This document shows positions 1-64,000 of a stretch of 64,000 nucleotides of DNA, piece by piece. The stretch comes from Flavobacteriales bacterium. GTDB taxonomy: Bacteria > Bacteroidota > Bacteroidia > CAIKAF01. Position 1 is the stretch's first letter; the number at the start of each line of letters is the position of its first letter. Location of the stretch: the NCBI GenBank assembly GCA_022402535.1, contig JAKRSD010000031.1, positions 6,499 to 70,498 of the forward strand, given 5' to 3'. The position numbers and the translations under genes were made by a program. The notes beneath the pieces were generated by a model. That model did not search any database. It was not told where the DNA came from and saw only the letters and a program-made list of their open reading frames with translations.

Positions 1-252
1 TTGGTAAGGCAGGAATTGTAGCGCCTGAGCAGTAAGGGCCTACCGCCGCAAATGTGGGTGTGACATTAGGCGTAACCGTAATGTCAAGTGTAGTTGTGGT
101 AGCGCATAGACCTGCGGTGGGAGTGAAAGTATAGGTAGTTGTTGTCGTATTGTTTATTGCTGGCGACCAGGTTCCCGTTATTCCGTTCGTGGAGGTCGTT
201 GGTAAGGCAGGAATTGTAGCGCCTGAGCAGTAAGGGCCTACCGCCGCAAATG
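1..252 (-). repeat. 198-bp (66-codon) tandem repeat inside the secreted protein
   Basis: Positions 1-54 and 199-252 are identical over all 54 bases, giving a period of exactly 198 bp (66 codons). One full unit and part of the next are visible; the array continues past the left edge. It encodes a repeated extracellular domain starting near PYCSGATIPALP. Confidence 0.85.
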
Positions 253-2032
253 TTGGGATTATCTGAGGATTAACAGTAAGAGTATATGTGCTTAGAAGAG
301 TATAAGTATCACCCGCATTTACGGTTCCGCTTCCATTTGCATCGCAATATGCATAAGCACTTACGGTTTGGTTGATGGGAGCACCTGAATTATTAATTCC
401 GTTTGGGAAAGTGTTATTTGGGGCAACAGACCCGGCTACAGGTGTAACATTGGAAAAGACCACACAATTAGGGTTTGTAGTTATTACGCTGTTCTGCCAT
501 GTGGTAACAGCAGCTGTACTTCCTCCGGAACAGATTGTACTACTCGCATTTGCAACCGTTACGGGGTTACAGCATGTAAAGTTCACGGGAACATTAAATA
601 TACAGTTTGCGGCTGATGGAGCCGTCTGTTGATAGGTTGCTGTTAAACCCACATTAAATCCGGCGGCAGTCCATTGTCCGTCTGCTAAAGTATTGCAGTT
701 TGCATTAGGCACAAATGTGGTGTTTACTCCAGGTACCGAGAACGTATTTGGATAGATATATACCGTGATGGTGCTGTTTTGGTTATATCCCGGAATGTTG
801 GCCAGATTGAAGTTTAGATTCAGGTTTGCAGGTCCGGGACTTCCAAACATTTGATCATATATGATTATGTTGTTGTGGTATATCGTAACCCAGTAAGCTG
901 TGGCCACAGGAGTGTTTGCTCCCGGCTGATTAAAACAATACCCGTTCATGGCCACATTCAAATTCAAAGAAGTGGCATTACCTCCCGTGTTATTTGGTGG
1001 AATTTGAAAATAGGCAGCGTTGTTTATCCCTCCAAATGTGGAATTTTGAGGGATCGCGTTGGATTGATTGAGGTTGTTGGTGTAGGTGATGGGTTGTGGC
1101 GGACCACCCGTGGCACAGCAGTTTGAACCTGCCGGTCCGTTATAGGTAACCTGAAAATTCTGCGTACCCCCCGCGCAAGAATTGGCCGGGGGCGTTGCCG
1201 GGTTGGGGCTGATACTGAAAATGGTGCCGATATGACTTGAATTACAATCATTCTGTCCGGTGGTTACCCATTGGCAAGTAGCCGGATTCCAGGTGATGGA
1301 AACCAAATTGGCTGCCGATGTTGGAATCCTGGGTCTAACGGTCAAGTTTTGGGTGCCTGAAGCTAATACAGCTCCCGTGGTATTGCAGGTAATGGTCCAC
1401 GGAAGGGCCACATTAATATTGGTGCAGTAATTAGTGTTCTGAATATTTATCGGTAATGAAAAATTGCTACAGTTTTGAGCGGTAGCCGTTACAGGTCCAG
1501 AAGGCGTGTTTACGGTGAGCGTAGCCGCTGAAATAGTAATATTTGCACCAAAAATGCTGTTTGCCTGAGCCCCAAAATTGCCTGTGATGGGTCCGGCTAT
1601 GGTAACCCCGCCCTGTTGAATACTTATTGTGCCTCCCGTACCATTAAATCCATCTCCAAAACTGTCAAAAATATTCAGCGTGAAAACAGTGCCCACGACA
1701 TTTGGATTTAACGGCCCAACTGTAACATTTATATTTGCACCGTTTGCTCCAGGACCTCCCGAAGCTACTACACCGCCCGTTAACTGACTGGTTACGTTCC
1801 AGGTAATCTCATTGGCCCACGAAGACCCGTAATTCCCAACCACGTTGAATGTAATGGTTCCATTACATCCTGTATTGTTAACCTGAAAAATGTAATTCTG
1901 ATTTCCGCAGGCATTTGTGCCTCCGTTTACGGTTGAGGAATATTGGGGACAGTTTTGTCCTGCTGCACCAAACCTGAAACCCCCAAAAGCGATAATAATA
2001 AGCAAAAATCGCACAAGTATAACGTACCGCAT
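1..2032 (-). CDS. Large repeat-rich secreted protein, N-terminal part (C-terminus outside window)
   Basis: An open frame starts at ATG 2032, with an in-frame TGA 9 nt upstream, and runs off the left edge without a stop (about 677 codons seen). It opens with a signal peptide (RYVILVRFLLIIIAFGG, then GAAGQ). The rest is rich in Thr, Asn, Gly and Val, with paired Cys, and reads like Ig/PKD-type extracellular beta domains. Near the visible end, 66-residue tandem repeats begin (PYCSGATIPALP ... TYTFTPTAGLCATTTT). Such proteins in Bacteroidota are usually surface adhesins exported by the T9SS; the sorting domain would lie beyond the window, so that assignment is inference. No catalytic domain is recognised. 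Confidence 0.8.
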   Translation of the reverse strand, partial: MRYVILVRFLLIIIAFGGFRFGAAGQNCPQYSSTVNGGTNACGNQNYIFQVNNTGCNGTITFNVVGNYGSSWANEITWNVTSQLTGGVVASGGPGANGANINVTVGPLNPNVVGTVFTLNIFDSFGDGFNGTGGTISIQQGGVTIAGPITGNFGAQANSIFGANITISAATLTVNTPSGPVTATAQNCSNFSLPINIQNTNYCTNINVALPWTITCNTTGAVLASGTQNLTVRPRIPTSAANLVSITWNPATCQWVTTGQNDCNSSHIGTIFSISPNPATPPANSCAGGTQNFQVTYNGPAGSNCCATGGPPQPITYTNNLNQSNAIPQNSTFGGINNAAYFQIPPNNTGGNATSLNLNVAMNGYCFNQPGANTPVATAYWVTIYHNNIIIYDQMFGSPGPANLNLNFNLANIPGYNQNSTITVYIYPNTFSVPGVNTTFVPNANCNTLADGQWTAAGFNVGLTATYQQTAPSAANCIFNVPVNFTCCNPVTVANASSTICSGGSTAAVTTWQNSVITTNPNCVVFSNVTPVAGSVAPNNTFPNGINNSGAPINQTVSAYAYCDANGSGTVNAGDTYTLLSTYTLTVNPQIIPTFAAVGPYCSGATIPALPTTSTNGITGTWSPAINNTTTTTYTFTPTAGLCATTTTLDITVTPNVTPTFAAVGPYCSGATIPALP

Positions 2033-2102
2033 ATAGAATCAAAACACTGGTTAAGAATAGCTTATGGAAGTTTTTTTTTTAAGCACTCCCATTAAAGCGA
2101 AC

Positions 2103-2110
2103 CAAATTTA
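2103..2110 (-). promoter_or_regulatory. -7 box (TAAATTTG) for the repeat-rich secreted protein
   Basis: Read on the minus strand this is TAAATTTG, a full match to the Bacteroidota TAnnTTTG element, 70 nt before ATG 2032. No clear -33 TTG is seen. Confidence 0.45.
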
Positions 2111-2161
2111 ACGATTCTTAATATGATAATAAAAGTTAAAATGAATATAATTCGTTTTTTA

Positions 2162-2908
2162 TCAACAATTTGATGATTCCTTTTTGCCAATCAAGATACA
2201 TCTGGGCGAAAAAGGGGTATATTCTCCTAATTCATAATCGCCTAATATGCTTGTTTTCTGAATGTTATATTTGGATAATTCATGGGTGATTTCCTGCTCA
2301 GAATACATGGCCACTTTTTCAGAAAAGTGATATACTTTCTGTCCGTCATGTACTTCAATGTGTTTTATCACCCAACGTCCCGAAAACTCTTTTCGGGTAA
2401 TAAAGTCAATTCCTTCGATTGTAAAATGGGTAGGTTCGGTGGGCAGATTTCGCACATAGGATTCGTTCAGATAATCAAACAGGAAAATACCCTTCGGTTT
2501 TAAAGCTTCTGAAATTCGTTGAAAAACCGTAAAGTTTTCTTCGTCAGTATCGAAATATCCAAAACCGGTGAAAAGGCTGAATACCGCATCAAATGCTTCG
2601 TTTCCTAATGGATTACGCATATCGCGAATCTCAAAACTCAGGTTGGACAATGGATGTTTTTGGGCAGCTTCTATATTGCTGGGCGATAAGTCAAACCCGG
2701 TAACCTGAAATCCTTTTTCGGCCAGATAGACGGCATGCCTTCCTTTCCCGCAGGCTAAATCCAGAATTTTTGCATCGGGTTTAAGGGATAAATGCTGAAG
2801 AATCCGGTCCAAAAATAAACGCGCCTCCCGGTCATCTCTGTTTTTATATAACAGATGATAATAGCGGGTGTCGAACCAAGATTCAAACCATTTTTTCTGA
2901 TTTTCCAT
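2162..2908 (-). CDS. Class I SAM-dependent methyltransferase
   Basis: A 248-residue soluble protein with a Rossmann-type methyltransferase core. Motif I is clear (ILDLACGKGRHAVYLA, about residues 47-62), followed by the acidic end of strand 2 (VTGFDLSP) that usually binds the SAM ribose, and motif post-I/II (FDAVFSLFTGFGYF). The C-terminal third carries a beta-rich substrate-side region. Substrate cannot be told from sequence; the family includes small-molecule and quinone-type methyltransferases. It is divergent from the threonine aldolase gene, with 115 bp between them. Confidence 0.85.
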   Translation of the reverse strand: MENQKKWFESWFDTRYYHLLYKNRDDREARLFLDRILQHLSLKPDAKILDLACGKGRHAVYLAEKGFQVTGFDLSPSNIEAAQKHPLSNLSFEIRDMRNPLGNEAFDAVFSLFTGFGYFDTDEENFTVFQRISEALKPKGIFLFDYLNESYVRNLPTEPTHFTIEGIDFITRKEFSGRWVIKHIEVHDGQKVYHFSEKVAMYSEQEITHELSKYNIQKTSILGDYELGEYTPFSPRCILIGKKESSNC

Positions 2909-2977
2909 GCGATTGCAAAGAACGTTTTTTGCATCGGAATGAATGTAGGATTGCGTATTTTTTTCTCAAAATACAGA

Positions 2978-3007
2978 TTGTCTATTGGTTTTGTATTACT
3001 AAACTTG
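2978..3007 (+). promoter_or_regulatory. Candidate promoter for threonine aldolase
   Basis: TTG at 2978-2980, a 19-nt spacer, then TAAACTTG at 3000-3007 (7 of 8 matches to TAnnTTTG). It lies 17 nt before ATG 3024. Confidence 0.35.
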
Positions 3008-3023
3008 TCCATAAATTTTTAAC

Positions 3024-4055
3024 ATGATTCACAGTTTTGCCAGTGATAACAACTCCTCCGTTTGCAACGAAGTAATGCAGGCCATACAACAGATAAACAC
3101 AGGGTTTGAAGTAGGATACGGAGCCGACCCTTATACACAGGAAGCCGTTTCTGTTTTCCGAAAGATGTTTGGAAATGATACCGAGGTATTTTTTGTTTTC
3201 AACGGTACGGGAGCCAATGTATTAAGTCTTTCCTGTATTACGGATTCTTATCATGCGGTATTGTGTACAGAAGCTGCACACATCAATGAGGATGAGTGCG
3301 GCGCTCCCGAAAAATTTACCGGATCCAAACTTTGGGACTTTTTTGCACAGGATGCAAAACTCACTCCCGAAATGCTGCAATACACTTTACCCAATCTGGG
3401 GGATGAACACCGGGTTCAGCCCAAAGTAATTTCCATCACACAATCTACCGAATTCGGTACATTATATTCCGTGGAAGAAATTCGTGCATTGGCCGATTTT
3501 GCCCATGCTCATGACATGTATCTGCACATGGATGGTGCTCGAATTGCCAATGCTGCCGTGGCACTCGGATGTGAATTCAGAACGTTTACCCGGGATGCCG
3601 GCGTGGATGTGGTTTCTTTCGGGGGTACCAAAAACGGATTGATGTACGGCGAAGCTGTTCTTTTCTTTAATCCCGAACCAGCCCGAAAAGCTAAGTTTTT
3701 CAGAAAGCAAAGTATGCAGCTCGCCAGCAAAATGAGATATATTTCGGCTCAGTTTACGGCTTATTTGCAGCAGGATGTCTGGAAAAAAAATGCAACGCAC
3801 GCCAATGCCATGGCCGCCCTATTGGCTCAGGAAATCAGTAAAATCAATGGGGCTGTTTTGTTTCATCCGGTGCAGGCCAATGGAGTGTTTGTGCAGCTGC
3901 CTCCCAAAGCCATTGAAGCCCTTCGAAAAAAACATTTCTTCTACATTTTTGACGAAAAAAACCATGTAGCGCGTTTCATGTGTTCGTTCAATACACCCGA
4001 ATCGGAAGTGCAAAGATTGGCTGAAGATATTCGTTTGGCTCTGGAATCTGTTTAA
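3024..4055 (+). CDS. ltaE: Low-specificity L-threonine aldolase (PLP-dependent)
   Basis: A 343-residue fold-type I PLP enzyme of the beta-eliminating lyase/threonine aldolase family, expected to cleave L-threonine or L-allo-threonine to glycine and acetaldehyde in the cytoplasm. Seen: the N-terminal SFASDNNSSV and GYGADPYT segments, the cofactor aspartate in HMDGARIANAA, and the Schiff-base lysine K203 in FGGTKNG. Length matches the family. The following membrane-protein gene begins 9 nt after the stop, so the two may be co-transcribed. Confidence 0.9.
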   Translation: MIHSFASDNNSSVCNEVMQAIQQINTGFEVGYGADPYTQEAVSVFRKMFGNDTEVFFVFNGTGANVLSLSCITDSYHAVLCTEAAHINEDECGAPEKFTGSKLWDFFAQDAKLTPEMLQYTLPNLGDEHRVQPKVISITQSTEFGTLYSVEEIRALADFAHAHDMYLHMDGARIANAAVALGCEFRTFTRDAGVDVVSFGGTKNGLMYGEAVLFFNPEPARKAKFFRKQSMQLASKMRYISAQFTAYLQQDVWKKNATHANAMAALLAQEISKINGAVLFHPVQANGVFVQLPPKAIEALRKKHFFYIFDEKNHVARFMCSFNTPESEVQRLAEDIRLALESV

Positions 4056-4064
4056 ATTTTCATT

Positions 4065-5075
4065 ATGATTCATCCTGTTTTTCAGTCCTTAAAATTTCAA
4101 CTTTTTCTTTGTGTGTTTCTGACTTTAGTCGCCGGGTTATGGATTGTATTTTCAAACCCGTTTTTCCCCAAAGTGGCTTTGGTGGAAAATCCCTTTCCGT
4201 ATCGATTTGCCGTTTTAGGATTTGTACCGCCGTTGTGGCTGCTTTATTTCCGTAGGAAAAAAGTAGCTATCGTTCTTCTTTTTACGCTTACACCGGCATT
4301 GTTTGTTACCAACCTGAATATGCTCAGACCCGATTTGTTTTTTATCTGGTTGTGTATGCTCACCGTGGGGTTTGCCCAAACACGCGAACAGGTGTATAAC
4401 GGTGTTTTGGTGATTTTGGCGGGAATGTATTTGTGGACAGGCATTCATAAGGTGCATTGGGATTTTGTGAAAAACACGGCTTGGGTTTTTGAAACCCGGC
4501 TATTTGGAAAAGTTTTTCCCAAGTGGATGCTGTATGCCTTAGCCGCAAGTATCCCCGTGCTTGAAATTATTCTAGGTCTTTTGTTTTTTTCTTCTAAAAC
4601 CACGTTGCGCCGGATTCTGGGTATCGCCCTGCATGCCGGGATTTTAGTGTTTCTGTTGGTAGGTGGGTGGAATGCCACCATGATCCCCTGGAATGTGGCG
4701 CTGCTGATGTTACACATTGTTTTGGTGGCCAAATTCGATGCAGAGGTTCAGTCTCAATCAAACGGGTTGAAGGTTCCGGCCACCATTGCCTTGGTTTTGC
4801 CGGTTTTGTACTTCGTGAATATTTGGCCCGGAATGCTTTCGTGGAATATGTATTCTGCCAGAATTCAACATATTTATATGCCTGTAACGGATGAATTGGC
4901 GCTATATCCGCCTGATTATGTGCGCGAATATGTCTACCGACGCGATATTCTCTATGTAATCAGCCTTTCGGAATGGGCTGACGGCGCCACGGGCGGACCA
5001 CATGTAAACGAACCAATTTTCCGGGAAAGGGTGATTGAAGCCTGCGAAAAATTTCTGGAAGAAAATCCTCAATAG
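4065..5075 (+). CDS. Multi-pass membrane protein, HTTM/DoxX-like (unknown function)
   Basis: 336 residues with about eight hydrophobic segments spread from residue 10 to about 260, then a soluble C-terminal tail of roughly 75 residues. The segment YLWTGIHKVHWDFV resembles the GlxKL..F signature seen in HTTM and DoxX-like membrane proteins, but I cannot assign a family with certainty. It starts 9 nt after the aldolase stop. No enzymatic motif is recognised. Confidence 0.75.
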   Translation: MIHPVFQSLKFQLFLCVFLTLVAGLWIVFSNPFFPKVALVENPFPYRFAVLGFVPPLWLLYFRRKKVAIVLLFTLTPALFVTNLNMLRPDLFFIWLCMLTVGFAQTREQVYNGVLVILAGMYLWTGIHKVHWDFVKNTAWVFETRLFGKVFPKWMLYALAASIPVLEIILGLLFFSSKTTLRRILGIALHAGILVFLLVGGWNATMIPWNVALLMLHIVLVAKFDAEVQSQSNGLKVPATIALVLPVLYFVNIWPGMLSWNMYSARIQHIYMPVTDELALYPPDYVREYVYRRDILYVISLSEWADGATGGPHVNEPIFRERVIEACEKFLEENPQ

Positions 5076-5082
5076 GGTGCGT

Positions 5083-6099
5083 TTACTTTTTCTTCTTTTT
5101 GGGGGCTATATACGGACTGCCCGGAATGACGATTTTATCATACATCCGCTGGTGTATAGGCGCATAAAATGTTACGGCAACCTGCGGCGCTTCCAACGTA
5201 ATTGTAATATCAGAAAGTACGCCGTTTACCACCCGTTTAAAATATACCCGTTTGAATAAAGTAGGCCTTAATAATCCATTCACATTTTCCCGGTAAGTAC
5301 CTGTCAAAACACCATATACTTCTTTCGATGGAAGTTTGGGCGTTGAGGCTTTGAATTTGTAATTTAAATACATACCCGGGTTGGTTTTGAGCTTGGTCAG
5401 TTCTGCTTTGGCGGCTAATCCTGCCGCTGTTGAATCGGCCGAAGGTTTTATTTCATAGGTGAATCGGGCACGTCCGTCATCAATCAGAAATCCGTTTGAT
5501 TTAGCATCGTTTTGTGGCTGAGTGCGCCAAAATACAGGTAATTCCGTACTGATTCCTGTTTCAGGATCGGTGTAAGGTTTATAGGGAATGTTTTCATCCC
5601 ATTTCAGCGTCTGCCCCATATTTACCAATACCTGTTCGTACGATTCGGAACTTTTTCTTTCCATATCAAAAAAGAAAAGCAGCGCATTGTATTCGTGATT
5701 GATATGAAAATACACCATAAAGGCAATCACTTTATATGCCCGGCTATCATCCACAAATTCCATGACGAGGCGGTCGGCATCGAGGCCGCCCAAAGAACCT
5801 CTGCCTTTTTCGCGCATTTGCAGGTTTACGATGTTTTCATCGTTATATAAATCTTTTTCAAACATGCGTTGAAGGCTGTCCGCATTGAATTTGTTGGAAA
5901 GGTTAAATCCCTTCAAATAAAATTCAGTGATGTTATTGGTGATGATGTAACTCATTTCACCTACGCGGTTAACGCTGTAATCATTCAGGTGTTTAAACTC
6001 AACCGGGTATTCAGTAATGCGAAAAGGGGTATAAATATCCTGGCTTTTAGCCGATAAAGAAACGAACAGCAGTAGGAGAATTCCTGAAACTTTTTTCAT
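5083..6099 (-). CDS. Secreted protein of unknown function
   Basis: 338 residues. I place the start at ATG 6099 (MKKVSGILLLLFVSLSAKSQ, a clean signal peptide) rather than at a further upstream start, because a -7 box at 6127-6134 lies inside the longer frame. The mature protein is mixed alpha/beta without a motif I recognise, and it ends in five lysines. It is convergent with the membrane-protein gene (7 bp between stops) and divergent from gltX. Probably periplasmic or outer-membrane associated. Confidence 0.75.
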   Translation of the reverse strand: MKKVSGILLLLFVSLSAKSQDIYTPFRITEYPVEFKHLNDYSVNRVGEMSYIITNNITEFYLKGFNLSNKFNADSLQRMFEKDLYNDENIVNLQMREKGRGSLGGLDADRLVMEFVDDSRAYKVIAFMVYFHINHEYNALLFFFDMERKSSESYEQVLVNMGQTLKWDENIPYKPYTDPETGISTELPVFWRTQPQNDAKSNGFLIDDGRARFTYEIKPSADSTAAGLAAKAELTKLKTNPGMYLNYKFKASTPKLPSKEVYGVLTGTYRENVNGLLRPTLFKRVYFKRVVNGVLSDITITLEAPQVAVTFYAPIHQRMYDKIVIPGSPYIAPKKKKK

Positions 6100-6126
6100 G
6101 CGAATTTTAATTTTTACAAACGGTTT

Positions 6127-6134
6127 CAAAGGTA
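6127..6134 (-). promoter_or_regulatory. -7 box (TACCTTTG) for the secreted unknown at 5083-6099
   Basis: Minus-strand TACCTTTG matches TAnnTTTG in all fixed positions, 28 nt before ATG 6099. It supports the short start. Confidence 0.5.
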
Positions 6135-6195
6135 AACGGATTTTCATCGTCCGAAGTATTGAGTTTTCAAATACTGAAATGCAAAGCGGATTCGC

Positions 6196-6203
6196 TACTT
6201 TTG
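6196..6203 (+). promoter_or_regulatory. -7 box (TACTTTTG) for gltX
   Basis: Full TAnnTTTG match 19 nt before ATG 6222. It excludes the frame-extended start at 6159 and implies a leader of about a dozen nucleotides. Confidence 0.55.
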
Positions 6204-6221
6204 CCCCCTTATTCAGAATGT

Positions 6222-7763
6222 ATGAGCGATAAGAAAGTAAGAGTGCGGTTTGCGCCAAGTCCTACGGGTCCGTTGCATTTGGGCGGTGTAAGAACAGCTT
6301 TATATAACTATTTGTTTGCCCGCAAACATGGAGGTGACTTCTTGTTGCGGATTGAAGATACCGACCAGACACGTTATGTGCCGGGTGCTGAAGAATATAT
6401 CATCGAATCGTTGAAATGGTTGGGTATCATGTACGATGAAGGTCCGGGAAAAGAGGGGGAATTTGCTCCTTATCGTCAGAGCGAACGCAAACCAATGTAC
6501 AGGCAGTATGCCGAACAATTGATAGAATCCGGTCATGCGTATTATGCATTTGACACTACCGAGGAATTGGAAACCATGCGGGTAAACCTACAGAAGGCGG
6601 GTTCTTCTTCGCCTTCTTATAATTTCATCAGCCGAAACAGTATGAAAAATTCGCTTACGCTTCCGGCCGATGAAGTGCAGCGACGCATTGATAACGGTGA
6701 TCCCTATGTAATCCGGATTAAGATTCCACGTAACGAAGAAGTGCATCTGGAGGATTTGGTGAGAGGCGTGGTGGTAGTGAATACCAATACGCTGGATGAT
6801 AAAGTGCTTTTTAAAAGCGACGGAATGCCCACGTATCACCTGGCCAATATTGTGGATGACTATCTGATGAAAATTACCCATGTAATCCGTGGTGAAGAAT
6901 GGCTTCCCTCGGCACCCACCCACGTGCTTTTATACCGATTTTTGGGTTGGGAAGCCGATATGCCGAGCTTTGCGCATCTTCCGCTGATTTTAAAACCCGA
7001 CGGAAACGGAAAATTAAGCAAACGCGACGGCGATCGTCTCGGATTTCCTGTGTTTCCATTACAATGGACCGATCCCAATTCGGGAGAAGTGTCATCCGGA
7101 TATCGTGAATCGGGTTATTTTAAAGAAGCAGTTATTAATATATTAGCCCTTTTGGGTTGGCATCCTACCGATAATCAGGAATTGTTTTCGTTAGATGAAC
7201 TGGTAGAAGCATTTTCGCTGGAAAAGGTATCTAAGGCCGGGGCCAAATTTGATTTTGAAAAAGCCAAATGGTTTAATCGTGAATACTTAAAATCCACACC
7301 CGATAAGGAATTGGCGGAAGCCGTAAAACCATATGCAATTGCTGGTGGTGCGGATGTCTCTGATGAATATTTGCAGGGAGCCTGCCGGCTGATGAAAGAG
7401 CGGGCCACATTCATTAAAGATGTGTTTGAAAAAGGACGCTACTTATTTTTTGCTCCTTCGGCTTACGACGAAAATACCCTTGCCAAAAAATGGAAACCCG
7501 GCACGGCCGATTTTATTTCACAATTACTGGCCGATTTATCTACCGATGAAGCGTTCACGGGTGCTTCGTTAGAGTCAAGAGGAAAAGCTTGGCTCGAGGC
7601 GAACAAATTAGGTTTTGGAGCCATCATGCCGGTGTTCAGGGTTTTATTGACAGGCGAAGGAGAAGGCCCCGCAATTTTTGAAATATGTGCCCTGTTGGGT
7701 AAAGAAGAAATGAAATCCCGCATAGAGTCAGGTCTTTCAGTCTGTAAATCAAAATATGAATAA
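6222..7763 (+). CDS. gltX: Glutamyl-tRNA synthetase
   Basis: 513 residues; charges tRNA-Glu with glutamate. The class I HIGH motif appears as PLHLGG (residues 17-22) after FAPSPTG, and the KMSKS motif as GKLSKRDG (about 262-269). The catalytic fold is followed by the helical anticodon-binding region. I chose ATG 6222 (MSDKKVRVRFAPSPTG) because homologues begin just before RFAPSPTG and because a -7 box lies at 6196-6203. The stop overlaps the folB start by 8 nt, so the two are translationally coupled. Confidence 0.97.
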   Translation: MSDKKVRVRFAPSPTGPLHLGGVRTALYNYLFARKHGGDFLLRIEDTDQTRYVPGAEEYIIESLKWLGIMYDEGPGKEGEFAPYRQSERKPMYRQYAEQLIESGHAYYAFDTTEELETMRVNLQKAGSSSPSYNFISRNSMKNSLTLPADEVQRRIDNGDPYVIRIKIPRNEEVHLEDLVRGVVVVNTNTLDDKVLFKSDGMPTYHLANIVDDYLMKITHVIRGEEWLPSAPTHVLLYRFLGWEADMPSFAHLPLILKPDGNGKLSKRDGDRLGFPVFPLQWTDPNSGEVSSGYRESGYFKEAVINILALLGWHPTDNQELFSLDELVEAFSLEKVSKAGAKFDFEKAKWFNREYLKSTPDKELAEAVKPYAIAGGADVSDEYLQGACRLMKERATFIKDVFEKGRYLFFAPSAYDENTLAKKWKPGTADFISQLLADLSTDEAFTGASLESRGKAWLEANKLGFGAIMPVFRVLLTGEGEGPAIFEICALLGKEEMKSRIESGLSVCKSKYE

Positions 7764-8115
7764 GACGGCCCGATATACCATTTCCCGCATTGAAATCAAG
7801 GCTCCCATCGGCTGGTACGAAAAAGAGCAGCAGGAGGGAAATGTGTTTTGGGTAGATATTTCATACAATGCGGAGTTTGCGCATGCGGCCAACACTGATG
7901 AGCTTTCAGATGCGGTGGATTATGAACAGATTTGCAATACTGTGGAACAGTGTTTTCAAAAAAAATGCAGGCTGCTCGAACAAATAGCTCTTCACGTTGT
8001 TTCAACCCTCAAAGAAAAATTCCCTTCCATTTCTGATTTGGATGTAAAAATTACCAAATTGCGGCCTCCGGTTTCGCAACGAGTGGAAGGTATTTCTATT
8101 GAAATAAAGGGGTAA
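7756..8115 (+). CDS. folB: Dihydroneopterin aldolase
   Basis: 119 residues, the normal size. Converts 7,8-dihydroneopterin to 6-hydroxymethyl-7,8-dihydropterin plus glycolaldehyde in folate synthesis. Recognised from the family pattern: GWYEKEQQEGN near the N-terminus (the usual G..EeR. position), DELSDAVDYEQI, the LLEQIA helix and the ITKLRPPV strand. It overlaps gltX by 8 nt. Confidence 0.9.
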   Translation: MNKTARYTISRIEIKAPIGWYEKEQQEGNVFWVDISYNAEFAHAANTDELSDAVDYEQICNTVEQCFQKKCRLLEQIALHVVSTLKEKFPSISDLDVKITKLRPPVSQRVEGISIEIKG

Positions 8116-8119
8116 AACC

Positions 8120-8326
8120 ATGCAGGAAGAAGACAAGAAAAAGGAAGATAAGGACATCAACAGAAGTTGTCCCCGATGCAAAGCGGGTTTTCATTGCGAC
8201 GAGCAGGAGGGTTGTTGGTGCGAAAAATTAACCTTAGATCAAGCTACCCTGAAGTTTCTGCGCATGAACTATATTGACTGTTTGTGCGAAAACTGTCTGA
8301 AAACCTTTGATTTAGGGAAAAATTAA
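8120..8326 (+). CDS. Small cysteine-rich CWC protein
   Basis: 68 residues with a charged N-terminus and eight cysteines: CPRC, C, CWC, and CLCENC. This matches the cysteine-rich CWC family, whose members are thought to bind a metal, probably zinc; function is unknown. It starts 4 nt after folB and likely ends the gltX-folB operon. Confidence 0.75.
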   Translation: MQEEDKKKEDKDINRSCPRCKAGFHCDEQEGCWCEKLTLDQATLKFLRMNYIDCLCENCLKTFDLGKN

Positions 8327-8355
8327 AGCAAAACGATTCAGCGTACATTTTTTTA

Positions 8356-8363
8356 TATTTTTG
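8356..8363 (+). promoter_or_regulatory. -7 box (TATTTTTG) for tRNA-Cys
   Basis: Full TAnnTTTG match, ending 12 nt before the tRNA. Confidence 0.5.
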
Positions 8364-8375
8364 CAACGCTCTAAA

Positions 8376-8446
8376 GGTGCTGTGGCCGAGTGGCTAGGCT
8401 CAGGTCTGCAAAACCTGCTACAGCGGTTCGAATCCGCTCGGCACCT
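8376..8446 (+). tRNA. tRNA-Cys (GCA)
   Basis: 71 nt. The acceptor stem GGTGCTG pairs with CGGCACC (one G-U). The anticodon stem CAGGT/ACCTG encloses loop CTGCAAA, giving anticodon GCA. The T arm is AGCGG-TTCGAAT-CCGCT and the discriminator is U, as expected for tRNA-Cys. CCA is not encoded, so the window's CCA-adding enzyme is needed. Confidence 0.95.
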
Positions 8447-8559
8447 CATCAAATCCAACCCCATGGGGTTGGATTTTTCATTTTAAAACCAAACCAAGCT
8501 TGCTTGCGTTTTGGTTTTAAAATGAAAAATCTACTTCACGCAGTGAAGTGGATTTGATG
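8447..8559. repeat. Nested inverted-repeat element downstream of tRNA-Cys
   Basis: Three nested or adjacent inverted repeats: outer arms of 11 nt (CATCAAATCCA 8447-8457 with TGGATTTGATG 8549-8559); the 24-bp palindrome 8452-8475; and a perfect 22-nt pair, 8472-8493 with 8510-8531. A hairpin ACTTCAC-GCA-GTGAAGT lies inside the right part. Together they could form a large cruciform or structured RNA. No reading frame explains it. Confidence 0.8.
8452..8475 (+). terminator. Palindromic terminator after tRNA-Cys
   Basis: A perfect 24-bp palindrome (AATCCAACCCCA / TGGGGTTGGATT) 5 nt after the tRNA, followed by a T run (8474-8478). Confidence 0.65.
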
Positions 8560-8704
8560 TTCGGGTTTATAATTCCGGATCACGAGAGTAATCCGCTCTT
8601 TGCGTTTTGGTTTTAAAATGAAAAATCTACTTCACGCAGTGAAGTAGATTTGATGTTCGGGTTTATCATTCCGGATCACGAGAGTAATCCGCTCTTTGCG
8701 TTTT
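8504..8704. repeat. 96-bp tandem duplication in the gap before the EnvC-like gene
   Basis: Copy 1 is 8504-8599 and copy 2 is 8600-8695, with only two differences (8550 G to 8646 A; 8571 A to 8667 C). A third copy begins (TTGCGTTTT, 8696-8704) and breaks off. Each copy holds the CTACTTCAC-GCA-GTGAAGT(A/G)G hairpin and a CGGAT...ATCCG pair. The rest of the gap to 8782 shows no gene or convincing promoter. Confidence 0.9.
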
Positions 8705-8782
8705 CAATTATTAACGCCTGTATGTTGACACTTCCCGTTGAGGTTTAAAATATTCCCGGGTCCTTCTTCGTTTTTTTGTAAT

Positions 8783-10111
8783 ATGAATAGTTGGCTTAAA
8801 TCGGCAATGGTGTTGTGTGCGTTTAGTTGGGTGGCGTTAAGTCCGTTGTATGCACAAACATCAAAGTCAAAGCCTAAAGCCAAAAAAACGGTTTCCGAAA
8901 AAGTGAAACTGGAACAGCAGAAGAAAAAGCTGATGAGTGATATTTCGGCTACGAATAAATTGCTGAAGGAAACCGAAAAAAACAAAGAAGCGGCATTGCA
9001 AAGGGCGGGATTGCTAAACACAAAAATCCAACAGCGCAATGCACTCATCAACACTTACCGGAGTCAGGTTACCTTTCTGGAGGGGCAGATTAATCAAAAC
9101 AGAAAAGAAATTTCTAAGCTCGAAAATCAGCTGAATGCCATGAAAAGTTCATACAGCCGAATGATTTTTCTGGCATACAAAAACCGTGAGAGTAACGATA
9201 ATATCATGTATATTCTTGCGGCTGATAATATCAACTCGGCCTACCGTAGGTTTAATTATTTCAAACAGGCGAGCGATTTCAGAAGACTGAAAGCGGAAAA
9301 AATCAAATATGTGCGAGAAGGCATCACCAAGGTGACCAATGAACTCGAGGAGGACCGAACCCAAAAAGCCCGTCTGCTGGAAGAAGAAACAGGGCAGCGA
9401 CAACTCTTGGAATCTGAGAAAAAGGAACAGGAAGTGTTGGTTGTCCAACTAAAAGGTAAAGAAGCCGAACTGAAGAAAAGGATTGAGAAAAATGAACGGG
9501 AACGGATTAACCTGGAGGCGAAAATCAAGAAAATTATTGATGCGGAAATAGCCGCGGAGAAAAAACGCGCCGAGGAAAAAGCCCGGAAAGATGCCGAGAA
9601 AAAAGCGGCCGCTTCCACACCTTCTACGAAGCCGGGAACAACCACCAAGCCTGCGGATAAGCCCGTGGTTATGAATGTAACCCCCGAAACGCGGGCACTT
9701 TCCAATTCTTTTGAAGGCAATAAAGGAGCACTTCCCTGGCCGGTAGAAAAAGGAGCCATCACGGGAAATTTTGGCACCCATCCGCATGCCGTTCTGAAAA
9801 ATATTACCGTAAAAAACGATGGAATTGATATCACTGCGCCGGCGGGTTCATCGGCCAGAGCCGTATTTTCAGGAACAGTTTCAGGTGTGTTTCCCGTAGA
9901 AGGATACGGAACCGTGGTTATTATACGTCATGGCGAATACCTCACTGTATATTCCAATCTTGCGGATGTATCTGTTTCCAAAGATCAAAAGGTGAAAGCC
10001 AAAGACAAAATCGGCAATATCGAAACTTCCGAAAATGGAAAGTGTGTCATGAACTTTCAGATTCGGAAAGGCTCCGCAATTTTAAATCCGTCGGGCTGGC
10101 TGGCGCGATAA
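8783..10111 (+). CDS. EnvC-like murein hydrolase activator (degenerate M23 domain)
   Basis: 442 residues. A signal peptide (start chosen at ATG 8783, MNSWLKSAMVLCAF... to LYAQ) is followed by a long charged coiled coil (about residues 30-275), a Pro/Thr/Lys linker, and a C-terminal LytM/M23 domain (about 320-442). The zinc-binding residues are absent: the H-x3-D position reads NDGID, and the H-x-H position reads MNFQ. EnvC-type proteins of this kind do not cut peptidoglycan but activate N-acetylmuramoyl-L-alanine amidases at division. A candidate partner amidase is encoded at 25263-26465. This partnership is inference. Confidence 0.85.
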   Translation: MNSWLKSAMVLCAFSWVALSPLYAQTSKSKPKAKKTVSEKVKLEQQKKKLMSDISATNKLLKETEKNKEAALQRAGLLNTKIQQRNALINTYRSQVTFLEGQINQNRKEISKLENQLNAMKSSYSRMIFLAYKNRESNDNIMYILAADNINSAYRRFNYFKQASDFRRLKAEKIKYVREGITKVTNELEEDRTQKARLLEEETGQRQLLESEKKEQEVLVVQLKGKEAELKKRIEKNERERINLEAKIKKIIDAEIAAEKKRAEEKARKDAEKKAAASTPSTKPGTTTKPADKPVVMNVTPETRALSNSFEGNKGALPWPVEKGAITGNFGTHPHAVLKNITVKNDGIDITAPAGSSARAVFSGTVSGVFPVEGYGTVVIIRHGEYLTVYSNLADVSVSKDQKVKAKDKIGNIETSENGKCVMNFQIRKGSAILNPSGWLAR

Positions 10112-10140
10112 GATTTTTTACCTTAGCCAAAAATAAACAC

Positions 10141-10605
10141 ATGTGGTCGCAGAATAAGGCATTGTTTTTTATACTTTTTGCCATTGTTTTTTGGAGTTCA
10201 TGTAAACCCGAAAAATGCAACGATGAACGTGACGACCGATTTGGATTAGCGGTTGAATTCGCCGATGAATCCCCCTGTAATCCTGAAGTAACCTTGTATA
10301 AGTTTCTCGGAAGGTTCAGCATGACGGATGTGTGTAATTTTTCAACCAATGAGTATGAACTTATTATTGAATCACCCGATTTGAATAATTACAGCGTAGA
10401 AATTCGCAATATCTATAATACGACCGGACAGTATATTTTATCGGCAACGGTTTCACGAAATAATCTTACGATACCCGAACAGACAGTAAATAATGTTGTG
10501 TTCAGCGGTCAGGCTCAGGTTTCAGGCAATGTGCTTACGGGAACCTATCAGCTGTCTAATATGGGAAGCACTGATGAATGTACTTTTACGGCGACTAAAT
10601 TATAA
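10141..10605 (+). CDS. Putative lipoprotein of unknown function
   Basis: 154 residues. I chose ATG 10141, which gives a lipoprotein signal (FAIVFWSSC) with the lipid-bearing cysteine at about residue 21; a longer frame would start inside the upstream gene. The mature part has paired cysteines and beta-strand-like alternation (SGNVLTGTYQLSN), typical of small Bacteroidota envelope lipoproteins of the lipocalin-like or DUF type. No family assigned. Confidence 0.7.
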   Translation: MWSQNKALFFILFAIVFWSSCKPEKCNDERDDRFGLAVEFADESPCNPEVTLYKFLGRFSMTDVCNFSTNEYELIIESPDLNNYSVEIRNIYNTTGQYILSATVSRNNLTIPEQTVNNVVFSGQAQVSGNVLTGTYQLSNMGSTDECTFTATKL

Positions 10606-10656
10606 CTAAACAATTCCTGTTTTTCTCAGTTAATATAACTCAAACAATAAATAATT

Positions 10657-11163
10657 ATGAATCTGATTGCTGTTCTTTTTGCCATGGTTTTTTCGTCTAC
10701 AAACGGAATATATGAATACTCGTTCACCACGTTGGAAGGGCGTGAGGTGAAAATGTCTGAATTTAAAGGAAGAAAAATTTTAATTTTTAATTCGGCTTCT
10801 AAGTGTGGCTATACCGGTCAGTTGGCCCAATTTGAAGAATTGAATAAAAAATATTCGGGTAATTTGGTGGTTATCGGCTTCCCGTCAAACGATTTTATGC
10901 AGGAACATAAAGATAAAACCCAAGTGGGCGAGGTTTGCTACGGAAAGTATAATGTCACATTTATCATGGCCGAACAGGTAAAAGTGAAAGGAAAAGAGGC
11001 GCATCCCATTTTTAAATGGTTAACCGAACAGGAGAACCCCGATTTTACAGGAGAAATAAACTGGAATTTCGAAAAATTTCTGGTAGATGAAAACGGCAAA
11101 CTGATCCGCCGTTGGCGTTCTAAAACATCACCCACTTCTGCAGAAATTACTTCCGCATTGTAA
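10657..11163 (+). CDS. Glutathione peroxidase family protein (thiol peroxidase)
   Basis: 168 residues. The peroxidatic cysteine is C50 in NSASKCGYT. The family segments GFPSNDF and WNFEKFLVD (catalytic Trp and Asn) are present. Non-selenium members usually take electrons from thioredoxin. The usual NQF glutamine position is Asp here. The first 16 residues are hydrophobic and look like a signal peptide, so the enzyme probably works in the periplasm. A strong terminator follows. Confidence 0.9.
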   Translation: MNLIAVLFAMVFSSTNGIYEYSFTTLEGREVKMSEFKGRKILIFNSASKCGYTGQLAQFEELNKKYSGNLVVIGFPSNDFMQEHKDKTQVGEVCYGKYNVTFIMAEQVKVKGKEAHPIFKWLTEQENPDFTGEINWNFEKFLVDENGKLIRRWRSKTSPTSAEITSAL

Positions 11164-11184
11164 TCCGTTAACAAGATTTTAATT

Positions 11185-11211
11185 GGCCGCTCCTTCAGAG
11201 TGGCCTTTTTT
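11185..11211 (+). terminator. Intrinsic terminator after glutathione peroxidase
   Basis: Stem GGCCGCTC / GAGTGGCC (one G-U pair) with a CTTCA-type loop, followed by six T. Confidence 0.85.
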
Positions 11212-11227
11212 ATTTCATAAAATGTAT

Positions 11228-11265
11228 TTAGTTTGTATCGTGAACAGTTTACAATATTAACTGTT
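11228..11265 (+). promoter_or_regulatory. Candidate promoter and MarR operator
   Basis: A -7-like box TTAGTTTG (11228-11235, 7 of 8) is followed at once by an inverted repeat AACAGTT-N9-AACTGTT (11243-11265). The repeat lies 23 nt before the marR ATG, where a bound regulator would block transcription. A GGAG sequence 4 nt before the ATG is an unusually clear Shine-Dalgarno for this genome. Confidence 0.5.
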
Positions 11266-11287
11266 TAACGAGTTAATTAAAAGGAGC

Positions 11288-11773
11288 ATGATTACTAACA
11301 CGGCTGTGGATAAAAATTTACCCCTCGGACATTATTTGGCCGTATTGTCCAAATCGTATGTAGGGGCATTGATTAAAAGGCTGGAAGATAGTCCGGTGGA
11401 TAGGTATTACATGGTTATTCAGGTATTGCATCAGGCGAAAACACCTTTCACGCAGCAATCTTTAGGCGATTTTTTAAATGTGGATAAAGTAACGATGGTT
11501 CGTATCCTCGATCATCTTTCTGAAAAAGGATTTATCAACCGGGTAAACAATCCGAACGACCGCCGCGAAAAATTATTGGAACTGACGGATGCCGGCACTA
11601 AAGCCGTAAAAGAGATTGATGCCGCCACCAAAGAGCTCAACTGTAAAGCAACCAAGGATTTCACGGACGAAGAAAAAGCATTGTTTTATCAGCTGATTGA
11701 AAAAATGAATGATAATCTGTGCGATATCCCGGTTAAAAAAATATATCTGAATTTTAAACGAAGCAAAAAATAA
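11288..11773 (+). CDS. MarR-family transcriptional regulator
   Basis: 161 residues with the MarR winged helix: recognition-helix region FTQQSLGDFLNVDKVTMVRILDHL (about 57-80, shown here in part only by its key residues L62, V66, V69 and R73) and the wing with the DRREK motif (about 95-99). It starts the operon marR-MFP-RND-TolC (8 nt to the next gene), so it most likely represses its own efflux pump and is released by a small-molecule ligand. The palindrome at 11243-11265 is a candidate binding site. Confidence 0.9.
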   Translation: MITNTAVDKNLPLGHYLAVLSKSYVGALIKRLEDSPVDRYYMVIQVLHQAKTPFTQQSLGDFLNVDKVTMVRILDHLSEKGFINRVNNPNDRREKLLELTDAGTKAVKEIDAATKELNCKATKDFTDEEKALFYQLIEKMNDNLCDIPVKKIYLNFKRSKK

Positions 11774-11781
11774 ATCTACCC

Positions 11782-12846
11782 ATGATTAAATCATATTATT
11801 CAATAGCCGGTTTGATGGCCTCGTTGCTTTGGCTGAATTCCTGCGGAAACAAAAGTGGGGAAACGACTCCGGGAGCCGGTGCAAAACCAAATCCACCCGC
11901 CATGGTGGAAGGTTATGTGGTAAAAACCGAACAGGTTTCAAATTCGCTCACTGTTCCCGGTACTTTGCAGGCTTCCGAGTCGGTGGAATTACGTTCGGAA
12001 ATTCAAGGCCGGATTACCGATATTTTTTTCAAAGAAGGTACATCTGTATCCAAGGGCCAGTTGTTGGTAAAACTGTATGACGCCGATTTAAAAGCCGAAT
12101 GGAAATCACTCACCTCTCAAAAAGAACTGGCGGTAAAAAATGAAAACCGGCTGAAAAAAATGCTCGATATAAACGGTATTTCACAGCAGGATTATGATGC
12201 CGCAGTGCTGAAAGTGGCTGAACTGGATGCCTCCATAGAATTGGTGCAGGCTAAAATTACCCGCACCGAAATCAGGGCGCCTTTTGCGGGAACCGTGGGG
12301 CTTCGCCGAATCAGCGAAGGAGCGGTGGTTTCGCCGGCCGATGTGTTGGCCGTATTGGTGAAAAATAATCCCCTGAATTTAGATTTCACCCTGCAGGAGC
12401 GTTATGCATACGCATTAAACGGAAAGGAAAAAATTACCTTCAGTGTGCAGGGTGTGGAGGGTACTTTTCCTGCAAAAATCGTAGCCCGTGAGTCTGTACT
12501 AGATAATAATTCCCGCTCCCTGAAAGTGCGGGCCCACTTCGATAACGCAAAAGGTAATCTGTTGGCGGGCGCTTTTGCAACAGTAGCCATAACCTTTGAA
12601 GATATTCCCGAAGCGGTTCTTATACCTAATCAAGCGGTGATTCCGGAAGCGCGTGGTAAAAAAGTAATTGTTTCCCGAAACGGAGTGGCTGAATTTGCCC
12701 AGGTGATTACAGGCACTCGCGATGCCGACCGGGTAATGATTGAATCGGGTATTAAACCGGGCGATACCATTGCCATTACAGGTTTGTTACGTATTCGTCC
12801 CGGAACCGAAATCCGATTTAAAAACTTGCAAAACGCCAAACCATGA
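11782..12846 (+). CDS. RND efflux periplasmic adaptor (membrane fusion protein)
   Basis: 354 residues. Lipoprotein signal (SLLWLNSC, Cys about residue 21). The lipoyl half-motifs (VELRSEIQGRI, then IRAPFAGTVGLRRIS) flank an alpha-helical hairpin; beta-barrel and membrane-proximal domains follow (LLAGAFATVAI, IPNQAV). It joins the inner-membrane pump to the outer-membrane channel. Its stop overlaps the pump start (ATGA). Confidence 0.93.
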   Translation: MIKSYYSIAGLMASLLWLNSCGNKSGETTPGAGAKPNPPAMVEGYVVKTEQVSNSLTVPGTLQASESVELRSEIQGRITDIFFKEGTSVSKGQLLVKLYDADLKAEWKSLTSQKELAVKNENRLKKMLDINGISQQDYDAAVLKVAELDASIELVQAKITRTEIRAPFAGTVGLRRISEGAVVSPADVLAVLVKNNPLNLDFTLQERYAYALNGKEKITFSVQGVEGTFPAKIVARESVLDNNSRSLKVRAHFDNAKGNLLAGAFATVAITFEDIPEAVLIPNQAVIPEARGKKVIVSRNGVAEFAQVITGTRDADRVMIESGIKPGDTIAITGLLRIRPGTEIRFKNLQNAKP

Positions 12847-15800
12847 GTTTACCCAAACTAGCCATAAACAGGCCGGTTCTGGCCGTGGTGATGAATCTGA
12901 TTCTGGTGCTTTTCGGAGCCATCGGTTATACCTTTTTGGGCGTGAGGGAATTTCCATCGGTAGATCCGCCGGTGATTACCGTGCGCACCAATTACACGGG
13001 GGCCAATGCCGATATTATCGAATCGCAGATTACCGAACCGCTCGAAAAAGCCATCAACGGAATTGCGGGAATAAAATCAATTTCTTCTTCCAGTAATCAG
13101 GGAAACAGCTCCATCACTGTGGAATTTGAACTTGGGGTGGATCTGGAAGCTGCCGCCAATGATGTACGCGATAAGGTTTCTCAGGCCGTGCGAAATCTTC
13201 CGCAGGATATTGATGCACCGCCCGTGGTAAGTAAAGCCGATGCCAACTCCGATGCTATTCTTTCCATGCTGGTTCAGAGCGATACCCGTACCCAATTAGA
13301 AATTACGGATTACGCCACTAATGTGCTGCAGGAAAGATTGCAGACTATTCCCGGTGTTTCTTCGCTTCAGATTTGGGGAGAAAAACGGTATGCCATGCGT
13401 CTGTGGCTCGATCCGGGAAAAATGACCGGTCTGAATGTTTCTTTGGTCGAAGTGAATGAAGCCTTGCAACGCGAAAATGTGGAACTGCCTTCGGGTAAAA
13501 TTTCGGGTTATACGAATGAACTTACCCTGCGTACCTTCGGAAAAATGGAAACGGAAGAGGATTTCAATAACCTGATTATCCGCTCGACCGACGAGGGCGT
13601 AGTACGACTCAAAGATGTGGGGTATGCCGTGTTGGGACCCGAAAATCCCGAAACCATCCTGAAAGAATCGGGTACGCCCATGATCGGACTGGCCATCATT
13701 CCGCTTCCCGGAGCCAATTATGTGGAAATTTCCGACGAGTTTTATAAGCGGTACGAACAGCTTCAAAAAGAAGTGCCTGAGGATATAAAACTTTCCATCG
13801 GTCTGGATTCCACCGAGTTTATCAAAAAGTCAATTCTGGAGGTGAAAGAAACCCTCATCATCGCCTTTATCTTGGTGGTGTTAATCATTTTTCTCTTCTT
13901 CAGGGATTGGTTGATTGCCCTCCGTCCGTTGATTGATATTCCCATTTCGTTGGTTGCCACATTTTTCATCATGTACATTTCCGGGTTCACCATCAATGTG
14001 CTCACGCTGTTGGGAATTGTATTGGCCACGGGTTTGGTGGTGGATGATGGTATCGTAGTCACCGAAAATATTTTCAAAAAATTAGAATCGGGACTCAAGC
14101 CCAAAGAAGCCGCCATTAAAGGTTCAGAAGAAATTGTGTTTGCCGTAATTTCCACATCCATCACATTGGCAGTGGTGTTTTTACCCATCATTTTCCTTCA
14201 GGGTTTTGTGGGCCGGTTGTTTCGCGAGTTTGGTATTGTGGTAGCGGGAGCCGTATTGATTTCTTCTTTTGTATCGCTCACCATCACGCCGGTATTAAGC
14301 GTAAAAATGTCCAGAAACAACGATAAAAAATCACGCTTTTACACGGCCACGGAACCTTTCTTCGAAGGCATGATAAACGGATATAAAAGGATTTTATCTG
14401 CTTTTATGCGGGTAAGAGGACTGGCTATACTTATGATTATCCTTTGCTTCGGGATGATTGTGTATTTCTTCAAATTACTGCCTACCGAGTTGGCGCCTCT
14501 CGAAGACCGCTCCAATTTCCGGCTATCGCTTACGGCTCCCGAAGGTACTTCTTTCGAGGCCATGGATGATTTTGTCGGCGAGGTAAGCCGTTTTGTGGTG
14601 GACAGTGTACCCGAAGCGGATGTAGTAATCAGTGTAACCGCTCCCGGTTTTATCGGCTCCGGCTCGCCCAATACCGGTTTTGTACGCGCAAGACTTATCT
14701 CTCCTTCCGACAGGGTGCGCTCCCAGCAGGATGTGGTGGATGCGATAAACCGTAATATGGGAAAATTTTCGCAGGGAAGAGTGTTTACCATTCAGGAGCA
14801 GACTATTTCATCGGGCGGACGATTTGCCGGTTTGCCTGTTCAGTTTGTATTACAGAATAACGATTTTGAAAAAATCCGTGAGTTTATGCCCAAATTTTTG
14901 GAAGCCGCTTCCAAAGACCCGGTGTTTAATATCACGGATGTCAACCTCAAATTCAACAAACCCGAATTGCTCATCCGGCCCGATCGCGAAAAAGCCGCCA
15001 ACCTGGGGGTATCCGTAGCGGATATCAATCGTACCTTGCAGTTAGCCTACAGTGGTTTGCGCCTTTCGTATTTCAACATGCGGGGTAAACAATATCAGGT
15101 GATTGGTCAGGCCGACCGGGTAAACCGAGATGATCCTGATGATTTGAAACTGCTTTTTGTGAAGAACAGAGCCGGGCAGCTAATCAGTCTGGATAATGTG
15201 ATCTCAATTGAAGAAGTTTCGGCTCCGCCCCAGCTTTACCACTATAACCGTTATAAATCGGCAACCGTTTCTGCAGGTTTGGCCCCCGGAAAAACTATGG
15301 GAGATGGGGTGGAAGCCATGCAACGCATAGCTGATGAAGTGCTTGATGATACTTTCGCAACTTCGCTTTCCGGTCCCTCGCGCGATTTTGCAGAAAGTTC
15401 TTCCAATACGTTTTTTGCGTTTGCCTTAGCGTTGGTATTGGTTTATCTGGTATTGGCAGCTCAGTTCGAAAGTTTTATAGATCCGGTGATTATTATGATT
15501 ACGGTGCCGCTTGCCATTGCAGGGGCTTTACTGTCGCTTTGGATTTTCGGGCAGACCATCAATATTTTCAGTCAGATTGGTATCATTATGTTGATTGGTC
15601 TGGTAACCAAAAACGGAATTTTGATTGTGGAGTTTGCCAACAAAATCAAAGAAAGCGGAGCGAAAAAATCAGAAGCTGTGGTGGAAGCGGCATCTATGCG
15701 TCTCCGACCGATTTTGATGACTACACTGGCTACCATGCTGGGTGCGTTGCCTATTGCCCTTTCGTTGGGCGCTGCTTCGCAGAGCCGCATGCCGCTCGGA

Positions 15801-15905
15801 ATTGTAATTGTGGGCGGACTGCTCTTTTCGCTTCTGCTTACCCTTTTCGTAATTCCGGCTATGTATGCCCTGATTTCACGTAACATTAAAACTAAAAAAC
15901 CATGA
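12843..15905 (+). CDS. RND multidrug efflux permease (AcrB/HAE1 type)
   Basis: 1020 residues, normal for a hydrophobe/amphiphile RND pump with 12 membrane helices and two large periplasmic loops. Proton-relay residues are visible: the Asp-Asp pair in TM4 (GLVVDDGIVV) and the TM10 lysine (GLVTKNGIL). The N-terminal FPSVDPPVI motif is typical. It exports drugs, detergents or dyes using the proton gradient. It overlaps the adaptor and TolC genes by 4 nt each. Confidence 0.96.
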   Translation: MSLPKLAINRPVLAVVMNLILVLFGAIGYTFLGVREFPSVDPPVITVRTNYTGANADIIESQITEPLEKAINGIAGIKSISSSSNQGNSSITVEFELGVDLEAAANDVRDKVSQAVRNLPQDIDAPPVVSKADANSDAILSMLVQSDTRTQLEITDYATNVLQERLQTIPGVSSLQIWGEKRYAMRLWLDPGKMTGLNVSLVEVNEALQRENVELPSGKISGYTNELTLRTFGKMETEEDFNNLIIRSTDEGVVRLKDVGYAVLGPENPETILKESGTPMIGLAIIPLPGANYVEISDEFYKRYEQLQKEVPEDIKLSIGLDSTEFIKKSILEVKETLIIAFILVVLIIFLFFRDWLIALRPLIDIPISLVATFFIMYISGFTINVLTLLGIVLATGLVVDDGIVVTENIFKKLESGLKPKEAAIKGSEEIVFAVISTSITLAVVFLPIIFLQGFVGRLFREFGIVVAGAVLISSFVSLTITPVLSVKMSRNNDKKSRFYTATEPFFEGMINGYKRILSAFMRVRGLAILMIILCFGMIVYFFKLLPTELAPLEDRSNFRLSLTAPEGTSFEAMDDFVGEVSRFVVDSVPEADVVISVTAPGFIGSGSPNTGFVRARLISPSDRVRSQQDVVDAINRNMGKFSQGRVFTIQEQTISSGGRFAGLPVQFVLQNNDFEKIREFMPKFLEAASKDPVFNITDVNLKFNKPELLIRPDREKAANLGVSVADINRTLQLAYSGLRLSYFNMRGKQYQVIGQADRVNRDDPDDLKLLFVKNRAGQLISLDNVISIEEVSAPPQLYHYNRYKSATVSAGLAPGKTMGDGVEAMQRIADEVLDDTFATSLSGPSRDFAESSSNTFFAFALALVLVYLVLAAQFESFIDPVIIMITVPLAIAGALLSLWIFGQTINIFSQIGIIMLIGLVTKNGILIVEFANKIKESGAKKSEAVVEAASMRLRPILMTTLATMLGALPIALSLGAASQSRMPLGIVIVGGLLFSLLLTLFVIPAMYALISRNIKTKKP

Positions 15906-17197
15906 AAAAGTGGTTCGTAATAATTCTCTGCGGAATTTCTTCTGTGGCCTTTTCCCAAAGGCTTACCTTAGAAGATGCCATCAAAAAAACGCTCGAAAAT
16001 AATTTTGATATTGTTTCGGCTTCGCAGTCGGCCGAAGTTGCCCGCCTGCTGAACAACCCCGGAAATGCAGGCATGCTTCCCACCATTTCGCTTAACGGAA
16101 ATGCTTCGTACGGACTGAATGCTCTGAGGCAGGAGTTTAGCAACGGACTTACGGTGAATAACAACAGTGTGAGTAATCGTGTTTTCGGTGCCGGAGCTTC
16201 GTTAGATTGGGTCATTTTTGACGGATTGCGCATGTTTGCCGTGAAAAAACGCCTTTCCGACCAGGAAGACCAGGCCTATCTGATTGAAAAACAGCAGATG
16301 ATTACTTCCGTTTCTCAGGTGATTCAGGTTTACACCGCACTTGCTTCCGAAACCCAGCGTTATCAAATGTTACAGAAAACGGTAGCCTATTTTGATGAAC
16401 TCGTTTTTTTTGCCGAAAACCGTTTGCAGAATGGCACCGGAAATAAACAGGAAGTGTTACAGGCCAAAACTGACCGGAATGCGCAGCGCTCTTTACTCCT
16501 CAGACAAGCGGCAGCCATCAACAGCCTCAAAATCCAACTTTGTGTACTTATGAACACCGATCCGGTGTTGAGTATCAATGTGGATTCTTCCATTGTCATA
16601 AACCGTTCGCTGGTATTGGAAGAAAGTGTTTCCAACGCTTCGCAGAATAATCCGGCGGTGTTGATTGCTGAAAAAAATGTCTCCGTTTTCAAAAATGCCC
16701 TGCGTGAGCAAAACAGTTTTCAGATGCCCCGTATCAGTGTGAATTTGGGTTATAATTATAATTATTCGGGCAGTTCGGCCGGGTTTGCCCTTTTTAATCA
16801 AACCAACGGATTGGTAGCGGGAGCCAGACTGGCATTTCCGATTTTCGACGGTTGGCAGGTGAGGCGAAATATTTCGGTGGCCAAAGTGCAAAAGAAAACC
16901 GCCGATTTATCGCTGGGTTTTACCCGCCGCAAAATAGAATCAGATGTACGCATTGCCTTTGAACAATACAAAAACCTACTGGAGGTATTGGCACTGGAAG
17001 AAGAAAATATTTTGCTGGCCGAAGAGAATATGAATATCGCCGCCCAACGGTATAAAACAGGGACCGGCACCTTGATAGAAAGCCGTGCTGCGGCACTTAC
17101 CTATTCCGATGCCATTACCCGATACACATTGGCCCAAAGCGAAACCAAAGCTGCCGAAACCACCCTGCTGGAAATTTCCGGACAATTGATTCGCTAA
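15902..17197 (+). CDS. TolC-like outer-membrane efflux protein
   Basis: 431 residues with a signal peptide (VIILCGISSVAFS) and the two repeated OEP halves rich in long helices and beta segments. It is the outer-membrane exit duct for the preceding RND pump and the last gene of the operon. No terminator is evident behind it. Confidence 0.92.
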   Translation: MKKWFVIILCGISSVAFSQRLTLEDAIKKTLENNFDIVSASQSAEVARLLNNPGNAGMLPTISLNGNASYGLNALRQEFSNGLTVNNNSVSNRVFGAGASLDWVIFDGLRMFAVKKRLSDQEDQAYLIEKQQMITSVSQVIQVYTALASETQRYQMLQKTVAYFDELVFFAENRLQNGTGNKQEVLQAKTDRNAQRSLLLRQAAAINSLKIQLCVLMNTDPVLSINVDSSIVINRSLVLEESVSNASQNNPAVLIAEKNVSVFKNALREQNSFQMPRISVNLGYNYNYSGSSAGFALFNQTNGLVAGARLAFPIFDGWQVRRNISVAKVQKKTADLSLGFTRRKIESDVRIAFEQYKNLLEVLALEEENILLAEENMNIAAQRYKTGTGTLIESRAAALTYSDAITRYTLAQSETKAAETTLLEISGQLIR

Positions 17198-17217
17198 TCG
17201 ATTTCGTCAGGGATTCT

Positions 17218-17225
17218 TATTTTTG
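17218..17225 (+). promoter_or_regulatory. -7 box (TATTTTTG) for the SRPBCC gene
   Basis: Full TAnnTTTG match. Its last base is the G of an in-frame GTG at 17225, so transcription should start after that codon. This argues for the TTG start at 17255. Confidence 0.5.
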
Positions 17226-17254
17226 TGCACCATTCGAAAACAAAACCTGACGGT

Positions 17255-17734
17255 TTGCCAAGTATTATTTTATATACCCGCATACAGGCTGATGCCCGTA
17301 TATGCTTCGATTTATCGCGGAGCATTGAAATGCATACCCATTCTATGCAGCACACGGGAGAAACAGTGATTGGCGAAAAAAACAAAGGACTGCTGAATTT
17401 GGGAGATACTGTTACTTGGAAAGCCCGCCACTTGGGTGTTAAACAAACCCTCACGGCCGAAATTACCGATATGGATCCCCATCGCTTTTTTGTGGATGTA
17501 CAATTGAAGGGCCCCTTTAAACAGTTTACCCACCAGCATATTTTTACCCGGGAAAATGAGGGAACCCTTATGAAAGATATTTTTCATTACCAGGCGCCCT
17601 GCGGCATTTTGGGCCTGTTGGCCGATGCATTGTTTCTTAAAAAATATATGACCCGCTTATTGGAAATCCGAAACCTACACATCAAAAGAATAGCGGAATC
17701 CGAAGAGTGGAAAGCGATATTAGGAATAGAATGA
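17255..17734 (+). CDS. SRPBCC-family protein (START/polyketide-cyclase-like fold)
   Basis: 159 residues from TTG 17255 (MPSIILYTRI); an in-frame GTG at 17225 would add 10 residues but lies in the -7 box. The pattern (strand, IQADARICFDLSRSIEMH, then TGETVIG..GLLNLGDTVTWKARH) matches SRPBCC proteins described as cell-division-inhibitor-like or ligand-binding proteins. The ligand is unknown. Its stop codon abuts that of the convergent hydrolase gene with no gap. Confidence 0.75.
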   Translation: MPSIILYTRIQADARICFDLSRSIEMHTHSMQHTGETVIGEKNKGLLNLGDTVTWKARHLGVKQTLTAEITDMDPHRFFVDVQLKGPFKQFTHQHIFTRENEGTLMKDIFHYQAPCGILGLLADALFLKKYMTRLLEIRNLHIKRIAESEEWKAILGIE

Positions 17735-18535
17735 TTAAACCTCTTTTTCCAAAAAATGACGGATAAAATCCTGCATTTCATCGGGGGATTCGTAGAAACC
17801 CATATGTCCCGATGTGGCAGAAATTACATAGTGTGCGCCGAGTAAACGGGCCTCCGCTTCTAAATCAACAGCAGGTAATACATTATCATATTTCCCGATA
17901 AAATAAGAAACGGGTTGTCGTGTCTGAAGAAGAAAATCCATCCTGTCTTTCCGGTCTCTCAGGCTTTTGAGCGTACCCGTAACAGCCGATAATGACATAC
18001 GGTCCGAATCGGAAAGCAATTGATTAATCTGTGTGGAAAATTCATCAACCCGTTCGGGATGAAAAAGATTTTTGAATACTTCGCCAAAGAAGAGCTTACG
18101 GTTGGCATTCAGTATGCTGATGGAACGTTCGCGGTTTCTTTTTTTCTCCTCTGTATCGGCTTTTGCCGTGCTGTGCACCATGGCAATGCGGCTAATCCGC
18201 CCGGGTGAAGCCTCAGCCATAGCCAACGCCGTATAACCGCCCATGCTGTGCCCGATGACGGGAAAACGCGTAAATTGTTCGGCATCTGCCAGTTTAAAAA
18301 GGATGGCCTGAATCCGTTCCAGGGCATAATCCCCGGCTTCCAAATCGTCCGAGAAACCATGACCGGGAAGGTCGGGCATGAGCACCGTGTAGTGTTTACT
18401 TAGGTTTTCAGCAATCGCTTTCCAAATTTGGGAATCTTCGCATAATCCGTGAATCAACATCACTTGCGGACCGCTCCCCTGAACATGGTAATGAAAGTGG
18501 GCGTTGTAGTCGGGTATAAACAATTTCTTTTCCAT
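17735..18535 (-). CDS. Alpha/beta hydrolase
   Basis: 266 residues. Complete catalytic triad: S97 in GHSMGG, D217 in GKYDNVLP and H244 in SGHMGFYE; the oxyanion-hole motif is HGLCEDS. Probably a cytosolic esterase or C-C hydrolase; substrate unknown. A -7 box sits 6 nt before the ATG, so the mRNA is probably leaderless. Confidence 0.88.
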   Translation of the reverse strand: MEKKLFIPDYNAHFHYHVQGSGPQVMLIHGLCEDSQIWKAIAENLSKHYTVLMPDLPGHGFSDDLEAGDYALERIQAILFKLADAEQFTRFPVIGHSMGGYTALAMAEASPGRISRIAMVHSTAKADTEEKKRNRERSISILNANRKLFFGEVFKNLFHPERVDEFSTQINQLLSDSDRMSLSAVTGTLKSLRDRKDRMDFLLQTRQPVSYFIGKYDNVLPAVDLEAEARLLGAHYVISATSGHMGFYESPDEMQDFIRHFLEKEV

Positions 18536-18540
18536 CGGCG

Positions 18541-18548
18541 CAAAGATA
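18541..18548 (-). promoter_or_regulatory. -7 box (TATCTTTG) for the alpha/beta hydrolase
   Basis: Full TAnnTTTG match on the minus strand. It ends 6 nt from ATG 18535, placing the transcription start at or next to the start codon. Confidence 0.5.
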
Positions 18549-18697
18549 GCTATTCCCCATTCCGGGGCTAATGCTCATAAATACAGGCTTGCAATAACGA
18601 AAAACGAATTGCAGGATTTCCGATAATCGTTTAAAAAAATGTTGAAAAAATAGGAGGGATGTATGGGCTGAACCGCCGCTTCGCATAAGCAAATAGC

Positions 18698-18705
18698 TAA
18701 TTTTG
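18698..18705 (+). promoter_or_regulatory. -7 box (TAATTTTG) for lhgO
   Basis: Full TAnnTTTG match 31 nt before the TTG start at 18736. The remaining space between the divergent genes (18549-18697) shows nothing recognisable. Confidence 0.5.
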
Positions 18706-18735
18706 CAGATTATACCGTAAAGTAAACTTAACGTT

Positions 18736-19956
18736 TTGGAAAAACAGCATTTTGATATCATCGTAGTAGGCGGAGGTATTGTGGGACTGGCATCGGCGTA
18801 CAAACTGCAACTTCGTTTTCCTACAAAGAAAATTGCCGTTCTGGAAAAAGAAAAAGCCCTGGCCGATCATCAGACAGGCAATAATTCGGGGGTAATTCAC
18901 AGCGGTATTTATTACAAACCGGGTTCTTACAAAGCCAAAAACTGTGTGGAAGGAAGACGTGAACTGGTGGCTTTTGCCAAAGAGCACAATATTGAACACG
19001 ATGTCTGCGGTAAACTTATAGTGGCCGTAACACCCGATGAAGTGGAGCGTTTGGATGGTATTTACAAACGTGGTCTTGAAAACGGGATTGAGGACATGAG
19101 TATCCTGAATGCCGAAGAAATCAAACAGATAGAACCTTATTGTGCCGGTATAAAAGCCATTCGTGTGGGCTGTACGGGAATCATTAATTTCAGGGGAGTA
19201 ACCGAAAAACTGGGCGAACTTATCGTGAAGTTAAATCCGGAGAGTCGCGTATTTACCGAAACCGAAGTACTCGAAGTGGTAAAAGGAGATGGTTATTCGG
19301 ATTTAATCACATCCAAAGGAATTTTCAGTGCTACCCATCTGGTGTTTTGCGGTGGTTTGCAATCCGACCGTCTGGCCAAAAAAGACCGTGTTTCTACCGA
19401 TATGCAGATTGTGGGCTTCCGTGGAGATTATTATATCCTCACGGAAAAAGGCCATCATAAAGTGAAACACCTGATTTATCCCGTGCCCAATCCGCAGTTT
19501 CCTTTTTTGGGCGTGCATTTTACCCGTATGTACAACGGTGAAATTGAGTGCGGACCGAATGCTGTTTTCACCTTTAAACGAGAAGGTTACGGAAAAACCG
19601 ATTTCAGTTTCCGCGATACCTGGGATGCGCTGACTTTCCCCGGTACCTGGAAATTGTTTTTTAAACACACCAAATTCGGAATAGATGAATACCGGCGAGC
19701 CTTTTCAAAACGCTTGTTTTTAAAGACACTGCAAAGGCTTATTCCTTCCTTAGAAATGGATGATATAACTCCCGGTAGGGCAGGAGTAAGAGCCATGGCG
19801 TTGGGCGAAGACGGAGAAATGATCGACGATTTTAAATTTGAGTTTAAAGATAATTCCATACATGTGCTGAACGCCCCATCACCGGCGGCTACAGCTGCAT
19901 TGGCCATTGGAACCGAAGTGTGTATTCAGGCCGAAAAATATTTTAATCTGAAATAA
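18736..19956 (+). CDS. lhgO: L-2-hydroxyglutarate oxidase
   Basis: 406 residues from a TTG start. An FAD-dependent oxidoreductase of the DAO family: dinucleotide motif VVGGGIVGLASA (about 10-21), followed by the family signature QTGNNSGVIHSGIYY (about 46-60). It oxidises L-2-hydroxyglutarate to 2-oxoglutarate and passes electrons to the quinone pool at the inner membrane. The monocistronic context has its own -7 box. Confidence 0.9.
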   Translation: MEKQHFDIIVVGGGIVGLASAYKLQLRFPTKKIAVLEKEKALADHQTGNNSGVIHSGIYYKPGSYKAKNCVEGRRELVAFAKEHNIEHDVCGKLIVAVTPDEVERLDGIYKRGLENGIEDMSILNAEEIKQIEPYCAGIKAIRVGCTGIINFRGVTEKLGELIVKLNPESRVFTETEVLEVVKGDGYSDLITSKGIFSATHLVFCGGLQSDRLAKKDRVSTDMQIVGFRGDYYILTEKGHHKVKHLIYPVPNPQFPFLGVHFTRMYNGEIECGPNAVFTFKREGYGKTDFSFRDTWDALTFPGTWKLFFKHTKFGIDEYRRAFSKRLFLKTLQRLIPSLEMDDITPGRAGVRAMALGEDGEMIDDFKFEFKDNSIHVLNAPSPAATAALAIGTEVCIQAEKYFNLK

Positions 19957-19982
19957 ATTACTAACCTTCAATTATCACCGGT

Positions 19983-20531
19983 ATGTTATCAGGTTTGTTC
20001 GGAAAAAAGAAAATTCAAAAAGAAAAAGTGGTCCAGATATACGTGGATACCATTTTTGATGTGATAGAGCGCGGTTTCCCTGAAATTGTTGAGTTTATCA
20101 ATAACGAAAAACAATTCACCAAATCGCCCCAGTTGGGAAAAGAAGATTTTGAATGGTTTACCTACATCATATACGGAGCCAATGTGCTGAACCTGTATGA
20201 ACACATGGATACAGAAACAGCTGATGACCTCAAACTGCTTATTATCCGTGAAGTGGCCGAACGATACACCAAAAGAGATCAGGTGGTGGCCGAAGAAATC
20301 ATTCTTGAGTACGAAGGATTTTTGCGCGATTTATACGGTAAAACCAAAAACATCGTGAAAACCATATCATTGGCGCTTTTCAATAAGTTTGAACTGAATA
20401 ACTATCAGGATGAACACTATCAGCGATTGAATGCCCCCAACCCTGTTTTTTTGAAGGATTTAAACGAAATGATGGAACTCTTCGTTTGGAACTGGGAAGA
20501 TTTTTTTACCAAGTATAAAATCGCTAAGTAA
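19983..20531 (+). CDS. Conserved hypothetical cytosolic protein
   Basis: 182 residues, mostly alpha-helical and acidic, no signal peptide, no membrane segment. A basic stretch at residues 7-13 (GKKKIQK) follows the start. I do not recognise a domain. It follows lhgO by 26 nt on the same strand and may be co-transcribed with it and with the two secreted proteins behind it. Confidence 0.7.
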   Translation: MLSGLFGKKKIQKEKVVQIYVDTIFDVIERGFPEIVEFINNEKQFTKSPQLGKEDFEWFTYIIYGANVLNLYEHMDTETADDLKLLIIREVAERYTKRDQVVAEEIILEYEGFLRDLYGKTKNIVKTISLALFNKFELNNYQDEHYQRLNAPNPVFLKDLNEMMELFVWNWEDFFTKYKIAK

Positions 20532-20564
20532 ATTTCAACATTGAAGAATAAAGAAACTGGCAGA

Positions 20565-21605
20565 ATGTCCTTTGTTTTCGCTACGGAAAACTTATTGAAA
20601 TCGTTCTGTACATTCATTCTGCTTTTGTTATTTTTCAGTACGTCCGCTTGGGCTCAGGGTGGTGTACTTCCATTGAAAGTCAATTTCAGTGAGTCGGATA
20701 AATCAGTGTTTGGGGCCTCATCGTTTGATTATTTTCCCTTTCGTTTGAATAGCTCGGCAGATTCTGCAGCCATTGGTTTTGCAGCTGTGGTGGTGGATTC
20801 ATTTCCCGATTTAATTTCCGGAAATGAGTATCCGGTATCATTTTTTGAGCATATCCGGGTCGATTCTGTCCGGATTAAAATCAATCATGTAAACCACTCG
20901 GGCTTGCCCGATACGCTTATCATCGGGTTTGCCGATACCTGGGGTGGAATTTTCCCGGGAGAATTGGGTACTTTTGTGGATACTTTGATTTTTTCCGGCT
21001 CTCAAGCCCAGGGAAGCGGATACGCAGCGGCACAGTATTTCAACATTCCTGTAGGGGAGTACGTATCTCCTTCATTCAGCCTGTTTATCATGTATAAAGC
21101 GCCCGCTCAGGATACGCTTACCTTGTGGAGCGGCTACGGGTATGATGGCGACTGCGCGGAAATCCCCGGATCAAACCGTGCGTTGCTTTCAAATTATTTC
21201 CCCAATTCCTTCGCATACCGCAAAGAGTTTGGTCAATTGTTGCCTTCGCTCTCGGGCAGCGATGTGTTTTTTGAATGCGACACCGTGGCGGGTTTTGATA
21301 CCCTGACCGATGGCAGAAGTTATGTGCAAAACTGGGATGTGGAGTTTTATATTACTTCGGTAACCCTCTCCAATCCAGAAATTTCGGAAAGTTCATTCCA
21401 TGTTTTTCCTAATCCCGGCAACGGTCATTTTTATTTTTCGGAAACTCTGCAGAGTATAGAAGTCTATTCGCTCAACGGAAGCTGCGTGTTTGCGAATTTC
21501 AGCCCGACAAATTCTGTTTACTTACCTTTGCCTTCGGGTTTTTACACAGCCAGATGCCGCACGGCAAACACTGTTATGTATCACAAACTGATTATTACGC
21601 AATAA
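20565..21605 (+). CDS. Secreted protein with T9SS type A sorting domain
   Basis: 346 residues. I chose ATG 20565 (MSFVFATENLLK...) over TTG 20541; it gives a signal peptide ending SAWAQ. The N-terminal part is beta-rich without a known domain. The last 70 residues form a type A C-terminal domain (VFPNPGNG, SIEVYSLNG, LPSGFYTARC, ending KLIITQ), which directs export through the T9SS to the cell surface. The next gene has the same architecture. Confidence 0.82.
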   Translation: MSFVFATENLLKSFCTFILLLLFFSTSAWAQGGVLPLKVNFSESDKSVFGASSFDYFPFRLNSSADSAAIGFAAVVVDSFPDLISGNEYPVSFFEHIRVDSVRIKINHVNHSGLPDTLIIGFADTWGGIFPGELGTFVDTLIFSGSQAQGSGYAAAQYFNIPVGEYVSPSFSLFIMYKAPAQDTLTLWSGYGYDGDCAEIPGSNRALLSNYFPNSFAYRKEFGQLLPSLSGSDVFFECDTVAGFDTLTDGRSYVQNWDVEFYITSVTLSNPEISESSFHVFPNPGNGHFYFSETLQSIEVYSLNGSCVFANFSPTNSVYLPLPSGFYTARCRTANTVMYHKLIITQ

Positions 21606-21610
21606 GCACC

Positions 21611-22564
21611 ATGAAATACTTTTTTCCGGCTTTTATTTTTTGTTTTTTCTCCTCGGCGGTTTTTGCCCAAAAGGTGTATGATTCGCCCGTATATCCTGCG
21701 GATATTTCATTTATTCCTCAGGAAAAAGCCATTCCCGACACCCTGTTTCATAATTTTTTCAATTTGAATCCGGTGTTATATCCGGCGCCTGTTGGCGGAT
21801 GGATGAATGGCACCAATGCCTATGGCGATAAAGAAAAAGCACAGGAAGTTAAGTTTACCCAAACCTATCTGCTTTCGGGTTTTATTTATTGGTTTGCGTT
21901 GAAGGACAAAAACACGGGCGGTGATACCTCTTCCATTATCTTTAAATACTACAAAAAAGATTCTGCCGAAATCATTATGGGACAACCGCGTCTGGTACCC
22001 GGAACGGTAATGGCGGCCGATACGGTGAAGTTGGGTGATATTAATGCCGACACAACATTCAGCGCCGGATTGAATCTGTTCACCCTGCCTCAACCGGTGG
22101 TGAATTTCCAAAATTATGTGGCTTCTTTTGCTATGGATTTAATGCATCCCAACGATACCATTGCGCTGTACAGTTCCACCGATGAACAGGTGAATATTAC
22201 GGACTATAGCTGGGAGAAATGGAACGGCAAATGGAATACCATTAAAAATGCCTGGACTTTGGATGTAGATTTTGCCATATTTCCGGTGATTGATTTAACC
22301 GGTGCCAACGTGGATGAAAGCAGTCTCCCCTCCGTGAAGATTTATCCGAATCCCGCTTCGGATTTTGTGCAGATTTCGGGATATTCCGACGAAGTGAATG
22401 AATTTGTGTTGTTGAACGCTGAAGGAAAAACGATTCGTTCAGGCCGTTTATCCGAATCGCAGACTTCCTTATCTACCGCAGAGTTACCCGCCGGCTTTTA
22501 TGTGTTGGGATTGTATGATAATTCAGGAAAAACGGCTTCGTTTTTCCGTTTTCTGAAAAACTGA
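21611..22564 (+). CDS. Secreted protein with T9SS type A sorting domain
   Basis: 317 residues, start ATG 21611 (MKYFFPAFIFCFFSSAVFAQ, signal peptide), 5 nt after the preceding stop. The body is beta-rich and of unknown function. The type A sorting domain is clear (VKIYPNPASDFVQI, FVLLNAEGK, LPAGFYVLGLYD). It shares architecture and operon with the gene at 20565 and is convergent with lptD (7 bp between stops). Confidence 0.82.
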   Translation: MKYFFPAFIFCFFSSAVFAQKVYDSPVYPADISFIPQEKAIPDTLFHNFFNLNPVLYPAPVGGWMNGTNAYGDKEKAQEVKFTQTYLLSGFIYWFALKDKNTGGDTSSIIFKYYKKDSAEIIMGQPRLVPGTVMAADTVKLGDINADTTFSAGLNLFTLPQPVVNFQNYVASFAMDLMHPNDTIALYSSTDEQVNITDYSWEKWNGKWNTIKNAWTLDVDFAIFPVIDLTGANVDESSLPSVKIYPNPASDFVQISGYSDEVNEFVLLNAEGKTIRSGRLSESQTSLSTAELPAGFYVLGLYDNSGKTASFFRFLKN

Positions 22565-22571
22565 ATCACAT

Positions 22572-25193
22572 TTACAGCGAAGGAGCCCAGAATCGGTTTC
22601 TGTTGAGTTTTAAATCTTGCAGCAGGCTCGATTTTGCCCGGATAGTAAACATATAGCTCGCAATCTGCCCGAAGGGAATCCACTGAAAATCCATCTGCCA
22701 GCAATGTAGATTTCGGTTAATACCTATGCTGGTGAGCGTAGCTTTTTTATTTACGATATCAAACCCGGTTCTGAAATCAATTTTCCAGTTTTTGGTGATT
22801 GAAAAATCGCCCTGCAATTGAATATTGTTTACGATGTTTTTCTCATTCTGCGGATTGATATAGCTGAATTGGTAACCCAGCGACAGGTTGTACGGAATAT
22901 TGAAATCAATATATTGTCCGCGGTTCATGGCTACCATCTGTTGCTCTTCGGGTGTGGTAAGGGCTTGGGTAGGCCTCAGGTTTTCGCGCGGTTTACCGAC
23001 AAGGGCAAACGTTACGTTCAGGGTAAGGTTGGTGAGCCTTACTAAATTTCCCGTTTCTTTCACTTCAAACCGGTTGATTTTAGTGCCTTTCCCCAGTGAG
23101 TCGATACTTAACGCATAGGGGTCTAATGTAGAGTTAAATACGATGCTGAGTTTGTTATCAAAAAAACTGTTTCGGAAGCCTAATGTAAAAGGCTGTAACC
23201 TTAATGAATCGGCAATCAGGTTATAGGCTCCCGATAAATTCAGGTAATCGAAAATTTTAATTTTCTTTTCGCCGGTAAGGGTGTCTTTAGCCGAAGCCAC
23301 TTTCATCTCCAGGTTGTTGTTCAGGCTGAAGCCGATGAGTCCGGCGGGACCGCGTGTGGGTCCGCCATAAAGCGTGATACTTGCCGGCCGATAAGAGCCA
23401 TATTGCCCGCCCTGTTCAAAATACCCATACACCGTGCGGTCAAAATTGGGATTGTAACTGAAGAAAATACTCGGCGTAAACACATGCCTGATGGCTTTTA
23501 CTTTTCCTTTTTTGAAATTGAAAAACCCGAAAACGTTTGTGCTGAAATCGGCCCGTACATCCCATTCCCTGTCGGTGAAAAACCCTTGCAGCGTATCCGT
23601 GATGCTCATTTGGGTCAGGTTGTCAAAATACTTCTCCTGTTTCCTGAAATTCCAAAATTCAATGTAATTGAAAGATGTGTTGAAATTGATGTATTTCAAT
23701 ATTTTGATGCTGTTATTAGCCTGGAATGAGTGTTTCATTCCATTGGTAATACGCCCTTTAAACAGATTGGTAATGTCTTTTCCGAAGGTGGAGTCCGTGG
23801 TAACAATCCGGTTTCCGAAATCGGTGCGATGGGTAATGCCTATGCCTTCCCATATATTTTGCCACCATTTGGCCGGAGCTGTTCGTTTACGGTTTTTAAA
23901 AGGAAAAAAGCGACTGGTACTCCAAACCACTTCAGGAAGCATCAGATTTACAATATGCGTTGCTGTATTTTGCTCATGCCTTAAGTTTACCGAAATATTA
24001 AAAGGGGTTTTGGGGATGCTGTAAGCCAGTGAAATGTTGGATTGAAATGTGTTTTGGACAAACTGTCCTACATCCAGTTGATTGAATTTGTTGAATCCGT
24101 TCGTTACGATGTTTACATCCGCTTTAAAGGCAAACCCCGGCAGCCATTTAGGATCCTGCATGTGTTTCCAGTTAAAACGCCATTCGGGTTGTCTTCGGTA
24201 ATCGGGCAGTTTGGGGTCTGAGCCAAAAACCGAGTTGGCGTAGTTGATGGAAATATCTCCGGTTACTTTGTACCGCACTTTATACTGGCTTCTCAATCCC
24301 ACACCAAAACTTCCGTTGGTAAATACACTGCCCGTCAGGGCTAAATCCACTTTGGGCGATGCGGCCCAATAAAAGCCTCCGTTTCGCAGGAAAAAACCAA
24401 ATGCAGGCTGAATACCATATTGGGGGAAAATAATTCCGGAAGATTTTTGGGTATTGGTTGGGAAAAAACCGAATGGCAAAAATACGGGTGTGGGTACTTT
24501 TTCCACCACAAAATTAGCCGGTCCCGTAATAATTTTATCATTCGGAATCACCTTGATTTTATTGGCACTGATGTGGAAGTGGGGTTCTTCCAGGTTGCAG
24601 GTGGTGTATTTGGCGCCTTTGGCATAAATCACCTCCACCGTGTCTTTTTTCACCCGTTCTTTTGTGTATTTAATCCGGTCTGCGTGCAGATAGCCTTCTC
24701 CTTCCTGCGTCATAACCGATTTGACGACCCCTTTTTTGGTTTCAAAATTATAGCTGAGTTCTTCAGCCGTAAAGTTTTTGTCTTTATCCGTAAAAACGGG
24801 TCTTCCTATCCACAGGCTTTCCAGGCTGTCGTATTTTCCTTTGGCATGGAGTGTTTTTTTGTCCATGTCAATCTCAATATAATGAGCTTTCAGATTGATG
24901 GTCGTATAATCCAGCATGGCATCGCCATAGAGATAAATGCGCTTTTTGGAAGCCGCCATGATGATGGAATCTTTGGCAGAATATTTGACAATGCTTTCCA
25001 GAATTCTTTTGGCTTTGGCCAACGGAGTTGTGGGTACAGAGTCAGAAGGCGTTATATTCACCGTGGTGCTGTCGCCTGTAATATTTTGCGGCACATTGAT
25101 CTTTAACGAATCTGTCTTCTGCGAAAATAAACCGCCTCCGAACAGAGTTATTAAAAATGTAATGCTGAAAAAAGCTCTGGCTACACTCCGCAT
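22572..25193 (-). CDS. lptD: LPS-assembly outer-membrane protein LptD
   Basis: 873 residues from ATG 25193 (MRSVARAFFSITFLITLFGGG, signal peptide to FSQ). An N-terminal OstA/LptA-like jellyroll (about 90-250, e.g. KKRIYLYGDAMLDY, LHAKGKYDS, ADRIKYT) precedes a large beta-barrel. It inserts lipopolysaccharide into the outer leaflet of the outer membrane. The longer in-frame start at 25334 would overlap the divergent amidase gene, and a -7 box at 25238-25245 argues against it. Confidence 0.9.
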   Translation of the reverse strand: MRSVARAFFSITFLITLFGGGLFSQKTDSLKINVPQNITGDSTTVNITPSDSVPTTPLAKAKRILESIVKYSAKDSIIMAASKKRIYLYGDAMLDYTTINLKAHYIEIDMDKKTLHAKGKYDSLESLWIGRPVFTDKDKNFTAEELSYNFETKKGVVKSVMTQEGEGYLHADRIKYTKERVKKDTVEVIYAKGAKYTTCNLEEPHFHISANKIKVIPNDKIITGPANFVVEKVPTPVFLPFGFFPTNTQKSSGIIFPQYGIQPAFGFFLRNGGFYWAASPKVDLALTGSVFTNGSFGVGLRSQYKVRYKVTGDISINYANSVFGSDPKLPDYRRQPEWRFNWKHMQDPKWLPGFAFKADVNIVTNGFNKFNQLDVGQFVQNTFQSNISLAYSIPKTPFNISVNLRHEQNTATHIVNLMLPEVVWSTSRFFPFKNRKRTAPAKWWQNIWEGIGITHRTDFGNRIVTTDSTFGKDITNLFKGRITNGMKHSFQANNSIKILKYINFNTSFNYIEFWNFRKQEKYFDNLTQMSITDTLQGFFTDREWDVRADFSTNVFGFFNFKKGKVKAIRHVFTPSIFFSYNPNFDRTVYGYFEQGGQYGSYRPASITLYGGPTRGPAGLIGFSLNNNLEMKVASAKDTLTGEKKIKIFDYLNLSGAYNLIADSLRLQPFTLGFRNSFFDNKLSIVFNSTLDPYALSIDSLGKGTKINRFEVKETGNLVRLTNLTLNVTFALVGKPRENLRPTQALTTPEEQQMVAMNRGQYIDFNIPYNLSLGYQFSYINPQNEKNIVNNIQLQGDFSITKNWKIDFRTGFDIVNKKATLTSIGINRNLHCWQMDFQWIPFGQIASYMFTIRAKSSLLQDLKLNRNRFWAPSL

Positions 25194-25211
25194 TCCGCTA
25201 TACTTAACAGG

Positions 25212-25219
25212 TATTTTTG
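25212..25219 (+). promoter_or_regulatory. -7 box (TATTTTTG) for the amidase operon
   Basis: Full TAnnTTTG match. It places transcription start near 25225, so ATG 25263 is a better start than ATG 25224. Confidence 0.5.
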
Positions 25220-25237
25220 ACCTATGAACATTCGCGC

Positions 25238-25245
25238 CAAAACTA
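25238..25245 (-). promoter_or_regulatory. -7 box (TAGTTTTG) for lptD
   Basis: Full TAnnTTTG match on the minus strand, 45 nt before ATG 25193. It faces the amidase -7 box, so the two promoters overlap. Confidence 0.45.
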
Positions 25246-25262
25246 CATATAAACCGGTGAAT

Positions 25263-26465
25263 ATGGGTAAGTCCGCTAAGGCTCTTGTATGGGGCATATT
25301 CTTCCTGGGTGTTGTAAATGCTGCGTTTGCGCATAATGTGAACGCCCTCGTTAACGAGTATTTAACTACTTTATTGCCACTTCGGGATAAGGTAAAAACA
25401 GTTTGTATAGACCCGGGACACGGTGGCCATGACCCCGGTTGTCATGGTTCGTTTGTGAATGAGAAAAATGTAGCCCTGGCTATTGGATTAAAACTGGGTA
25501 ACCTGATTGAAACCTATTATCCGGACGTAAAAGTGGTTTATACCCGTAAAACCGATGTGTTTGTGGAGCTTCATCGCCGGGCCGAAATTGCCAATAAGGC
25601 CAATGCCGATTTGTTTATCTGTATTCATTGCAATGCAGCAGGCGCTGATGCCCACGGAGCCGAAACCTATGCGCTTGGATTACATAAAACAGAAGCTAAC
25701 CTGGCTGTAGCCAAAAGAGAAAACGAAGCCATTTTATTAGAAGATGATTACAAAGTCCACTACGAAGGTTTTGATGTAAATTCACCGGAAGGAAGCGTGA
25801 TTTTTTCGTTTCTACAAAACACGTATCTCAACAGAAGTTTATCCTTTGCCTCGAAAGTGCAGCATTACTTCAAAACTGATGCAGGCAGATACGACCGGGG
25901 CGTTAAACAGGCCGGATTTCTCGTACTTTGGAAAACCGCAATGCCCTCTGTGCTGATTGAAACCGGATTTCTGACCAATAAAAACGAAGAAAAATATATG
26001 ATGGAGCCGGCCAACCAGTTGGTGATGGCTACTGCAATTTTTAAAGCCTTCACAGATTACAAAAATGAAATTGAAGGCACTCAGGTGAAGCATAATCTGC
26101 CTAAAGAAAAACAGACGGAAGAAAAAGCCGAGATGAAAAATGAGGATAAAAAATTGTCTGAAAATCCAAATCCTGTCCATACAGATAAAGCGGAACGACC
26201 CGTTTTTAAAGTCCAATTTTATTCGGGACCTACACTAATAAACAATGCGGAAGAGCGGTTTCGGGGCGTAAAACAGATTGGGTATTACAAAACATCGAAC
26301 GGATATTGTTACACATCGGGTGAAAGTACATCGGTTGAGGAAATGAAAAAGTTGCAGAATTCGCTTCGCTCATCAGGATACCCGGATGCTTTTGTGGTGG
26401 CTTTTTTTAACAAGGAAAGAATATCCGTAAAAGAAGCCCTCGAAATTTTGAATAAAAACCCTTAA
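25263..26465 (+). CDS. N-acetylmuramoyl-L-alanine amidase with C-terminal SPOR-like region
   Basis: 400 residues. A signal peptide (MGKSAKALVWGIFFLGVVNAAFA) is followed by an Amidase_3 domain (about 45-265). Zinc ligands and catalytic Glu are visible in DPGHGGHDPG, IHCNAA and IETGFLTN. A Lys/Glu-rich linker leads to a C-terminal region (about 305-400; VQFYSG, GYCYTSGE, DAFVVAFFN) that resembles SPOR-type peptidoglycan-binding modules. It removes stem peptides from glycan strands in cell separation. Start chosen after the -7 box; ATG 25224 is the alternative. The EnvC-like protein at 8783 is a candidate activator. Confidence 0.9.
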   Translation: MGKSAKALVWGIFFLGVVNAAFAHNVNALVNEYLTTLLPLRDKVKTVCIDPGHGGHDPGCHGSFVNEKNVALAIGLKLGNLIETYYPDVKVVYTRKTDVFVELHRRAEIANKANADLFICIHCNAAGADAHGAETYALGLHKTEANLAVAKRENEAILLEDDYKVHYEGFDVNSPEGSVIFSFLQNTYLNRSLSFASKVQHYFKTDAGRYDRGVKQAGFLVLWKTAMPSVLIETGFLTNKNEEKYMMEPANQLVMATAIFKAFTDYKNEIEGTQVKHNLPKEKQTEEKAEMKNEDKKLSENPNPVHTDKAERPVFKVQFYSGPTLINNAEERFRGVKQIGYYKTSNGYCYTSGESTSVEEMKKLQNSLRSSGYPDAFVVAFFNKERISVKEALEILNKNP

Positions 26466-26492
26466 TATTGTGCACCAATACGCACCTGTGCC

Positions 26493-27530
26493 TTGAAAAT
26501 AAATAAAGAAACAAAGATTGGAATCGTTCTGGTATTAGCTATTGCCGGTGCGGTTTGGGGGTTTAATGTACTGAAAGGCAGTAATCTGTTCAGCCGTTCC
26601 AGAACTTTTTATGCCAAATATCAAAACGTAAGTGGTCTAACGGTTTCCAGTCCGGTCAAAGTAAATGGATTTAAAATCGGACAGGTAACCGATGTGCGCT
26701 TTTTACCGGGTTCTACTACCGGCGAACTACTGGTACAGTTCAAAATAGACAATAAAGACTTTAACTTTCCCAAAGATTCCAAAGCCCGTATTGTCAGTTC
26801 GGGTCTTTTGGGTGGAAATGAAATCGTAATCGTTCCCGGTAAATCAAGCATGTATGCAGAAAAAGGCGATACCCTTCGTTCTGAACTGGAGGCCGGTTTA
26901 CAGCAACAGGTAAATGAAATGATTGCTCCGCTTAAAATTAAAGTGGAAAACCTGATTGGTTCCGTAGATACCGTAGTTACCGCGTTTAAAGCCGTTTTTG
27001 ATGATGAAGGAATGGGGAATATCAGCTCTGGACTTACCAGTCTGCGCAAATCTATTCAAGGGATTGAATTAATCATAAGCCAGGTAAACACTTTGCTTTC
27101 CAACGAAAGACCTAAAATCTCACATATCTTTACCAATGTAGATTCTATTTCGGGCACGATTCAGAAAAGCAATAAAGACATCACCAACATCATTAAAAAC
27201 TTCAGTGCCGTATCAGATTCACTTAAAAATGCAAGAATATCTTCTACCGTGAATTCGCTTAACCGGGTAATGGGTGAAGTAGATACCATGCTTACCCGCG
27301 TGAACCGGGGCGAAGGCACCATTGGCGAACTGTTAACCAATAAAGCATTATACAATAAATTGGACTCGGTGGTTATTAAACTGAATGTATTGGTTCAGGA
27401 TATCACCGATCATCCGGATGATTATATCACGGTAAACCTGATTAAAGTGGGAACCAGCCGCGAAAGGAAAGAGCGGCAGGAAGAAAAAGAACGCAAAAAA
27501 CAGGAAAAACTCAACCGGAAGTCGCCCTGA
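26493..27530 (+). CDS. MlaD-family (MCE domain) lipid-transport protein
   Basis: 345 residues from a TTG start (MKINKETKIGIVLVLAIAGAVWGF, one N-terminal membrane anchor). The MCE domain lies at about residues 35-115 (YQNVSGLTVSSPVKVNGFKIG, shown by key residues G42, V48, G53 and G57). A long helical region and a charged Lys/Glu tail follow. It probably shuttles phospholipid between membranes as part of an ABC-type system; ATPase and permease genes are not in the window. It sits 27 nt after the amidase. Confidence 0.85.
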   Translation: MKINKETKIGIVLVLAIAGAVWGFNVLKGSNLFSRSRTFYAKYQNVSGLTVSSPVKVNGFKIGQVTDVRFLPGSTTGELLVQFKIDNKDFNFPKDSKARIVSSGLLGGNEIVIVPGKSSMYAEKGDTLRSELEAGLQQQVNEMIAPLKIKVENLIGSVDTVVTAFKAVFDDEGMGNISSGLTSLRKSIQGIELIISQVNTLLSNERPKISHIFTNVDSISGTIQKSNKDITNIIKNFSAVSDSLKNARISSTVNSLNRVMGEVDTMLTRVNRGEGTIGELLTNKALYNKLDSVVIKLNVLVQDITDHPDDYITVNLIKVGTSRERKERQEEKERKKQEKLNRKSP

Positions 27531-27557
27531 TTGTTTCACACGTATTGATTTTACACT

Positions 27558-28889
27558 ATGCACATTGTATCCATAGCCGCATTTTCATTGATATTCCTTG
27601 GAGGAATAGGATTTTTTGGGTTTAAGGTATCCAAAATCGCCAGAAACATTAAACTGGGTCGTCCCGAAGATCGTTCAGGAAATTTTGCCGAACGTTTTAA
27701 AATCATGATGTTGGTGGCATTCGGACAGTCCAAAATGGTGGTTCGTCCCGTTGCCGGGATTTTGCACCTGTTTATATACCTTGCTTTTTTACTTACCCAG
27801 ATTGAACTTCTGGAGATAATTATTGACGGTTTCACCGGTAATCACCGTTTGGTGTGGGGCGCATTGGAGGGCACAGCGTTGGCCGGTCTGTACACGTTTA
27901 CCATCAACGCCATTGAATTTTTATCTCTGTTAGCACTCATCGCCACGGTTGTGTTTCTTTTCAGAAGAAACATCGTGCGCATAGCCCGTTTTCAAAAACC
28001 CGAAATGAAAGGGTGGCCCTCGAAAGACGCCAACATTATTTTATTCGGAGAAATTTTTCTGGTTACCAATATCTTCTTGATGAACAGTGGTGACCAGGCT
28101 TTACAGGCCTTGGGTGTTTATCATCAAACAGGCGAATTTGTTCTTTCCGGTATTTTGGCTTCCAAGCTATCGGGCGTTTCTCAGGAAACATTAATTATCA
28201 TAGAGCGCATTGGCTGGTGGGGGCATTTAATCGGTATTGTAGGATTTATGGTGTACCTGCCTTTCAGTAAGCATTTCCATATCTTTTTGGCTTTTCCCAA
28301 TGTGTTTTTTTCCAAATTGGAGCCCAAAGGGCGCTTCACTAATTTGGAAAGTGTAACCAAAGAAGTAAAACTGATGATGGACCCTTCTGCAGACCCATAT
28401 GCGGCTCCTGCTGAAGATGCGGCACCCGTAAGTTTCGGAGCTAAAGACGTTTTCGATTTGTCGTGGAAACAACTTATGGATGCCTATTCTTGCACCGAGT
28501 GTGGAAGATGTACTTCTGAATGTCCGGCAAATAATACCGGGAAATTACTTTCTCCCCGCGCCATTATGATGAAGACCCGCGACAGAATTGAAGAAGTAGG
28601 AGCAGGGATTGATAAAAATGGGAAAGATTACCGCGACGAAAAAACATTACTTCACAACTACATTTCTCCCGAAGAATTGTGGGCCTGTACCACCTGTAAT
28701 GCTTGTGTGCAGGCTTGTCCGGTAAATATTGATCCGCTTTCCATCATTATCGATTTGCGACGCAGCCTGGTTATGGAAGAATCGGCCGCTCCGGGTTCGT
28801 TAAATACCATGTTTACCAACGTAGAAAATAACAGTGCCCCTTGGCAGTTTTCGCCTGCGGACAGATTGAACTGGGCAACTGAAGAATAA
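27558..28889 (+). CDS. Membrane (Fe-S) oxidoreductase subunit, HdrE/NarI-like plus two 4Fe-4S motifs
   Basis: 443 residues. The N-terminal half has about six membrane helices with histidines in the NarI/HdrE pattern (WGHLIG, KHFHIF), which may bind heme. The C-terminal half is a ferredoxin-type domain with two cluster motifs: CTECGRCTSECP and CTTCNACVQACP. The next gene encodes the CCG-domain partner. Together they resemble a membrane heterodisulfide-reductase-like (HdrDE) complex exchanging electrons with the quinone pool; the physiological substrate is unknown. Confidence 0.87.
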   Translation: MHIVSIAAFSLIFLGGIGFFGFKVSKIARNIKLGRPEDRSGNFAERFKIMMLVAFGQSKMVVRPVAGILHLFIYLAFLLTQIELLEIIIDGFTGNHRLVWGALEGTALAGLYTFTINAIEFLSLLALIATVVFLFRRNIVRIARFQKPEMKGWPSKDANIILFGEIFLVTNIFLMNSGDQALQALGVYHQTGEFVLSGILASKLSGVSQETLIIIERIGWWGHLIGIVGFMVYLPFSKHFHIFLAFPNVFFSKLEPKGRFTNLESVTKEVKLMMDPSADPYAAPAEDAAPVSFGAKDVFDLSWKQLMDAYSCTECGRCTSECPANNTGKLLSPRAIMMKTRDRIEEVGAGIDKNGKDYRDEKTLLHNYISPEELWACTTCNACVQACPVNIDPLSIIIDLRRSLVMEESAAPGSLNTMFTNVENNSAPWQFSPADRLNWATEE

Positions 28890-28915
28890 CACAATTAACT
28901 AAGAATTTCAGCAAC

Positions 28916-29710
28916 ATGAGCGATAATCTGATAAAGGTTCCTACAATGGCCGAAATGATGGCCGCCGGCGAAACGCCCGATATTCTTTTTTGGGTGGGTT
29001 GTGCAGGCAGCTTTGATGATAAAGCAAAACGGGTAACTAAGGCATTTGTAAAAATATTAAATAAAGCAGGCGTAAAATTTGCCGTTTTGGGTACCGAAGA
29101 AGGTTGTACGGGAGATCCGGCAAAACGGGCAGGAAATGAATTCCTGTTTCAGATGCAGGCCATGCAGAATATTCAGGTGATGAATGCTTATGATGTGAAA
29201 AAAATCGTGGCATCATGTCCGCATTGTTTAAATACGCTGAAAAATGAATACCCTGAATTGGGTGGTCATTATGAAGTATTACACCATACTGAACTCATAC
29301 AGTCATTACTGAACGAAGGAAAAATCACGATTCCTAACGGAACATTCCAAGGGAAACGAATCACGTATCATGATCCCTGTTACTTAGGACGTGCAAACGG
29401 AATCTACGAAGCACCCAGAGAATTGCTAGCCAAGTTGGACGCTGCTTTGGCTGAAATGCCCAGAAACAAAGAAAGAGGTTTTTGTTGTGGAGCCGGCGGA
29501 GCGCAGATGTTCAAAGAAGCAGAACCTGGCGAACGCGAAGTGAACGTGGCCCGTTCCGAAGAAGCATTAGGCGTTAATCCGGATGTGATTGCCGTGGGCT
29601 GCCCGTTTTGTAAAACGATGATGGCCGACGGCGTGAAACATTTTGAAAAAGAAGAAACGGTAACCGTAATGGATGTTGCCGAAATGATTGCAAATGCGGC
29701 AGATTTATGA
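28916..29710 (+). CDS. CCG-domain (Fe-S) protein, HdrB/HdrD-like
   Basis: 264 residues. It carries the two cysteine-rich CCG motifs of heterodisulfide-reductase B/D, GlpC and LutA-type proteins: SCPHCLN with YHDPCYLGR, then GFCCGAGG and GCPFC near the C-terminus. These bind an unusual 4Fe-4S cluster or carry out thiol chemistry. It lies 26 nt after the membrane Fe-S subunit and overlaps the next gene by 4 nt (ATGA). Confidence 0.88.
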   Translation: MSDNLIKVPTMAEMMAAGETPDILFWVGCAGSFDDKAKRVTKAFVKILNKAGVKFAVLGTEEGCTGDPAKRAGNEFLFQMQAMQNIQVMNAYDVKKIVASCPHCLNTLKNEYPELGGHYEVLHHTELIQSLLNEGKITIPNGTFQGKRITYHDPCYLGRANGIYEAPRELLAKLDAALAEMPRNKERGFCCGAGGAQMFKEAEPGEREVNVARSEEALGVNPDVIAVGCPFCKTMMADGVKHFEKEETVTVMDVAEMIANAADL

Positions 29711-30222
29711 TTTCTGATTCAGCGCTATTTGTTTCTGCGGATATTGAAAAATTCAAATTACCCGATCATTCGAGAGTATGGGTGTTTCAGGCTGACCGAT
29801 TGTTGACACCCGAAGAGTCGGCTATGCTGGAAACGGAAGGAAATCGCTTTGCAGCCGCTTGGCAGGCTCACGGAAAAGAATTGGCGGCGCAATTTGTGGT
29901 ACTTGATAATCTGTTTGCCGTAATGGCGATTGACGAGCAGCAAGAGTCCGCATCGGGATGCTCCATTGATAAATTCATGCGCTTTATTCTGCAGGCTGAG
30001 CAAAACTTATCATGCAGCCTGACCAACAGAATGTGTTTTGCCTTTCTAAGCAATGTGGGCATAGTAGTTTGTAAGCGTCATGAAATGCAACATTGCATCG
30101 CTCAAAATAGCTTAAATCCCCAAACCTTGGTTTTTGATAATCTGGTTCCCAATTTGGGTGAGCTGAAGCGAAACCGTTTAAAACCGGCTTCAGAGACGTG
30201 GCTGGCAGCTGCGTTTAATTAA
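29707..30222 (+). CDS. Conserved Bacteroidota protein (often misnamed ABC transporter ATPase)
   Basis: 171 residues. Small soluble protein with RVWVFQADR, W..HGKELAA and the conserved SGCSIDKF motif. Proteins of this pattern are common in Bacteroidota and, as I recall, are sometimes labelled ABC transporter ATPase, but there is no Walker A (GxxGxGK) or ABC signature here. The coupling to the Fe-S gene (4-nt overlap) suggests a role with that redox complex; function unknown. Confidence 0.75.
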   Translation: MISDSALFVSADIEKFKLPDHSRVWVFQADRLLTPEESAMLETEGNRFAAAWQAHGKELAAQFVVLDNLFAVMAIDEQQESASGCSIDKFMRFILQAEQNLSCSLTNRMCFAFLSNVGIVVCKRHEMQHCIAQNSLNPQTLVFDNLVPNLGELKRNRLKPASETWLAAAFN

Positions 30223-30289
30223 TCTTACCCCACTCTTTTAACGGAATTATTCAATTTTAAAATGATTGTTAATTCAACTCATTTCTCAT

Positions 30290-30305
30290 CATAACGCCCG
30301 TTATG
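30290..30305. promoter_or_regulatory. Perfect palindrome upstream of the outer-membrane barrel gene
   Basis: CATAACG-CC-CGTTATG, 7-bp arms with a 2-nt spacer, 99 nt before ATG 30404. It may be an operator. No full -7 box was found nearby, and nothing else stands out in 30223-30403. Confidence 0.35.
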
Positions 30306-30403
30306 GTCAAAGGTTTTGCATAATCCGGTATTGAAAAGTTTTGTTTCAGAAGGGTTTACACAACCGGTGTTATTAAGAATTTTGTAAAAGAAATCGTGTG
30401 TTT

Positions 30404-30991
30404 ATGAAAAAGTTAAGTGTTGCAACTGTGTTTATAATTGTACTGTCAGGTTTATCTGCTCAGGCACAGATCATCAATTTGGGTGTACACGGCGGACTCA
30501 ACTATCCCGACATGAAACTCAATAATTCCACATTATCTTCTTATAAGAATTATGGTGGGTTGGTGATTGGCGGTTGGGCACGCATAGGCGGCATGTTTTA
30601 TGTACAACCCGAAGTGAACTACACATGGACTAAAGCCGGAATAACGGGCAGTGGGGGTGCACAATCTCCCGTAAATCTGCATCACATGCAGTTGGCTCTT
30701 TCTCCGGCGGTAAGACCCTTACGCAAAAAAGCCATAAACTTCAGGTTGGGAGGTACCGCTTCTTATTCCTTTTTGATGGTAGTGAACTCCAATTCAATCG
30801 GCATCAACCGCGATGATTTCAGAACGGGTGCATTTCATGCCGGTCCTTTTGTAGGATTTGATTTTTGGCGATTTACTCTCGATGGCAGATACCTGTTTGG
30901 AATCGGAAATCAATCCGCCAATTCTGGCGAAAAATGGCGGAATAACTTAGTTCAGGCGACCCTGGGTTTTCGGATTTTGGGTCAAAAATAA
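30404..30991 (+). CDS. Outer-membrane beta-barrel (porin-family) protein
   Basis: 195 residues from ATG 30404 (MKKLSVATVFIIVLSGLSAQAQ, signal peptide). The rest has the alternating pattern and opening GVHGGLNYPDMKL typical of the small 8-stranded Bacteroidota barrel family (outer membrane protein beta-barrel domain), ending in GFRILGQK. Role unknown. It is convergent with the lipoprotein gene at 30999 (7 bp). Confidence 0.82.
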   Translation: MKKLSVATVFIIVLSGLSAQAQIINLGVHGGLNYPDMKLNNSTLSSYKNYGGLVIGGWARIGGMFYVQPEVNYTWTKAGITGSGGAQSPVNLHHMQLALSPAVRPLRKKAINFRLGGTASYSFLMVVNSNSIGINRDDFRTGAFHAGPFVGFDFWRFTLDGRYLFGIGNQSANSGEKWRNNLVQATLGFRILGQK

Positions 30992-30998
30992 CCTGAGT

Positions 30999-32534
30999 TT
31001 AATTTCCGGTTTTTAATGAGTGGAATTCCCGACTGAAAGAAATGTTACCCGGAATGATGTTGGCTTCAAATTCAAGCTGCTTTCGTTCTTTCCCCGAAAT
31101 AATGGGCTTACCGGGGATTATCCGTGACATTTTTATTGTAAAATCAGCAAAGAGCAACAGTTTACTTTCTTCTTTAGATTTAGAAACACTGAACCAGTAA
31201 CCTTCTGCTTTTTTTTCAATAAGCTGCATTTCCTGTGTATTATCCTGTTTGGTGGTTCGTGTGGTTTCGTAAATGCCGAAACTGCCGTTAGAACAAAGTC
31301 TGAATATCGTTTCGGTATGACTTTTCATAACGGGAACGGAATCTTTATCCGCCTTGTTTTTATGGAATACCTCTATAAGCGGTCGGGTGAATTCGGTGTA
31401 CGATTCCGCATATTTCTGACGGCTGTCTATAATCTGTTCAAGCGGTGAATTTCGGGCAGAATCTAATCGCTGTTTCTGAAAAAAGTCTAACGAGTCGGAA
31501 TAAATGCTGAATTTTCGGGAACCATCAAAAAATAACAATTCTGCCAGGGTGGGGTCTTCGTCATTTAACGTTTCAAGAATTACAAATTCAAAATTTTTGC
31601 CTTTCAGGGTGTTTTTAAGTTCAATGTATATGCCCTTTCCGGGTGTGATTTTAATAGCATATTCAGGCAGCGGACGCTTTCTGAGCCGGAAGCCGATTTT
31701 CTTTAGATTAATACCTGTTGAATACGGAAAATAGATTCCTTGTATAATCTGATCTTCATCAAAAGAAAATAACAACGTTTTATCTTTAATATCGGAAGGG
31801 CCTTTCCATCCAAAACCGCTATTACCATCAAAGAGCATTCTGGGATTATTGATGTAATAAGGATCCCGGGTTCCGTAAAAATTCATTTTTGCCTGTTTGA
31901 CGGGTACAGAACGCAAAGGAATTTTATTGTTTTTTTCATCATAAAAGTCTACCTCAGAAACGGCTATGGATTTACTGGTGTACACTGATTCATAATGTTG
32001 GTTTTCCATCAGAACGGTACGGTCAGAATCCTGTGCCAGAGGCAAATCTACACGGTTAATGCCTTGTGTTTCCCCCATTTCAATGCGTAGTGTGTTTACC
32101 TTTTTTTGAATAAAAATGGTATTTCCTGCCGGAAAATTTCCAAGTAATTCACCTTCGGTGTAAATAAGCAGATTTTTCACATCACCATAGCGCAGGTCTT
32201 TGGTAATGTGCACATAAATGGATCCGATATAGAGGGAGTCAAAATCAAATTCAATAAATTCACCGGTTATCAGTCCGGGTATGGTTTGCCAGTATGTATC
32301 AAATTTACCGTCAATAACATTTACCTCTCCTCCAAAATTTTCAGGAAAACGAAAAGAAGAAGAACGTGTGGCAATCGGATAAATAAATGTATCCTTTTCA
32401 AATGTGGGAATGGTATCAAATATAAATCCCTCCAGTTCATCCGCATCATCCGCTGAGTTTCCGCACCCCCAAAAATAGGGTGTCGTCAGCAGTGATAAAA
32501 AGAAAAGCACAATCAGGCTTTTATGTAATTGCAT
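30999..32534 (-). CDS. Lipoprotein with tandem discoidin/NADase-type glycan-binding-like domains
   Basis: 511 residues. Signal peptide with lipobox-like YFWGC (Cys about residue 24). Two beta-sandwich regions, about 50-165 (FRFPENFGG..VNVIDGKFDTYWQT) and about 225-345 (PRMLFDGNSGFGWKG), follow the discoidin pattern of DG..TxW motifs. The C-terminal part (about 390-511) is an unrecognised beta-rich module. A cell-surface, glycan-binding role is inferred. The gene is divergent from, and overlaps the extended frame of, the VanY-like gene. Confidence 0.7.
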   Translation of the reverse strand: MQLHKSLIVLFFLSLLTTPYFWGCGNSADDADELEGFIFDTIPTFEKDTFIYPIATRSSSFRFPENFGGEVNVIDGKFDTYWQTIPGLITGEFIEFDFDSLYIGSIYVHITKDLRYGDVKNLLIYTEGELLGNFPAGNTIFIQKKVNTLRIEMGETQGINRVDLPLAQDSDRTVLMENQHYESVYTSKSIAVSEVDFYDEKNNKIPLRSVPVKQAKMNFYGTRDPYYINNPRMLFDGNSGFGWKGPSDIKDKTLLFSFDEDQIIQGIYFPYSTGINLKKIGFRLRKRPLPEYAIKITPGKGIYIELKNTLKGKNFEFVILETLNDEDPTLAELLFFDGSRKFSIYSDSLDFFQKQRLDSARNSPLEQIIDSRQKYAESYTEFTRPLIEVFHKNKADKDSVPVMKSHTETIFRLCSNGSFGIYETTRTTKQDNTQEMQLIEKKAEGYWFSVSKSKEESKLLLFADFTIKMSRIIPGKPIISGKERKQLEFEANIIPGNISFSREFHSLKTGN

Positions 32535-32585
32535 GAATATTGGTATATATTTATGCGCAAAAGTACATCAACGCAACGGTTTTAT

Positions 32586-33425
32586 ATGAATATGCTCCCA
32601 TTACATTCTGTGTTCGCATTTATATTCTTCCCATTTTTTTCTTGCAATACAGAGGTTAATCAATCTACAACACAAATCAATTCTTCCGAAAAGCAGATAG
32701 AACAGGTGTTTGAAAAAACTCTTCAGGACTCACTCCCTGTGCGGGATATTTCAAAATTATTTAATTCCAAGGCCTATTTAACCGGGAAAATTAAATACGC
32801 CGATTACCCCGATTTTGTGAAAATTGATAAATCACACACCACCAAAACGGATGAATACATCCGTGCCGATGTGTATGAAGCATTTCAGAAAATGCGTGAA
32901 GAAGCCTTAAAATCAGGAATTACGCTTACCATCGTTTCGGGCGCCAGAAATTTTGAACGCCAGAAAGGAATCTGGGAAGCCAAGTGGAACGGTGAACGAA
33001 AAGTAGAAGGAAAAAACCTGGACTTGGAAGTTAAAGATCCCAACGAAAGAGCCCGATTGATTCTGTTATACAGTTCCATGCCGGGTACATCGCGCCATCA
33101 CTGGGGTACAGATATCGATATTAATAGTTTGGAGGATGCTTATTTTTTAACAGGAAAAGGAAAAACAGAGTATGCATGGCTTCGTGAAAATGCATCCCGT
33201 TTTGGGTTTTGCCAGGTGTATTCACCCAAAGGAACCGAAAGACCTTATGGATACGAAGAAGAAAAATGGCATTGGAGTTATATGCCAGTAGCATCTGTTC
33301 TTTTGCAGAATTATGCCGAAAATGTGACTGAAAATGACATTTCCGGATTTACGGGAGCAACCACGGCGGTAGATTTAAAAGTAATTGAACGTTATGTAAA
33401 AGGAATTAACCCTTTATGCAAATAG
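32586..33425 (+). CDS. VanY-type D-alanyl-D-alanine carboxypeptidase, lipoprotein
   Basis: 279 residues from ATG 32586, giving a signal peptide that ends FPFFSC (lipid-modified Cys about residue 18); upstream in-frame ATGs at 32529 and 32553 are less likely. The VanY domain (about 105-235) shows SGARNFERQ, the zinc ligands SRHHWGTDID (H-x6-D) and the second histidine motif EKWHW. It trims peptidoglycan stem peptides in the periplasm. Its stop abuts that of recX with no gap. Confidence 0.87.
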   Translation: MNMLPLHSVFAFIFFPFFSCNTEVNQSTTQINSSEKQIEQVFEKTLQDSLPVRDISKLFNSKAYLTGKIKYADYPDFVKIDKSHTTKTDEYIRADVYEAFQKMREEALKSGITLTIVSGARNFERQKGIWEAKWNGERKVEGKNLDLEVKDPNERARLILLYSSMPGTSRHHWGTDIDINSLEDAYFLTGKGKTEYAWLRENASRFGFCQVYSPKGTERPYGYEEEKWHWSYMPVASVLLQNYAENVTENDISGFTGATTAVDLKVIERYVKGINPLCK

Positions 33426-33923
33426 TTATTCAACATCCGAAGGACGTGCAATAATTTGGTCGGCAATTTTATACACCAAAGCTGATTCAAATCCTTTTTG
33501 AAGCAGATAGTTGATTATCCGCATTTTTTTATCAAATCCTTCATATTTTTTACGTAATTCCGCTTCCTTTTTGGATGCTAATTTTTCCAAGGTTTTCAGG
33601 TATTCTTCTTCCGGTATTTCCCATAGGGCTTCCTTAATCTGGTTATGCGGAATCTGCATACTTTTCAGAAAGGTACCTATTTTAATTTTTCCCCATTTAT
33701 TGGTGTTGAATTTGCTTTTGGCATAAATACGGGCAAAGCGTTCATCATTGATAAACTGCTCTTCTTCCAGCGCATTCATGATTTTTGAGGTTAATGAATA
33801 GGGAATGCCCCACGATTTGATTTTTTTTTCGACTTCAAAACGGCTCCTTTCTCTATATAAACAAAACCTTCGGGCTTTTTCCAAAAGCGATTCAAATCCG
33901 GGTTCTGCTTGTTTTTTTGCCAT
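33426..33923 (-). CDS. recX: Regulatory protein RecX
   Basis: 165 residues with the three-helix repeats of RecX (RFCLYRERSRFEVEKKI, then INDERFARIYAKSKF, then KMRIINYLLQKGFESALV; only key segments given). It modulates RecA filaments. The ATG follows directly after the T run of the upstream gene's terminator. A TAATTTTA box (33946-33953 region, 7 of 8) just before that hairpin could supply its promoter. Confidence 0.88.
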   Translation of the reverse strand: MAKKQAEPGFESLLEKARRFCLYRERSRFEVEKKIKSWGIPYSLTSKIMNALEEEQFINDERFARIYAKSKFNTNKWGKIKIGTFLKSMQIPHNQIKEALWEIPEEEYLKTLEKLASKKEAELRKKYEGFDKKMRIINYLLQKGFESALVYKIADQIIARPSDVE

Positions 33924-33945
33924 AAAAAAAGGGGCCTGAGCCCCT
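33924..33945 (-). terminator. Intrinsic terminator between the DUF4412 gene and recX
   Basis: On the minus strand: AGGGGC-TCAG-GCCCCT followed by seven T, 4 nt after the stop of the 33950 gene. The T run touches the recX ATG. Confidence 0.85.
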
Positions 33946-33949
33946 AAAA

Positions 33950-34636
33950 TTACATTTTTCCCAATTTCGACTCATCAAAGTCTTCCATCTTATACTTTTT
34001 TGGAATTTCAAAAAGAGATGCATCGGGTTTCTTTTGTTCAATTTTTTCTAAGGTCATTTCTGTATTAATGGTCATTCCGCCCATTTGAGACATGGTAATG
34101 TATTGGTCCACCTTTACCGGAAAACCTTCAATTTCTTTCAGAAACATGTTTGAAGAAGAGCCTACGGTCTGCGGTTTAGCCACATCAATATCTTTTGTTG
34201 CCCATAAATATTGGTACAATTCTCCTTTAGCATCTTCTTTAGATGGAAATTTTACGAGGTATTTCGTGCATTTATATCCTTTCACGGTTTCTTCTCCTTC
34301 GCGGGTAATTACCGGCTTAAATTCAGCCGAAGTTTTTGTATCCTCTTTCCCCATTTTATACACCGTTTTTTTCTTATGCAGAACCATATAGGTGGAACCA
34401 TCTTTTTTGGTAACAATATCTCCGATTCTGCCTGCCATCATACCGCCGTTATTGCGAATCATGGATTCTCCGTTCAGAAAGAACAAATCCATGGAATTGG
34501 GCATCATGGCGGCAAATAAAGCGGCATTTTCACCCTTCACTTCCATTTTAAAAGTAATCTGTCCTTCAAAGTTTTGTGCCTGTAAAGTGGTTGTGGCGAT
34601 GAGGCCCGTTATAAAGCAAATAATCAGTTTTTTCAC
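33950..34636 (-). CDS. DUF4412 secreted protein
   Basis: 228 residues with a signal peptide (KKLIICFITGLIATTTLQAQ). The body follows the DUF4412 pattern (FEGQITFKMEV, Met-rich middle, YKCTKYLVKFP, WATKDIDV). Function unknown; probably periplasmic. The gene is divergent from the Cys-rich peptide gene at 34727, with a direct repeat in the intergenic region. Confidence 0.8.
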   Translation of the reverse strand: MKKLIICFITGLIATTTLQAQNFEGQITFKMEVKGENAALFAAMMPNSMDLFFLNGESMIRNNGGMMAGRIGDIVTKKDGSTYMVLHKKKTVYKMGKEDTKTSAEFKPVITREGEETVKGYKCTKYLVKFPSKEDAKGELYQYLWATKDIDVAKPQTVGSSSNMFLKEIEGFPVKVDQYITMSQMGGMTINTEMTLEKIEQKKPDASLFEIPKKYKMEDFDESKLGKM

Positions 34637-34663
34637 GATAACATATTTTTAACCCCGCAAATA

Positions 34664-34683
34664 TGCGAAATCCTTGCGAAATC
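34664..34683. repeat. Direct repeat in the 34637-34726 divergent intergenic region
   Basis: TGCGAAATC occurs at 34664-34672 and 34675-34683, a period of 11 bp (one helical turn). An overlapping CGCA-AATA-TGCG palindrome is at 34656-34667. Possible regulator site for one or both flanking genes. Confidence 0.4.
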
Positions 34684-34726
34684 GGTTTTTAATTCAGACT
34701 TTTGGCTTTATAAATAACAAATAAAT

Positions 34727-35014
34727 ATGAAAAAAGTACTTTTAGTTATAGGGTTAGGTTTAGGCGGATTTGCATTAACATCTGCACAGACTGCAACAAG
34801 CACAAGCACTAAAGAAGCTGCACCTAAAGCATGTTGTTCAAAAGGTTCTGCTGAAGCCAAAGCCTGTTGCTCTAAAACGTCTGCCCATTCAGGTCACGGT
34901 TCAGGTCAGTGTCAAGGTAAAACAACCACATCAGACGCTTCTGATGCAAAAGGAGCGACTCCGGCAGCTGCCCAGGATCGTAAAAACGCAAAGGCTACAA
35001 AGTCTTCTAAATAA
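34727..35014 (+). CDS. Small secreted Cys/His-rich protein, possible metal binder
   Basis: 95 residues. Signal peptide MKKVLLVIGLGLGGFALTSAQ. The mature 74 residues are low-complexity Ala/Ser/Thr/Lys with two ACCSK repeats (ACCSKG and ACCSKT) and HSGHGSGQC. CC and H-x2-H spacing suggests soft-metal binding in the periplasm, but no family is recognised. A terminator follows, and a FecA-like receptor gene lies downstream. Confidence 0.75.
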   Translation: MKKVLLVIGLGLGGFALTSAQTATSTSTKEAAPKACCSKGSAEAKACCSKTSAHSGHGSGQCQGKTTTSDASDAKGATPAAAQDRKNAKATKSSK

Positions 35015-35035
35015 ATTACATTTTAGTTTTTTATA

Positions 35036-35065
35036 AATGCCTCATTTTTTGGGGCATTTTTTTTT
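35036..35065 (+). terminator. Intrinsic terminator after the Cys-rich peptide gene
   Basis: ATGCCTC / GGGGCAT stem (one G-U pair) followed by nine T. Confidence 0.8.
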
Positions 35066-35090
35066 GCCTTTTTTTCACCTGATTGGGGTA

Positions 35091-35121
35091 TTGTAATCCA
35101 ACGATTACACAGGTACGTTTG
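35091..35121 (+). promoter_or_regulatory. Full promoter (TTG-N20-TACGTTTG) for the FecA-like receptor
   Basis: -33 TTG at 35091-35093, a 20-nt spacer and -7 TACGTTTG at 35114-35121. ATG 35156 follows by 34 nt. The spacer is filled by a perfect palindrome (next entry). Confidence 0.6.
35092..35109. promoter_or_regulatory. Operator-like palindrome inside the receptor promoter
   Basis: TGTAATC-CAAC-GATTACA: 7-bp perfect arms, 4-nt centre, covering the -33 element and spacer. A bound regulator would block or reshape the promoter. The TetR gene at 37324-37956 is the nearest candidate. Confidence 0.55.
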
Positions 35122-35155
35122 CGGCTTAATTAAGAATGATTCTAAATAAAAGCAG

Positions 35156-37321
35156 ATGTATAATCAAGGAATATTGATTTTAGCCGGTTATTTCATGTTA
35201 AATTCCTTATCTGCTCAGGTAATCTCAGATACAGTAGAAATTTCCAAAACACTCAATCAGGTAACCGTTACCGGCGAAGACTTAGGGTCATTCACTCATT
35301 TACCCGGCTCTGTAAAACAAATAGGTATTGAAGAAATTACCCGTATGATGCCCCACTCGGGCAATGAGGTAATGAAAAAGGTGACCGGACTGAATGTGGT
35401 GGAAGAAGAAGGAGCGGGTTTGCGCATGAATATTGGAATCAGGGGATTGGACCCTGACAGAAGCCGCACGGTACTGGTATTGGAAGATGGCATTCCGGTT
35501 TCTTTAAATCCATATGGAGAAAATGAATTGTATTATACACCTCCCATTGACCGAATGTCGGGTGTGGAGGTTTTGAAAGGAAGCGGACAGATATTGTTCG
35601 GACCTCAAACCATAGGCGGTGTCGTAAATTATCTTACAGCAGACCCAACGGCCAAACCTTCTCTTAAAGTGCGTTTTATGGGAGGACGAGGATTGCATTT
35701 TAACGGATTTGCCCAATTCAGCACCTCATTTAAAAATACCGGAATTACCATTTCGTATTTAAGAAACCAGGCAGATAATATGGGCCCGACACGTTTTCGG
35801 CTGAATGATTTCAATTTGAAACTGAAAACGGCGATTTCCAAAAAATCGGAATTGGTTTTTAAAGGCGGATTTTATCAGGAAAGATCAAATTCAACCTATA
35901 TAGGCATTACCCAAACCATGTATGATGCCGGCGGACAGGATTATGTCCGTATGGCTCCTGACGACGAATTGAAAGTTAGCCGCTACAGTGCTTCTCTTGC
36001 GTATTCGTATAAAATTTCACGTAATGTGGTTTTTTCGGCCACCGCATTCGGATACACTACCCGGAGAGATTGGCGCCGTCAGGATTTTGTAACCAAACCC
36101 GGAACCAATATGAGCGGAACAATCTGGGGGGATACCACGGTAACCGGCGGTGCGGTGTATATGCAAAAATCTGCTACGCACAGAAATCGACAGTTCAATG
36201 TGTTGGGAGCAGAAGCTAAGTTTTCGGGCGTATATGGTTTGGGGAAAATGCGCAATAAATTTGATGTGGGAGTGCGTTATATGCACGAAAAAGCCTTTGA
36301 GCAACAATTAAAATCTTCTAAACCCGATGCGGCTTCCGGGGCCCTGACAAACATGGAAGAAAGACCCGGTCAGGCGATTTCGGTATATGGACAAAATAAA
36401 ATGTTTATTCGAGAAAATCTTACACTTACTGTAGGAGTTCGAGGCGAGTTTTATCATTTCTCACGTAACATTTTCCGTACCTCGTCTAAAGATACTCTTA
36501 TACAAAACGAGCAATTTACGGCAGGTTTTATACCCGGGGCCGGCATAAATTACCGACTCGGAAAATCAGCCAATCTGTTTGCCGGCGTGCATAGGGGTTT
36601 TGCGCCGCCCAGGGTGAAAGATGCAATTTCCAACAATGGAGAAGTGTATCAGCTGAAGGCTGAAAATAGTTGGAATTATGAATTAGGTGCGCGGATTAAA
36701 CTGAGAGATTATCTGATGGCAGAAATTACCGGTTTTTATATGGATTTTTCTAACCAGGTGATTCCGGTCAGCCAGTCTTCAGGAGGGTCGGGAGCCGGAT
36801 TGGTGAACGGCGGAGCCACAAGACACATCGGGGCAGAAACTGGGATTGTATTTATGGCAGGAAAACTGTTTAAATCAGAGAACTGGATACTGAATCTGGA
36901 TGTGAATTTTACGTTCATTGATTCCAGATTTTCGGCAGACAGAAGAATTACTTCTGGAGCTGATACCGTGAATATCCGCCAAAATTTTACCCCTTATGCG
37001 CCAAGGGTTTTATTGAATTCTTCCCTAACGTTTCAGGCGCCTTTTGGTTTGGGTGCCAGACTTACGGCGTTTTACACCGGAAAACAGTTTGCTGATGAAG
37101 AAAATACAGTGATGGCCTCTGCAGATGGTCGCGTGGGCGAAATTCCCGCGTATTTCCTGATGGATGGTTCGCTTTGGTACACGGTGCCAAAATCGTTTAC
37201 TACCTTTCGTTTATCGGTTAAAAATATGACCAACAACAGATACATTGCCAGCAGAAGACCACAGGGTATTCGTGTAGGTTTGCCGGTTTGGATTACGGGT
37301 GGGTTTGAATTTTCTTTCTGA
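35156..37321 (+). CDS. TonB-dependent receptor, FecA-like
   Basis: 721 residues with a signal peptide (ILILAGYFMLNSLSAQ). Plug domain about 35-160, with the FecA-type sequence GIRGLDPDRSRTVLVLEDG and VEVLKGSGQILFGPQTIGG; then a 22-strand barrel ending in aromatic F. It imports a metal chelate, of the Fe-dicitrate class by similarity, across the outer membrane using TonB energy. No carboxypeptidase-like N-terminal extension or anti-sigma signalling domain is seen. It is convergent with the TetR gene (2 bp). Confidence 0.9.
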   Translation: MYNQGILILAGYFMLNSLSAQVISDTVEISKTLNQVTVTGEDLGSFTHLPGSVKQIGIEEITRMMPHSGNEVMKKVTGLNVVEEEGAGLRMNIGIRGLDPDRSRTVLVLEDGIPVSLNPYGENELYYTPPIDRMSGVEVLKGSGQILFGPQTIGGVVNYLTADPTAKPSLKVRFMGGRGLHFNGFAQFSTSFKNTGITISYLRNQADNMGPTRFRLNDFNLKLKTAISKKSELVFKGGFYQERSNSTYIGITQTMYDAGGQDYVRMAPDDELKVSRYSASLAYSYKISRNVVFSATAFGYTTRRDWRRQDFVTKPGTNMSGTIWGDTTVTGGAVYMQKSATHRNRQFNVLGAEAKFSGVYGLGKMRNKFDVGVRYMHEKAFEQQLKSSKPDAASGALTNMEERPGQAISVYGQNKMFIRENLTLTVGVRGEFYHFSRNIFRTSSKDTLIQNEQFTAGFIPGAGINYRLGKSANLFAGVHRGFAPPRVKDAISNNGEVYQLKAENSWNYELGARIKLRDYLMAEITGFYMDFSNQVIPVSQSSGGSGAGLVNGGATRHIGAETGIVFMAGKLFKSENWILNLDVNFTFIDSRFSADRRITSGADTVNIRQNFTPYAPRVLLNSSLTFQAPFGLGARLTAFYTGKQFADEENTVMASADGRVGEIPAYFLMDGSLWYTVPKSFTTFRLSVKNMTNNRYIASRRPQGIRVGLPVWITGGFEFSF

Positions 37322-37323
37322 TT

Positions 37324-37956
37324 CTAATATTCTGCCGGATTTTTAACAGATGGTGTAGAATTTTCAGTTTCAGTAAGTACATTTTTCTTAGCATTCTTAT
37401 CGGCCTTTTTTGCTAAACCGGACATCATAAATTCGGCAAAAAACTCTCGGTCTTTGGAGGTGTTTTTTTCATCCCGGCATAAAGATTCACTGATTAAAAA
37501 AAGGATGCTGCTCAGTTTATCCGCTTCTTTTTTCAGTTCTCCCGATTTAATTCCTTCCATCAGTAAATTCTTCACCCATTGCTGTTCTGCCTTTTTAATT
37601 TTATTGATGGCTTTGATTATGGGCTGTTGTACAAATTCGGATTGATAGCGGCTTCTGAAAAGAATTTTGAATTTCTCAAGGATGTTTTTTTTCTCGGTTA
37701 TGTACATGCTGATGGAAGCTTTGAAAGATTTTTTCTTACCCGTTTTTTTAGATAAGGATTCGAGAAATTCGCTTCCCTGCCTGTGAATTAATTCGGCAAA
37801 CAGTTCTTCTTTGTTTGCATAATAATAATACAGAGAGGTTTTATTTAACCCCACGGCTTTTCCCAAATCATCGAGGGTGGTTTTTTCGAATCCGTGTGTT
37901 TCAAAAACTTGGGTGGATGTCTGAATGATTTTTTCTCTGACAATATCTTTTTTCAT
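37324..37956 (-). CDS. TetR/AcrR-family transcriptional regulator
   Basis: 210 residues. N-terminal TetR helix-turn-helix (residues about 9-55: VFETHGFEKTTLDDLGKAVG, then TSLYYYYANKEELFAEL; key residues F19, T25, L28, Y43 and F50). Ligand-binding C-terminal domain, Lys-rich tail. It is convergent with the FecA-like gene and is the best candidate to bind the palindrome at 35092-35109. Confidence 0.88.
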   Translation of the reverse strand: MKKDIVREKIIQTSTQVFETHGFEKTTLDDLGKAVGLNKTSLYYYYANKEELFAELIHRQGSEFLESLSKKTGKKKSFKASISMYITEKKNILEKFKILFRSRYQSEFVQQPIIKAINKIKKAEQQWVKNLLMEGIKSGELKKEADKLSSILFLISESLCRDEKNTSKDREFFAEFMMSGLAKKADKNAKKNVLTETENSTPSVKNPAEY

Positions 37957-37988
37957 GCAAAGTCTTGATAAATTTCAATTCATAGTGC

Positions 37989-40829
37989 TTACCTGACCAA
38001 TGTGATGGAGCCACTTTTTTCTATGATATCATTATTTCCGCCACATTTGAGTTCCGTTTTCAACGTATAGAAATATACCCCTTCCGGATGTTTTCCTCCA
38101 TCCCAGAAGTCGGAGGGATTCTGCGTGTAAAAGACTCTGTTTCCCCAACGGTTCATGATGATAAATTCAAAAGATTCATAAGCCGTAATGGAGAAGTCTA
38201 GAGTTAAAATGTCGTTTGTGTTGTCGTTATTGGGCGAAAAAATATTGGGCACCTCAATCGCATCGTTTCCGGTGCTGATGCTCAGAGTATATACTATAGC
38301 CGTATCTGAATAGACGCATCCGTTGGCATCAGTAACGGTGGCAAAATAATCACCGGAATTTAAGCCCGATAAAATTACTCCGGATTGACCGGTACTCCAC
38401 TGAATCAGATAGGGAGGCACACCGCCAACAATTTTTGCTTCAACTACGCCGGCATTGTTTTGTTCACAGGTATTATTGGTTACATCCAGCAGCATAGCCA
38501 ATTCAGGTGGCTCTTCTATGAAAATCTGTAATGTTTCCGTGCAGGAATTGGCGTCTGTTACCGTAAGTTCGTAAACTCCTCCCGATACATTCAGCAAATT
38601 TTGAGTGGAAGTCCCATTATTCCAGTTATACGAGAGGGGCGGAGTACCACCCGATACATTGACGGAGGCAGATCCGTCTGAATTTCCAAAACAAGAAACA
38701 TTGCCAATGGCAGATTGGGAAACCGTAATCTGGGGACTGAAATTGACCGATACCGTGTCGGATAAGGTACAGCCGAAATTGTCCGTAGCAAAAACCCAAT
38801 ACAGTGCCGATGCAGTTACCTGTATGGAAGATGAAGTGCTGCCCGTACTCCAGAAATATGAAGAGAATCCTGCCGGCGCACTGAGCGTGGCATTGCCCGT
38901 GTTACAAATGGCAATATCAGGTCCTAAATTTAAAGCAGGTGAAGGATAATTATTAATGGTAATTTCTTCTGTCTGTTGACATCCGTTTATGTCAGTAACC
39001 ACTACGGAATACGTTCCGGGCTGAAGTACTGAAATCAGTTGGTCAGCAGAACCGGTATTCCATAAATAACTCAAATAACCGGCGCCGGGATTTAATGTGG
39101 CAGCAGTGCCCGCACAAAGGGTTTGATCAGGTCCTAAATCCGGGGTAGGTAAGGGGTTTTCCGAAATCTGGGAAGAAATTGTGTATGTGCAGGAATTATT
39201 ATCGGTTACGGTTAATGTAACCGTGCCTGCTGAAGAAACAGGAAAAGTGGACCCGCCGGGTTGCCCGTTCCATAAATAAGACGAATACCCTGTTCCTGCA
39301 TCTAAAATTAATTGTGAGCCTGTACAAAAAGAAAGTGCCGGGACGATAGCCGGTGTTAGGTCCGGAAACTGGTTAACTTGCACGGTGTCTTTTCCCTGAC
39401 AGCCGAAATTATCAATTACCGTCACAAAATAGTTTCCGGGCTGCGAAACCGTAATGGAAGGTGAAGTAGCTCCGTTGCTCCAAAAATAGAAACTACCCGA
39501 ACCGGCATTAATCGACAGGTTGCTGCCGACACAAAGTGTGGTGTCATTACCCAAATTTACTGCAGGACCGGGTAATACGGTTACTAAAACAGAGTCAGTT
39601 CTGGAACAGTTGGCATCATCGGTTACGGTTAGATAAAACCAGGTGGTACTGGGCGGGTTGGCTACCGGATTGGCCACATTGGCATCGCTCAAAAATTGAG
39701 AAGGGCTCCATGAATAGATATATCCGGGTGTGCCGCCTGTGGCAGCCGGGGTGCCGCCAATATTGGTGCCTATTCCCAGGCAGGTGTTCTGATTTGATCC
39801 CGCCTGTGCATTCACAATCACCGTAGGATTTTCTGAAATGGAAAGAGTAAACGTGCCCATTTCGGACGCCGAAGTGGCATCTACCACAACCTTATAGGTG
39901 CCCGGTGTACAAACCGAAGTGTTGATTTCAGAAGTGGCCGCACAAAAATCATCATTGAATTCGATTACATTACAATTTGCATCAAGCAGATACAAAGTGG
40001 TATTGAAATTAGCCGCTGCACACAACGAAATTTTTAATCCGACTCCCTGGATTACGGTAAATTCATAGAATACATCGTTTCCAGGACTGTTCGGAAAGGT
40101 ATTGGAGTAACATTCATTACTGTTGAAATGGGATAAAGTGGAAAACCCGGGAGCCACATTACCCATCACTATCGGATCGTTGCAGGATGTGCCTTTGGTG
40201 TATCGCCAATAAGATTCAATTCGGGGCTGGTAGAAATTGTTATTACACCCGCCGCCGATAACAAAACCATGATTATACCATTGACAGGGAGGTCCTAACC
40301 GATAATTCATGTTTAGCTTAAACGGGTCGGCGTCACATCGCAAGTCATCGCCTTCATTTAAACCCACACAAACCCCAAAAACAGGTACTCCGCAACATTG
40401 TGGAGGGTTAAAGTCGCATCGGGTTCCGTTAGAACAAAAGCCTAATAGCGCATCAGAATTGTTGTCATCTTCCCAGGCATCTAATTTCAAATCGAAAAAC
40501 TGGGGAGCCGTTGCTCCCGGATAGGTAAAATCATAAAGTGAAAAATTAAAATCGGTAGAAAGCCCCGGAGGCGAAAAATTTGATTCCAGGCAATTGCCTC
40601 CTATCCAACTCTGTCCATCCACATCAGGTTGGTCGCGCACCCAAAGTTTGTATGTAAGTTCATCCGGAGAAAAACCGACACCCAAAGCGCCTTCGTCTGT
40701 GGCGGCAAATGTGGTATTGACTTCTCTTACTTTTACCTGTAGTTGAATAGGACCGTCATTATAAGCCTGACCGAACGATATGGTATAAAAAAGACTGAAT
40801 AAAACGGAAATGGTAATTCTTTTTATCAT
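37989..40829 (-). CDS. Large secreted protein with Ig/PKD-like repeats, SprB repeat and T9SS type B domain
   Basis: 946 residues. Signal peptide MIKRITISVLFSLFYTISFGQ. A Cys-rich N-terminal region and a pre-peptidase-like beta domain (about 215-330) come first. Next are four or five repeats of about 70 residues (e.g. LGPDQTLCAGTAATL...YLSYLWNTGS), an SprB-type repeat (SCFGNSDGSASVNVSGGTPP) and a second one. It ends in a gliding-motility-associated type B domain (IFSPNNDNTNDIL, FIIMNRWGNRVF, GVYFYTLK). Surface adhesin or structural role is inferred. Confidence 0.88.
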   Translation of the reverse strand: MIKRITISVLFSLFYTISFGQAYNDGPIQLQVKVREVNTTFAATDEGALGVGFSPDELTYKLWVRDQPDVDGQSWIGGNCLESNFSPPGLSTDFNFSLYDFTYPGATAPQFFDLKLDAWEDDNNSDALLGFCSNGTRCDFNPPQCCGVPVFGVCVGLNEGDDLRCDADPFKLNMNYRLGPPCQWYNHGFVIGGGCNNNFYQPRIESYWRYTKGTSCNDPIVMGNVAPGFSTLSHFNSNECYSNTFPNSPGNDVFYEFTVIQGVGLKISLCAAANFNTTLYLLDANCNVIEFNDDFCAATSEINTSVCTPGTYKVVVDATSASEMGTFTLSISENPTVIVNAQAGSNQNTCLGIGTNIGGTPAATGGTPGYIYSWSPSQFLSDANVANPVANPPSTTWFYLTVTDDANCSRTDSVLVTVLPGPAVNLGNDTTLCVGSNLSINAGSGSFYFWSNGATSPSITVSQPGNYFVTVIDNFGCQGKDTVQVNQFPDLTPAIVPALSFCTGSQLILDAGTGYSSYLWNGQPGGSTFPVSSAGTVTLTVTDNNSCTYTISSQISENPLPTPDLGPDQTLCAGTAATLNPGAGYLSYLWNTGSADQLISVLQPGTYSVVVTDINGCQQTEEITINNYPSPALNLGPDIAICNTGNATLSAPAGFSSYFWSTGSTSSSIQVTASALYWVFATDNFGCTLSDTVSVNFSPQITVSQSAIGNVSCFGNSDGSASVNVSGGTPPLSYNWNNGTSTQNLLNVSGGVYELTVTDANSCTETLQIFIEEPPELAMLLDVTNNTCEQNNAGVVEAKIVGGVPPYLIQWSTGQSGVILSGLNSGDYFATVTDANGCVYSDTAIVYTLSISTGNDAIEVPNIFSPNNDNTNDILTLDFSITAYESFEFIIMNRWGNRVFYTQNPSDFWDGGKHPEGVYFYTLKTELKCGGNNDIIEKSGSITLVR

Positions 40830-40903
40830 GTCAAAAGTTTATGGGTTAAATATACTAAAGCTCAGAAATACCTTACGATTTATTCAAGATTTATTAAAAA
40901 CAT

Positions 40904-40937
40904 AAAACCCCGACATTACTTAAATGCCGGGGTTTTT
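40904..40937 (-). terminator. Intrinsic terminator after thioredoxin
   Basis: AAAACCCCG / CGGGGTTTT stem with an inner CATT/AATG pairing; a T run on either strand. It serves the minus-strand thioredoxin gene. Confidence 0.8.
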
Positions 40938-40967
40938 CCCCTTTATCCCCTTTAAACAATATTTACC

Positions 40968-41273
40968 CTATAAATAATTTTGAATGGTCTGTTTTAATTC
41001 ACCCAGGCTCAATACGCCTGATTTTCGCCATACGGCTTCCCCTTTTTTGAAGATCATGAATGTGGGTACCCCACGGATTCCGAAGTGCGAAGCCGCGGCA
41101 GGATTGTTGTCCACATTAATTTTAATGACAGAAAATTTATCCTCTGATTGGGCCGATAATTCCGTCAATACGGGAGACATCATTTTGCAGGGTCCGCACC
41201 AGTCTGCATAAAAATCCACCAATACCGGCTTTTCGCCCTGTATCAATTCTGTAAAAGTAGCTTTCTGACTCAT
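40968..41273 (-). CDS. trxA: Thioredoxin
   Basis: 101 residues, the normal size. Redox-active motif W25-C26-G27-P28-C29-K30, followed by the cis-proline segment GVPTF. No signal peptide, so it is the cytosolic disulfide reductant. Likely a single-gene transcript with its own terminator. Confidence 0.95.
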   Translation of the reverse strand: MSQKATFTELIQGEKPVLVDFYADWCGPCKMMSPVLTELSAQSEDKFSVIKINVDNNPAAASHFGIRGVPTFMIFKKGEAVWRKSGVLSLGELKQTIQNYL

Positions 41274-41486
41274 GTTTTAATTCTGATAGAGTGGTTAATT
41301 CCAGTTATTTATAATGCAATTTTAGTATGCATTTTAATAGAATTTAGTAACAAATGTTACAATGGAGAATTTAAAACCGGTAAACATTTTATAATCATTA
41401 AAATAAGGAACGTATCCTTCAAGAATGTTAAGTGATTAAGAGGCGAGGTGAGTTAATAAAACGGTCTATACAGTTTTAATCTTAAA

Positions 41487-41555
41487 GTGTAAATTCCCAT
41501 ATTGACTATAAAGTTGCTTCCATTGAGTCAAATGGGACTTTCAAAAAGTTTACAC
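41487..41555. repeat. Structured inverted-repeat element upstream of the 41609 gene
   Basis: Nested arms: GTGTAAA (41487-41493) with TTTACAC (41549-41555); TCCCAT-a-TTGACT (41495-41507) with AGTCAA-ATGGGA (41526-41537), a 12-bp stem with one bulged base; 18-nt loop. It ends 22 bp before the -7 box, so it is either a regulator site or a small structured RNA. Confidence 0.6.
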
Positions 41556-41576
41556 CTTCAAATATTGAAGCCAATC

Positions 41577-41584
41577 TAATTTTG
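41577..41584 (+). promoter_or_regulatory. -7 box (TAATTTTG) for the 41609 gene
   Basis: Full TAnnTTTG match 25 nt before ATG 41609. Confidence 0.5.
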
Positions 41585-41608
41585 AACTATTAATAAAATA
41601 TACATATT

Positions 41609-43372
41609 ATGAAAAAAGTATTTATCAATCTGCGAAGTTTCGCTTTTATGGTCATTGCCATGCTTCCCTTTTTGGGGGCTCAAGCCCAATATGAGCTGGA
41701 GTGGAACTATGATTACACGGTAAGAAATGACGGGAATCTTGAAATAGTAGGCACCGGCATTGATGATGCAAATAACTACTACGTGGTTTCCAATTATTTT
41801 GATACGGTAGACGTAGATTTAGGCCCGGGGGTTACTCAATTCAGCGGGTCAAACCAAACCTCCATGTTTGTGGCCAAATACAACAGTTCGGGCGGGTTAA
41901 TCTGGGGAAAAAAATTGGGTATAAATGATGCCAATGTCATAGGCCGTAATATGACAGTAGATGCAGCGGGAAATATTTATATTGTCGGAGTTTCCGGCAC
42001 AGAACCCGGTGTTTCGATTGATTTTGATCCGGGACCCAATACGGTAAACCTTGCATTAGGCACAAGTGCGTATCGCTTTATGTGGGTGTTAAAATGGGAT
42101 ACGGATGGTAATTTTTCATGGGTTAAAGATATCCGCACAGAAACCTCAACCAATAATACAGGGGTGTTGGCGCATGGTATTGACGTGGATTCAGACGGAA
42201 ATGTATACGTAACCGGTGCCTGGGACCGGGATTTGAATTTTGGCCCACCTTCAAACTTCAGCATGACGAGCGGTGATTTTAAAGTGAGTTCGTTTTTAGC
42301 AAAATATAATGCATCCGGAACTTTTCAATGGGCTAAGAAGTTTGAGCAGAGTTGGGCTTTTCCGGAATTTTTGACAGGAATTTTTAGAGAATTAAGTGTA
42401 CACTCTTCAGGTATCTATGTATCCGGATGGTTTGGAGGTAATATTGATTTTAACCCCGGGGCTGGTTTTGATACACTTTCTGTGCCCGCTCAGCAACCTA
42501 CATGTTTTGTACTAAAATTAAATTTAAGCGGTGATTATCTATGGGCTAATAAATTCTTAGGCACAACGCCATTTTCACGGTCATATGCTTATGATATAAA
42601 AACCGACCAGTCCGGGAATTTATATTTTACCGGACCGTATGCTGGTACGGTAGATTTTGATCCCACCTCCGGTACTAATGAACTTACTGCTATGAATATT
42701 GATAGTGATGTTATGGTAGGAAAAATAAATTCAAACGGCAACATGAGCTGGGTGAAAACTTTTGGAGGCGCTTTACCTGATGATGCCAACAGTGTAAGTT
42801 TAGATGATTTGGGTAACGTATATGTTTCAGGCTATTTTTCAGACACTGTTGATTTTGATCCAGGTACGGGAATTGAAGAGTTGATTTCAGAAGCATTTTA
42901 TGACTCGTATCTGCTTAAACTCGACAACAATGGCGAATTTGATTGGGCTCGCAGTTGGGGAGGCAATGGCTATGATTATGTTTGGACCATGGATTTCGAC
43001 CCTGAAGGAAACATACTTATTTCAGGGAATTATACCTCAACAGATATGGAATATGATCCGTTTAGAGGCGGTTTTGTTGCTTCTTGGACATATTTAATGA
43101 AGCTCTCAGAACCCGGTATGTCCGTTAATGAAACCGAAAACAACCAAGACTTTTCGGTGTTCCCGGTTCCTGCTAATCAGTTTTTTACTATTTCAGGAAT
43201 TCCTGAAGATGCCTTAATCCGGTTGGTAGATATTAACGGGAAGCTTGTCATTGAGCAGAAAGCCCAGACGGATATCGTTCAAATTTCAACCGATGGACTG
43301 GTAAACGGCATGTATGTCTTAAAAATTGAATCGGCCAATTTTAAAGGCCAAAAGAAAATAGTAATTAACTGA
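41609..43372 (+). CDS. Secreted beta-propeller-like (SBBP repeat) protein with T9SS type A domain
   Basis: 587 residues. Signal peptide to LGAQAQ. About seven repeats of the SBBP type, each with the pattern ..GN.YV.G.F...VDFDPG..........VAKYN..G...W.K.., likely forming a propeller-like fold; the DFDPG loops may bind calcium. Type A sorting domain at the end (VFPVPANQFFTI, LVDINGK, GMYVLKIES). Surface or secreted; function unknown. It is preceded by a structured element and -7 box and followed by a terminator. Confidence 0.87.
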   Translation: MKKVFINLRSFAFMVIAMLPFLGAQAQYELEWNYDYTVRNDGNLEIVGTGIDDANNYYVVSNYFDTVDVDLGPGVTQFSGSNQTSMFVAKYNSSGGLIWGKKLGINDANVIGRNMTVDAAGNIYIVGVSGTEPGVSIDFDPGPNTVNLALGTSAYRFMWVLKWDTDGNFSWVKDIRTETSTNNTGVLAHGIDVDSDGNVYVTGAWDRDLNFGPPSNFSMTSGDFKVSSFLAKYNASGTFQWAKKFEQSWAFPEFLTGIFRELSVHSSGIYVSGWFGGNIDFNPGAGFDTLSVPAQQPTCFVLKLNLSGDYLWANKFLGTTPFSRSYAYDIKTDQSGNLYFTGPYAGTVDFDPTSGTNELTAMNIDSDVMVGKINSNGNMSWVKTFGGALPDDANSVSLDDLGNVYVSGYFSDTVDFDPGTGIEELISEAFYDSYLLKLDNNGEFDWARSWGGNGYDYVWTMDFDPEGNILISGNYTSTDMEYDPFRGGFVASWTYLMKLSEPGMSVNETENNQDFSVFPVPANQFFTISGIPEDALIRLVDINGKLVIEQKAQTDIVQISTDGLVNGMYVLKIESANFKGQKKIVIN

Positions 43373-43394
43373 TAGGCCATATTCAAAATGTATT

Positions 43395-43429
43395 AAAAAA
43401 CCGCCTGATGTAATTTGGGCGGTTTTTTT
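43395..43429. terminator. Bidirectional terminator between the SBBP protein and aminotransferase genes
   Basis: AAAAAACCGCC / GGCGGTTTTTT stem; T runs on both strands. It serves both convergent genes. Confidence 0.85.
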
Positions 43430-43473
43430 AATTTCAGAAGAAAGGTAAAACCAGACAGTATTGAAGAATTCGG

Positions 43474-44670
43474 CTATGTAAGTCTTGTCAGGGCCGTTTT
43501 AATCCGGCGGATGGCTTTTTCGATTTCGTCTTCCGAAGTGGCGTACGAAATCCGGATATGATTGTCCATGCCGAATGCACCGCCCGGGGTAATGGCCACA
43601 TGGGCTTCATGAATCAGATACATACACAAATCTTTGGAATCCCGGATAACGTTTCCGTTCACCGTTTTACCCAGATAATAAGAAACTTCAGGGAAAATAT
43701 AAAATGCCCCATCAGGAAGATTGGTAACCAATCCGGGAATTTCTGACAGAAGTTTTAAGGCCAAATCTCTTCTTTTATGAAAAGCATCCCGCATAAACCC
43801 GGTGGCTTCTTCGGGATCGGCCATAAGTGCGGCAATGGCTGCACGCTGGGTAATGGAACAGGTGGCAGAAGTGTATTGTCCCTGAATTTTGTTGCAGGCT
43901 GCGGCAATTTTTTCATTTGCAGCCATGTATCCCAGTCTCCAGCCGGTCATGGCAAACCCTTTAGATAGTCCGTTTACGGTAATTACCCGTTCCTTGATGT
44001 CTCCAAAAGAAGCCAGTGAACGTGATTTTTTTCCGAAGTTAATCAATTCATAAATTTCATCCGAGATGATGAAAACATGAGGATTCCGTTCCACCACCTT
44101 GGCCCATTCGCCAAGCTCTTCATCTGTCCAAACGCTGCCCGAAGGATTACACGGACTGCTGAAAATGATCAGTTTGGTATTAGGTGTTATGGCAGCTTCT
44201 AATTCAGCAGCCGTTGGCTTAAAGTTTTTTTCAATTCCGGCGGTCAATATCACCGGAATGCCTCCGGCATAAGAAACCATTTCTTTATAGCTCACCCAAT
44301 AAGGTGTGGGAAGTATCACTTCATCTCCTTCATTTATCAGAGCAAATATGGCATTGGCTATGGATTGTTTTGCTCCAGTAGAAACAATGATGTTGGCAGG
44401 AGTATAATCCAGCCCGTTATCTCTTTTCAGTTTGTGGCAGATCGCTTCCAGTAAATCCTTGTATCCCGGAACCGGTGTGTAATGACTGAAGTTTTTATTA
44501 ATAGCTTCAATGGCGGCTTCTTTAATAAAGAGCGGGGTATCAAAATCAGGTTCCCCCAAACTCATATTCACCACATCAATACCTTTTTCTTTAAGCTCGC
44601 GGCTAAGGCGGGCCATAGCCAGAGTTTCACTTTCGCCCAGCAACTCTACTCTTTTTGATAAAAAACTCAT
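43474..44670 (-). CDS. Aspartate-type aminotransferase (class I, PLP)
   Basis: 398 residues from ATG 44670 (MSFLSKRVELLGESETLAMA), where homologues begin; an earlier in-frame ATG at 44688 is less likely. Class I fold-type I: NMSLGEPDFDTP, cofactor site SPCNPSGSVW, the Schiff-base lysine in NGLSKGFAMTGWR, and the substrate arginine near RISYA. Transfers amino groups between aspartate (or a related amino acid) and 2-oxoglutarate. Confidence 0.92.
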   Translation of the reverse strand: MSFLSKRVELLGESETLAMARLSRELKEKGIDVVNMSLGEPDFDTPLFIKEAAIEAINKNFSHYTPVPGYKDLLEAICHKLKRDNGLDYTPANIIVSTGAKQSIANAIFALINEGDEVILPTPYWVSYKEMVSYAGGIPVILTAGIEKNFKPTAAELEAAITPNTKLIIFSSPCNPSGSVWTDEELGEWAKVVERNPHVFIISDEIYELINFGKKSRSLASFGDIKERVITVNGLSKGFAMTGWRLGYMAANEKIAAACNKIQGQYTSATCSITQRAAIAALMADPEEATGFMRDAFHKRRDLALKLLSEIPGLVTNLPDGAFYIFPEVSYYLGKTVNGNVIRDSKDLCMYLIHEAHVAITPGGAFGMDNHIRISYATSEDEIEKAIRRIKTALTRLT

Positions 44671-44685
44671 AAGCAAACAATAATA

Positions 44686-44704
44686 CAAACTGCTCTGCAG
44701 TTTG
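44686..44704. promoter_or_regulatory. Palindrome in the aminotransferase leader
   Basis: CAAACTGC-TCT-GCAGTTTG, 8-bp perfect arms, starting just downstream of the predicted transcription start and ending 16 nt before the start codon. A repressor site or leader hairpin. Confidence 0.45.
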
Positions 44705-44714
44705 GTTTATGTGT

Positions 44715-44744
44715 CAAACGTAAATCATTTAAATGAATCGGCAA
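44715..44744 (-). promoter_or_regulatory. Full promoter (TTG-N19-TACGTTTG) for the aminotransferase
   Basis: Minus strand: TTG (44744-44742), 19-nt spacer, TACGTTTG (44722-44715). One of the best matches to the Bacteroidota consensus here. Confidence 0.6.
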
Positions 44745-44789
44745 AGTGCACCCGCCTGAATGGGATTTTCGTGCATATTTGCATAAAAT

Positions 44790-45320
44790 ATGAATCCTAT
44801 GAATGAAGTGTTGGAAATAGCTAAATATATCCTTCCGTCAGTGGTTACGGCAGGTGTCATTTATTTTGTTTTTGATTCATTTTACAAAAAAGAAGAGCGG
44901 AAGCGTTGGGTTGAACTGAAAACCGAAACGGCAAAAATTTCTCTGCCCGTGCGGATGCAGGCCTATGAAAGGCTGGTTCTACTCATGGAACGAATTTCTC
45001 CGGGAACACTGGTGATGCGAGTAAATACCTCGGGGCTTACAGGCCGCCAGATGCATGCGGAGTTATTGAAAGCGCTCAGAAGTGAGTTTGATCATAACAT
45101 CACCCAGCAGGTCTATATCAGCCGCACGGCCTGGGAAGCCGTAAAAAATGCAAAAGAAGAAACCGTAAAACTGGTGAATTATGCCGCTTCCACTATGGAC
45201 GACAATGCTTCGGGTACCGATTTGGCAAAAACTATTTTGGAAATGACCATGAAACTCGAAAACCTGCCCACACAGGTAGCCTGCGATGTTCTGCGTGATG
45301 AAGCTGCCCGCCTATATTAA
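44790..45320 (+). CDS. Conserved hypothetical protein with one N-terminal membrane helix
   Basis: 176 residues. An N-terminal membrane segment (about 12-29) is followed by a helical cytosolic domain with the conserved PVRMQAYERLVLLMERISPG and EFDHNITQQVYIS segments (key residues only: R55, Y58, E59, E66, H100 and Q105, approximate). I recognise this as a Bacteroidota-restricted family, but not its function. A second ATG at 44799 is equally possible as start. Confidence 0.75.
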   Translation: MNPMNEVLEIAKYILPSVVTAGVIYFVFDSFYKKEERKRWVELKTETAKISLPVRMQAYERLVLLMERISPGTLVMRVNTSGLTGRQMHAELLKALRSEFDHNITQQVYISRTAWEAVKNAKEETVKLVNYAASTMDDNASGTDLAKTILEMTMKLENLPTQVACDVLRDEAARLY

Positions 45321-45401
45321 TGATTTGTTCGTCTAATAAACCTTTTTGATTTTGAAGGGTTTGAATTGCTTTGTTTTCCGAACGAATAAATTCTCTATAC
45401 A

Positions 45402-46589
45402 TTGAACTACACGGCTATTTTTATTTTTCTGGCTATTGCGGCTCTTATTGAATGGGGCGCTTTTGTGGCATTTAGGGGTTGGGTTCCCCAGTTTGATAAA
45501 TACTTTTGGATTTATCTGGTGTTGACAGTCGTTTCGTATTTATTTTTTCTTTCTTTTCCTTGGGTTGCCGACAAAAATAAATATGCATTTGTCAATGTAT
45601 TTTTCATCATTTTCTTTGGGAAATTGATTGCGGCTATTCTGGTGCTTTTGGGACTAGGCGCCAATAAACTGGTGGAAACGGTGTATATGGAAACACCGGT
45701 TTCACAGGGCAGAAGAGATTTCATCAAAAAAACATCGGCACTGGTAGGGTTATTCCCGATGGCGCTGATGACCTGGGGAATTTTCCGTACGGCAGGAAAT
45801 TTTAAAATTCACCGCGTACGATTACAGTTAAACAAAATGCCTGAAGCGTTCAAAGGGCTTAAAATTGTTCAGATTTCGGATATTCATACGGGAAGTTTTT
45901 TCAGTAAAGCGAGGATGCAGGAAGCTGTGGACGAAATTTTGGAGTTAAAACCCGACATGGTACTTTTTTCGGGTGATTTGGTTAATAACCGCACCGACGA
46001 ATGTGATGATTATGTGGATATTTTGTCGCAGATAAAAGCTCCGATGGGGGTATACAGTACATTAGGAAACCATGATTATGGCGATTATGAAAAATGGTCA
46101 GGCAAAGAAGAGAAACTTCAGAATTTTGAAGCCATGCTTCAAACCCACAGGGCGTTGGGCTGGGATTTGCTGATGAATGAACACCGTATTTTTGAACGAA
46201 ATGGAGATAAAATAGCTCTTATGGGCGTTGAAAACTGGGGCGCAAACTTACGTTTTCCCAAGTATGGTAAACTAAATCAGGCTTATGAAGGAACACAGGA
46301 TATCCCGGTGAAAATTTTAATCAGTCATGACCCATCGCACTGGGAAGCCGAAGTGTTGAAAAACTATGAAGATATATCGCTTACTGTTTCCGGACATACC
46401 CATGGTTTTCAGTTCGGGGTTGAAATTCCCGGCATTAAATGGTCGCCATCGCAATGGGTGTATAAACAATGGGCCGGCTTATACGAACAATCGGGTAAAT
46501 ACCTTTATGTAAACCGCGGTTTGGGATGTATAGGTTATATGGGTAGGGTGGGCATTCAGCCCGAAATTACTCTGTTTGAACTGACATAA
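45402..46589 (+). CDS. Membrane-anchored metallophosphoesterase
   Basis: 395 residues from TTG 45402. Four N-terminal membrane helices (residues about 5-85 and 115-135), then a calcineurin-like domain with all five metal blocks: SDIHTGSF, SGDLVNN, GNHDYG, SHDPSHW and SGHTHGF. Family members include UDP-2,3-diacylglucosamine pyrophosphatase-like and general phosphohydrolases; substrate unknown. No clear promoter motif in 45321-45401. Confidence 0.88.
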   Translation: MNYTAIFIFLAIAALIEWGAFVAFRGWVPQFDKYFWIYLVLTVVSYLFFLSFPWVADKNKYAFVNVFFIIFFGKLIAAILVLLGLGANKLVETVYMETPVSQGRRDFIKKTSALVGLFPMALMTWGIFRTAGNFKIHRVRLQLNKMPEAFKGLKIVQISDIHTGSFFSKARMQEAVDEILELKPDMVLFSGDLVNNRTDECDDYVDILSQIKAPMGVYSTLGNHDYGDYEKWSGKEEKLQNFEAMLQTHRALGWDLLMNEHRIFERNGDKIALMGVENWGANLRFPKYGKLNQAYEGTQDIPVKILISHDPSHWEAEVLKNYEDISLTVSGHTHGFQFGVEIPGIKWSPSQWVYKQWAGLYEQSGKYLYVNRGLGCIGYMGRVGIQPEITLFELT

Positions 46590-46593
46590 ATTA

Positions 46594-47541
46594 TCATTCA
46601 TTCAAAAAGGATGTAACGCTCTCCGTCCATTCCTTTTTATACAATTTAAGGTAGCTTTCGTGTCCACTTTCTGGGAAAGTAACCAGTTTTTTTTCGCCTT
46701 TAAGGTTGTTAAATATTATGTCTGTTTCTGTACGGGGAACTTTGTTATCCTTTTCGCCATACATAAGTAGGGTAGGGACTTCAATTTGCCGGGCGTATTT
46801 TTCAGGGTTGTGTGAATAAGTCCAAAAGCCATTTAATGCGCCGCCCCAGAGCATAAAAAGATCGGTAAACGGAAATGTGGGTGCACCCATGTTTTTGACT
46901 CTGATATTCACGGCACTGCGCATATTTCCAAATGGGCACTCCAGAATGAGTCCATCAGGAACCACCTGTTTTTCTGATGTGGCTTTCATCACCGAGGCTG
47001 CACCCATACTGGTTCCCATCAGGATAATTTTTCCAGGCTTGTTTTCGGCAATATAGTCAAAAGCCGTTTTTACGTCAGCCGCTTCTTTATATCCGATGGT
47101 ACTTTCATTTCCTTCGGAGCTGCCGCTGCCATAAAAATCCACCAACAGGGTATTCCATCCGGCTTCATGTAAAATTTCGGCATGGGGTATAAACTGCGAT
47201 TTTTCTGCTGAATAGCCATGAAAAATAATGACTGTGCCGCGGGCCGAATCGGCTTCTGAAAACCAGGTATGCAGTTTTCTTTCATTACCAAGCACCAGGG
47301 TTCTATGGTCAATTCTTGGAACGGAGTCGTTTATCGGTTTTGGGTTGCTGATACCCGTGAAAATTACTTTGGCTTTTTGCCATGTGGTTAGCTCATCCAG
47401 GCGGGTTCTGGGGCCGGATGTTTCGGTACTGAACCGTGTAAATTTTTCAGCATGGTTGTACGCCACAATGTTTACGGAAAAGAAGATGGCAAGGAAAAGT
47501 CCTCCGGCCAGGTTGCGTATATATTTTTTGGATTTGCTCAT
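46594..47541 (-). CDS. Alpha/beta hydrolase with N-terminal membrane anchor
   Basis: 315 residues. N-terminal membrane segment (GGLFLAIFFSVNIVAYN, about 12-28). Nucleophile elbow GTSMGAAS, then YGEKDNKVP (Asp) and SGHESY (His) complete the triad. Likely a periplasmic-facing esterase, lipase or peptidase-like enzyme. It is divergent from rpsA and convergent with the metallophosphoesterase gene. Confidence 0.85.
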   Translation of the reverse strand: MSKSKKYIRNLAGGLFLAIFFSVNIVAYNHAEKFTRFSTETSGPRTRLDELTTWQKAKVIFTGISNPKPINDSVPRIDHRTLVLGNERKLHTWFSEADSARGTVIIFHGYSAEKSQFIPHAEILHEAGWNTLLVDFYGSGSSEGNESTIGYKEAADVKTAFDYIAENKPGKIILMGTSMGAASVMKATSEKQVVPDGLILECPFGNMRSAVNIRVKNMGAPTFPFTDLFMLWGGALNGFWTYSHNPEKYARQIEVPTLLMYGEKDNKVPRTETDIIFNNLKGEKKLVTFPESGHESYLKLYKKEWTESVTSFLNE

Positions 47542-47600
47542 GAGATTTGAATTCGCGTAAAATTAGTGTAATAAAACTTTCATTTTCAAATAAATCGTCA

Positions 47601-47608
47601 TACCTTTG
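47601..47608 (+). promoter_or_regulatory. -7 box (TACCTTTG) for rpsA
   Basis: Full TAnnTTTG match, 76 nt before ATG 47684, with TTT 20 nt upstream in place of the -33 TTG. The long leader includes a small hairpin GCGTTT-gaa-AAACGC. Confidence 0.5.
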
Positions 47609-47683
47609 CGCCCGCGTTTGAAAAACGCATTCATTTTTTGTTAAACCATTAAAACGGGTCCCGGTGGCCCACAAAAGACAAAC

Positions 47684-49627
47684 ATGTCAGAAGAAACAAA
47701 CGAAGTTCAAGGCGCTGAACCAACAGTAGCCGAAACTGAACAAACCGCAGCACAGCCTGCAAAACCTGCTTCTAAAGCAGCTGCTCCCAAAAAAACATTA
47801 TCCGATTACGGTGCCGAAGGGGTTAACGACGGTAGTTTTGACTGGTCAGCATTAGAAGGGTATTCAGCCGAAACAAAAGGTAAGCTGGAAACCATGTATC
47901 AAAAAAGCTTTAACACCGTAGCGCCTCACGAAATTGTGGAAGGTACTATCGTGGCGGTTACTCCAAAAGACGTTGTAATCAACGTAGGGTATAAGTCAGA
48001 AGGTGTTGTGGCTAAAACAGAATTCCGCTACAATCCTGACATTAAAGTGGGCGAAAAAGTGGAAGTGTACATCGATGCATTGGAAGATAAAGAAGGTCAG
48101 CTTCTGCTTTCTCACAAAAAAGCCCGCGCTCTGAAAGCCTGGGATCGCATCAATGATGTATTCACTAACGAAACCGTGATTACCGGTTATGTAAAATGCC
48201 GTACCAAAGGTGGACTTATCGTTGATGTATTCGGTTTAGAAGCATTCTTACCCGGTTCTCAGATTGACGTGAAGCCTATCCGCGACTATGATGTTTACGT
48301 AGGTAAAAACATGGAATTCAAAGTGGTTAAAATTAACCAGGAATTCAAAAACGTGGTGGTTTCTCACAAAGTACTTCTTGAAGAAGAGCTTGAGCAACAG
48401 AAAAAAGATATCATCTCTAAACTTGAAAAAGGACAAATCCTAGAGGGTATCGTTAAAAACGTTACTTCTTATGGAGTGTTTGTTGACCTGGGTGGAGTGG
48501 ATGGTCTAATCCACATTACCGATTTATCTTGGGGTCGTATCAACCATCCTGAAGAAATCGTTCAGCTGGATTCTAAAATCAACGTGGTTGTATTGGATTA
48601 CGATGATGAGAAAAAACGCATCGCATTGGGTCTTAAACAACTTTCTGCTCATCCGTGGGAGCAACTTTCTGCCGATCTTAAACCCGGCGATAAAGTAACC
48701 GGAAAAGTGGTTGTTCTTGCAGACTACGGAGCATTCGTAGAAATTGCACCCGGTGTGGAAGGGTTGATTCACGTATCTGAAATGTCATACTCTTCTCATT
48801 TACGTTCGGCTTCAGACTTTATGAAACCGGGCGATGAGGTAGAAGCTGTGGTACTTACATTAGATCGCGAAGAGCGTAAAATGTCTTTAGGTATTAAACA
48901 ACTGAAAGAAGATCCTTGGAATTCAATTGCTGATAAATATCCTGTGGGAAGCAAACATTCCGCCACCGTGAAAAACTTCACCAACTACGGAATCTTTGTA
49001 GAACTTGAAGAAGGAGTTGACGGATTGATACACATTTCAGACCTTTCTTGGACTAAAAAAATCAAACATCCGAGCGAGATTACCAAAATTGATGATCAGA
49101 TTGAAGTAGTGGTTTTAGAAATCGATTCTGAAAATCGTCGTCTTTCTTTAGGTCACAAACAATTAGAGCAGGATCCTTGGGAAGTATTCGGAACCATTTT
49201 CGAAGTGGGTACCGTACACGAAGGAACTGCCGTTGAGAAAAACGATAAAGGTCTTGTGATTTCTCTTCCTTATGGTATTGAAGGGTTTGCACCCAACAAA
49301 CACCTGAAAAGAGAAGATAATTCAAACATCGGATTGGATGAAAAAGCCGATTTCAAGGTGATTGAATTCAACAAAGACGAGAAAAAACTGATCGTTTCTC
49401 ACAGCAAAATTTGGGAATCTCCTAAAGCTTCTGACGAAGTAGAAGCCAAAGAGCCCAAAGAAAAAGAAGCAAAATCCGGCGCTAAAGCGGCCAAAGCCGA
49501 TGCAACGAAAAAATCAGCAGAGAAAACCACTCTCGGAGACATTTCAGCATTAGCGGACCTCAAAGAGGAAATGGAAGCGAAAGCAAAAGGAAAAGCGAAA
49601 AAATCGAAAGATACAGACGCTGAATAA
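47684..49627 (+). CDS. rpsA: 30S ribosomal protein S1
   Basis: 647 residues. Six S1 RNA-binding repeats (from about residue 85 to 575), recognisable by G..V.G.V......G.FVDLG..GL.H.S motifs, an acidic Thr/Ala/Pro-rich N-terminus and a Lys/Ala/Glu-rich tail. It binds mRNA at the 30S subunit, which matters more in organisms that lack Shine-Dalgarno sequences. Codon use is skewed to T-ending codons, as in highly expressed genes. A terminator follows. Confidence 0.95.
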   Translation: MSEETNEVQGAEPTVAETEQTAAQPAKPASKAAAPKKTLSDYGAEGVNDGSFDWSALEGYSAETKGKLETMYQKSFNTVAPHEIVEGTIVAVTPKDVVINVGYKSEGVVAKTEFRYNPDIKVGEKVEVYIDALEDKEGQLLLSHKKARALKAWDRINDVFTNETVITGYVKCRTKGGLIVDVFGLEAFLPGSQIDVKPIRDYDVYVGKNMEFKVVKINQEFKNVVVSHKVLLEEELEQQKKDIISKLEKGQILEGIVKNVTSYGVFVDLGGVDGLIHITDLSWGRINHPEEIVQLDSKINVVVLDYDDEKKRIALGLKQLSAHPWEQLSADLKPGDKVTGKVVVLADYGAFVEIAPGVEGLIHVSEMSYSSHLRSASDFMKPGDEVEAVVLTLDREERKMSLGIKQLKEDPWNSIADKYPVGSKHSATVKNFTNYGIFVELEEGVDGLIHISDLSWTKKIKHPSEITKIDDQIEVVVLEIDSENRRLSLGHKQLEQDPWEVFGTIFEVGTVHEGTAVEKNDKGLVISLPYGIEGFAPNKHLKREDNSNIGLDEKADFKVIEFNKDEKKLIVSHSKIWESPKASDEVEAKEPKEKEAKSGAKAAKADATKKSAEKTTLGDISALADLKEEMEAKAKGKAKKSKDTDAE

Positions 49628-49631
49628 TTCG

Positions 49632-49664
49632 AAAAGCCCGGTTCATTGAATCGGGCTTTTTTTT
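49632..49664 (+). terminator. Intrinsic terminator after rpsA
   Basis: GCCCG.TTC / GAA.CGGGC stem followed by eight T. Confidence 0.87.
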
Positions 49665-49698
49665 GACTAATCAAATCTGTATGCTGCATGCAGATTTA

Positions 49699-49706
49699 TA
49701 TATTTG
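49699..49706 (+). promoter_or_regulatory. -7 box (TATATTTG) for pyrR-pyrB
   Basis: Full TAnnTTTG match. Lies inside the longer frame that starts at 49663 and so supports the TTG start at 49726. Confidence 0.5.
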
Positions 49707-49725
49707 TGCAAAACTAAACAGTCCC

Positions 49726-50280
49726 TTGAGCGAATCAAAGGTTATAACCGAAGGAGAAGGCATGAAGCTCATGATAGAGCGTCTGGGTCTCGAATTGCTT
49801 GAAAAGTATGGAGATTTTGATAATACCGTAATCATCGGCCTTCAGCCCAGGGGCGTTGTGTTTTCTCAAAAATTGACCAAGTACCTTTCAGGCATTTTAT
49901 CTAAACCCGTGCTCCACGGAGAACTCGACATTACTTTTCATCGTGATGATTTCAGAAGAGGTACCGAGGTGTTGTTACCCAACTCAACCCGGATTGATTT
50001 TTTGGTGGAAGGAAAAAATGTAGTGCTCGTAGATGATGTTCTGTTCACAGGACGGTCTGTAAGAGCCGGATTAGATGCTTTGTTAGCTTTCGGTCGTCCG
50101 GCAGAAGTAAAACTGCTGGTGTTAATCGACAGAAAATATGGCAGGGATTTACCTCTTCAGGCAGATTATGTGGGAAAAGAAGTAGATACGGTTTCGGGTC
50201 AGAAAGTAAAAGTGGAATGGAGCGAAAACGGACTGAACGACCGCGTAATATTATATACCCCAAAAGAAATACATGAGTAA
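49726..50280 (+). CDS. pyrR: PyrR: pyrimidine regulator / uracil phosphoribosyltransferase
   Basis: 184 residues from TTG 49726 (MSESKVITEGEGMKLMIERL), which matches the family length and N-terminus and lies after the -7 box. The PRPP-binding loop is VVLVDDVLFTGRSVRAG (about 100-116). The enzyme has UPRTase activity; in many bacteria it also regulates the pyr operon by attenuation. Its last 8 nt overlap pyrB. I saw no attenuator-like leader here. Confidence 0.9.
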   Translation: MSESKVITEGEGMKLMIERLGLELLEKYGDFDNTVIIGLQPRGVVFSQKLTKYLSGILSKPVLHGELDITFHRDDFRRGTEVLLPNSTRIDFLVEGKNVVLVDDVLFTGRSVRAGLDALLAFGRPAEVKLLVLIDRKYGRDLPLQADYVGKEVDTVSGQKVKVEWSENGLNDRVILYTPKEIHE

Positions 50281-51223
50281 GCTGAGTACGGAGCATCTGT
50301 TGGGAATTAAGTACATAAGTACTGAAGATGTGGAAACGATTTTATCCACCGCCAAAACTTTTAAAGAAGTCATCAACAGGCCCATCAAAAAAGTGCCATC
50401 TCTGAGAGAAGTAACGGTGGCTAACCTGTTTTTTGAAAATTCTACCCGTACCCGTTTATCTTTTGAACTGGCCGAAAAAAGACTATCAGCCGATGTGGTT
50501 AACTTTTCCGCTTCGGGTTCGTCCGTATCTAAGGGCGAAACGCTTACCGATACCGTAAACAACATCCTGGCCATGAAAGTAGATATGGTGGTGATGCGGC
50601 ATCCCAATCCGGGGGCAGCGGTATTTTTGGCCAGAGCATTAAAAAAATACCCCAAAAGCGCCCATGCCCGAATAATCAACGCCGGCGACGGAACCCACGA
50701 ACACCCTACACAGGCTTTGTTAGACGCCTTTTCCTTACAGCAGCAGTTTGGTTCGCTGAAAGGGCTGAATGTTTTGATTGTGGGAGATATAGTTCACTCA
50801 CGGGTGGCCCTTTCCAATATTTATTGCCTGAAAAAACTCGGGGCCAATGTTAAACTCTGCGGTCCGCCCACACTCATGCCTAAATATATTGAAACCCTGG
50901 GTGTGGAAGTAGAATACGATTTGAGAAAGGCTCTCGAATGGTGTGATGCCGCCAATGTGCTCAGAATTCAGCTCGAAAGACAGGATATTAAATATTTTCC
51001 TTCTTTAAGAGAGTATTCATTACTTTACGGAGTAAATGACGAAATTTTGGATTCGCTGAAAAAGCAAATAACCATTCTGCATCCCGGGCCGATAAACAGG
51101 GGCGTGGAAATTACCGGTTCCGTTGCCGACGGTAATCATTCATTGATTCTTGAACAGGTTGAAAACGGTGTGGCTGTGAGAATGGCTGTGTTATATTTAC
51201 TTGCCGGCGTACCCAATGCGTAG
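50273..51223 (+). CDS. pyrB: Aspartate carbamoyltransferase, catalytic chain
   Basis: 316 residues. STRTR (57-61) binds carbamoyl phosphate, with the 80s-loop lysine in SVSKGET (about 84-90) and HPTQ in GTHEHPTQALLD; the LHPGP and aspartate-loop residues are present. First committed step of pyrimidine synthesis. It overlaps pyrR by 8 nt; no pyrI follows. Confidence 0.95.
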   Translation: MSKLSTEHLLGIKYISTEDVETILSTAKTFKEVINRPIKKVPSLREVTVANLFFENSTRTRLSFELAEKRLSADVVNFSASGSSVSKGETLTDTVNNILAMKVDMVVMRHPNPGAAVFLARALKKYPKSAHARIINAGDGTHEHPTQALLDAFSLQQQFGSLKGLNVLIVGDIVHSRVALSNIYCLKKLGANVKLCGPPTLMPKYIETLGVEVEYDLRKALEWCDAANVLRIQLERQDIKYFPSLREYSLLYGVNDEILDSLKKQITILHPGPINRGVEITGSVADGNHSLILEQVENGVAVRMAVLYLLAGVPNA

Positions 51224-51268
51224 TTTTTAAAAAATAGTACATTTGTTTCCAATTAATTCGATTTTTCG

Positions 51269-51532
51269 ATGAAAATTCAGATATCCTCAGAAGAAAAGTA
51301 TACGGTTTTACGACCTGATGCAGAAAAATTAGACAGTTCCGTTTCTCCTTTATTGAAAGCAGAAATTGTGATGTTGAATGGAAAAGGCGTTAAAAATCTT
51401 TTAATCGATCTTTCCGATGTAAAATACATCGATTCCTCGGGACTGAGTTCCATTTTGGTGGCAAACCGTCTCTGCAAATCGCTCGATGGCGTGTTGGTGC
51501 TTTGCGGCCTTCAGGATAATGTTAAAAACTGA
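51269..51532 (+). pseudogene. STAS-domain (anti-anti-sigma) protein, frameshifted
   Basis: 87 codons remain in frame: a STAS domain with LLIDLSDVKYIDSSGLSSIL (Ser-phosphorylation region IDSSG at about residues 52-56). The frame ends at TGA after AAAAAC (51524-51529). In the -1 frame the protein continues as LITISQLDGILTIVPT and ends at TAA 51630, which completes the usual C-terminus. So the gene is broken by one missing A in a run of five, or the base is a sequencing error. It normally acts in a partner-switching system with an anti-sigma kinase. Confidence 0.8.
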
Positions 51533-51630
51533 TTACCATTTCTCAGTTGGACGGTATTCTAACCATAGTACCCACCGCAGGTGAGGGGGTTGAATTTATC
51601 ATCATGGATGATATTGAAAAAAATATATAA
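51529..51630 (+). other. Out-of-frame C-terminal remainder of the STAS gene
   Basis: Begins CTGATTACC (L-I-T) and reads through I-S-Q-L-D-G-I-L-T-I-V-P-T and F-I-I-M-D-D-I-E-K-N-I to TAA. It has no own start; it is the missing end of the STAS protein. Confidence 0.75.
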
Positions 51631-51636
51631 CAATAT

Positions 51637-51666
51637 TTTGATATTGTTTATATGAACGTATCTTTG
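51637..51666 (+). promoter_or_regulatory. Promoter of the 51697 secreted protein
   Basis: TTTTG (ending 51640), 18-nt spacer, then TATCTTTG (51659-51666), a full TAnnTTTG match 31 nt before ATG 51697. Confidence 0.55.
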
Positions 51667-51696
51667 GCTTTATAATTAAAAACAAATACCTCAAGT

Positions 51697-52542
51697 ATGA
51701 TGAAAAAATTACTTTTTACAGCTATCGCCGGAATGATGGCTTTCGGTTCATTTGCACAAGTTTGTACACCTGATCCTAGTTACACACCTACTTCTGAAAC
51801 CGGAGCAGGAATCTCTGATTTGCCTTGTGCTATTGTGGGTCAGGCTTACGATGAGTCTGCTACAATCGTTATTCCTACGGTGTACGATTACAACGGCATC
51901 GTGGTAAACATTTGTAAAGTACGTATTGACTCCGTAACAAACTTTCCTCAGACTGCAGGAGCTCCTAACTATACCGTTTACTATAATGGTAATGCAGTAG
52001 GTCCTGGTACATGGATTTCGTTGAATATGTCTGGTAACAACGACAGAGCCTGCGTAAGTGTGAACAATACCTTTACAGCTCCTTATGAAGACAGCTTGAG
52101 AGCTTGGGCTGCTGTTCAGTTATTTTTACCTGCAGTAAACTGTGCGGGTTCTCCATTAGCTACTCTTCCTGTATCCGCTCTTAACAATGGTGCCGGTATT
52201 CCAATCGGTGTTAAAGTAGGTGCGGATGCTAACGATTTAGCCGGCTGTACAGCTGTTGCAAGTATCGAAGAGTCTATCAGCAACAATTCTTTCGATGTGT
52301 CTCAAAACTTTCCTAATCCTTTCAACGGAAGCAGCGAAATCGCATTCAACCTTCCTGAAAGTGGTAAAGTGAATTTCCGTGTAACTAACCTGGTGGGTAA
52401 AGTGGTAAAAGATATTACCATCAACGGAAATGTTGGCGTTAACTACATCAACGTGAATTCAGCGGATTATGCTGCAGGTGTTTATATGTACAGCGTATCA
52501 TTCAGCGGTAAAACAATTACCAAAAGAATGGTGATTAAATAA
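51697..52542 (+). CDS. Secreted protein with T9SS type A sorting domain, probably highly expressed
   Basis: 281 residues. Signal peptide (LLFTAIAGMMAFGSFAQ). The middle (about 20-190) is a Cys-containing beta-rich domain I do not recognise. A type A sorting domain ends it (FPNPFNGSSEIAFNL, VTNLVGKVV, YAAGVYMYSVS). Codons are strongly T-ended (GGT, GCT, CCT, TCT), like rpsA, which suggests high expression. It has its own promoter and terminator and separates STAS from rnz. Confidence 0.85.
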   Translation: MMKKLLFTAIAGMMAFGSFAQVCTPDPSYTPTSETGAGISDLPCAIVGQAYDESATIVIPTVYDYNGIVVNICKVRIDSVTNFPQTAGAPNYTVYYNGNAVGPGTWISLNMSGNNDRACVSVNNTFTAPYEDSLRAWAAVQLFLPAVNCAGSPLATLPVSALNNGAGIPIGVKVGADANDLAGCTAVASIEESISNNSFDVSQNFPNPFNGSSEIAFNLPESGKVNFRVTNLVGKVVKDITINGNVGVNYINVNSADYAAGVYMYSVSFSGKTITKRMVIK

Positions 52543-52551
52543 TATTGTGTA

Positions 52552-52559
52552 TACCTTTG
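52552..52559 (+). promoter_or_regulatory. -7 box (TACCTTTG) for rnz, placed against the preceding terminator
   Basis: Full TAnnTTTG match. Transcription would start near 52565, inside the 5' arm of the terminator of the previous gene. Confidence 0.5.
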
Positions 52560-52592
52560 AAAACCCCGGCCTAAACCCCGGGGTTTTTTTTT
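52560..52592 (+). terminator. Intrinsic terminator of the 51697 gene
   Basis: AAAACCCCGG / CCGGGGTTTT stem with a CCTAAACC-type loop and nine T. It ends 3 nt before the rnz ATG. Confidence 0.87.
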
Positions 52593-52595
52593 GAC

Positions 52596-53513
52596 ATGGG
52601 ATTTGATATTACCATATTAGGCACGGGAAGTGCCATTCCTACCAAAGATCGCTTTTTATCAGGACAGGTCGTAAACCACGATGAACATCTGTTTTTGATC
52701 GATTGCGGTGAAGGAACCCAAATGCAGTTGAGACGCTACAAAAAAAGTTTAAACCGCATTTCTCACGTCTTTATTTCACATCTGCATGCCGACCATTATC
52801 TGGGATTACCCGGTCTTCTTTCTTCCATGGATTTATTGGGAAGGGTGACACCACTTACCATATTTGCCCCCAAAGGGCTTGATGAGTTTATCCATTTCAA
52901 CTTTAAAATATCTTCCGCCACACCCCGCTTTCCTATCACTTTTGTTCATACGCAAACCCAAGGAAAGATGCTGCTCTTGGAAAATGAAAAATTGCAGGTG
53001 TTTTCTTTTCCATTAAAACACCGTGTGCCCTGTACCGGCTTTATTTTCGCCGAGAAACAAGGAAAACCCAAATTTGATAAGCGCATGTTAGGCCGGTATT
53101 TTATTACTCCTGAAGAAATTATTGCCATCAAAGAAGGGGCCGATTATACAGCTCCCGACGGAACTTTTTTTCCTAACAGCGAAGTAACCATAGCCCCTGC
53201 AAAACCCTGTTCGTATGCCTATTGCTCCGATACGTTGTATTTGCCTCATTTGGCATCTGAACTGCAACATATAGATGTGCTGTATCATGAAGCCACCTTT
53301 GCCCACGATTTGTCGGAAAGAGCAAAAGCCACATTTCATACCACGGCAACGGAAGCCGCACAATTGGCATCGGAAGCTAGAGTGGGGCAGTTGGTATTGG
53401 GGCATTTTTCATCCCGATATACCGATCCTGAGGTGTTGGCAGAAGAAGCTCGTCAAATTTTTAAAAACACGGCAAAAGGATATGAAGGCATGGTGATTTC
53501 ATTGCGCCCATAA
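52596..53513 (+). CDS. rnz: Ribonuclease Z
   Basis: 305 residues, metallo-beta-lactamase fold. Zinc motif H62-L-H64-A-D66-H67, with further ligands in PCTGFIF, YCSDTLY and LGHFSSRY. Removes the 3' trailer from tRNA precursors; matters here because tRNA-Cys lacks an encoded CCA. Starts just behind the previous gene's terminator, with a promoter before that hairpin. Confidence 0.94.
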   Translation: MGFDITILGTGSAIPTKDRFLSGQVVNHDEHLFLIDCGEGTQMQLRRYKKSLNRISHVFISHLHADHYLGLPGLLSSMDLLGRVTPLTIFAPKGLDEFIHFNFKISSATPRFPITFVHTQTQGKMLLLENEKLQVFSFPLKHRVPCTGFIFAEKQGKPKFDKRMLGRYFITPEEIIAIKEGADYTAPDGTFFPNSEVTIAPAKPCSYAYCSDTLYLPHLASELQHIDVLYHEATFAHDLSERAKATFHTTATEAAQLASEARVGQLVLGHFSSRYTDPEVLAEEARQIFKNTAKGYEGMVISLRP

Positions 53514-53555
53514 CATATTTACTTGCTTTTTGTTACTTTGTAAAAAATATTCAAA

Positions 53556-54089
53556 ATGATTGATCCTAAAGTTGAGAAAGTGCTGATAGAACAAATGGCT
53601 AAAGAATCAGCCTCGTCTGCACTGTATTTATCGATGCATTCCTGGTTAGAAATGAAAGGCCTGGAAGGCTGCGCCACATTTATGTTTGCTCAGGCCGAAG
53701 AAGAACGTACTCATATGCTGAAGCTGATGAAATATATTAACGACAGCGGAGGTCATGCCATCATACAGGGGGTTAAACAACCCAAAGCCCAGTTTAAAAA
53801 TGTGAAAGAAATTTTTGAACTGGTGCTGGAAAGCGAAAAAGACATCTCACGCTCTATTCATCAGTTGGTGGATGTGTGCACCAAGTTGAAAGATTATACC
53901 ACACTTCATTTTTTACAGTGGTATGTGGCCGAACAGCACGAAGAAGAAAAATTGGCCAGAACCATTCTGGATAAGTTGGAAATTATCGGCTTGGAAGGAA
54001 ACGGACTTTATCTGTTTGATAAAGAAATAGCGGGTATTCAGGTGCAGACCGAAATGAAAGCTCAGGACGCCGGTGGAGCCGGAGCCTGA
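53556..54089 (+). CDS. ftnA: Ferritin
   Basis: 177 residues, four-helix-bundle ferritin. Ferroxidase ligands lie in LYLSMHSWLEMKGLEG and AQAEEERTHM, with H and E further on (EQHEEEK). Oxidises and stores iron in a 24-mer shell. No strong -7 box is evident upstream (TTACTTTG at 53531-53540 is only partial). Stop abuts the convergent miaA stop. Confidence 0.93.
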   Translation: MIDPKVEKVLIEQMAKESASSALYLSMHSWLEMKGLEGCATFMFAQAEEERTHMLKLMKYINDSGGHAIIQGVKQPKAQFKNVKEIFELVLESEKDISRSIHQLVDVCTKLKDYTTLHFLQWYVAEQHEEEKLARTILDKLEIIGLEGNGLYLFDKEIAGIQVQTEMKAQDAGGAGA

Positions 54090-54983
54090 TTAGTTCAATA
54101 GCTTCAACACATCTTCTATTGGAGTTTCGGCTTCAATCCACTGTATTTCAGGTTGATTATTAAACCAGGTCATCTGCCTTTTGGCATATTGGCGCGTATG
54201 CGTTTTAATTAATTCTATGCAGGTTTTTTCATCGGTTTTGCCGTCGAAATAGTCAAAATATTCTTTGTAGCCTACGGTCTGCAATGCTTTTAATTGACGG
54301 AACTCATTCACATTTCTCGCTTCATTTTCTAAACCGTCTTTAACCATGGTATCCACCCGTTCATGAATACGTCTGTGAAGCTCTTCCTTTGGCCATTTAA
54401 TTCCAATCATCAAAAACGGATATGTGGGTTTTGAATCTCCGGTTTTGAATGAAGAGTATGGCTTTCCGGAAGAGTAGCAAATTTCTAATGCTCTGCGAAG
54501 CCTTGCGGGATTTTGTATATCCACTACTGAATAATACGCGGGATCTTTACTTTCAAGTTCTCTTTGCCAAGCTTCGATTCCTCCCGAATTGAATAACGCT
54601 TCAACCTGTTCGCGTGCTGTTTGTGTAACTTTCGGAAATTCATCCATGCCTTTCAACAGACTGTTTATGTATAGCCCGGATCCACCACAAACGATAACAT
54701 GTTTTTTTGTGTTGAGTAAATCATCGATTACGCTTCGGGCATCTCGGGCAAACGCGCCGGAAGAATATTCTTCGCATACCGAACGGCAGGCAATAAAATG
54801 GTGTTTCACCCGGTTCAATTCTTCTGTATTTGGCATAGCGCTGCCGATGGGTAATTCGCGATAAAACTGCCTGGAATCGGCAGAAATAATTTCGGTGTTC
54901 AATTTTTCGGCCAGTTCAATAGCCAGCTTTGTTTTGCCCGAGGCGGTTGGTCCCACAATGGCTATAACCTTGACTGAATCCAT
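54090..54983 (-). CDS. miaA: tRNA dimethylallyltransferase
   Basis: 297 residues. P-loop GPTASGKT (residues 11-18), followed by the family segment SADSRQFYREL. Adds a dimethylallyl group to A37 of UNN-decoding tRNAs. The start overlaps the stop of the upstream CCA-adding enzyme gene by 1 nt (TAATG), so they form an operon of tRNA maturation genes. Confidence 0.95.
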   Translation of the reverse strand: MDSVKVIAIVGPTASGKTKLAIELAEKLNTEIISADSRQFYRELPIGSAMPNTEELNRVKHHFIACRSVCEEYSSGAFARDARSVIDDLLNTKKHVIVCGGSGLYINSLLKGMDEFPKVTQTAREQVEALFNSGGIEAWQRELESKDPAYYSVVDIQNPARLRRALEICYSSGKPYSSFKTGDSKPTYPFLMIGIKWPKEELHRRIHERVDTMVKDGLENEARNVNEFRQLKALQTVGYKEYFDYFDGKTDEKTCIELIKTHTRQYAKRQMTWFNNQPEIQWIEAETPIEDVLKLLN

Positions 54984-56422
54984 TAACTCAGTTGTTTAAT
55001 GGCGGAAAATCCCAATTCGGCTCCCTTTTTATACATAAAAACCAAGGCTTCTTCCCGGTTATTTTGAATCATGCCGTCCAGAATGGCATCTTTTATGGCT
55101 GTTTTTATGGTACCGATTTCTTCGCACGGGGTAATTCCAAAGGCTTCCATAATATCCTGACCGGAAACCGGCGGCTGAAAGTTCCGGAGATGATCTTTTT
55201 CCTCTACTTCTTTAATGCGTTTGCGCACTTTTTTATAGTTCGACAGATATCGAACCACTTTTTCCTCGTTTTTAGAGGTGATGTCCGCTTCGCAGAGCAT
55301 CAACAGGTCTTCAATGTCTTCACCGGCATCAAAAATTAAACGGCGGATGGCACTGTCTGTAATCTGTTCTTTAGCCAGAACGATAGGTCTCAGGTGGAGT
55401 CTGACCAGCTTTTGAACATATTTCATTTTTTCGTTCAGCGGAAGACTCAATCGTTTGAATATGCCCGGTGTCATTTTGGCCCCCAAATCTTCATGCCCGT
55501 GGAAAGTCCACCCATGCCCGGGTTCAAACCGTTTGGTGGGCGGTTTGGCGATATCGTGCATGATGGCCGCCCAACGTAACCAAAGATTATCCGTGTTTTT
55601 CGACAAATTGTCGAGCACCTGCAGGGTATGATAAAAATTATCCTTATGTCCCTTACCTTCCACGTTTTCTACGCCATGCAGGGCCGTCATTTCCGGGAAA
55701 ATGATTTCCAGAAGACCGGTTGAAAACAACAGTTTGAATCCTATCGAGGGCGTGGGAGAAAGTACTATTTTATTGAGTTCATCGGCTATCCGCTCTTTTG
55801 AAATAATTCGAATCCGTTCTGCATTTCGGGAAATACTTTCCAGTGAACGGGTTTCAATCTGGAATTGCAGCTGACTGGCAAACCGGATGGCACGCATCAT
55901 GCGTAGCGGGTCGTCAGAGTAAGTAATGTCAGGATTCAGTGGGGTGCGGAGTATGCCCTGTTCCAAATCGCGCAGGCCGCCAAAACGATCTACCGGTTTC
56001 CCAAATTCGGCTTTGTTCAATTTAATGGCAAGGGCGTTTATGGTAAAATCTCTGCGGTTTAAATCATCCTCCAATGTTCCCGATTCTACCGAAGGTTTAC
56101 GGGAGTTTTCGCGATAGCTTTCTTTGCGGGCGCCTACAAATTCCAGGTCGTATTCTCCATATTTAATCATGGCGGTTCCAAAATTGGCAAACACGGCTAC
56201 TTCTCCTTTTTTGCCTAATTTTTCCGAAACTTTTTGGGCCAGTTCTATACCGCTTCCCACAGCCATGATATCAATGTCTTTACAGGGCCTTCCCAGCAGC
56301 ATATCCCTTACAAAACCGCCAATTAAATAGGCGTCCACACCTAAGGCATCTGCTTCGGATGATATCAGTTTGAAAATCGGATTTCTTAAATACTCTCTGA
56401 TGAGCAGTTCATGTTCCTGCAT
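54983..56422 (-). CDS. CCA tRNA nucleotidyltransferase / poly(A) polymerase, HD domain
   Basis: 479 residues from ATG 56422 (MQEHELLIREYLRNP). Class II nucleotidyltransferase head: GGFVRDMLLGRPCKDIDI, with the RRDFTINALA and DDPLRMMRA motifs. An HD phosphohydrolase domain follows (HDIAKPPT...FHGHEDLGA). It completes tRNA 3' ends by adding CCA. A -7 box lies 8 nt upstream of the start. Confidence 0.93.
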   Translation of the reverse strand: MQEHELLIREYLRNPIFKLISSEADALGVDAYLIGGFVRDMLLGRPCKDIDIMAVGSGIELAQKVSEKLGKKGEVAVFANFGTAMIKYGEYDLEFVGARKESYRENSRKPSVESGTLEDDLNRRDFTINALAIKLNKAEFGKPVDRFGGLRDLEQGILRTPLNPDITYSDDPLRMMRAIRFASQLQFQIETRSLESISRNAERIRIISKERIADELNKIVLSPTPSIGFKLLFSTGLLEIIFPEMTALHGVENVEGKGHKDNFYHTLQVLDNLSKNTDNLWLRWAAIMHDIAKPPTKRFEPGHGWTFHGHEDLGAKMTPGIFKRLSLPLNEKMKYVQKLVRLHLRPIVLAKEQITDSAIRRLIFDAGEDIEDLLMLCEADITSKNEEKVVRYLSNYKKVRKRIKEVEEKDHLRNFQPPVSGQDIMEAFGITPCEEIGTIKTAIKDAILDGMIQNNREEALVFMYKKGAELGFSAIKQLS

Positions 56423-56429
56423 AACGCTG

Positions 56430-56437
56430 CAAAAATA
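56430..56437 (-). promoter_or_regulatory. -7 box (TATTTTTG) for the CCA/miaA operon
   Basis: Full TAnnTTTG match on the minus strand, 8 nt before ATG 56422, implying a leaderless or nearly leaderless mRNA. Confidence 0.45.
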
Positions 56438-56546
56438 GGAATCCACACGGGTTTATAATCGAATTATTTATAACCGGCTGAATTTGGCTTATCAAATTGG
56501 TTTTAAATACAATGGATTATAGATAAATTCAAGCTGCTTAATTTTT

Positions 56547-56577
56547 TTGGTTTTACGGGGCAGTCTGTGGATATTTG
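56547..56577 (+). promoter_or_regulatory. Candidate promoter for the histidine kinase/carotenoid operon
   Basis: TTG (56547-56549), 20-nt spacer, GATATTTG (56570-56577; 7 of 8). ATG 56614 follows by 36 nt. Confidence 0.4.
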
Positions 56578-56613
56578 TTAACTAAAAAATCGATTTTTTT
56601 TTGATTTTTCACT

Positions 56614-58476
56614 ATGAAAAAAGATAGCCGTATATCCCTGAATACCCGCTTTAAAACGGGGGCTATTTTTTTCTTTTATGCTTTATTCTATTCGGTTTCC
56701 GCAATAGGCCAGTTAAAACCTGCCGATAGTTTAAAAGTGATTTATCTTCAAAATCCGGATACGGTAAAGCGTCTGGATGCCGTGATGGTCTATCTGCATT
56801 CTATTCCTATGATGGATTTTGATGCCCGCATGCAGGTCAGTAATGCCGGAATTCAATTAGCCGTTCTTTCCGGAGATTCACTCAAAATAGGGCAGTTGTT
56901 TTCGCTGAAGGGTTCTTCGTTTTATTTCAAAGGAGTTTTTGACAGTGCCGCCCATTATTTCTACAAATCGGTGCATGTGCTGGAAAAGAAAAATTATAAG
57001 AAAGATTTGGCGCATACGCTTAATAATCTGGCAAGACTGTACCGCAAAAAAAGGGAGTTTCCGAGAGCGTTGAGCACATATGACAGGGCCATGAATATTT
57101 TTACCGAGCTGGGTGATTCCGAAGGTATTGCCACCATTTACAATGAATCGGGTGTGGTGTATGAATACATGGGAGATTTTGATGAGGCTGAAAGGCGGTA
57201 TAAAGCCTCTCTGAATATTCATATTCAGCGCAAAGACAGCGTCGGTATCTCTTATGCTTACAGCAATATCGGGTATTTATATATCTCATTGAATAAATAC
57301 AAACCGGCCGAAGAATATTTACTGAAAGCGCTGGAAATCCGAAAAAATTTGAAAGATTCTTTTGCGCTTGCTCTTAACTACAACGAATTGGGTGAATTGT
57401 ATTCAAAAAGTGGAAAATTTGCCAAAGCCCTTGATTTTATAAGCCTCAGTATAAACATTGCCGCTCCTAATGGATATTTAGATCTGTTGATGGATAATTA
57501 CAAAAAGAAAGCTGAAGTTTCGGCAATGATGGGCAATTTTAAAAATGCTTATGGCCATTATCTTACTTACAGTGCACTGAAAGACTCTATTTACAAAGTA
57601 GATGTGGAGGCAAGAATAGAAGAGGTTTCAACCCGCTACGAAACGGAAAAAAAGGAAGCTGAAAATGAACTGCTGAAAAAAACGCTCGATTTACGCGATC
57701 TGGAAATTGAAAACCGTAAAAACCAAAACAGGGTGCAGAAACTTACCTTGTTTTTGATATCCATACTTCTGGTTTTCGGTGTGGTGGTTGCCTTATTTAT
57801 TTATTACAGAAAACGGCGCGAACTGCAGATAAAATTGGATGCAGAAGTGAATCAGGCGAGAGATAATGAGCGGAGGAGAATATCAAGAGATTTACACGAT
57901 AATCTGGGGGCTCAAATGAGTTATCTGATAGCACTTATGGATAATTCTAAAGTTTCAGAAATCGATAAACCACTGCTGAACGCCATGCGCGATACAGCCG
58001 GACAGGCTATTATGACGCTGAGGGAAACCGTTTGGGCCATTAATCTGAAAGAAATTTCAGTAGAAAATTTCAGCGATAAATTCAAACAATACGTGCTGAA
58101 ACAAACGGAATATTTAAGTGGGATTGAAGTGGTTTTTAAAGAAGAAATCAAAACCGAAAAAGCGTTAGGACCTGCCGTGGCACTGAATATTTTCAGACTT
58201 TGTCAGGAGGCATTTTCCAATGCTTTGAAGCATTCCGGCGCATCGCGAATTCTGGTTACTTTTCGTTCTGACGGGGAGTTTGATTTTTATTTTTCTGTGG
58301 AAGACAATGGGGTGGGATTTGATGTTGAAAACGGTGGGAAGGATGGACATTACGGGCTTGAAAATATGCAAACCCGTGCAGAAGAATCGGGTGCGATTTT
58401 AAAGATTTCATCCCAAAAGGCTAGCGGAACAAGGGTAGAGGTGTTTTCGGTCAATTCAAAACAAAATGAGCGTTGA
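56614..58476 (+). CDS. TPR-containing sensor histidine kinase (HisKA_3 type)
   Basis: 620 residues. Signal peptide or anchor (about 12-33), then about six tetratricopeptide repeats (about 90-330; e.g. AHTLNNLARLYRKK, IATIYNESGVVYEY), a coiled coil, one membrane helix (about 374-393), then HisKA_3 with H428 in ISRDLHDNLGAQM and an HATPase domain (N box LCQEAFSNALKHSG, GVGFDVENGG, GLENM). Such kinases normally pair with a LuxR/NarL response regulator, but none lies nearby. It overlaps the crtI frame by up to 11 nt, so it may sense a signal for pigment synthesis. Confidence 0.9.
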   Translation: MKKDSRISLNTRFKTGAIFFFYALFYSVSAIGQLKPADSLKVIYLQNPDTVKRLDAVMVYLHSIPMMDFDARMQVSNAGIQLAVLSGDSLKIGQLFSLKGSSFYFKGVFDSAAHYFYKSVHVLEKKNYKKDLAHTLNNLARLYRKKREFPRALSTYDRAMNIFTELGDSEGIATIYNESGVVYEYMGDFDEAERRYKASLNIHIQRKDSVGISYAYSNIGYLYISLNKYKPAEEYLLKALEIRKNLKDSFALALNYNELGELYSKSGKFAKALDFISLSINIAAPNGYLDLLMDNYKKKAEVSAMMGNFKNAYGHYLTYSALKDSIYKVDVEARIEEVSTRYETEKKEAENELLKKTLDLRDLEIENRKNQNRVQKLTLFLISILLVFGVVVALFIYYRKRRELQIKLDAEVNQARDNERRRISRDLHDNLGAQMSYLIALMDNSKVSEIDKPLLNAMRDTAGQAIMTLRETVWAINLKEISVENFSDKFKQYVLKQTEYLSGIEVVFKEEIKTEKALGPAVALNIFRLCQEAFSNALKHSGASRILVTFRSDGEFDFYFSVEDNGVGFDVENGGKDGHYGLENMQTRAEESGAILKISSQKASGTRVEVFSVNSKQNER

Positions 58477-58492
58477 GTTATTTATGAACGGA

Positions 58493-59977
58493 ATGGAGAA
58501 AAAGAAAGTAATCATTATCGGTTCAGGAATTGCAGGCATTGCGCTTTCCATACGGTTGGCTAATGCGGGTTTTCAGGTTACTGTTTTAGAAAAAAATGAT
58601 TTTGCCGGAGGTAAACTTTCAGAAATAAGGAAAGACGGATACCGGTTTGATGCAGGACCTTCCTTATTTACATTGCCTCATTTGGTGGATGAATTGTTTA
58701 CACTTTGCGGAGAAAATCCCGCAGATTATTTTTCGTATGATTCGGTTAATCCCATCTGCCGGTACTTTTTTGCTTCGGGCAAGCAGGTAGATTCATCATC
58801 CGACATAGAAGTCTTTGCTTCCGAAATGGAAAAACAGCTTGGCGAACCGGCTCATCATGTCATCAAATACCTGAAAGATTCAGAGACGAAATGGAACCTG
58901 ACTTCCGACGTATTTATTTTTTCCGACTTTTCTGACCCGAAAACCTATGTATCGGGTTCCTTTTTGAAAGGCATGGCTAATGTGCACAAGCTGGGTGTTT
59001 TTAAAACCATGCACCGGCACAACTTAAAATCTTTTAAAACTCCCGAAGCCGTTCAGCTTTTTGACCGTTATGCCACGTACAATGGTTCAGATCCTTTCCG
59101 GGTACCTGCCACGCTTACCGTTATTCCGCACGTGGAGTATGGTATCGGGGCCTTTTTACCCCGTGGGGGTATGTATGACATCATTAACGCCTTGAAAGAA
59201 TTGGCCGAAAGGCAGGGGGTGGAGTTCCGGTTCAGTGAAGAAGCAACCAAGATTGAACTACTGAATCGAACGGTTACAGGCGTACATACGCACCGAAATT
59301 TTTATCCTGCAGAGCTGGTGGTTTCCAATGCCGATGTGGCACCCACTTATAAGTATCTGCTCAATGATCCAGATATGTTTGATGAGGTTACACGCCTTGA
59401 AAGAAGCACTTCGGCGTTGGTGTTTAATTGGGGAATGAAAGCCGAATTTCCCGAACTGGACCTGCATAATATTTTCTTTGCCGAAAACTACAGGGCCGAA
59501 TTTGAATCCTTGTTTGACACACAGACACTTCATGACGATCCCACTATTTATCTTTTTATCAGTTCCAAAAAAGTACCTTCAGATGCGCCCGTAGGCTGCG
59601 AAAATTGGTTTACCATGATTAATGTGCCTTCCGACTCGGGACAGGATTGGTCCACACTGGTAGAAAAGGCCCGCAAAATCATATTGAAAAAACTTTCAGA
59701 CAGGCTGAATAGGGACTTGGAATCATACATAGAAACCGAAATTGTGGAAGATCCCCTATGGATTCAAAGCCGCACATCGGCTTGGAAAGGGTCACTTTAC
59801 GGTTCCTCATCCAATAACCGAATGGCTTCATTTTGGAGGCATCCGAATCATTCCCGTAAATATAAAAACCTTTATTTTGCAGGAGGAAGCGTGCATCCGG
59901 GAGGCGGCATACCCATGTGTCTGGCTTCGGCCCGTATCACTGCTGAAATCATTAACCAAAACCACTTGAAAGCATGA
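58493..59977 (+). CDS. crtI: Phytoene desaturase-family enzyme (CrtI type)
   Basis: 494 residues from ATG 58493 (MEKKKVIIIGSGIAG, where homologues start; in-frame ATGs at 58466 and 58484 are alternatives). FAD-binding Rossmann motif GSGIAGIA, the carotene-desaturase signature DAGPSLFTLPHLVDEL and the C-terminal GGSVHPGGGIPMCLASA. Introduces double bonds into phytoene or a carotenoid intermediate at the inner membrane. It overlaps the CruF-like gene by 4 nt (ATGA). Closest to CrtI, but CrtD-type activity on another substrate cannot be excluded. Confidence 0.9.
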   Translation: MEKKKVIIIGSGIAGIALSIRLANAGFQVTVLEKNDFAGGKLSEIRKDGYRFDAGPSLFTLPHLVDELFTLCGENPADYFSYDSVNPICRYFFASGKQVDSSSDIEVFASEMEKQLGEPAHHVIKYLKDSETKWNLTSDVFIFSDFSDPKTYVSGSFLKGMANVHKLGVFKTMHRHNLKSFKTPEAVQLFDRYATYNGSDPFRVPATLTVIPHVEYGIGAFLPRGGMYDIINALKELAERQGVEFRFSEEATKIELLNRTVTGVHTHRNFYPAELVVSNADVAPTYKYLLNDPDMFDEVTRLERSTSALVFNWGMKAEFPELDLHNIFFAENYRAEFESLFDTQTLHDDPTIYLFISSKKVPSDAPVGCENWFTMINVPSDSGQDWSTLVEKARKIILKKLSDRLNRDLESYIETEIVEDPLWIQSRTSAWKGSLYGSSSNNRMASFWRHPNHSRKYKNLYFAGGSVHPGGGIPMCLASARITAEIINQNHLKA

Positions 59978-60615
59978 AAATAAACCCATTTGTTGTCTGG
60001 ATTCTTGTAATAATTATATACGCCGTAGGGCTTGCCGGATTTATGATTCCTTCCCTAAAGGATTTATTTATCTGGCTTATTCCTGTTAATATTTTATTCG
60101 CATTTGCCGTTTTGCTTTTGGGCGAGTCCAAGTTGAATTTGCAATTCTGGCTCTATTTTGCACTTTGTTTTGCCTTCGGCTATTTTATTGAACTGGCGGG
60201 TACCCGTACTGGAGTCATTTTTGGCGATTATCAATATGGCGACGGACTTGGTATTAAAGTGCTGGATGTGCCGTTGATGATCGGTGTAAACTGGTTTTTC
60301 ATGGCCTACACATCGGTCAGTTTCGTGAAAAAATATTTTAGTTCCAAAATCATTCAAACCCTTCTTGCGCCCGCGCTCATGGTGGCGTATGATTTTTTTC
60401 TGGAACCCTTTGCCATGGAACATGATATGTGGTCGTGGGGAGGAGATATAATTCCGCTTCAGAACTATGTAGCCTGGTATTTGGGAGGTCTTTTTCTTTG
60501 TTCTGTAGCGATTTGGAGCAAGTTTTCTATAAAAAATAAGAATGCCATCTTTCTGTTTTTTGTACAGTTCCTATTCTTCATCATTTTGTATATCCGTAGA
60601 GAGATTTTATCCTAA
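59974..60615 (+). CDS. Carotenoid biosynthesis membrane protein, CruF-like
   Basis: 213 residues with seven or eight membrane helices. The family pattern is visible: ELAGTRTGVIFGDYQYG, VPLMIGVNWFFMAY, AYDFFLEPFAMEHDMWSW (key residues E, G, Y, D, P, W). Members hydrate the 1',2' double bond of acyclic carotenoid ends (CruF) or act in related hydration steps. The gene overlaps crtI by 4 nt; 55 nt separate it from the Rieske gene. Exact reaction inferred from the family. Confidence 0.85.
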   Translation: MKINPFVVWILVIIIYAVGLAGFMIPSLKDLFIWLIPVNILFAFAVLLLGESKLNLQFWLYFALCFAFGYFIELAGTRTGVIFGDYQYGDGLGIKVLDVPLMIGVNWFFMAYTSVSFVKKYFSSKIIQTLLAPALMVAYDFFLEPFAMEHDMWSWGGDIIPLQNYVAWYLGGLFLCSVAIWSKFSIKNKNAIFLFFVQFLFFIILYIRREILS

Positions 60616-60670
60616 ATTCGTTAAACAATTTCGGGTAGTTTGGGTTACCTTGTTTCACTAATTTCCTATC

Positions 60671-61678
60671 ATGTACATCGAAAATAAATGGTATCTGGCC
60701 TGTCTTCAAGAGGAGTTGGACGTACAAAATCCACTCAAGAAAAAAATGCTGGGCCGAGAACTGGTGATCTTTAAAAATTCAAAAGGGGAAATCGGCGTAA
60801 TGGAAGACCGGTGCTGCCACCGGAACGTGAATTTATCACTCGGATACATTCATGGAGAACATATTAAATGCGCTTATCATGGTTGGGAATTTGACACCAA
60901 AGGAATTTGCAAAAATATTCCTTCACTGCCTGTGGATAAACCTATTCCTAACGTTTGCAAAATAAACAGTTACCGGGTTAGGACCGATTACAAGTCGGTA
61001 TGGGTTTTTATCGGGGATGAAAAATATGCCGACTCAGAGGGGCTTCCGCCCATGACGGAAATGGACTCTTTGCCCAGGGTGTATAATTACCATTATTTTA
61101 AAGCCGATTTGAAACTGGTGGCCGAAAGTCTGATTGATGCGTATCATATCAATCATGTGCACAGGAATTCCATCGGTACTTTCATGGGGAATTTACACGC
61201 CGGTCAGGTCGATTTTAATGTGAAGAAGGGGAACGATTGGCTCACGGGTACTTATGAGCGTATGAACGAAGGCAGTTTTTGGGAAAAACTGTATTTCGGT
61301 TTTACCAAAACCATCCGAACCCATTTTGGCTTTTGGTTTCCACATACTTCTAAATTGGATATTGAATTTCCGAAAAGAAGGATGATTATTTACGAGCATT
61401 TTTATGCCGTGGACGAAGAAACCGTCTGCATGTGTCAGATAACGCTTTGGGATAATATTTTTAAAACACTACCGCCCTTTGCCAGATGGTTTATGCACCG
61501 CAAATCGGTAACGATTGTGGAAGAAGATTTAACGTTTTTAGAAAATAGCTTCGAAGTGAAAGCCAGAACGGGAAAAACCGATTTATTGGTTACTCCGTCT
61601 GATGAAATCACATTTGAATTTACCCGGATCTGGAATGCCCAAACGGCGACAAATGCCACAAACTCTGTAAGTGAATGA
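60671..61678 (+). CDS. Rieske non-heme iron oxygenase in the carotenoid cluster
   Basis: 335 residues. Rieske [2Fe-2S] site: C48-x-H50 and C67-x2-H70 (CAYHGWEF). Mononuclear iron site: D156-x2-H159-x4-H164 (DAYHINHVH). The C-terminal catalytic domain is of the usual size for chlorophyllide-a-oxygenase or ring-hydroxylase-type alpha subunits. An electron-donor partner is not seen. It overlaps the CrtU-like gene by 4 nt, which ties it to carotenoid modification: probably hydroxylation or oxidation of a carotenoid. Substrate unknown. Confidence 0.85.
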   Translation: MYIENKWYLACLQEELDVQNPLKKKMLGRELVIFKNSKGEIGVMEDRCCHRNVNLSLGYIHGEHIKCAYHGWEFDTKGICKNIPSLPVDKPIPNVCKINSYRVRTDYKSVWVFIGDEKYADSEGLPPMTEMDSLPRVYNYHYFKADLKLVAESLIDAYHINHVHRNSIGTFMGNLHAGQVDFNVKKGNDWLTGTYERMNEGSFWEKLYFGFTKTIRTHFGFWFPHTSKLDIEFPKRRMIIYEHFYAVDEETVCMCQITLWDNIFKTLPPFARWFMHRKSVTIVEEDLTFLENSFEVKARTGKTDLLVTPSDEITFEFTRIWNAQTATNATNSVSE

Positions 61679-63177
61679 AAACCCTGCTGAAAGAAAAAAT
61701 AAAATCAAAACTACAGGGGTATCAGGTAAACCTGAACAACCCCGATTCTACTAAACCCCGCGAACTTAACGGAAATAAAAAAGTAGCCGTAATCGGTGCC
61801 GGCATTGCGGGAATTTCTGCCGCATCTAACCTTGCAGAGCGCGGATTTGATGTGGTATTATACGAAAAAGAAAACTATCTTGGTGGTAAGGTAGGGGCGT
61901 GGACTTTTGAAAGTAAAGGCGAAACGCTCAACATGGAACACGGTTTTCATGCGTTTTTCAGGCAGTATCATAACCTGCTGGCCTATATGGATCGGATAGG
62001 AGCCCGCAAAAACCTGATTCCGATTGATGATTATGTGATTCTATTTGGCAAAGGACAAAAACAGGGATTCAATAATTTAGATCCCACACCGGGTTTGAAT
62101 GTGTTAGATCTGCGTAAGCAGGGGGTATTTGGAGTGGGTACTTTGTTGAGTCCGTTCAGCATGCCTTTTTTAAATTTGCTGAAATACGATGCCGACAAAA
62201 CATTCAAAAAGTTTGATAACGAAAGCTTTGAACGTTTTGCCCGCCGCACCTTTATGCCCAAGAAAATGCAGCTGGTATTTAACTCCTTTGCACGGGCATT
62301 TTTTAGCGAACCCGACAAAATGAGTATGGCCGAACTCATCAAAGGATTTCATTTTTATTTTTTGAGTAATGAAGACGGATTGCTTTATGATGTGTTAAAT
62401 GATGATTTTTACTCTTCGTTTTTATCATATTGCGAAGCGCATCTGAAAAAATATAACACCGACATCCGCTTGAATACGCCGGTTACTGAAGTCATCCGTA
62501 CAGGAAACGGATTTAGGGTAAACGGAAACGAGGCCGATTATGTGGTACTCTGCACGGATGTAAAACACATTAAACAGGTGATGGAAAATTCACCGTCTTT
62601 GATGCAATATTCAAGGTTTAAAAATTCAATGGAAGGTTTGAAAACCAGCGACCGTTATGCGGTATTGCGTATTTGGACCGACCGGTTTGAAAATTCAAAA
62701 TTGCCCTTTTTTGTATTTACCGACCGGCTGAAAGTCTTAGATTCCATTACTCTGTATCACAGAATGGAAAAAACATCAGAAGCCTGGAGTCAAAAGCATA
62801 ACGGGGGTATTTTTGAATTGCACAGTTATGCCCTTCCTGCCGATTTAACAGCCGATGATCAAATTAAGGAAACGCTGCTGCTGGAATTATTTCATTATCT
62901 GCCCGAGTTGAAGGGACTTAATATAGTACATGAACATTTTCAGCATAGAAATGATTTTCCTGCATTTCATAAAGGACTTTATGCGGGAAGGCCCGGAATT
63001 AAAACGGAAATTCAGGGACTTTACCTGGCGGGAGATTGGGTAAAGCAAGATAACTGCACCATGCTGATGGAAGCGGCTTACACTTCAGGTGCGCAGGCCG
63101 CCAATTTTATATTTGAAGAAAATAATCTTCAGGAGAATCAATTAGTTTCCGTGCCTCAGAAAGGCTTGTTTGCTTAG
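61675..63177 (+). CDS. FAD-dependent oxidoreductase, CrtU-like (carotenoid desaturase/methyltransferase family)
   Basis: 500 residues. A 34-residue basic N-terminus is followed by the FAD motif GAGIAGIS (41-48) and EKENYLGGKVGAW. The segment HGFHAFFRQYHNL (89-101) matches CrtU/isorenieratene-synthase-type enzymes, as I recall them; also GLYLAGDWVKQDNCTMLMEAAYTSG near the C-terminus. CrtU enzymes convert beta-ionone ends to aromatic rings. Other carotene desaturase relatives remain possible. It is coupled to the Rieske gene by a 4-nt overlap and ends the operon. Confidence 0.75.
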   Translation: MKTLLKEKIKSKLQGYQVNLNNPDSTKPRELNGNKKVAVIGAGIAGISAASNLAERGFDVVLYEKENYLGGKVGAWTFESKGETLNMEHGFHAFFRQYHNLLAYMDRIGARKNLIPIDDYVILFGKGQKQGFNNLDPTPGLNVLDLRKQGVFGVGTLLSPFSMPFLNLLKYDADKTFKKFDNESFERFARRTFMPKKMQLVFNSFARAFFSEPDKMSMAELIKGFHFYFLSNEDGLLYDVLNDDFYSSFLSYCEAHLKKYNTDIRLNTPVTEVIRTGNGFRVNGNEADYVVLCTDVKHIKQVMENSPSLMQYSRFKNSMEGLKTSDRYAVLRIWTDRFENSKLPFFVFTDRLKVLDSITLYHRMEKTSEAWSQKHNGGIFELHSYALPADLTADDQIKETLLLELFHYLPELKGLNIVHEHFQHRNDFPAFHKGLYAGRPGIKTEIQGLYLAGDWVKQDNCTMLMEAAYTSGAQAANFIFEENNLQENQLVSVPQKGLFA

Positions 63178-63193
63178 CGTTTCAAACTGAAAT

Positions 63194-63619
63194 TTAATTG
63201 GCTCCTGCGGGACGAACCACATTGAACGAGTATGGCACACTTTCTAAGCCATCCATGGTTACGATAGTGAGTGTGTAAGTACCCGAGTTTGAATTTCCGA
63301 ATCGTAAACAGCGGTATAAAGACACCTCATTATCTTGGAATATGATATCTATAACCCGGGTAATCTGTTCGCTTTTCTCTTTTTTGTCTCCCTCGTACAA
63401 GGTCCTAATTCCATAAATGTCATTATAATCAGGATTGTCCATATATAAAGTAATGTCCAGCGAAGAACCGTTGGCTCCTCCGTCCGGCGTGTTACAATTA
63501 TTTATTTGGGTAAATGTGTACTCGGAACCTGTAATTTTATAATTATTCGTTTCCTTTTTTTTGCAGGCGTTTAAACTGATAAACGCCAAGGCAAGAATGG
63601 GTATGATTATCTTTTTCAT
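63194..63619 (-). CDS. Putative lipoprotein, paralogue of the neighbouring gene
   Basis: 141 residues. Lipoprotein signal ending SLNAC, Cys at about residue 19, followed by KKKE. The mature part has a C..PDGGANGSSL segment, an internal RC and a DGLESVP...RP end that align with the upstream gene. Function unknown. It starts 2 nt after the stop of that gene, so the two share an operon. It is convergent with the CrtU-like gene (16 bp). Confidence 0.75.
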   Translation of the reverse strand: MKKIIIPILALAFISLNACKKKETNNYKITGSEYTFTQINNCNTPDGGANGSSLDITLYMDNPDYNDIYGIRTLYEGDKKEKSEQITRVIDIIFQDNEVSLYRCLRFGNSNSGTYTLTIVTMDGLESVPYSFNVVRPAGAN

Positions 63620-63621
63620 AT

Positions 63622-64000
63622 TTATTCGGGTTTAACTTGTCTGTATACAAAAGGTTGGCTTCTCAGGCCATCATCAGAGACTACAAAGAACCGGTAATCG
63701 ATCCAGGCGTCTGAAGTGGTAATTCGACATCTTTCTACGACCAGGTCATTACCCACAAAATAATAATTGGGATTTCCATAGCTGTAAAAAGCATTGCCAT
63801 TCGGGTAAAGTACATCGAACTCCACTTCCAGGATATCCAGATTGTCGGGGTTAAGAAAATCAATGGTGAAAATCAGGTTTGTTCCCTCGGAACCTCCGGC
63901 AGTAGTACAATCTCCTGCATTTGCATAGGTAGAAGTTACTCCTTCAATGGTTATGGTATTCCACTCTAATTTTAAATCATCTTCCTTTTTGCAGGCAGTT
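63622..64000 (-). CDS. Putative lipoprotein, N-terminus outside window
   Basis: About 125 codons seen; the frame is open to the right edge. It begins TACKKEDD, where the Cys is the probable lipid-modified residue, so only the signal peptide is missing. It shares with its neighbour the pattern: C, GG..G, a beta strand ending NPD, RC, and DGL.S.P...(R)P near the end. The window cuts the start. Function unknown. Confidence 0.7.
   Translation of the reverse strand, partial: TACKKEDDLKLEWNTITIEGVTSTYANAGDCTTAGGSEGTNLIFTIDFLNPDNLDILEVEFDVLYPNGNAFYSYGNPNYYFVGNDLVVERCRITTSDAWIDYRFFVVSDDGLRSQPFVYRQVKPE

Follow-up and report, generated by a model that had tools for sequence, protein, structure and literature searches.

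Downstream of the tRNA-Cys gene in the window (the whole 64,000-nucleotide stretch of DNA analysed here) lies a palindromic, protein-free structure that is probably an inserted, non-autonomous element, about 100-190 bp long, with the T-arm of the tRNA gene as its insertion site. The structure has a nested anatomy, repeats the T-stem of its tRNA, recurs at tRNA ends, is followed in some loci by displaced tRNA ends, and forms arrays. The features of the locus are as follows.

8376..8447, + strand: tRNA-Cys (GCA), the host gene of the element (ARAGORN; Rfam tRNA, 60.5 bits)
8431..8439, + strand: AATCCGCTC in the T-loop and the 3' strand of the T-stem of the tRNA, copy 1 of a direct repeat, left junction
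8447..8457, + strand: left arm of the outer stem, beginning at the tRNA 3' end (repeat search and fold)
8451..8476, + strand: intrinsic-terminator-like hairpin, a 26-bp palindrome, followed by TTCATTTTAA
8472..8493, + strand: left arm of the long central hairpin, including the T-tract of the terminator
8494..8509, + strand: apex of the long central hairpin, CCAAGCTTGCTTGCGT
8510..8531, + strand: right arm of the long central hairpin
8527..8555, + strand: third hairpin, with a CAC-GCA-GTG loop region, terminator-like on the - strand
8549..8559, + strand: right arm of the outer stem
8560..8575, + strand: linker of ~16 nt, C-rich in many relatives, not here
8576..8595, + strand: fourth hairpin (hp4), CGGAT-C-AC-GAGA-GT-A-ATCCG, with a C.A mismatch
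8590..8598, + strand: AATCCGCTC, direct repeat copy 2, 159 bp after copy 1
8600..8695, + strand: second unit, right half only, 98% identical to 8504-8599
8672..8691, + strand: hp4 of the second unit
8686..8694, + strand: AATCCGCTC, direct repeat copy 3, 96 bp after copy 2

The outer stem encloses the terminator hairpin, the long central hairpin and the third hairpin. As RNA, the 113-nt stretch folds at -54.4 kcal/mol; 200 dinucleotide shuffles averaged -20.7 (sd 3.2) and none folded as well (z = -10.6). The nested inverted repeats of the original prediction are thus real. The two 11-nt arms of the outer pair (8447-8457 and 8549-8559) are 100% complementary, as predicted, and the perfect 22-nt pair was found at 8472-8493 and 8510-8531, its arms extending to 24 nt if one mismatch is allowed. 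The predicted perfect palindrome is also present, but with two 13-nt arms and no spacer it measures 26 bp rather than 24. The feature also extends further than the predicted 113 bp. Overlooked were the third hairpin, which lies inside the outer pair, hp4, the 9-nt direct repeat and a tandem duplication in which the 96 bp of the right half (8504-8599) recur at 8600-8695 (98% identity; TRF 8504-8704). Folded as DNA, 8448-8596 gave z = -9.9 and -10.1 on the two strands, while hp4 alone (8570-8598) was unremarkable, with z = -1.4 on the + strand and -2.7 on the - strand. The 3' side of hp4 is a repeat of the tRNA-Cys T-stem: the 9-mer AATCCGCTC lies in direct orientation on the 3' side of both hp4 copies (8590 and 8686), and within the 64 kb it occurs otherwise only in the tRNA. 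Reading of the ORFs of window positions 5000-13000 revealed no recognisable recombinase.

We then examined recurrence within the genome that contains the window (G000). A sequence search found no second copy of 8448-8700, and the arms are single-copy, with nothing outside the locus better than E = 0.06. The arm-copy search proposed with the original prediction therefore does not reveal a dispersed element attached to tRNA ends, but the idea was right in kind, since the architecture recurs; at this level the element is neither single-copy nor without conservation in relatives, two of the findings that had been named as speaking against it. As judged by eye on folds of the sequences downstream of tRNAs, the same layout, with other stem sequences, follows tRNA-Gln, tRNA-Pro(GGG), tRNA-Pro(TGG), tRNA-Ser(TGA) and tRNA-Met, and a minimal form consisting of a terminator, a C-rich linker and hp4 follows tRNA-Ser(GGA). 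With tRNA-Cys included, the architecture is present after 7 of the 30 tRNAs examined, out of 33 tRNA matches in the genome. Possible further cases follow tRNA-Val (L021) and tRNA-Ala (L040, G000:C12:219447-219520). At the latter, the T-arm is copied with an additional hairpin in the loop; this copy carries 14 nt of the tRNA-Ala 3' end and is followed by a second, similar terminator, an arrangement that is perhaps a variant of the same element. Another copy (L083) stands after a sequence that has no gene call by ARAGORN but resembles the 3' end of a tmRNA or tRNA.

Stem sequences vary from locus to locus, and what the loci share is the architecture together with short motifs: the apex AAGCTTGCT, a CGCAG-type loop and a GGATCA..TAATCC hairpin. 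The apex with CGCAG at a distance beyond it was found at four loci of G000 (tRNA-Cys and three others) and not in the reversed control. Matches to the hp4 type GGATCA..TAATCC numbered eight, against none in the reversed control; one match, on C28, looked unrelated. A search of G000 and 39 relatives with the apex pattern AAGCTTGCTN{20,50}CGCAG gave, outside G000, strings that, judged by reading, looked unlike the element, and these were rejected. The arrays in G000 have periods of 67-70 bp (Pro-TGG), 95 bp (Ser-TGA), 96 bp (Cys), 105-107 bp (Gln) and 118-125 bp (Met). Runs of N lie within or beside three of the tRNA-linked arrays (L080 from 1560, L081 from 1581, and downstream in L037), so that array lengths in this assembly are uncertain and arrays are possibly under-counted. 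Just past the tRNA-Pro array, a different repeat (AAGCTCCGAAGGAGCGGCATAT, GCCCCTCTGGGGC) is present in more than one copy at about 1-440 of L033 (G000:C31, - strand).

To follow the motif more widely, the pattern GGATCACN{2,12}GTAATCC was searched across the class and was found in 94 of 395 genomes, with many of the matches in tandem; the reversed control gave 10 matches, and several of the single matches look like chance. Twenty stretches around class matches were fetched, picked mostly for tandem matches, and 17 of them hold a tRNA; two of the remaining three reach a contig end. A 17-mer of hp4, GGATCACGAAGTAATCC, was present in 116 stretches among 84,980 genomes, for which arithmetic gives a chance expectation of about 30 matches, and 82 of the 116 belong to Bacteroidota by title. 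The 17-mer lies no more than 800 nt downstream of a tRNA on the same strand in 63 Bacteroidota stretches (no more than 300 nt in 58). This corresponds to 63 of the 71 testable Bacteroidota stretches (those with such a tRNA or with at least 400 nt of upstream sequence), compared with 1 of 34 other stretches. Three of the eight Bacteroidota exceptions (L177, L218 and L279) have a tRNA-like end upstream on reading, and the sole non-Bacteroidota stretch near a tRNA, L238, comes from a MAG contig titled Rhizobium that is perhaps mis-binned. The tRNAs at these loci are of the Arg, Pro, Ser, Val, Tyr, Lys, Met, Leu and His types, and in 41 of the 63 loci, spanning many genera and tRNA types, the first hp4 begins 131-157 nt after the tRNA. 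Phage records gave no match to the element. Ten viral contigs contain the motif, with no tRNA called in up to 700 nt upstream, and were taken as chance; two plasmid matches, short and overlying the tRNA, were also discarded.

A link between hp4 and its host tRNA was apparent in the T-stem sequence. In G000, hp4 carries the T-stem of its own tRNA, AATCCGCTC for Cys, AATCCAT for Gln and AATCTTGCC for Pro-TGG; the last is an unusual sequence, found in tRNA-Pro(TGG) and likewise in its hp4. Tail and trailer tests were carried out on 64 loci (the 63 Bacteroidota loci and L238), with pairings to tRNAs of other isotypes as controls. Counted only beyond ATCC, which the search pattern fixes, the tail after hp4 matched its own tRNA for at least 2 nt in 39 of 64 loci (552 of 3138 control pairings) and for at least 8 nt in 6 of 64 (0 of 3138). 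The trailer, taken as the first 14 nt after the tRNA, showed complementarity of 8 nt or more to the 45 nt preceding hp4 in 39 of 64 loci, compared with 62 of 3138 controls. Within G000, a match of at least 9 nt to the 3' 19-mer of the tRNA was found 30-300 nt downstream for 4 of 30 tRNAs (Ser-GGA, 16 nt; Ala, 14 nt; Pro-TGG, 9 nt; Cys, 9 nt) and for 23 of 870 swapped pairs. With a stricter test for hairpins the contrast in G000 was weak: 5 of 30 tRNAs gave a match, compared with 38 of 838 swapped and 46 of 1500 shuffled controls, and the match at Trp is probably chance. The T-stem match extends over only a few nucleotides in most loci and could partly reflect pairing inside hp4.

The inner positions of hp4 were also compared. 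Of 14 GGAT..ATCC strings located downstream of tRNAs that have no 17-mer within 400 nt, 13 carry C and A as their first inner bases, although the pattern did not fix these; the count is 7 of 8 once six strings of L198, L240 and L285, where the 17-mer lies further on, are removed. The two bases form a C.A mismatch, which on the opposite strand reads as a T.G pair. Three-base hp4 loops among the class-search copies have the form GNA in 22 of 26 cases near a tRNA and in 8 of 13 away from a called tRNA, all eight of the latter in the L148 and L151 arrays. GNA loops are known in stable DNA mini-hairpins.

Signs of insertion were seen as direct repeats and displaced tRNA ends. The 3' part of the tRNA is repeated on both sides over 9 nt in the window and over 16 nt at Ser-GGA. 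A complete or nearly complete second tRNA 3' end follows hp4 at L161 and L227 (Val), L162 and L163 (Ser), and L228 and L229 (Arg), as well as at Ser(GGA) of G000 (the 16-nt match), and in several cases another terminator lies beyond the displaced end. At L163, the tRNA-Ser(TGA) locus of G159, 161 bp separate the two cores, and the sequence after hp4 aligns to the 3' flank of tRNA-Ser(TGA) in the genus mate G330 with 73% identity (E 1.4e-5). Only about 10 nt of the tRNA and about 69 nt beyond it take part in this 79-nt alignment. Judged from these sequences, G330 is a plausible empty site, though not a perfect one because the upstream flanks look different. The comparison of tRNA-Ser(TGA) among genus mates covered G330, G310 and G266, and no unit was seen at the loci of the latter two. 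For L162, the downstream flank matched G310 (70%, 423 nt) with no tRNA called beside the match, and for L161 no match was found in six other genomes of the family, so that neither search yielded an empty site. None of the filled and empty comparisons displayed a recent insertion with identical flanks, and all relatives searched lie outside the genus of the window genome.

Related cassettes at different loci and stacking of units were observed as well. In G159, the tRNA-Ser(GCT) cassette and the stretch that follows hp4 at tRNA-Ser(CGA) share 80% identity across 93 nt, a span that includes the tRNA end, and the tRNA-Ser(TGA) unit resembles the displaced terminator of tRNA-Ser(GCT); cassettes could have spread by exchange between tRNA-Ser genes. 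Full units, with tRNA ends and different terminators, are stacked in L154, while at the window locus the right half alone is stacked.

Three of the eight loci with no tRNA called within 800 nt, L239, L177 and L268, have a tyrosine recombinase gene (PF00589, PF13102) next to hp4. On the - strand of L239, a tRNA-Arg(ACG) gene (4641-4715) is followed by a terminator, a gene for a 424-aa tyrosine recombinase (PF00589, E 8e-13; PF13102; PF17293), an IS encoding rve and HTH_Tnp_1 proteins, and hp4 at 1713, about 2.9 kb after the tRNA. The hp4 T-stem AATCCTG is that of this tRNA-Arg, and no second copy of the last ten bases of the tRNA was found in the locus. L239 is possibly an autonomous relative of the element. 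In L177, the order is a gene for a 404-aa recombinase, a partial tRNA end, a unit, hp4 and then another tRNA end; L268 has a gene for a 481-aa recombinase ahead of an hp4 array, and L240 has a related recombinase gene near its tRNA. When the three recombinase proteins were used as queries, matches were obtained in 4 of 82 Bacteroidota loci and in none of 34 others, and recombinase genes near hp4 are therefore rare. Since tRNA genes are the usual targets of tyrosine-recombinase islands and attract them anyway, the link is circumstantial; such islands are nevertheless the leading candidates for helpers or ancestors of the element. A Y1 (HUH) transposase is probably not the mover: it showed no association with the motif across 15 motif-bearing and 12 motif-lacking genomes. 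Y1_Tnp, its subclasses taken together, has two matches in G000 and is present in 13 of the 15 genomes assigned as motif-bearing by the class pattern search, with tRNA context not confirmed for each, and in 9 of the 12 motif-lacking genomes. Its absence from two motif-bearing genomes (G076 and G377, both with arrays) and presence in the nine lacking the motif suggest, on this evidence, that it is neither necessary nor sufficient.

These recombinase loci bear most directly on a first alternative, in which larger islands, integrated at tRNA genes and equipped with tyrosine recombinases, lost their interior so that their left and right ends became joined, leaving the units as end pieces or remnants. 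The recombinase and IS lying between tRNA-Arg and an hp4 with its T-stem in L239, and the gene orders of L177 and L268, would fit such an origin. In L177 and L268, however, unit and island seem to be separate neighbours, L239 has no palindromic left half after its terminator, and the unit is compact and even in length, as seen from the position of the first hp4 in 41 of the 63 loci. We consider this alternative unlikely.

A second alternative is a module that serves the regulation or processing of tRNA transcription units and is inherited vertically. In it, selection would keep a strong two-way terminator and structured trailer, and tandem units would arise by unequal crossing-over. Between 8200 and 8900, three terminator-like hairpins were found, against a shuffle mean of 1.0 (sd 0.9), at 8451-8476 on the + strand and at 8533-8549 and 8623-8651 on the - strand. 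Their occurrence on both strands makes a regulatory role possible, and such a module would also agree with stems that stay paired while their sequences differ and with right-half units that are 98% identical. A terminator has no need, however, of T-stem repeats or of full displaced tRNA ends with second terminators, and hp4 lies beyond the terminator. The module would also have to account for sporadic occurrence at the same tRNA. All 29 loci of relatives fetched with the window's tRNA hold tRNA-Cys. When the 400 nt 3' of this gene were scanned (shorter stretches in L059, L061, L073 and L079 because of contig ends), only one of the loci, L059 of G004, had an hp4 with C..A inside GGAT..ATCC; the element at tRNA-Cys is thus sporadic among relatives. 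We regard a module of this kind as quite unlikely.

Two sets of these relatives' loci were noted separately. L059, from another genus of the family, has the same layout 3' of tRNA-Cys with the apex motif inverted (GCAAGCAAGCTTG). In L051-L054 (G009, G014, G015 and G005), from another genus of the family, very G+C-rich stretches 3' of tRNA-Cys fold at -98 to -114 kcal/mol in 200 nt and are unlike the tRNA-Cys element.

An intrinsic terminator, a G+C-bearing stem followed by a T-tract, is present at 8451-8476 and accounts for part of the structure only. It is very improbable that the whole is just a normal tRNA terminator in which palindromes arose by chance and a segment was locally duplicated: the arms are indeed single-copy in the genome, but the fold z-score of -10.6 and the recurrence in G000 and across Bacteroidota argue against it.

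For the preferred reading, a non-autonomous element inserted in the T-arm, we propose the following pathway. The left end of the element would be a copy of the 3' part of the tRNA from the T-loop onward, so that the tRNA stays whole; because this end would restore the tRNA and bring a terminator, insertion would be harmless. After it would come the element's own trailer and terminator, then an inverted copy folding these into a rod or cruciform, then the linker, and finally the terminal hairpin hp4 (GGAT-C..A-ATCC) as the right end, abutting the displaced T-stem copy. Mobility would depend on a site-specific recombinase acting in trans, with the tyrosine recombinases of islands at tRNA 3' ends as the most likely type. 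Such an enzyme would join the element, at its hp4/T-stem junction, to the T-arm of a tRNA gene whose 3' end is the same. The tandem arrays, in which distal units would decay or have no left half, may result from several such events or from unequal exchange between AATCC copies.

Beyond this locus, we tentatively raise the possibility of phylum-wide gene-less mobile elements that use the T-arm of tRNA, and perhaps tmRNA, as their site, are recognised through a folded hairpin, supply a new 3' end and terminator, form cassette-like arrays, and have tyrosine-recombinase islands as helpers. Under this broader proposal, hp4 may imitate the T-arm, with the loop replaced by a G..A-closed mini-hairpin bearing the near-invariant C.A mismatch. 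If the insertion reading is right, tiny parasites would have replaced the 3' ends and terminators of a considerable fraction of the tRNA genes in some Bacteroidota (7 of the 30 examined in G000), and inserts much smaller than islands would use tRNA 3' ends as platforms for recombination. The reading would also name a testable enzyme class.

We compared the element with known systems. A search of the literature by titles and the starts of abstracts, covering few subscription journals, returned no published description of these elements. A structured RNA, the other suggestion of the original prediction, is still conceivable, but in an Rfam scan of the locus only the tRNA reached its gathering score, and microRNA matches were taken as chance matches to long hairpins. 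The third hairpin has a weak likeness to the Chlorobi-1 RNA (RF01696): scores in the region were 20.3 bits, for this hairpin, and 18.5 bits, below the gathering score of 50, and no match was obtained in G000 at E <= 0.01 with stricter filters. Identity with Chlorobi-1 was rejected, as none of 22 loci with genuine or weaker matches has a tRNA and the six that were read have another layout. Chlorobi-1 RNAs themselves occur in tandem, about 225-235 bp apart, in L302 (G452) and at G463:C12:430889-431657, and in L302 a promoter-like TTGGCAC..TATAAT lies upstream of them.

Like REP, REPIN and BIME sequences, the element is short, palindromic, protein-free, often tandem and intergenic. Those sequences are thought to be moved in trans by hairpin-recognising HUH nucleases (RAYT/TnpA_REP) (PMC3733652, PMC6006769). 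The element differs in having no GTAG beside hp4, in sitting at tRNA ends and in having locus-specific stems. As no GTAG tag, by the definition of GTAG-class REPs in PMC3733652, flanks 8576-8595, and as the placement also differs, GTAG-type REPs were rejected as its identity. The C.A mismatch and G..A loops of hp4 are only suggestive of a likeness to a single-stranded site such as integron attC.

The tyrT/rtT locus of E. coli (RtT RNA) is similar in having tandem units right after a tRNA gene, each with a piece of the tRNA 3' end. Its units are 178 bp long and occur at one operon. Such tRNA 3'-end pieces in tandem units are present here at 8431, 8590 and 8686, as well as in other arrays, and the RtT covariance model had no match in the region at E up to 5 or up to 1. 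Unlike rtT, the element is found at many tRNA types in Bacteroidota and has a conserved terminal hairpin. With tRNA-integrating islands and satellites it shares a repeat extending from the T-loop to the tRNA 3' end, a replacement end borne by the insert, a displaced end on the far side, and the recombinase genes by hp4 in L239, L177 and L268. Unlike these, it is about 100-190 bp long, gene-less, palindromic and stacked in arrays.
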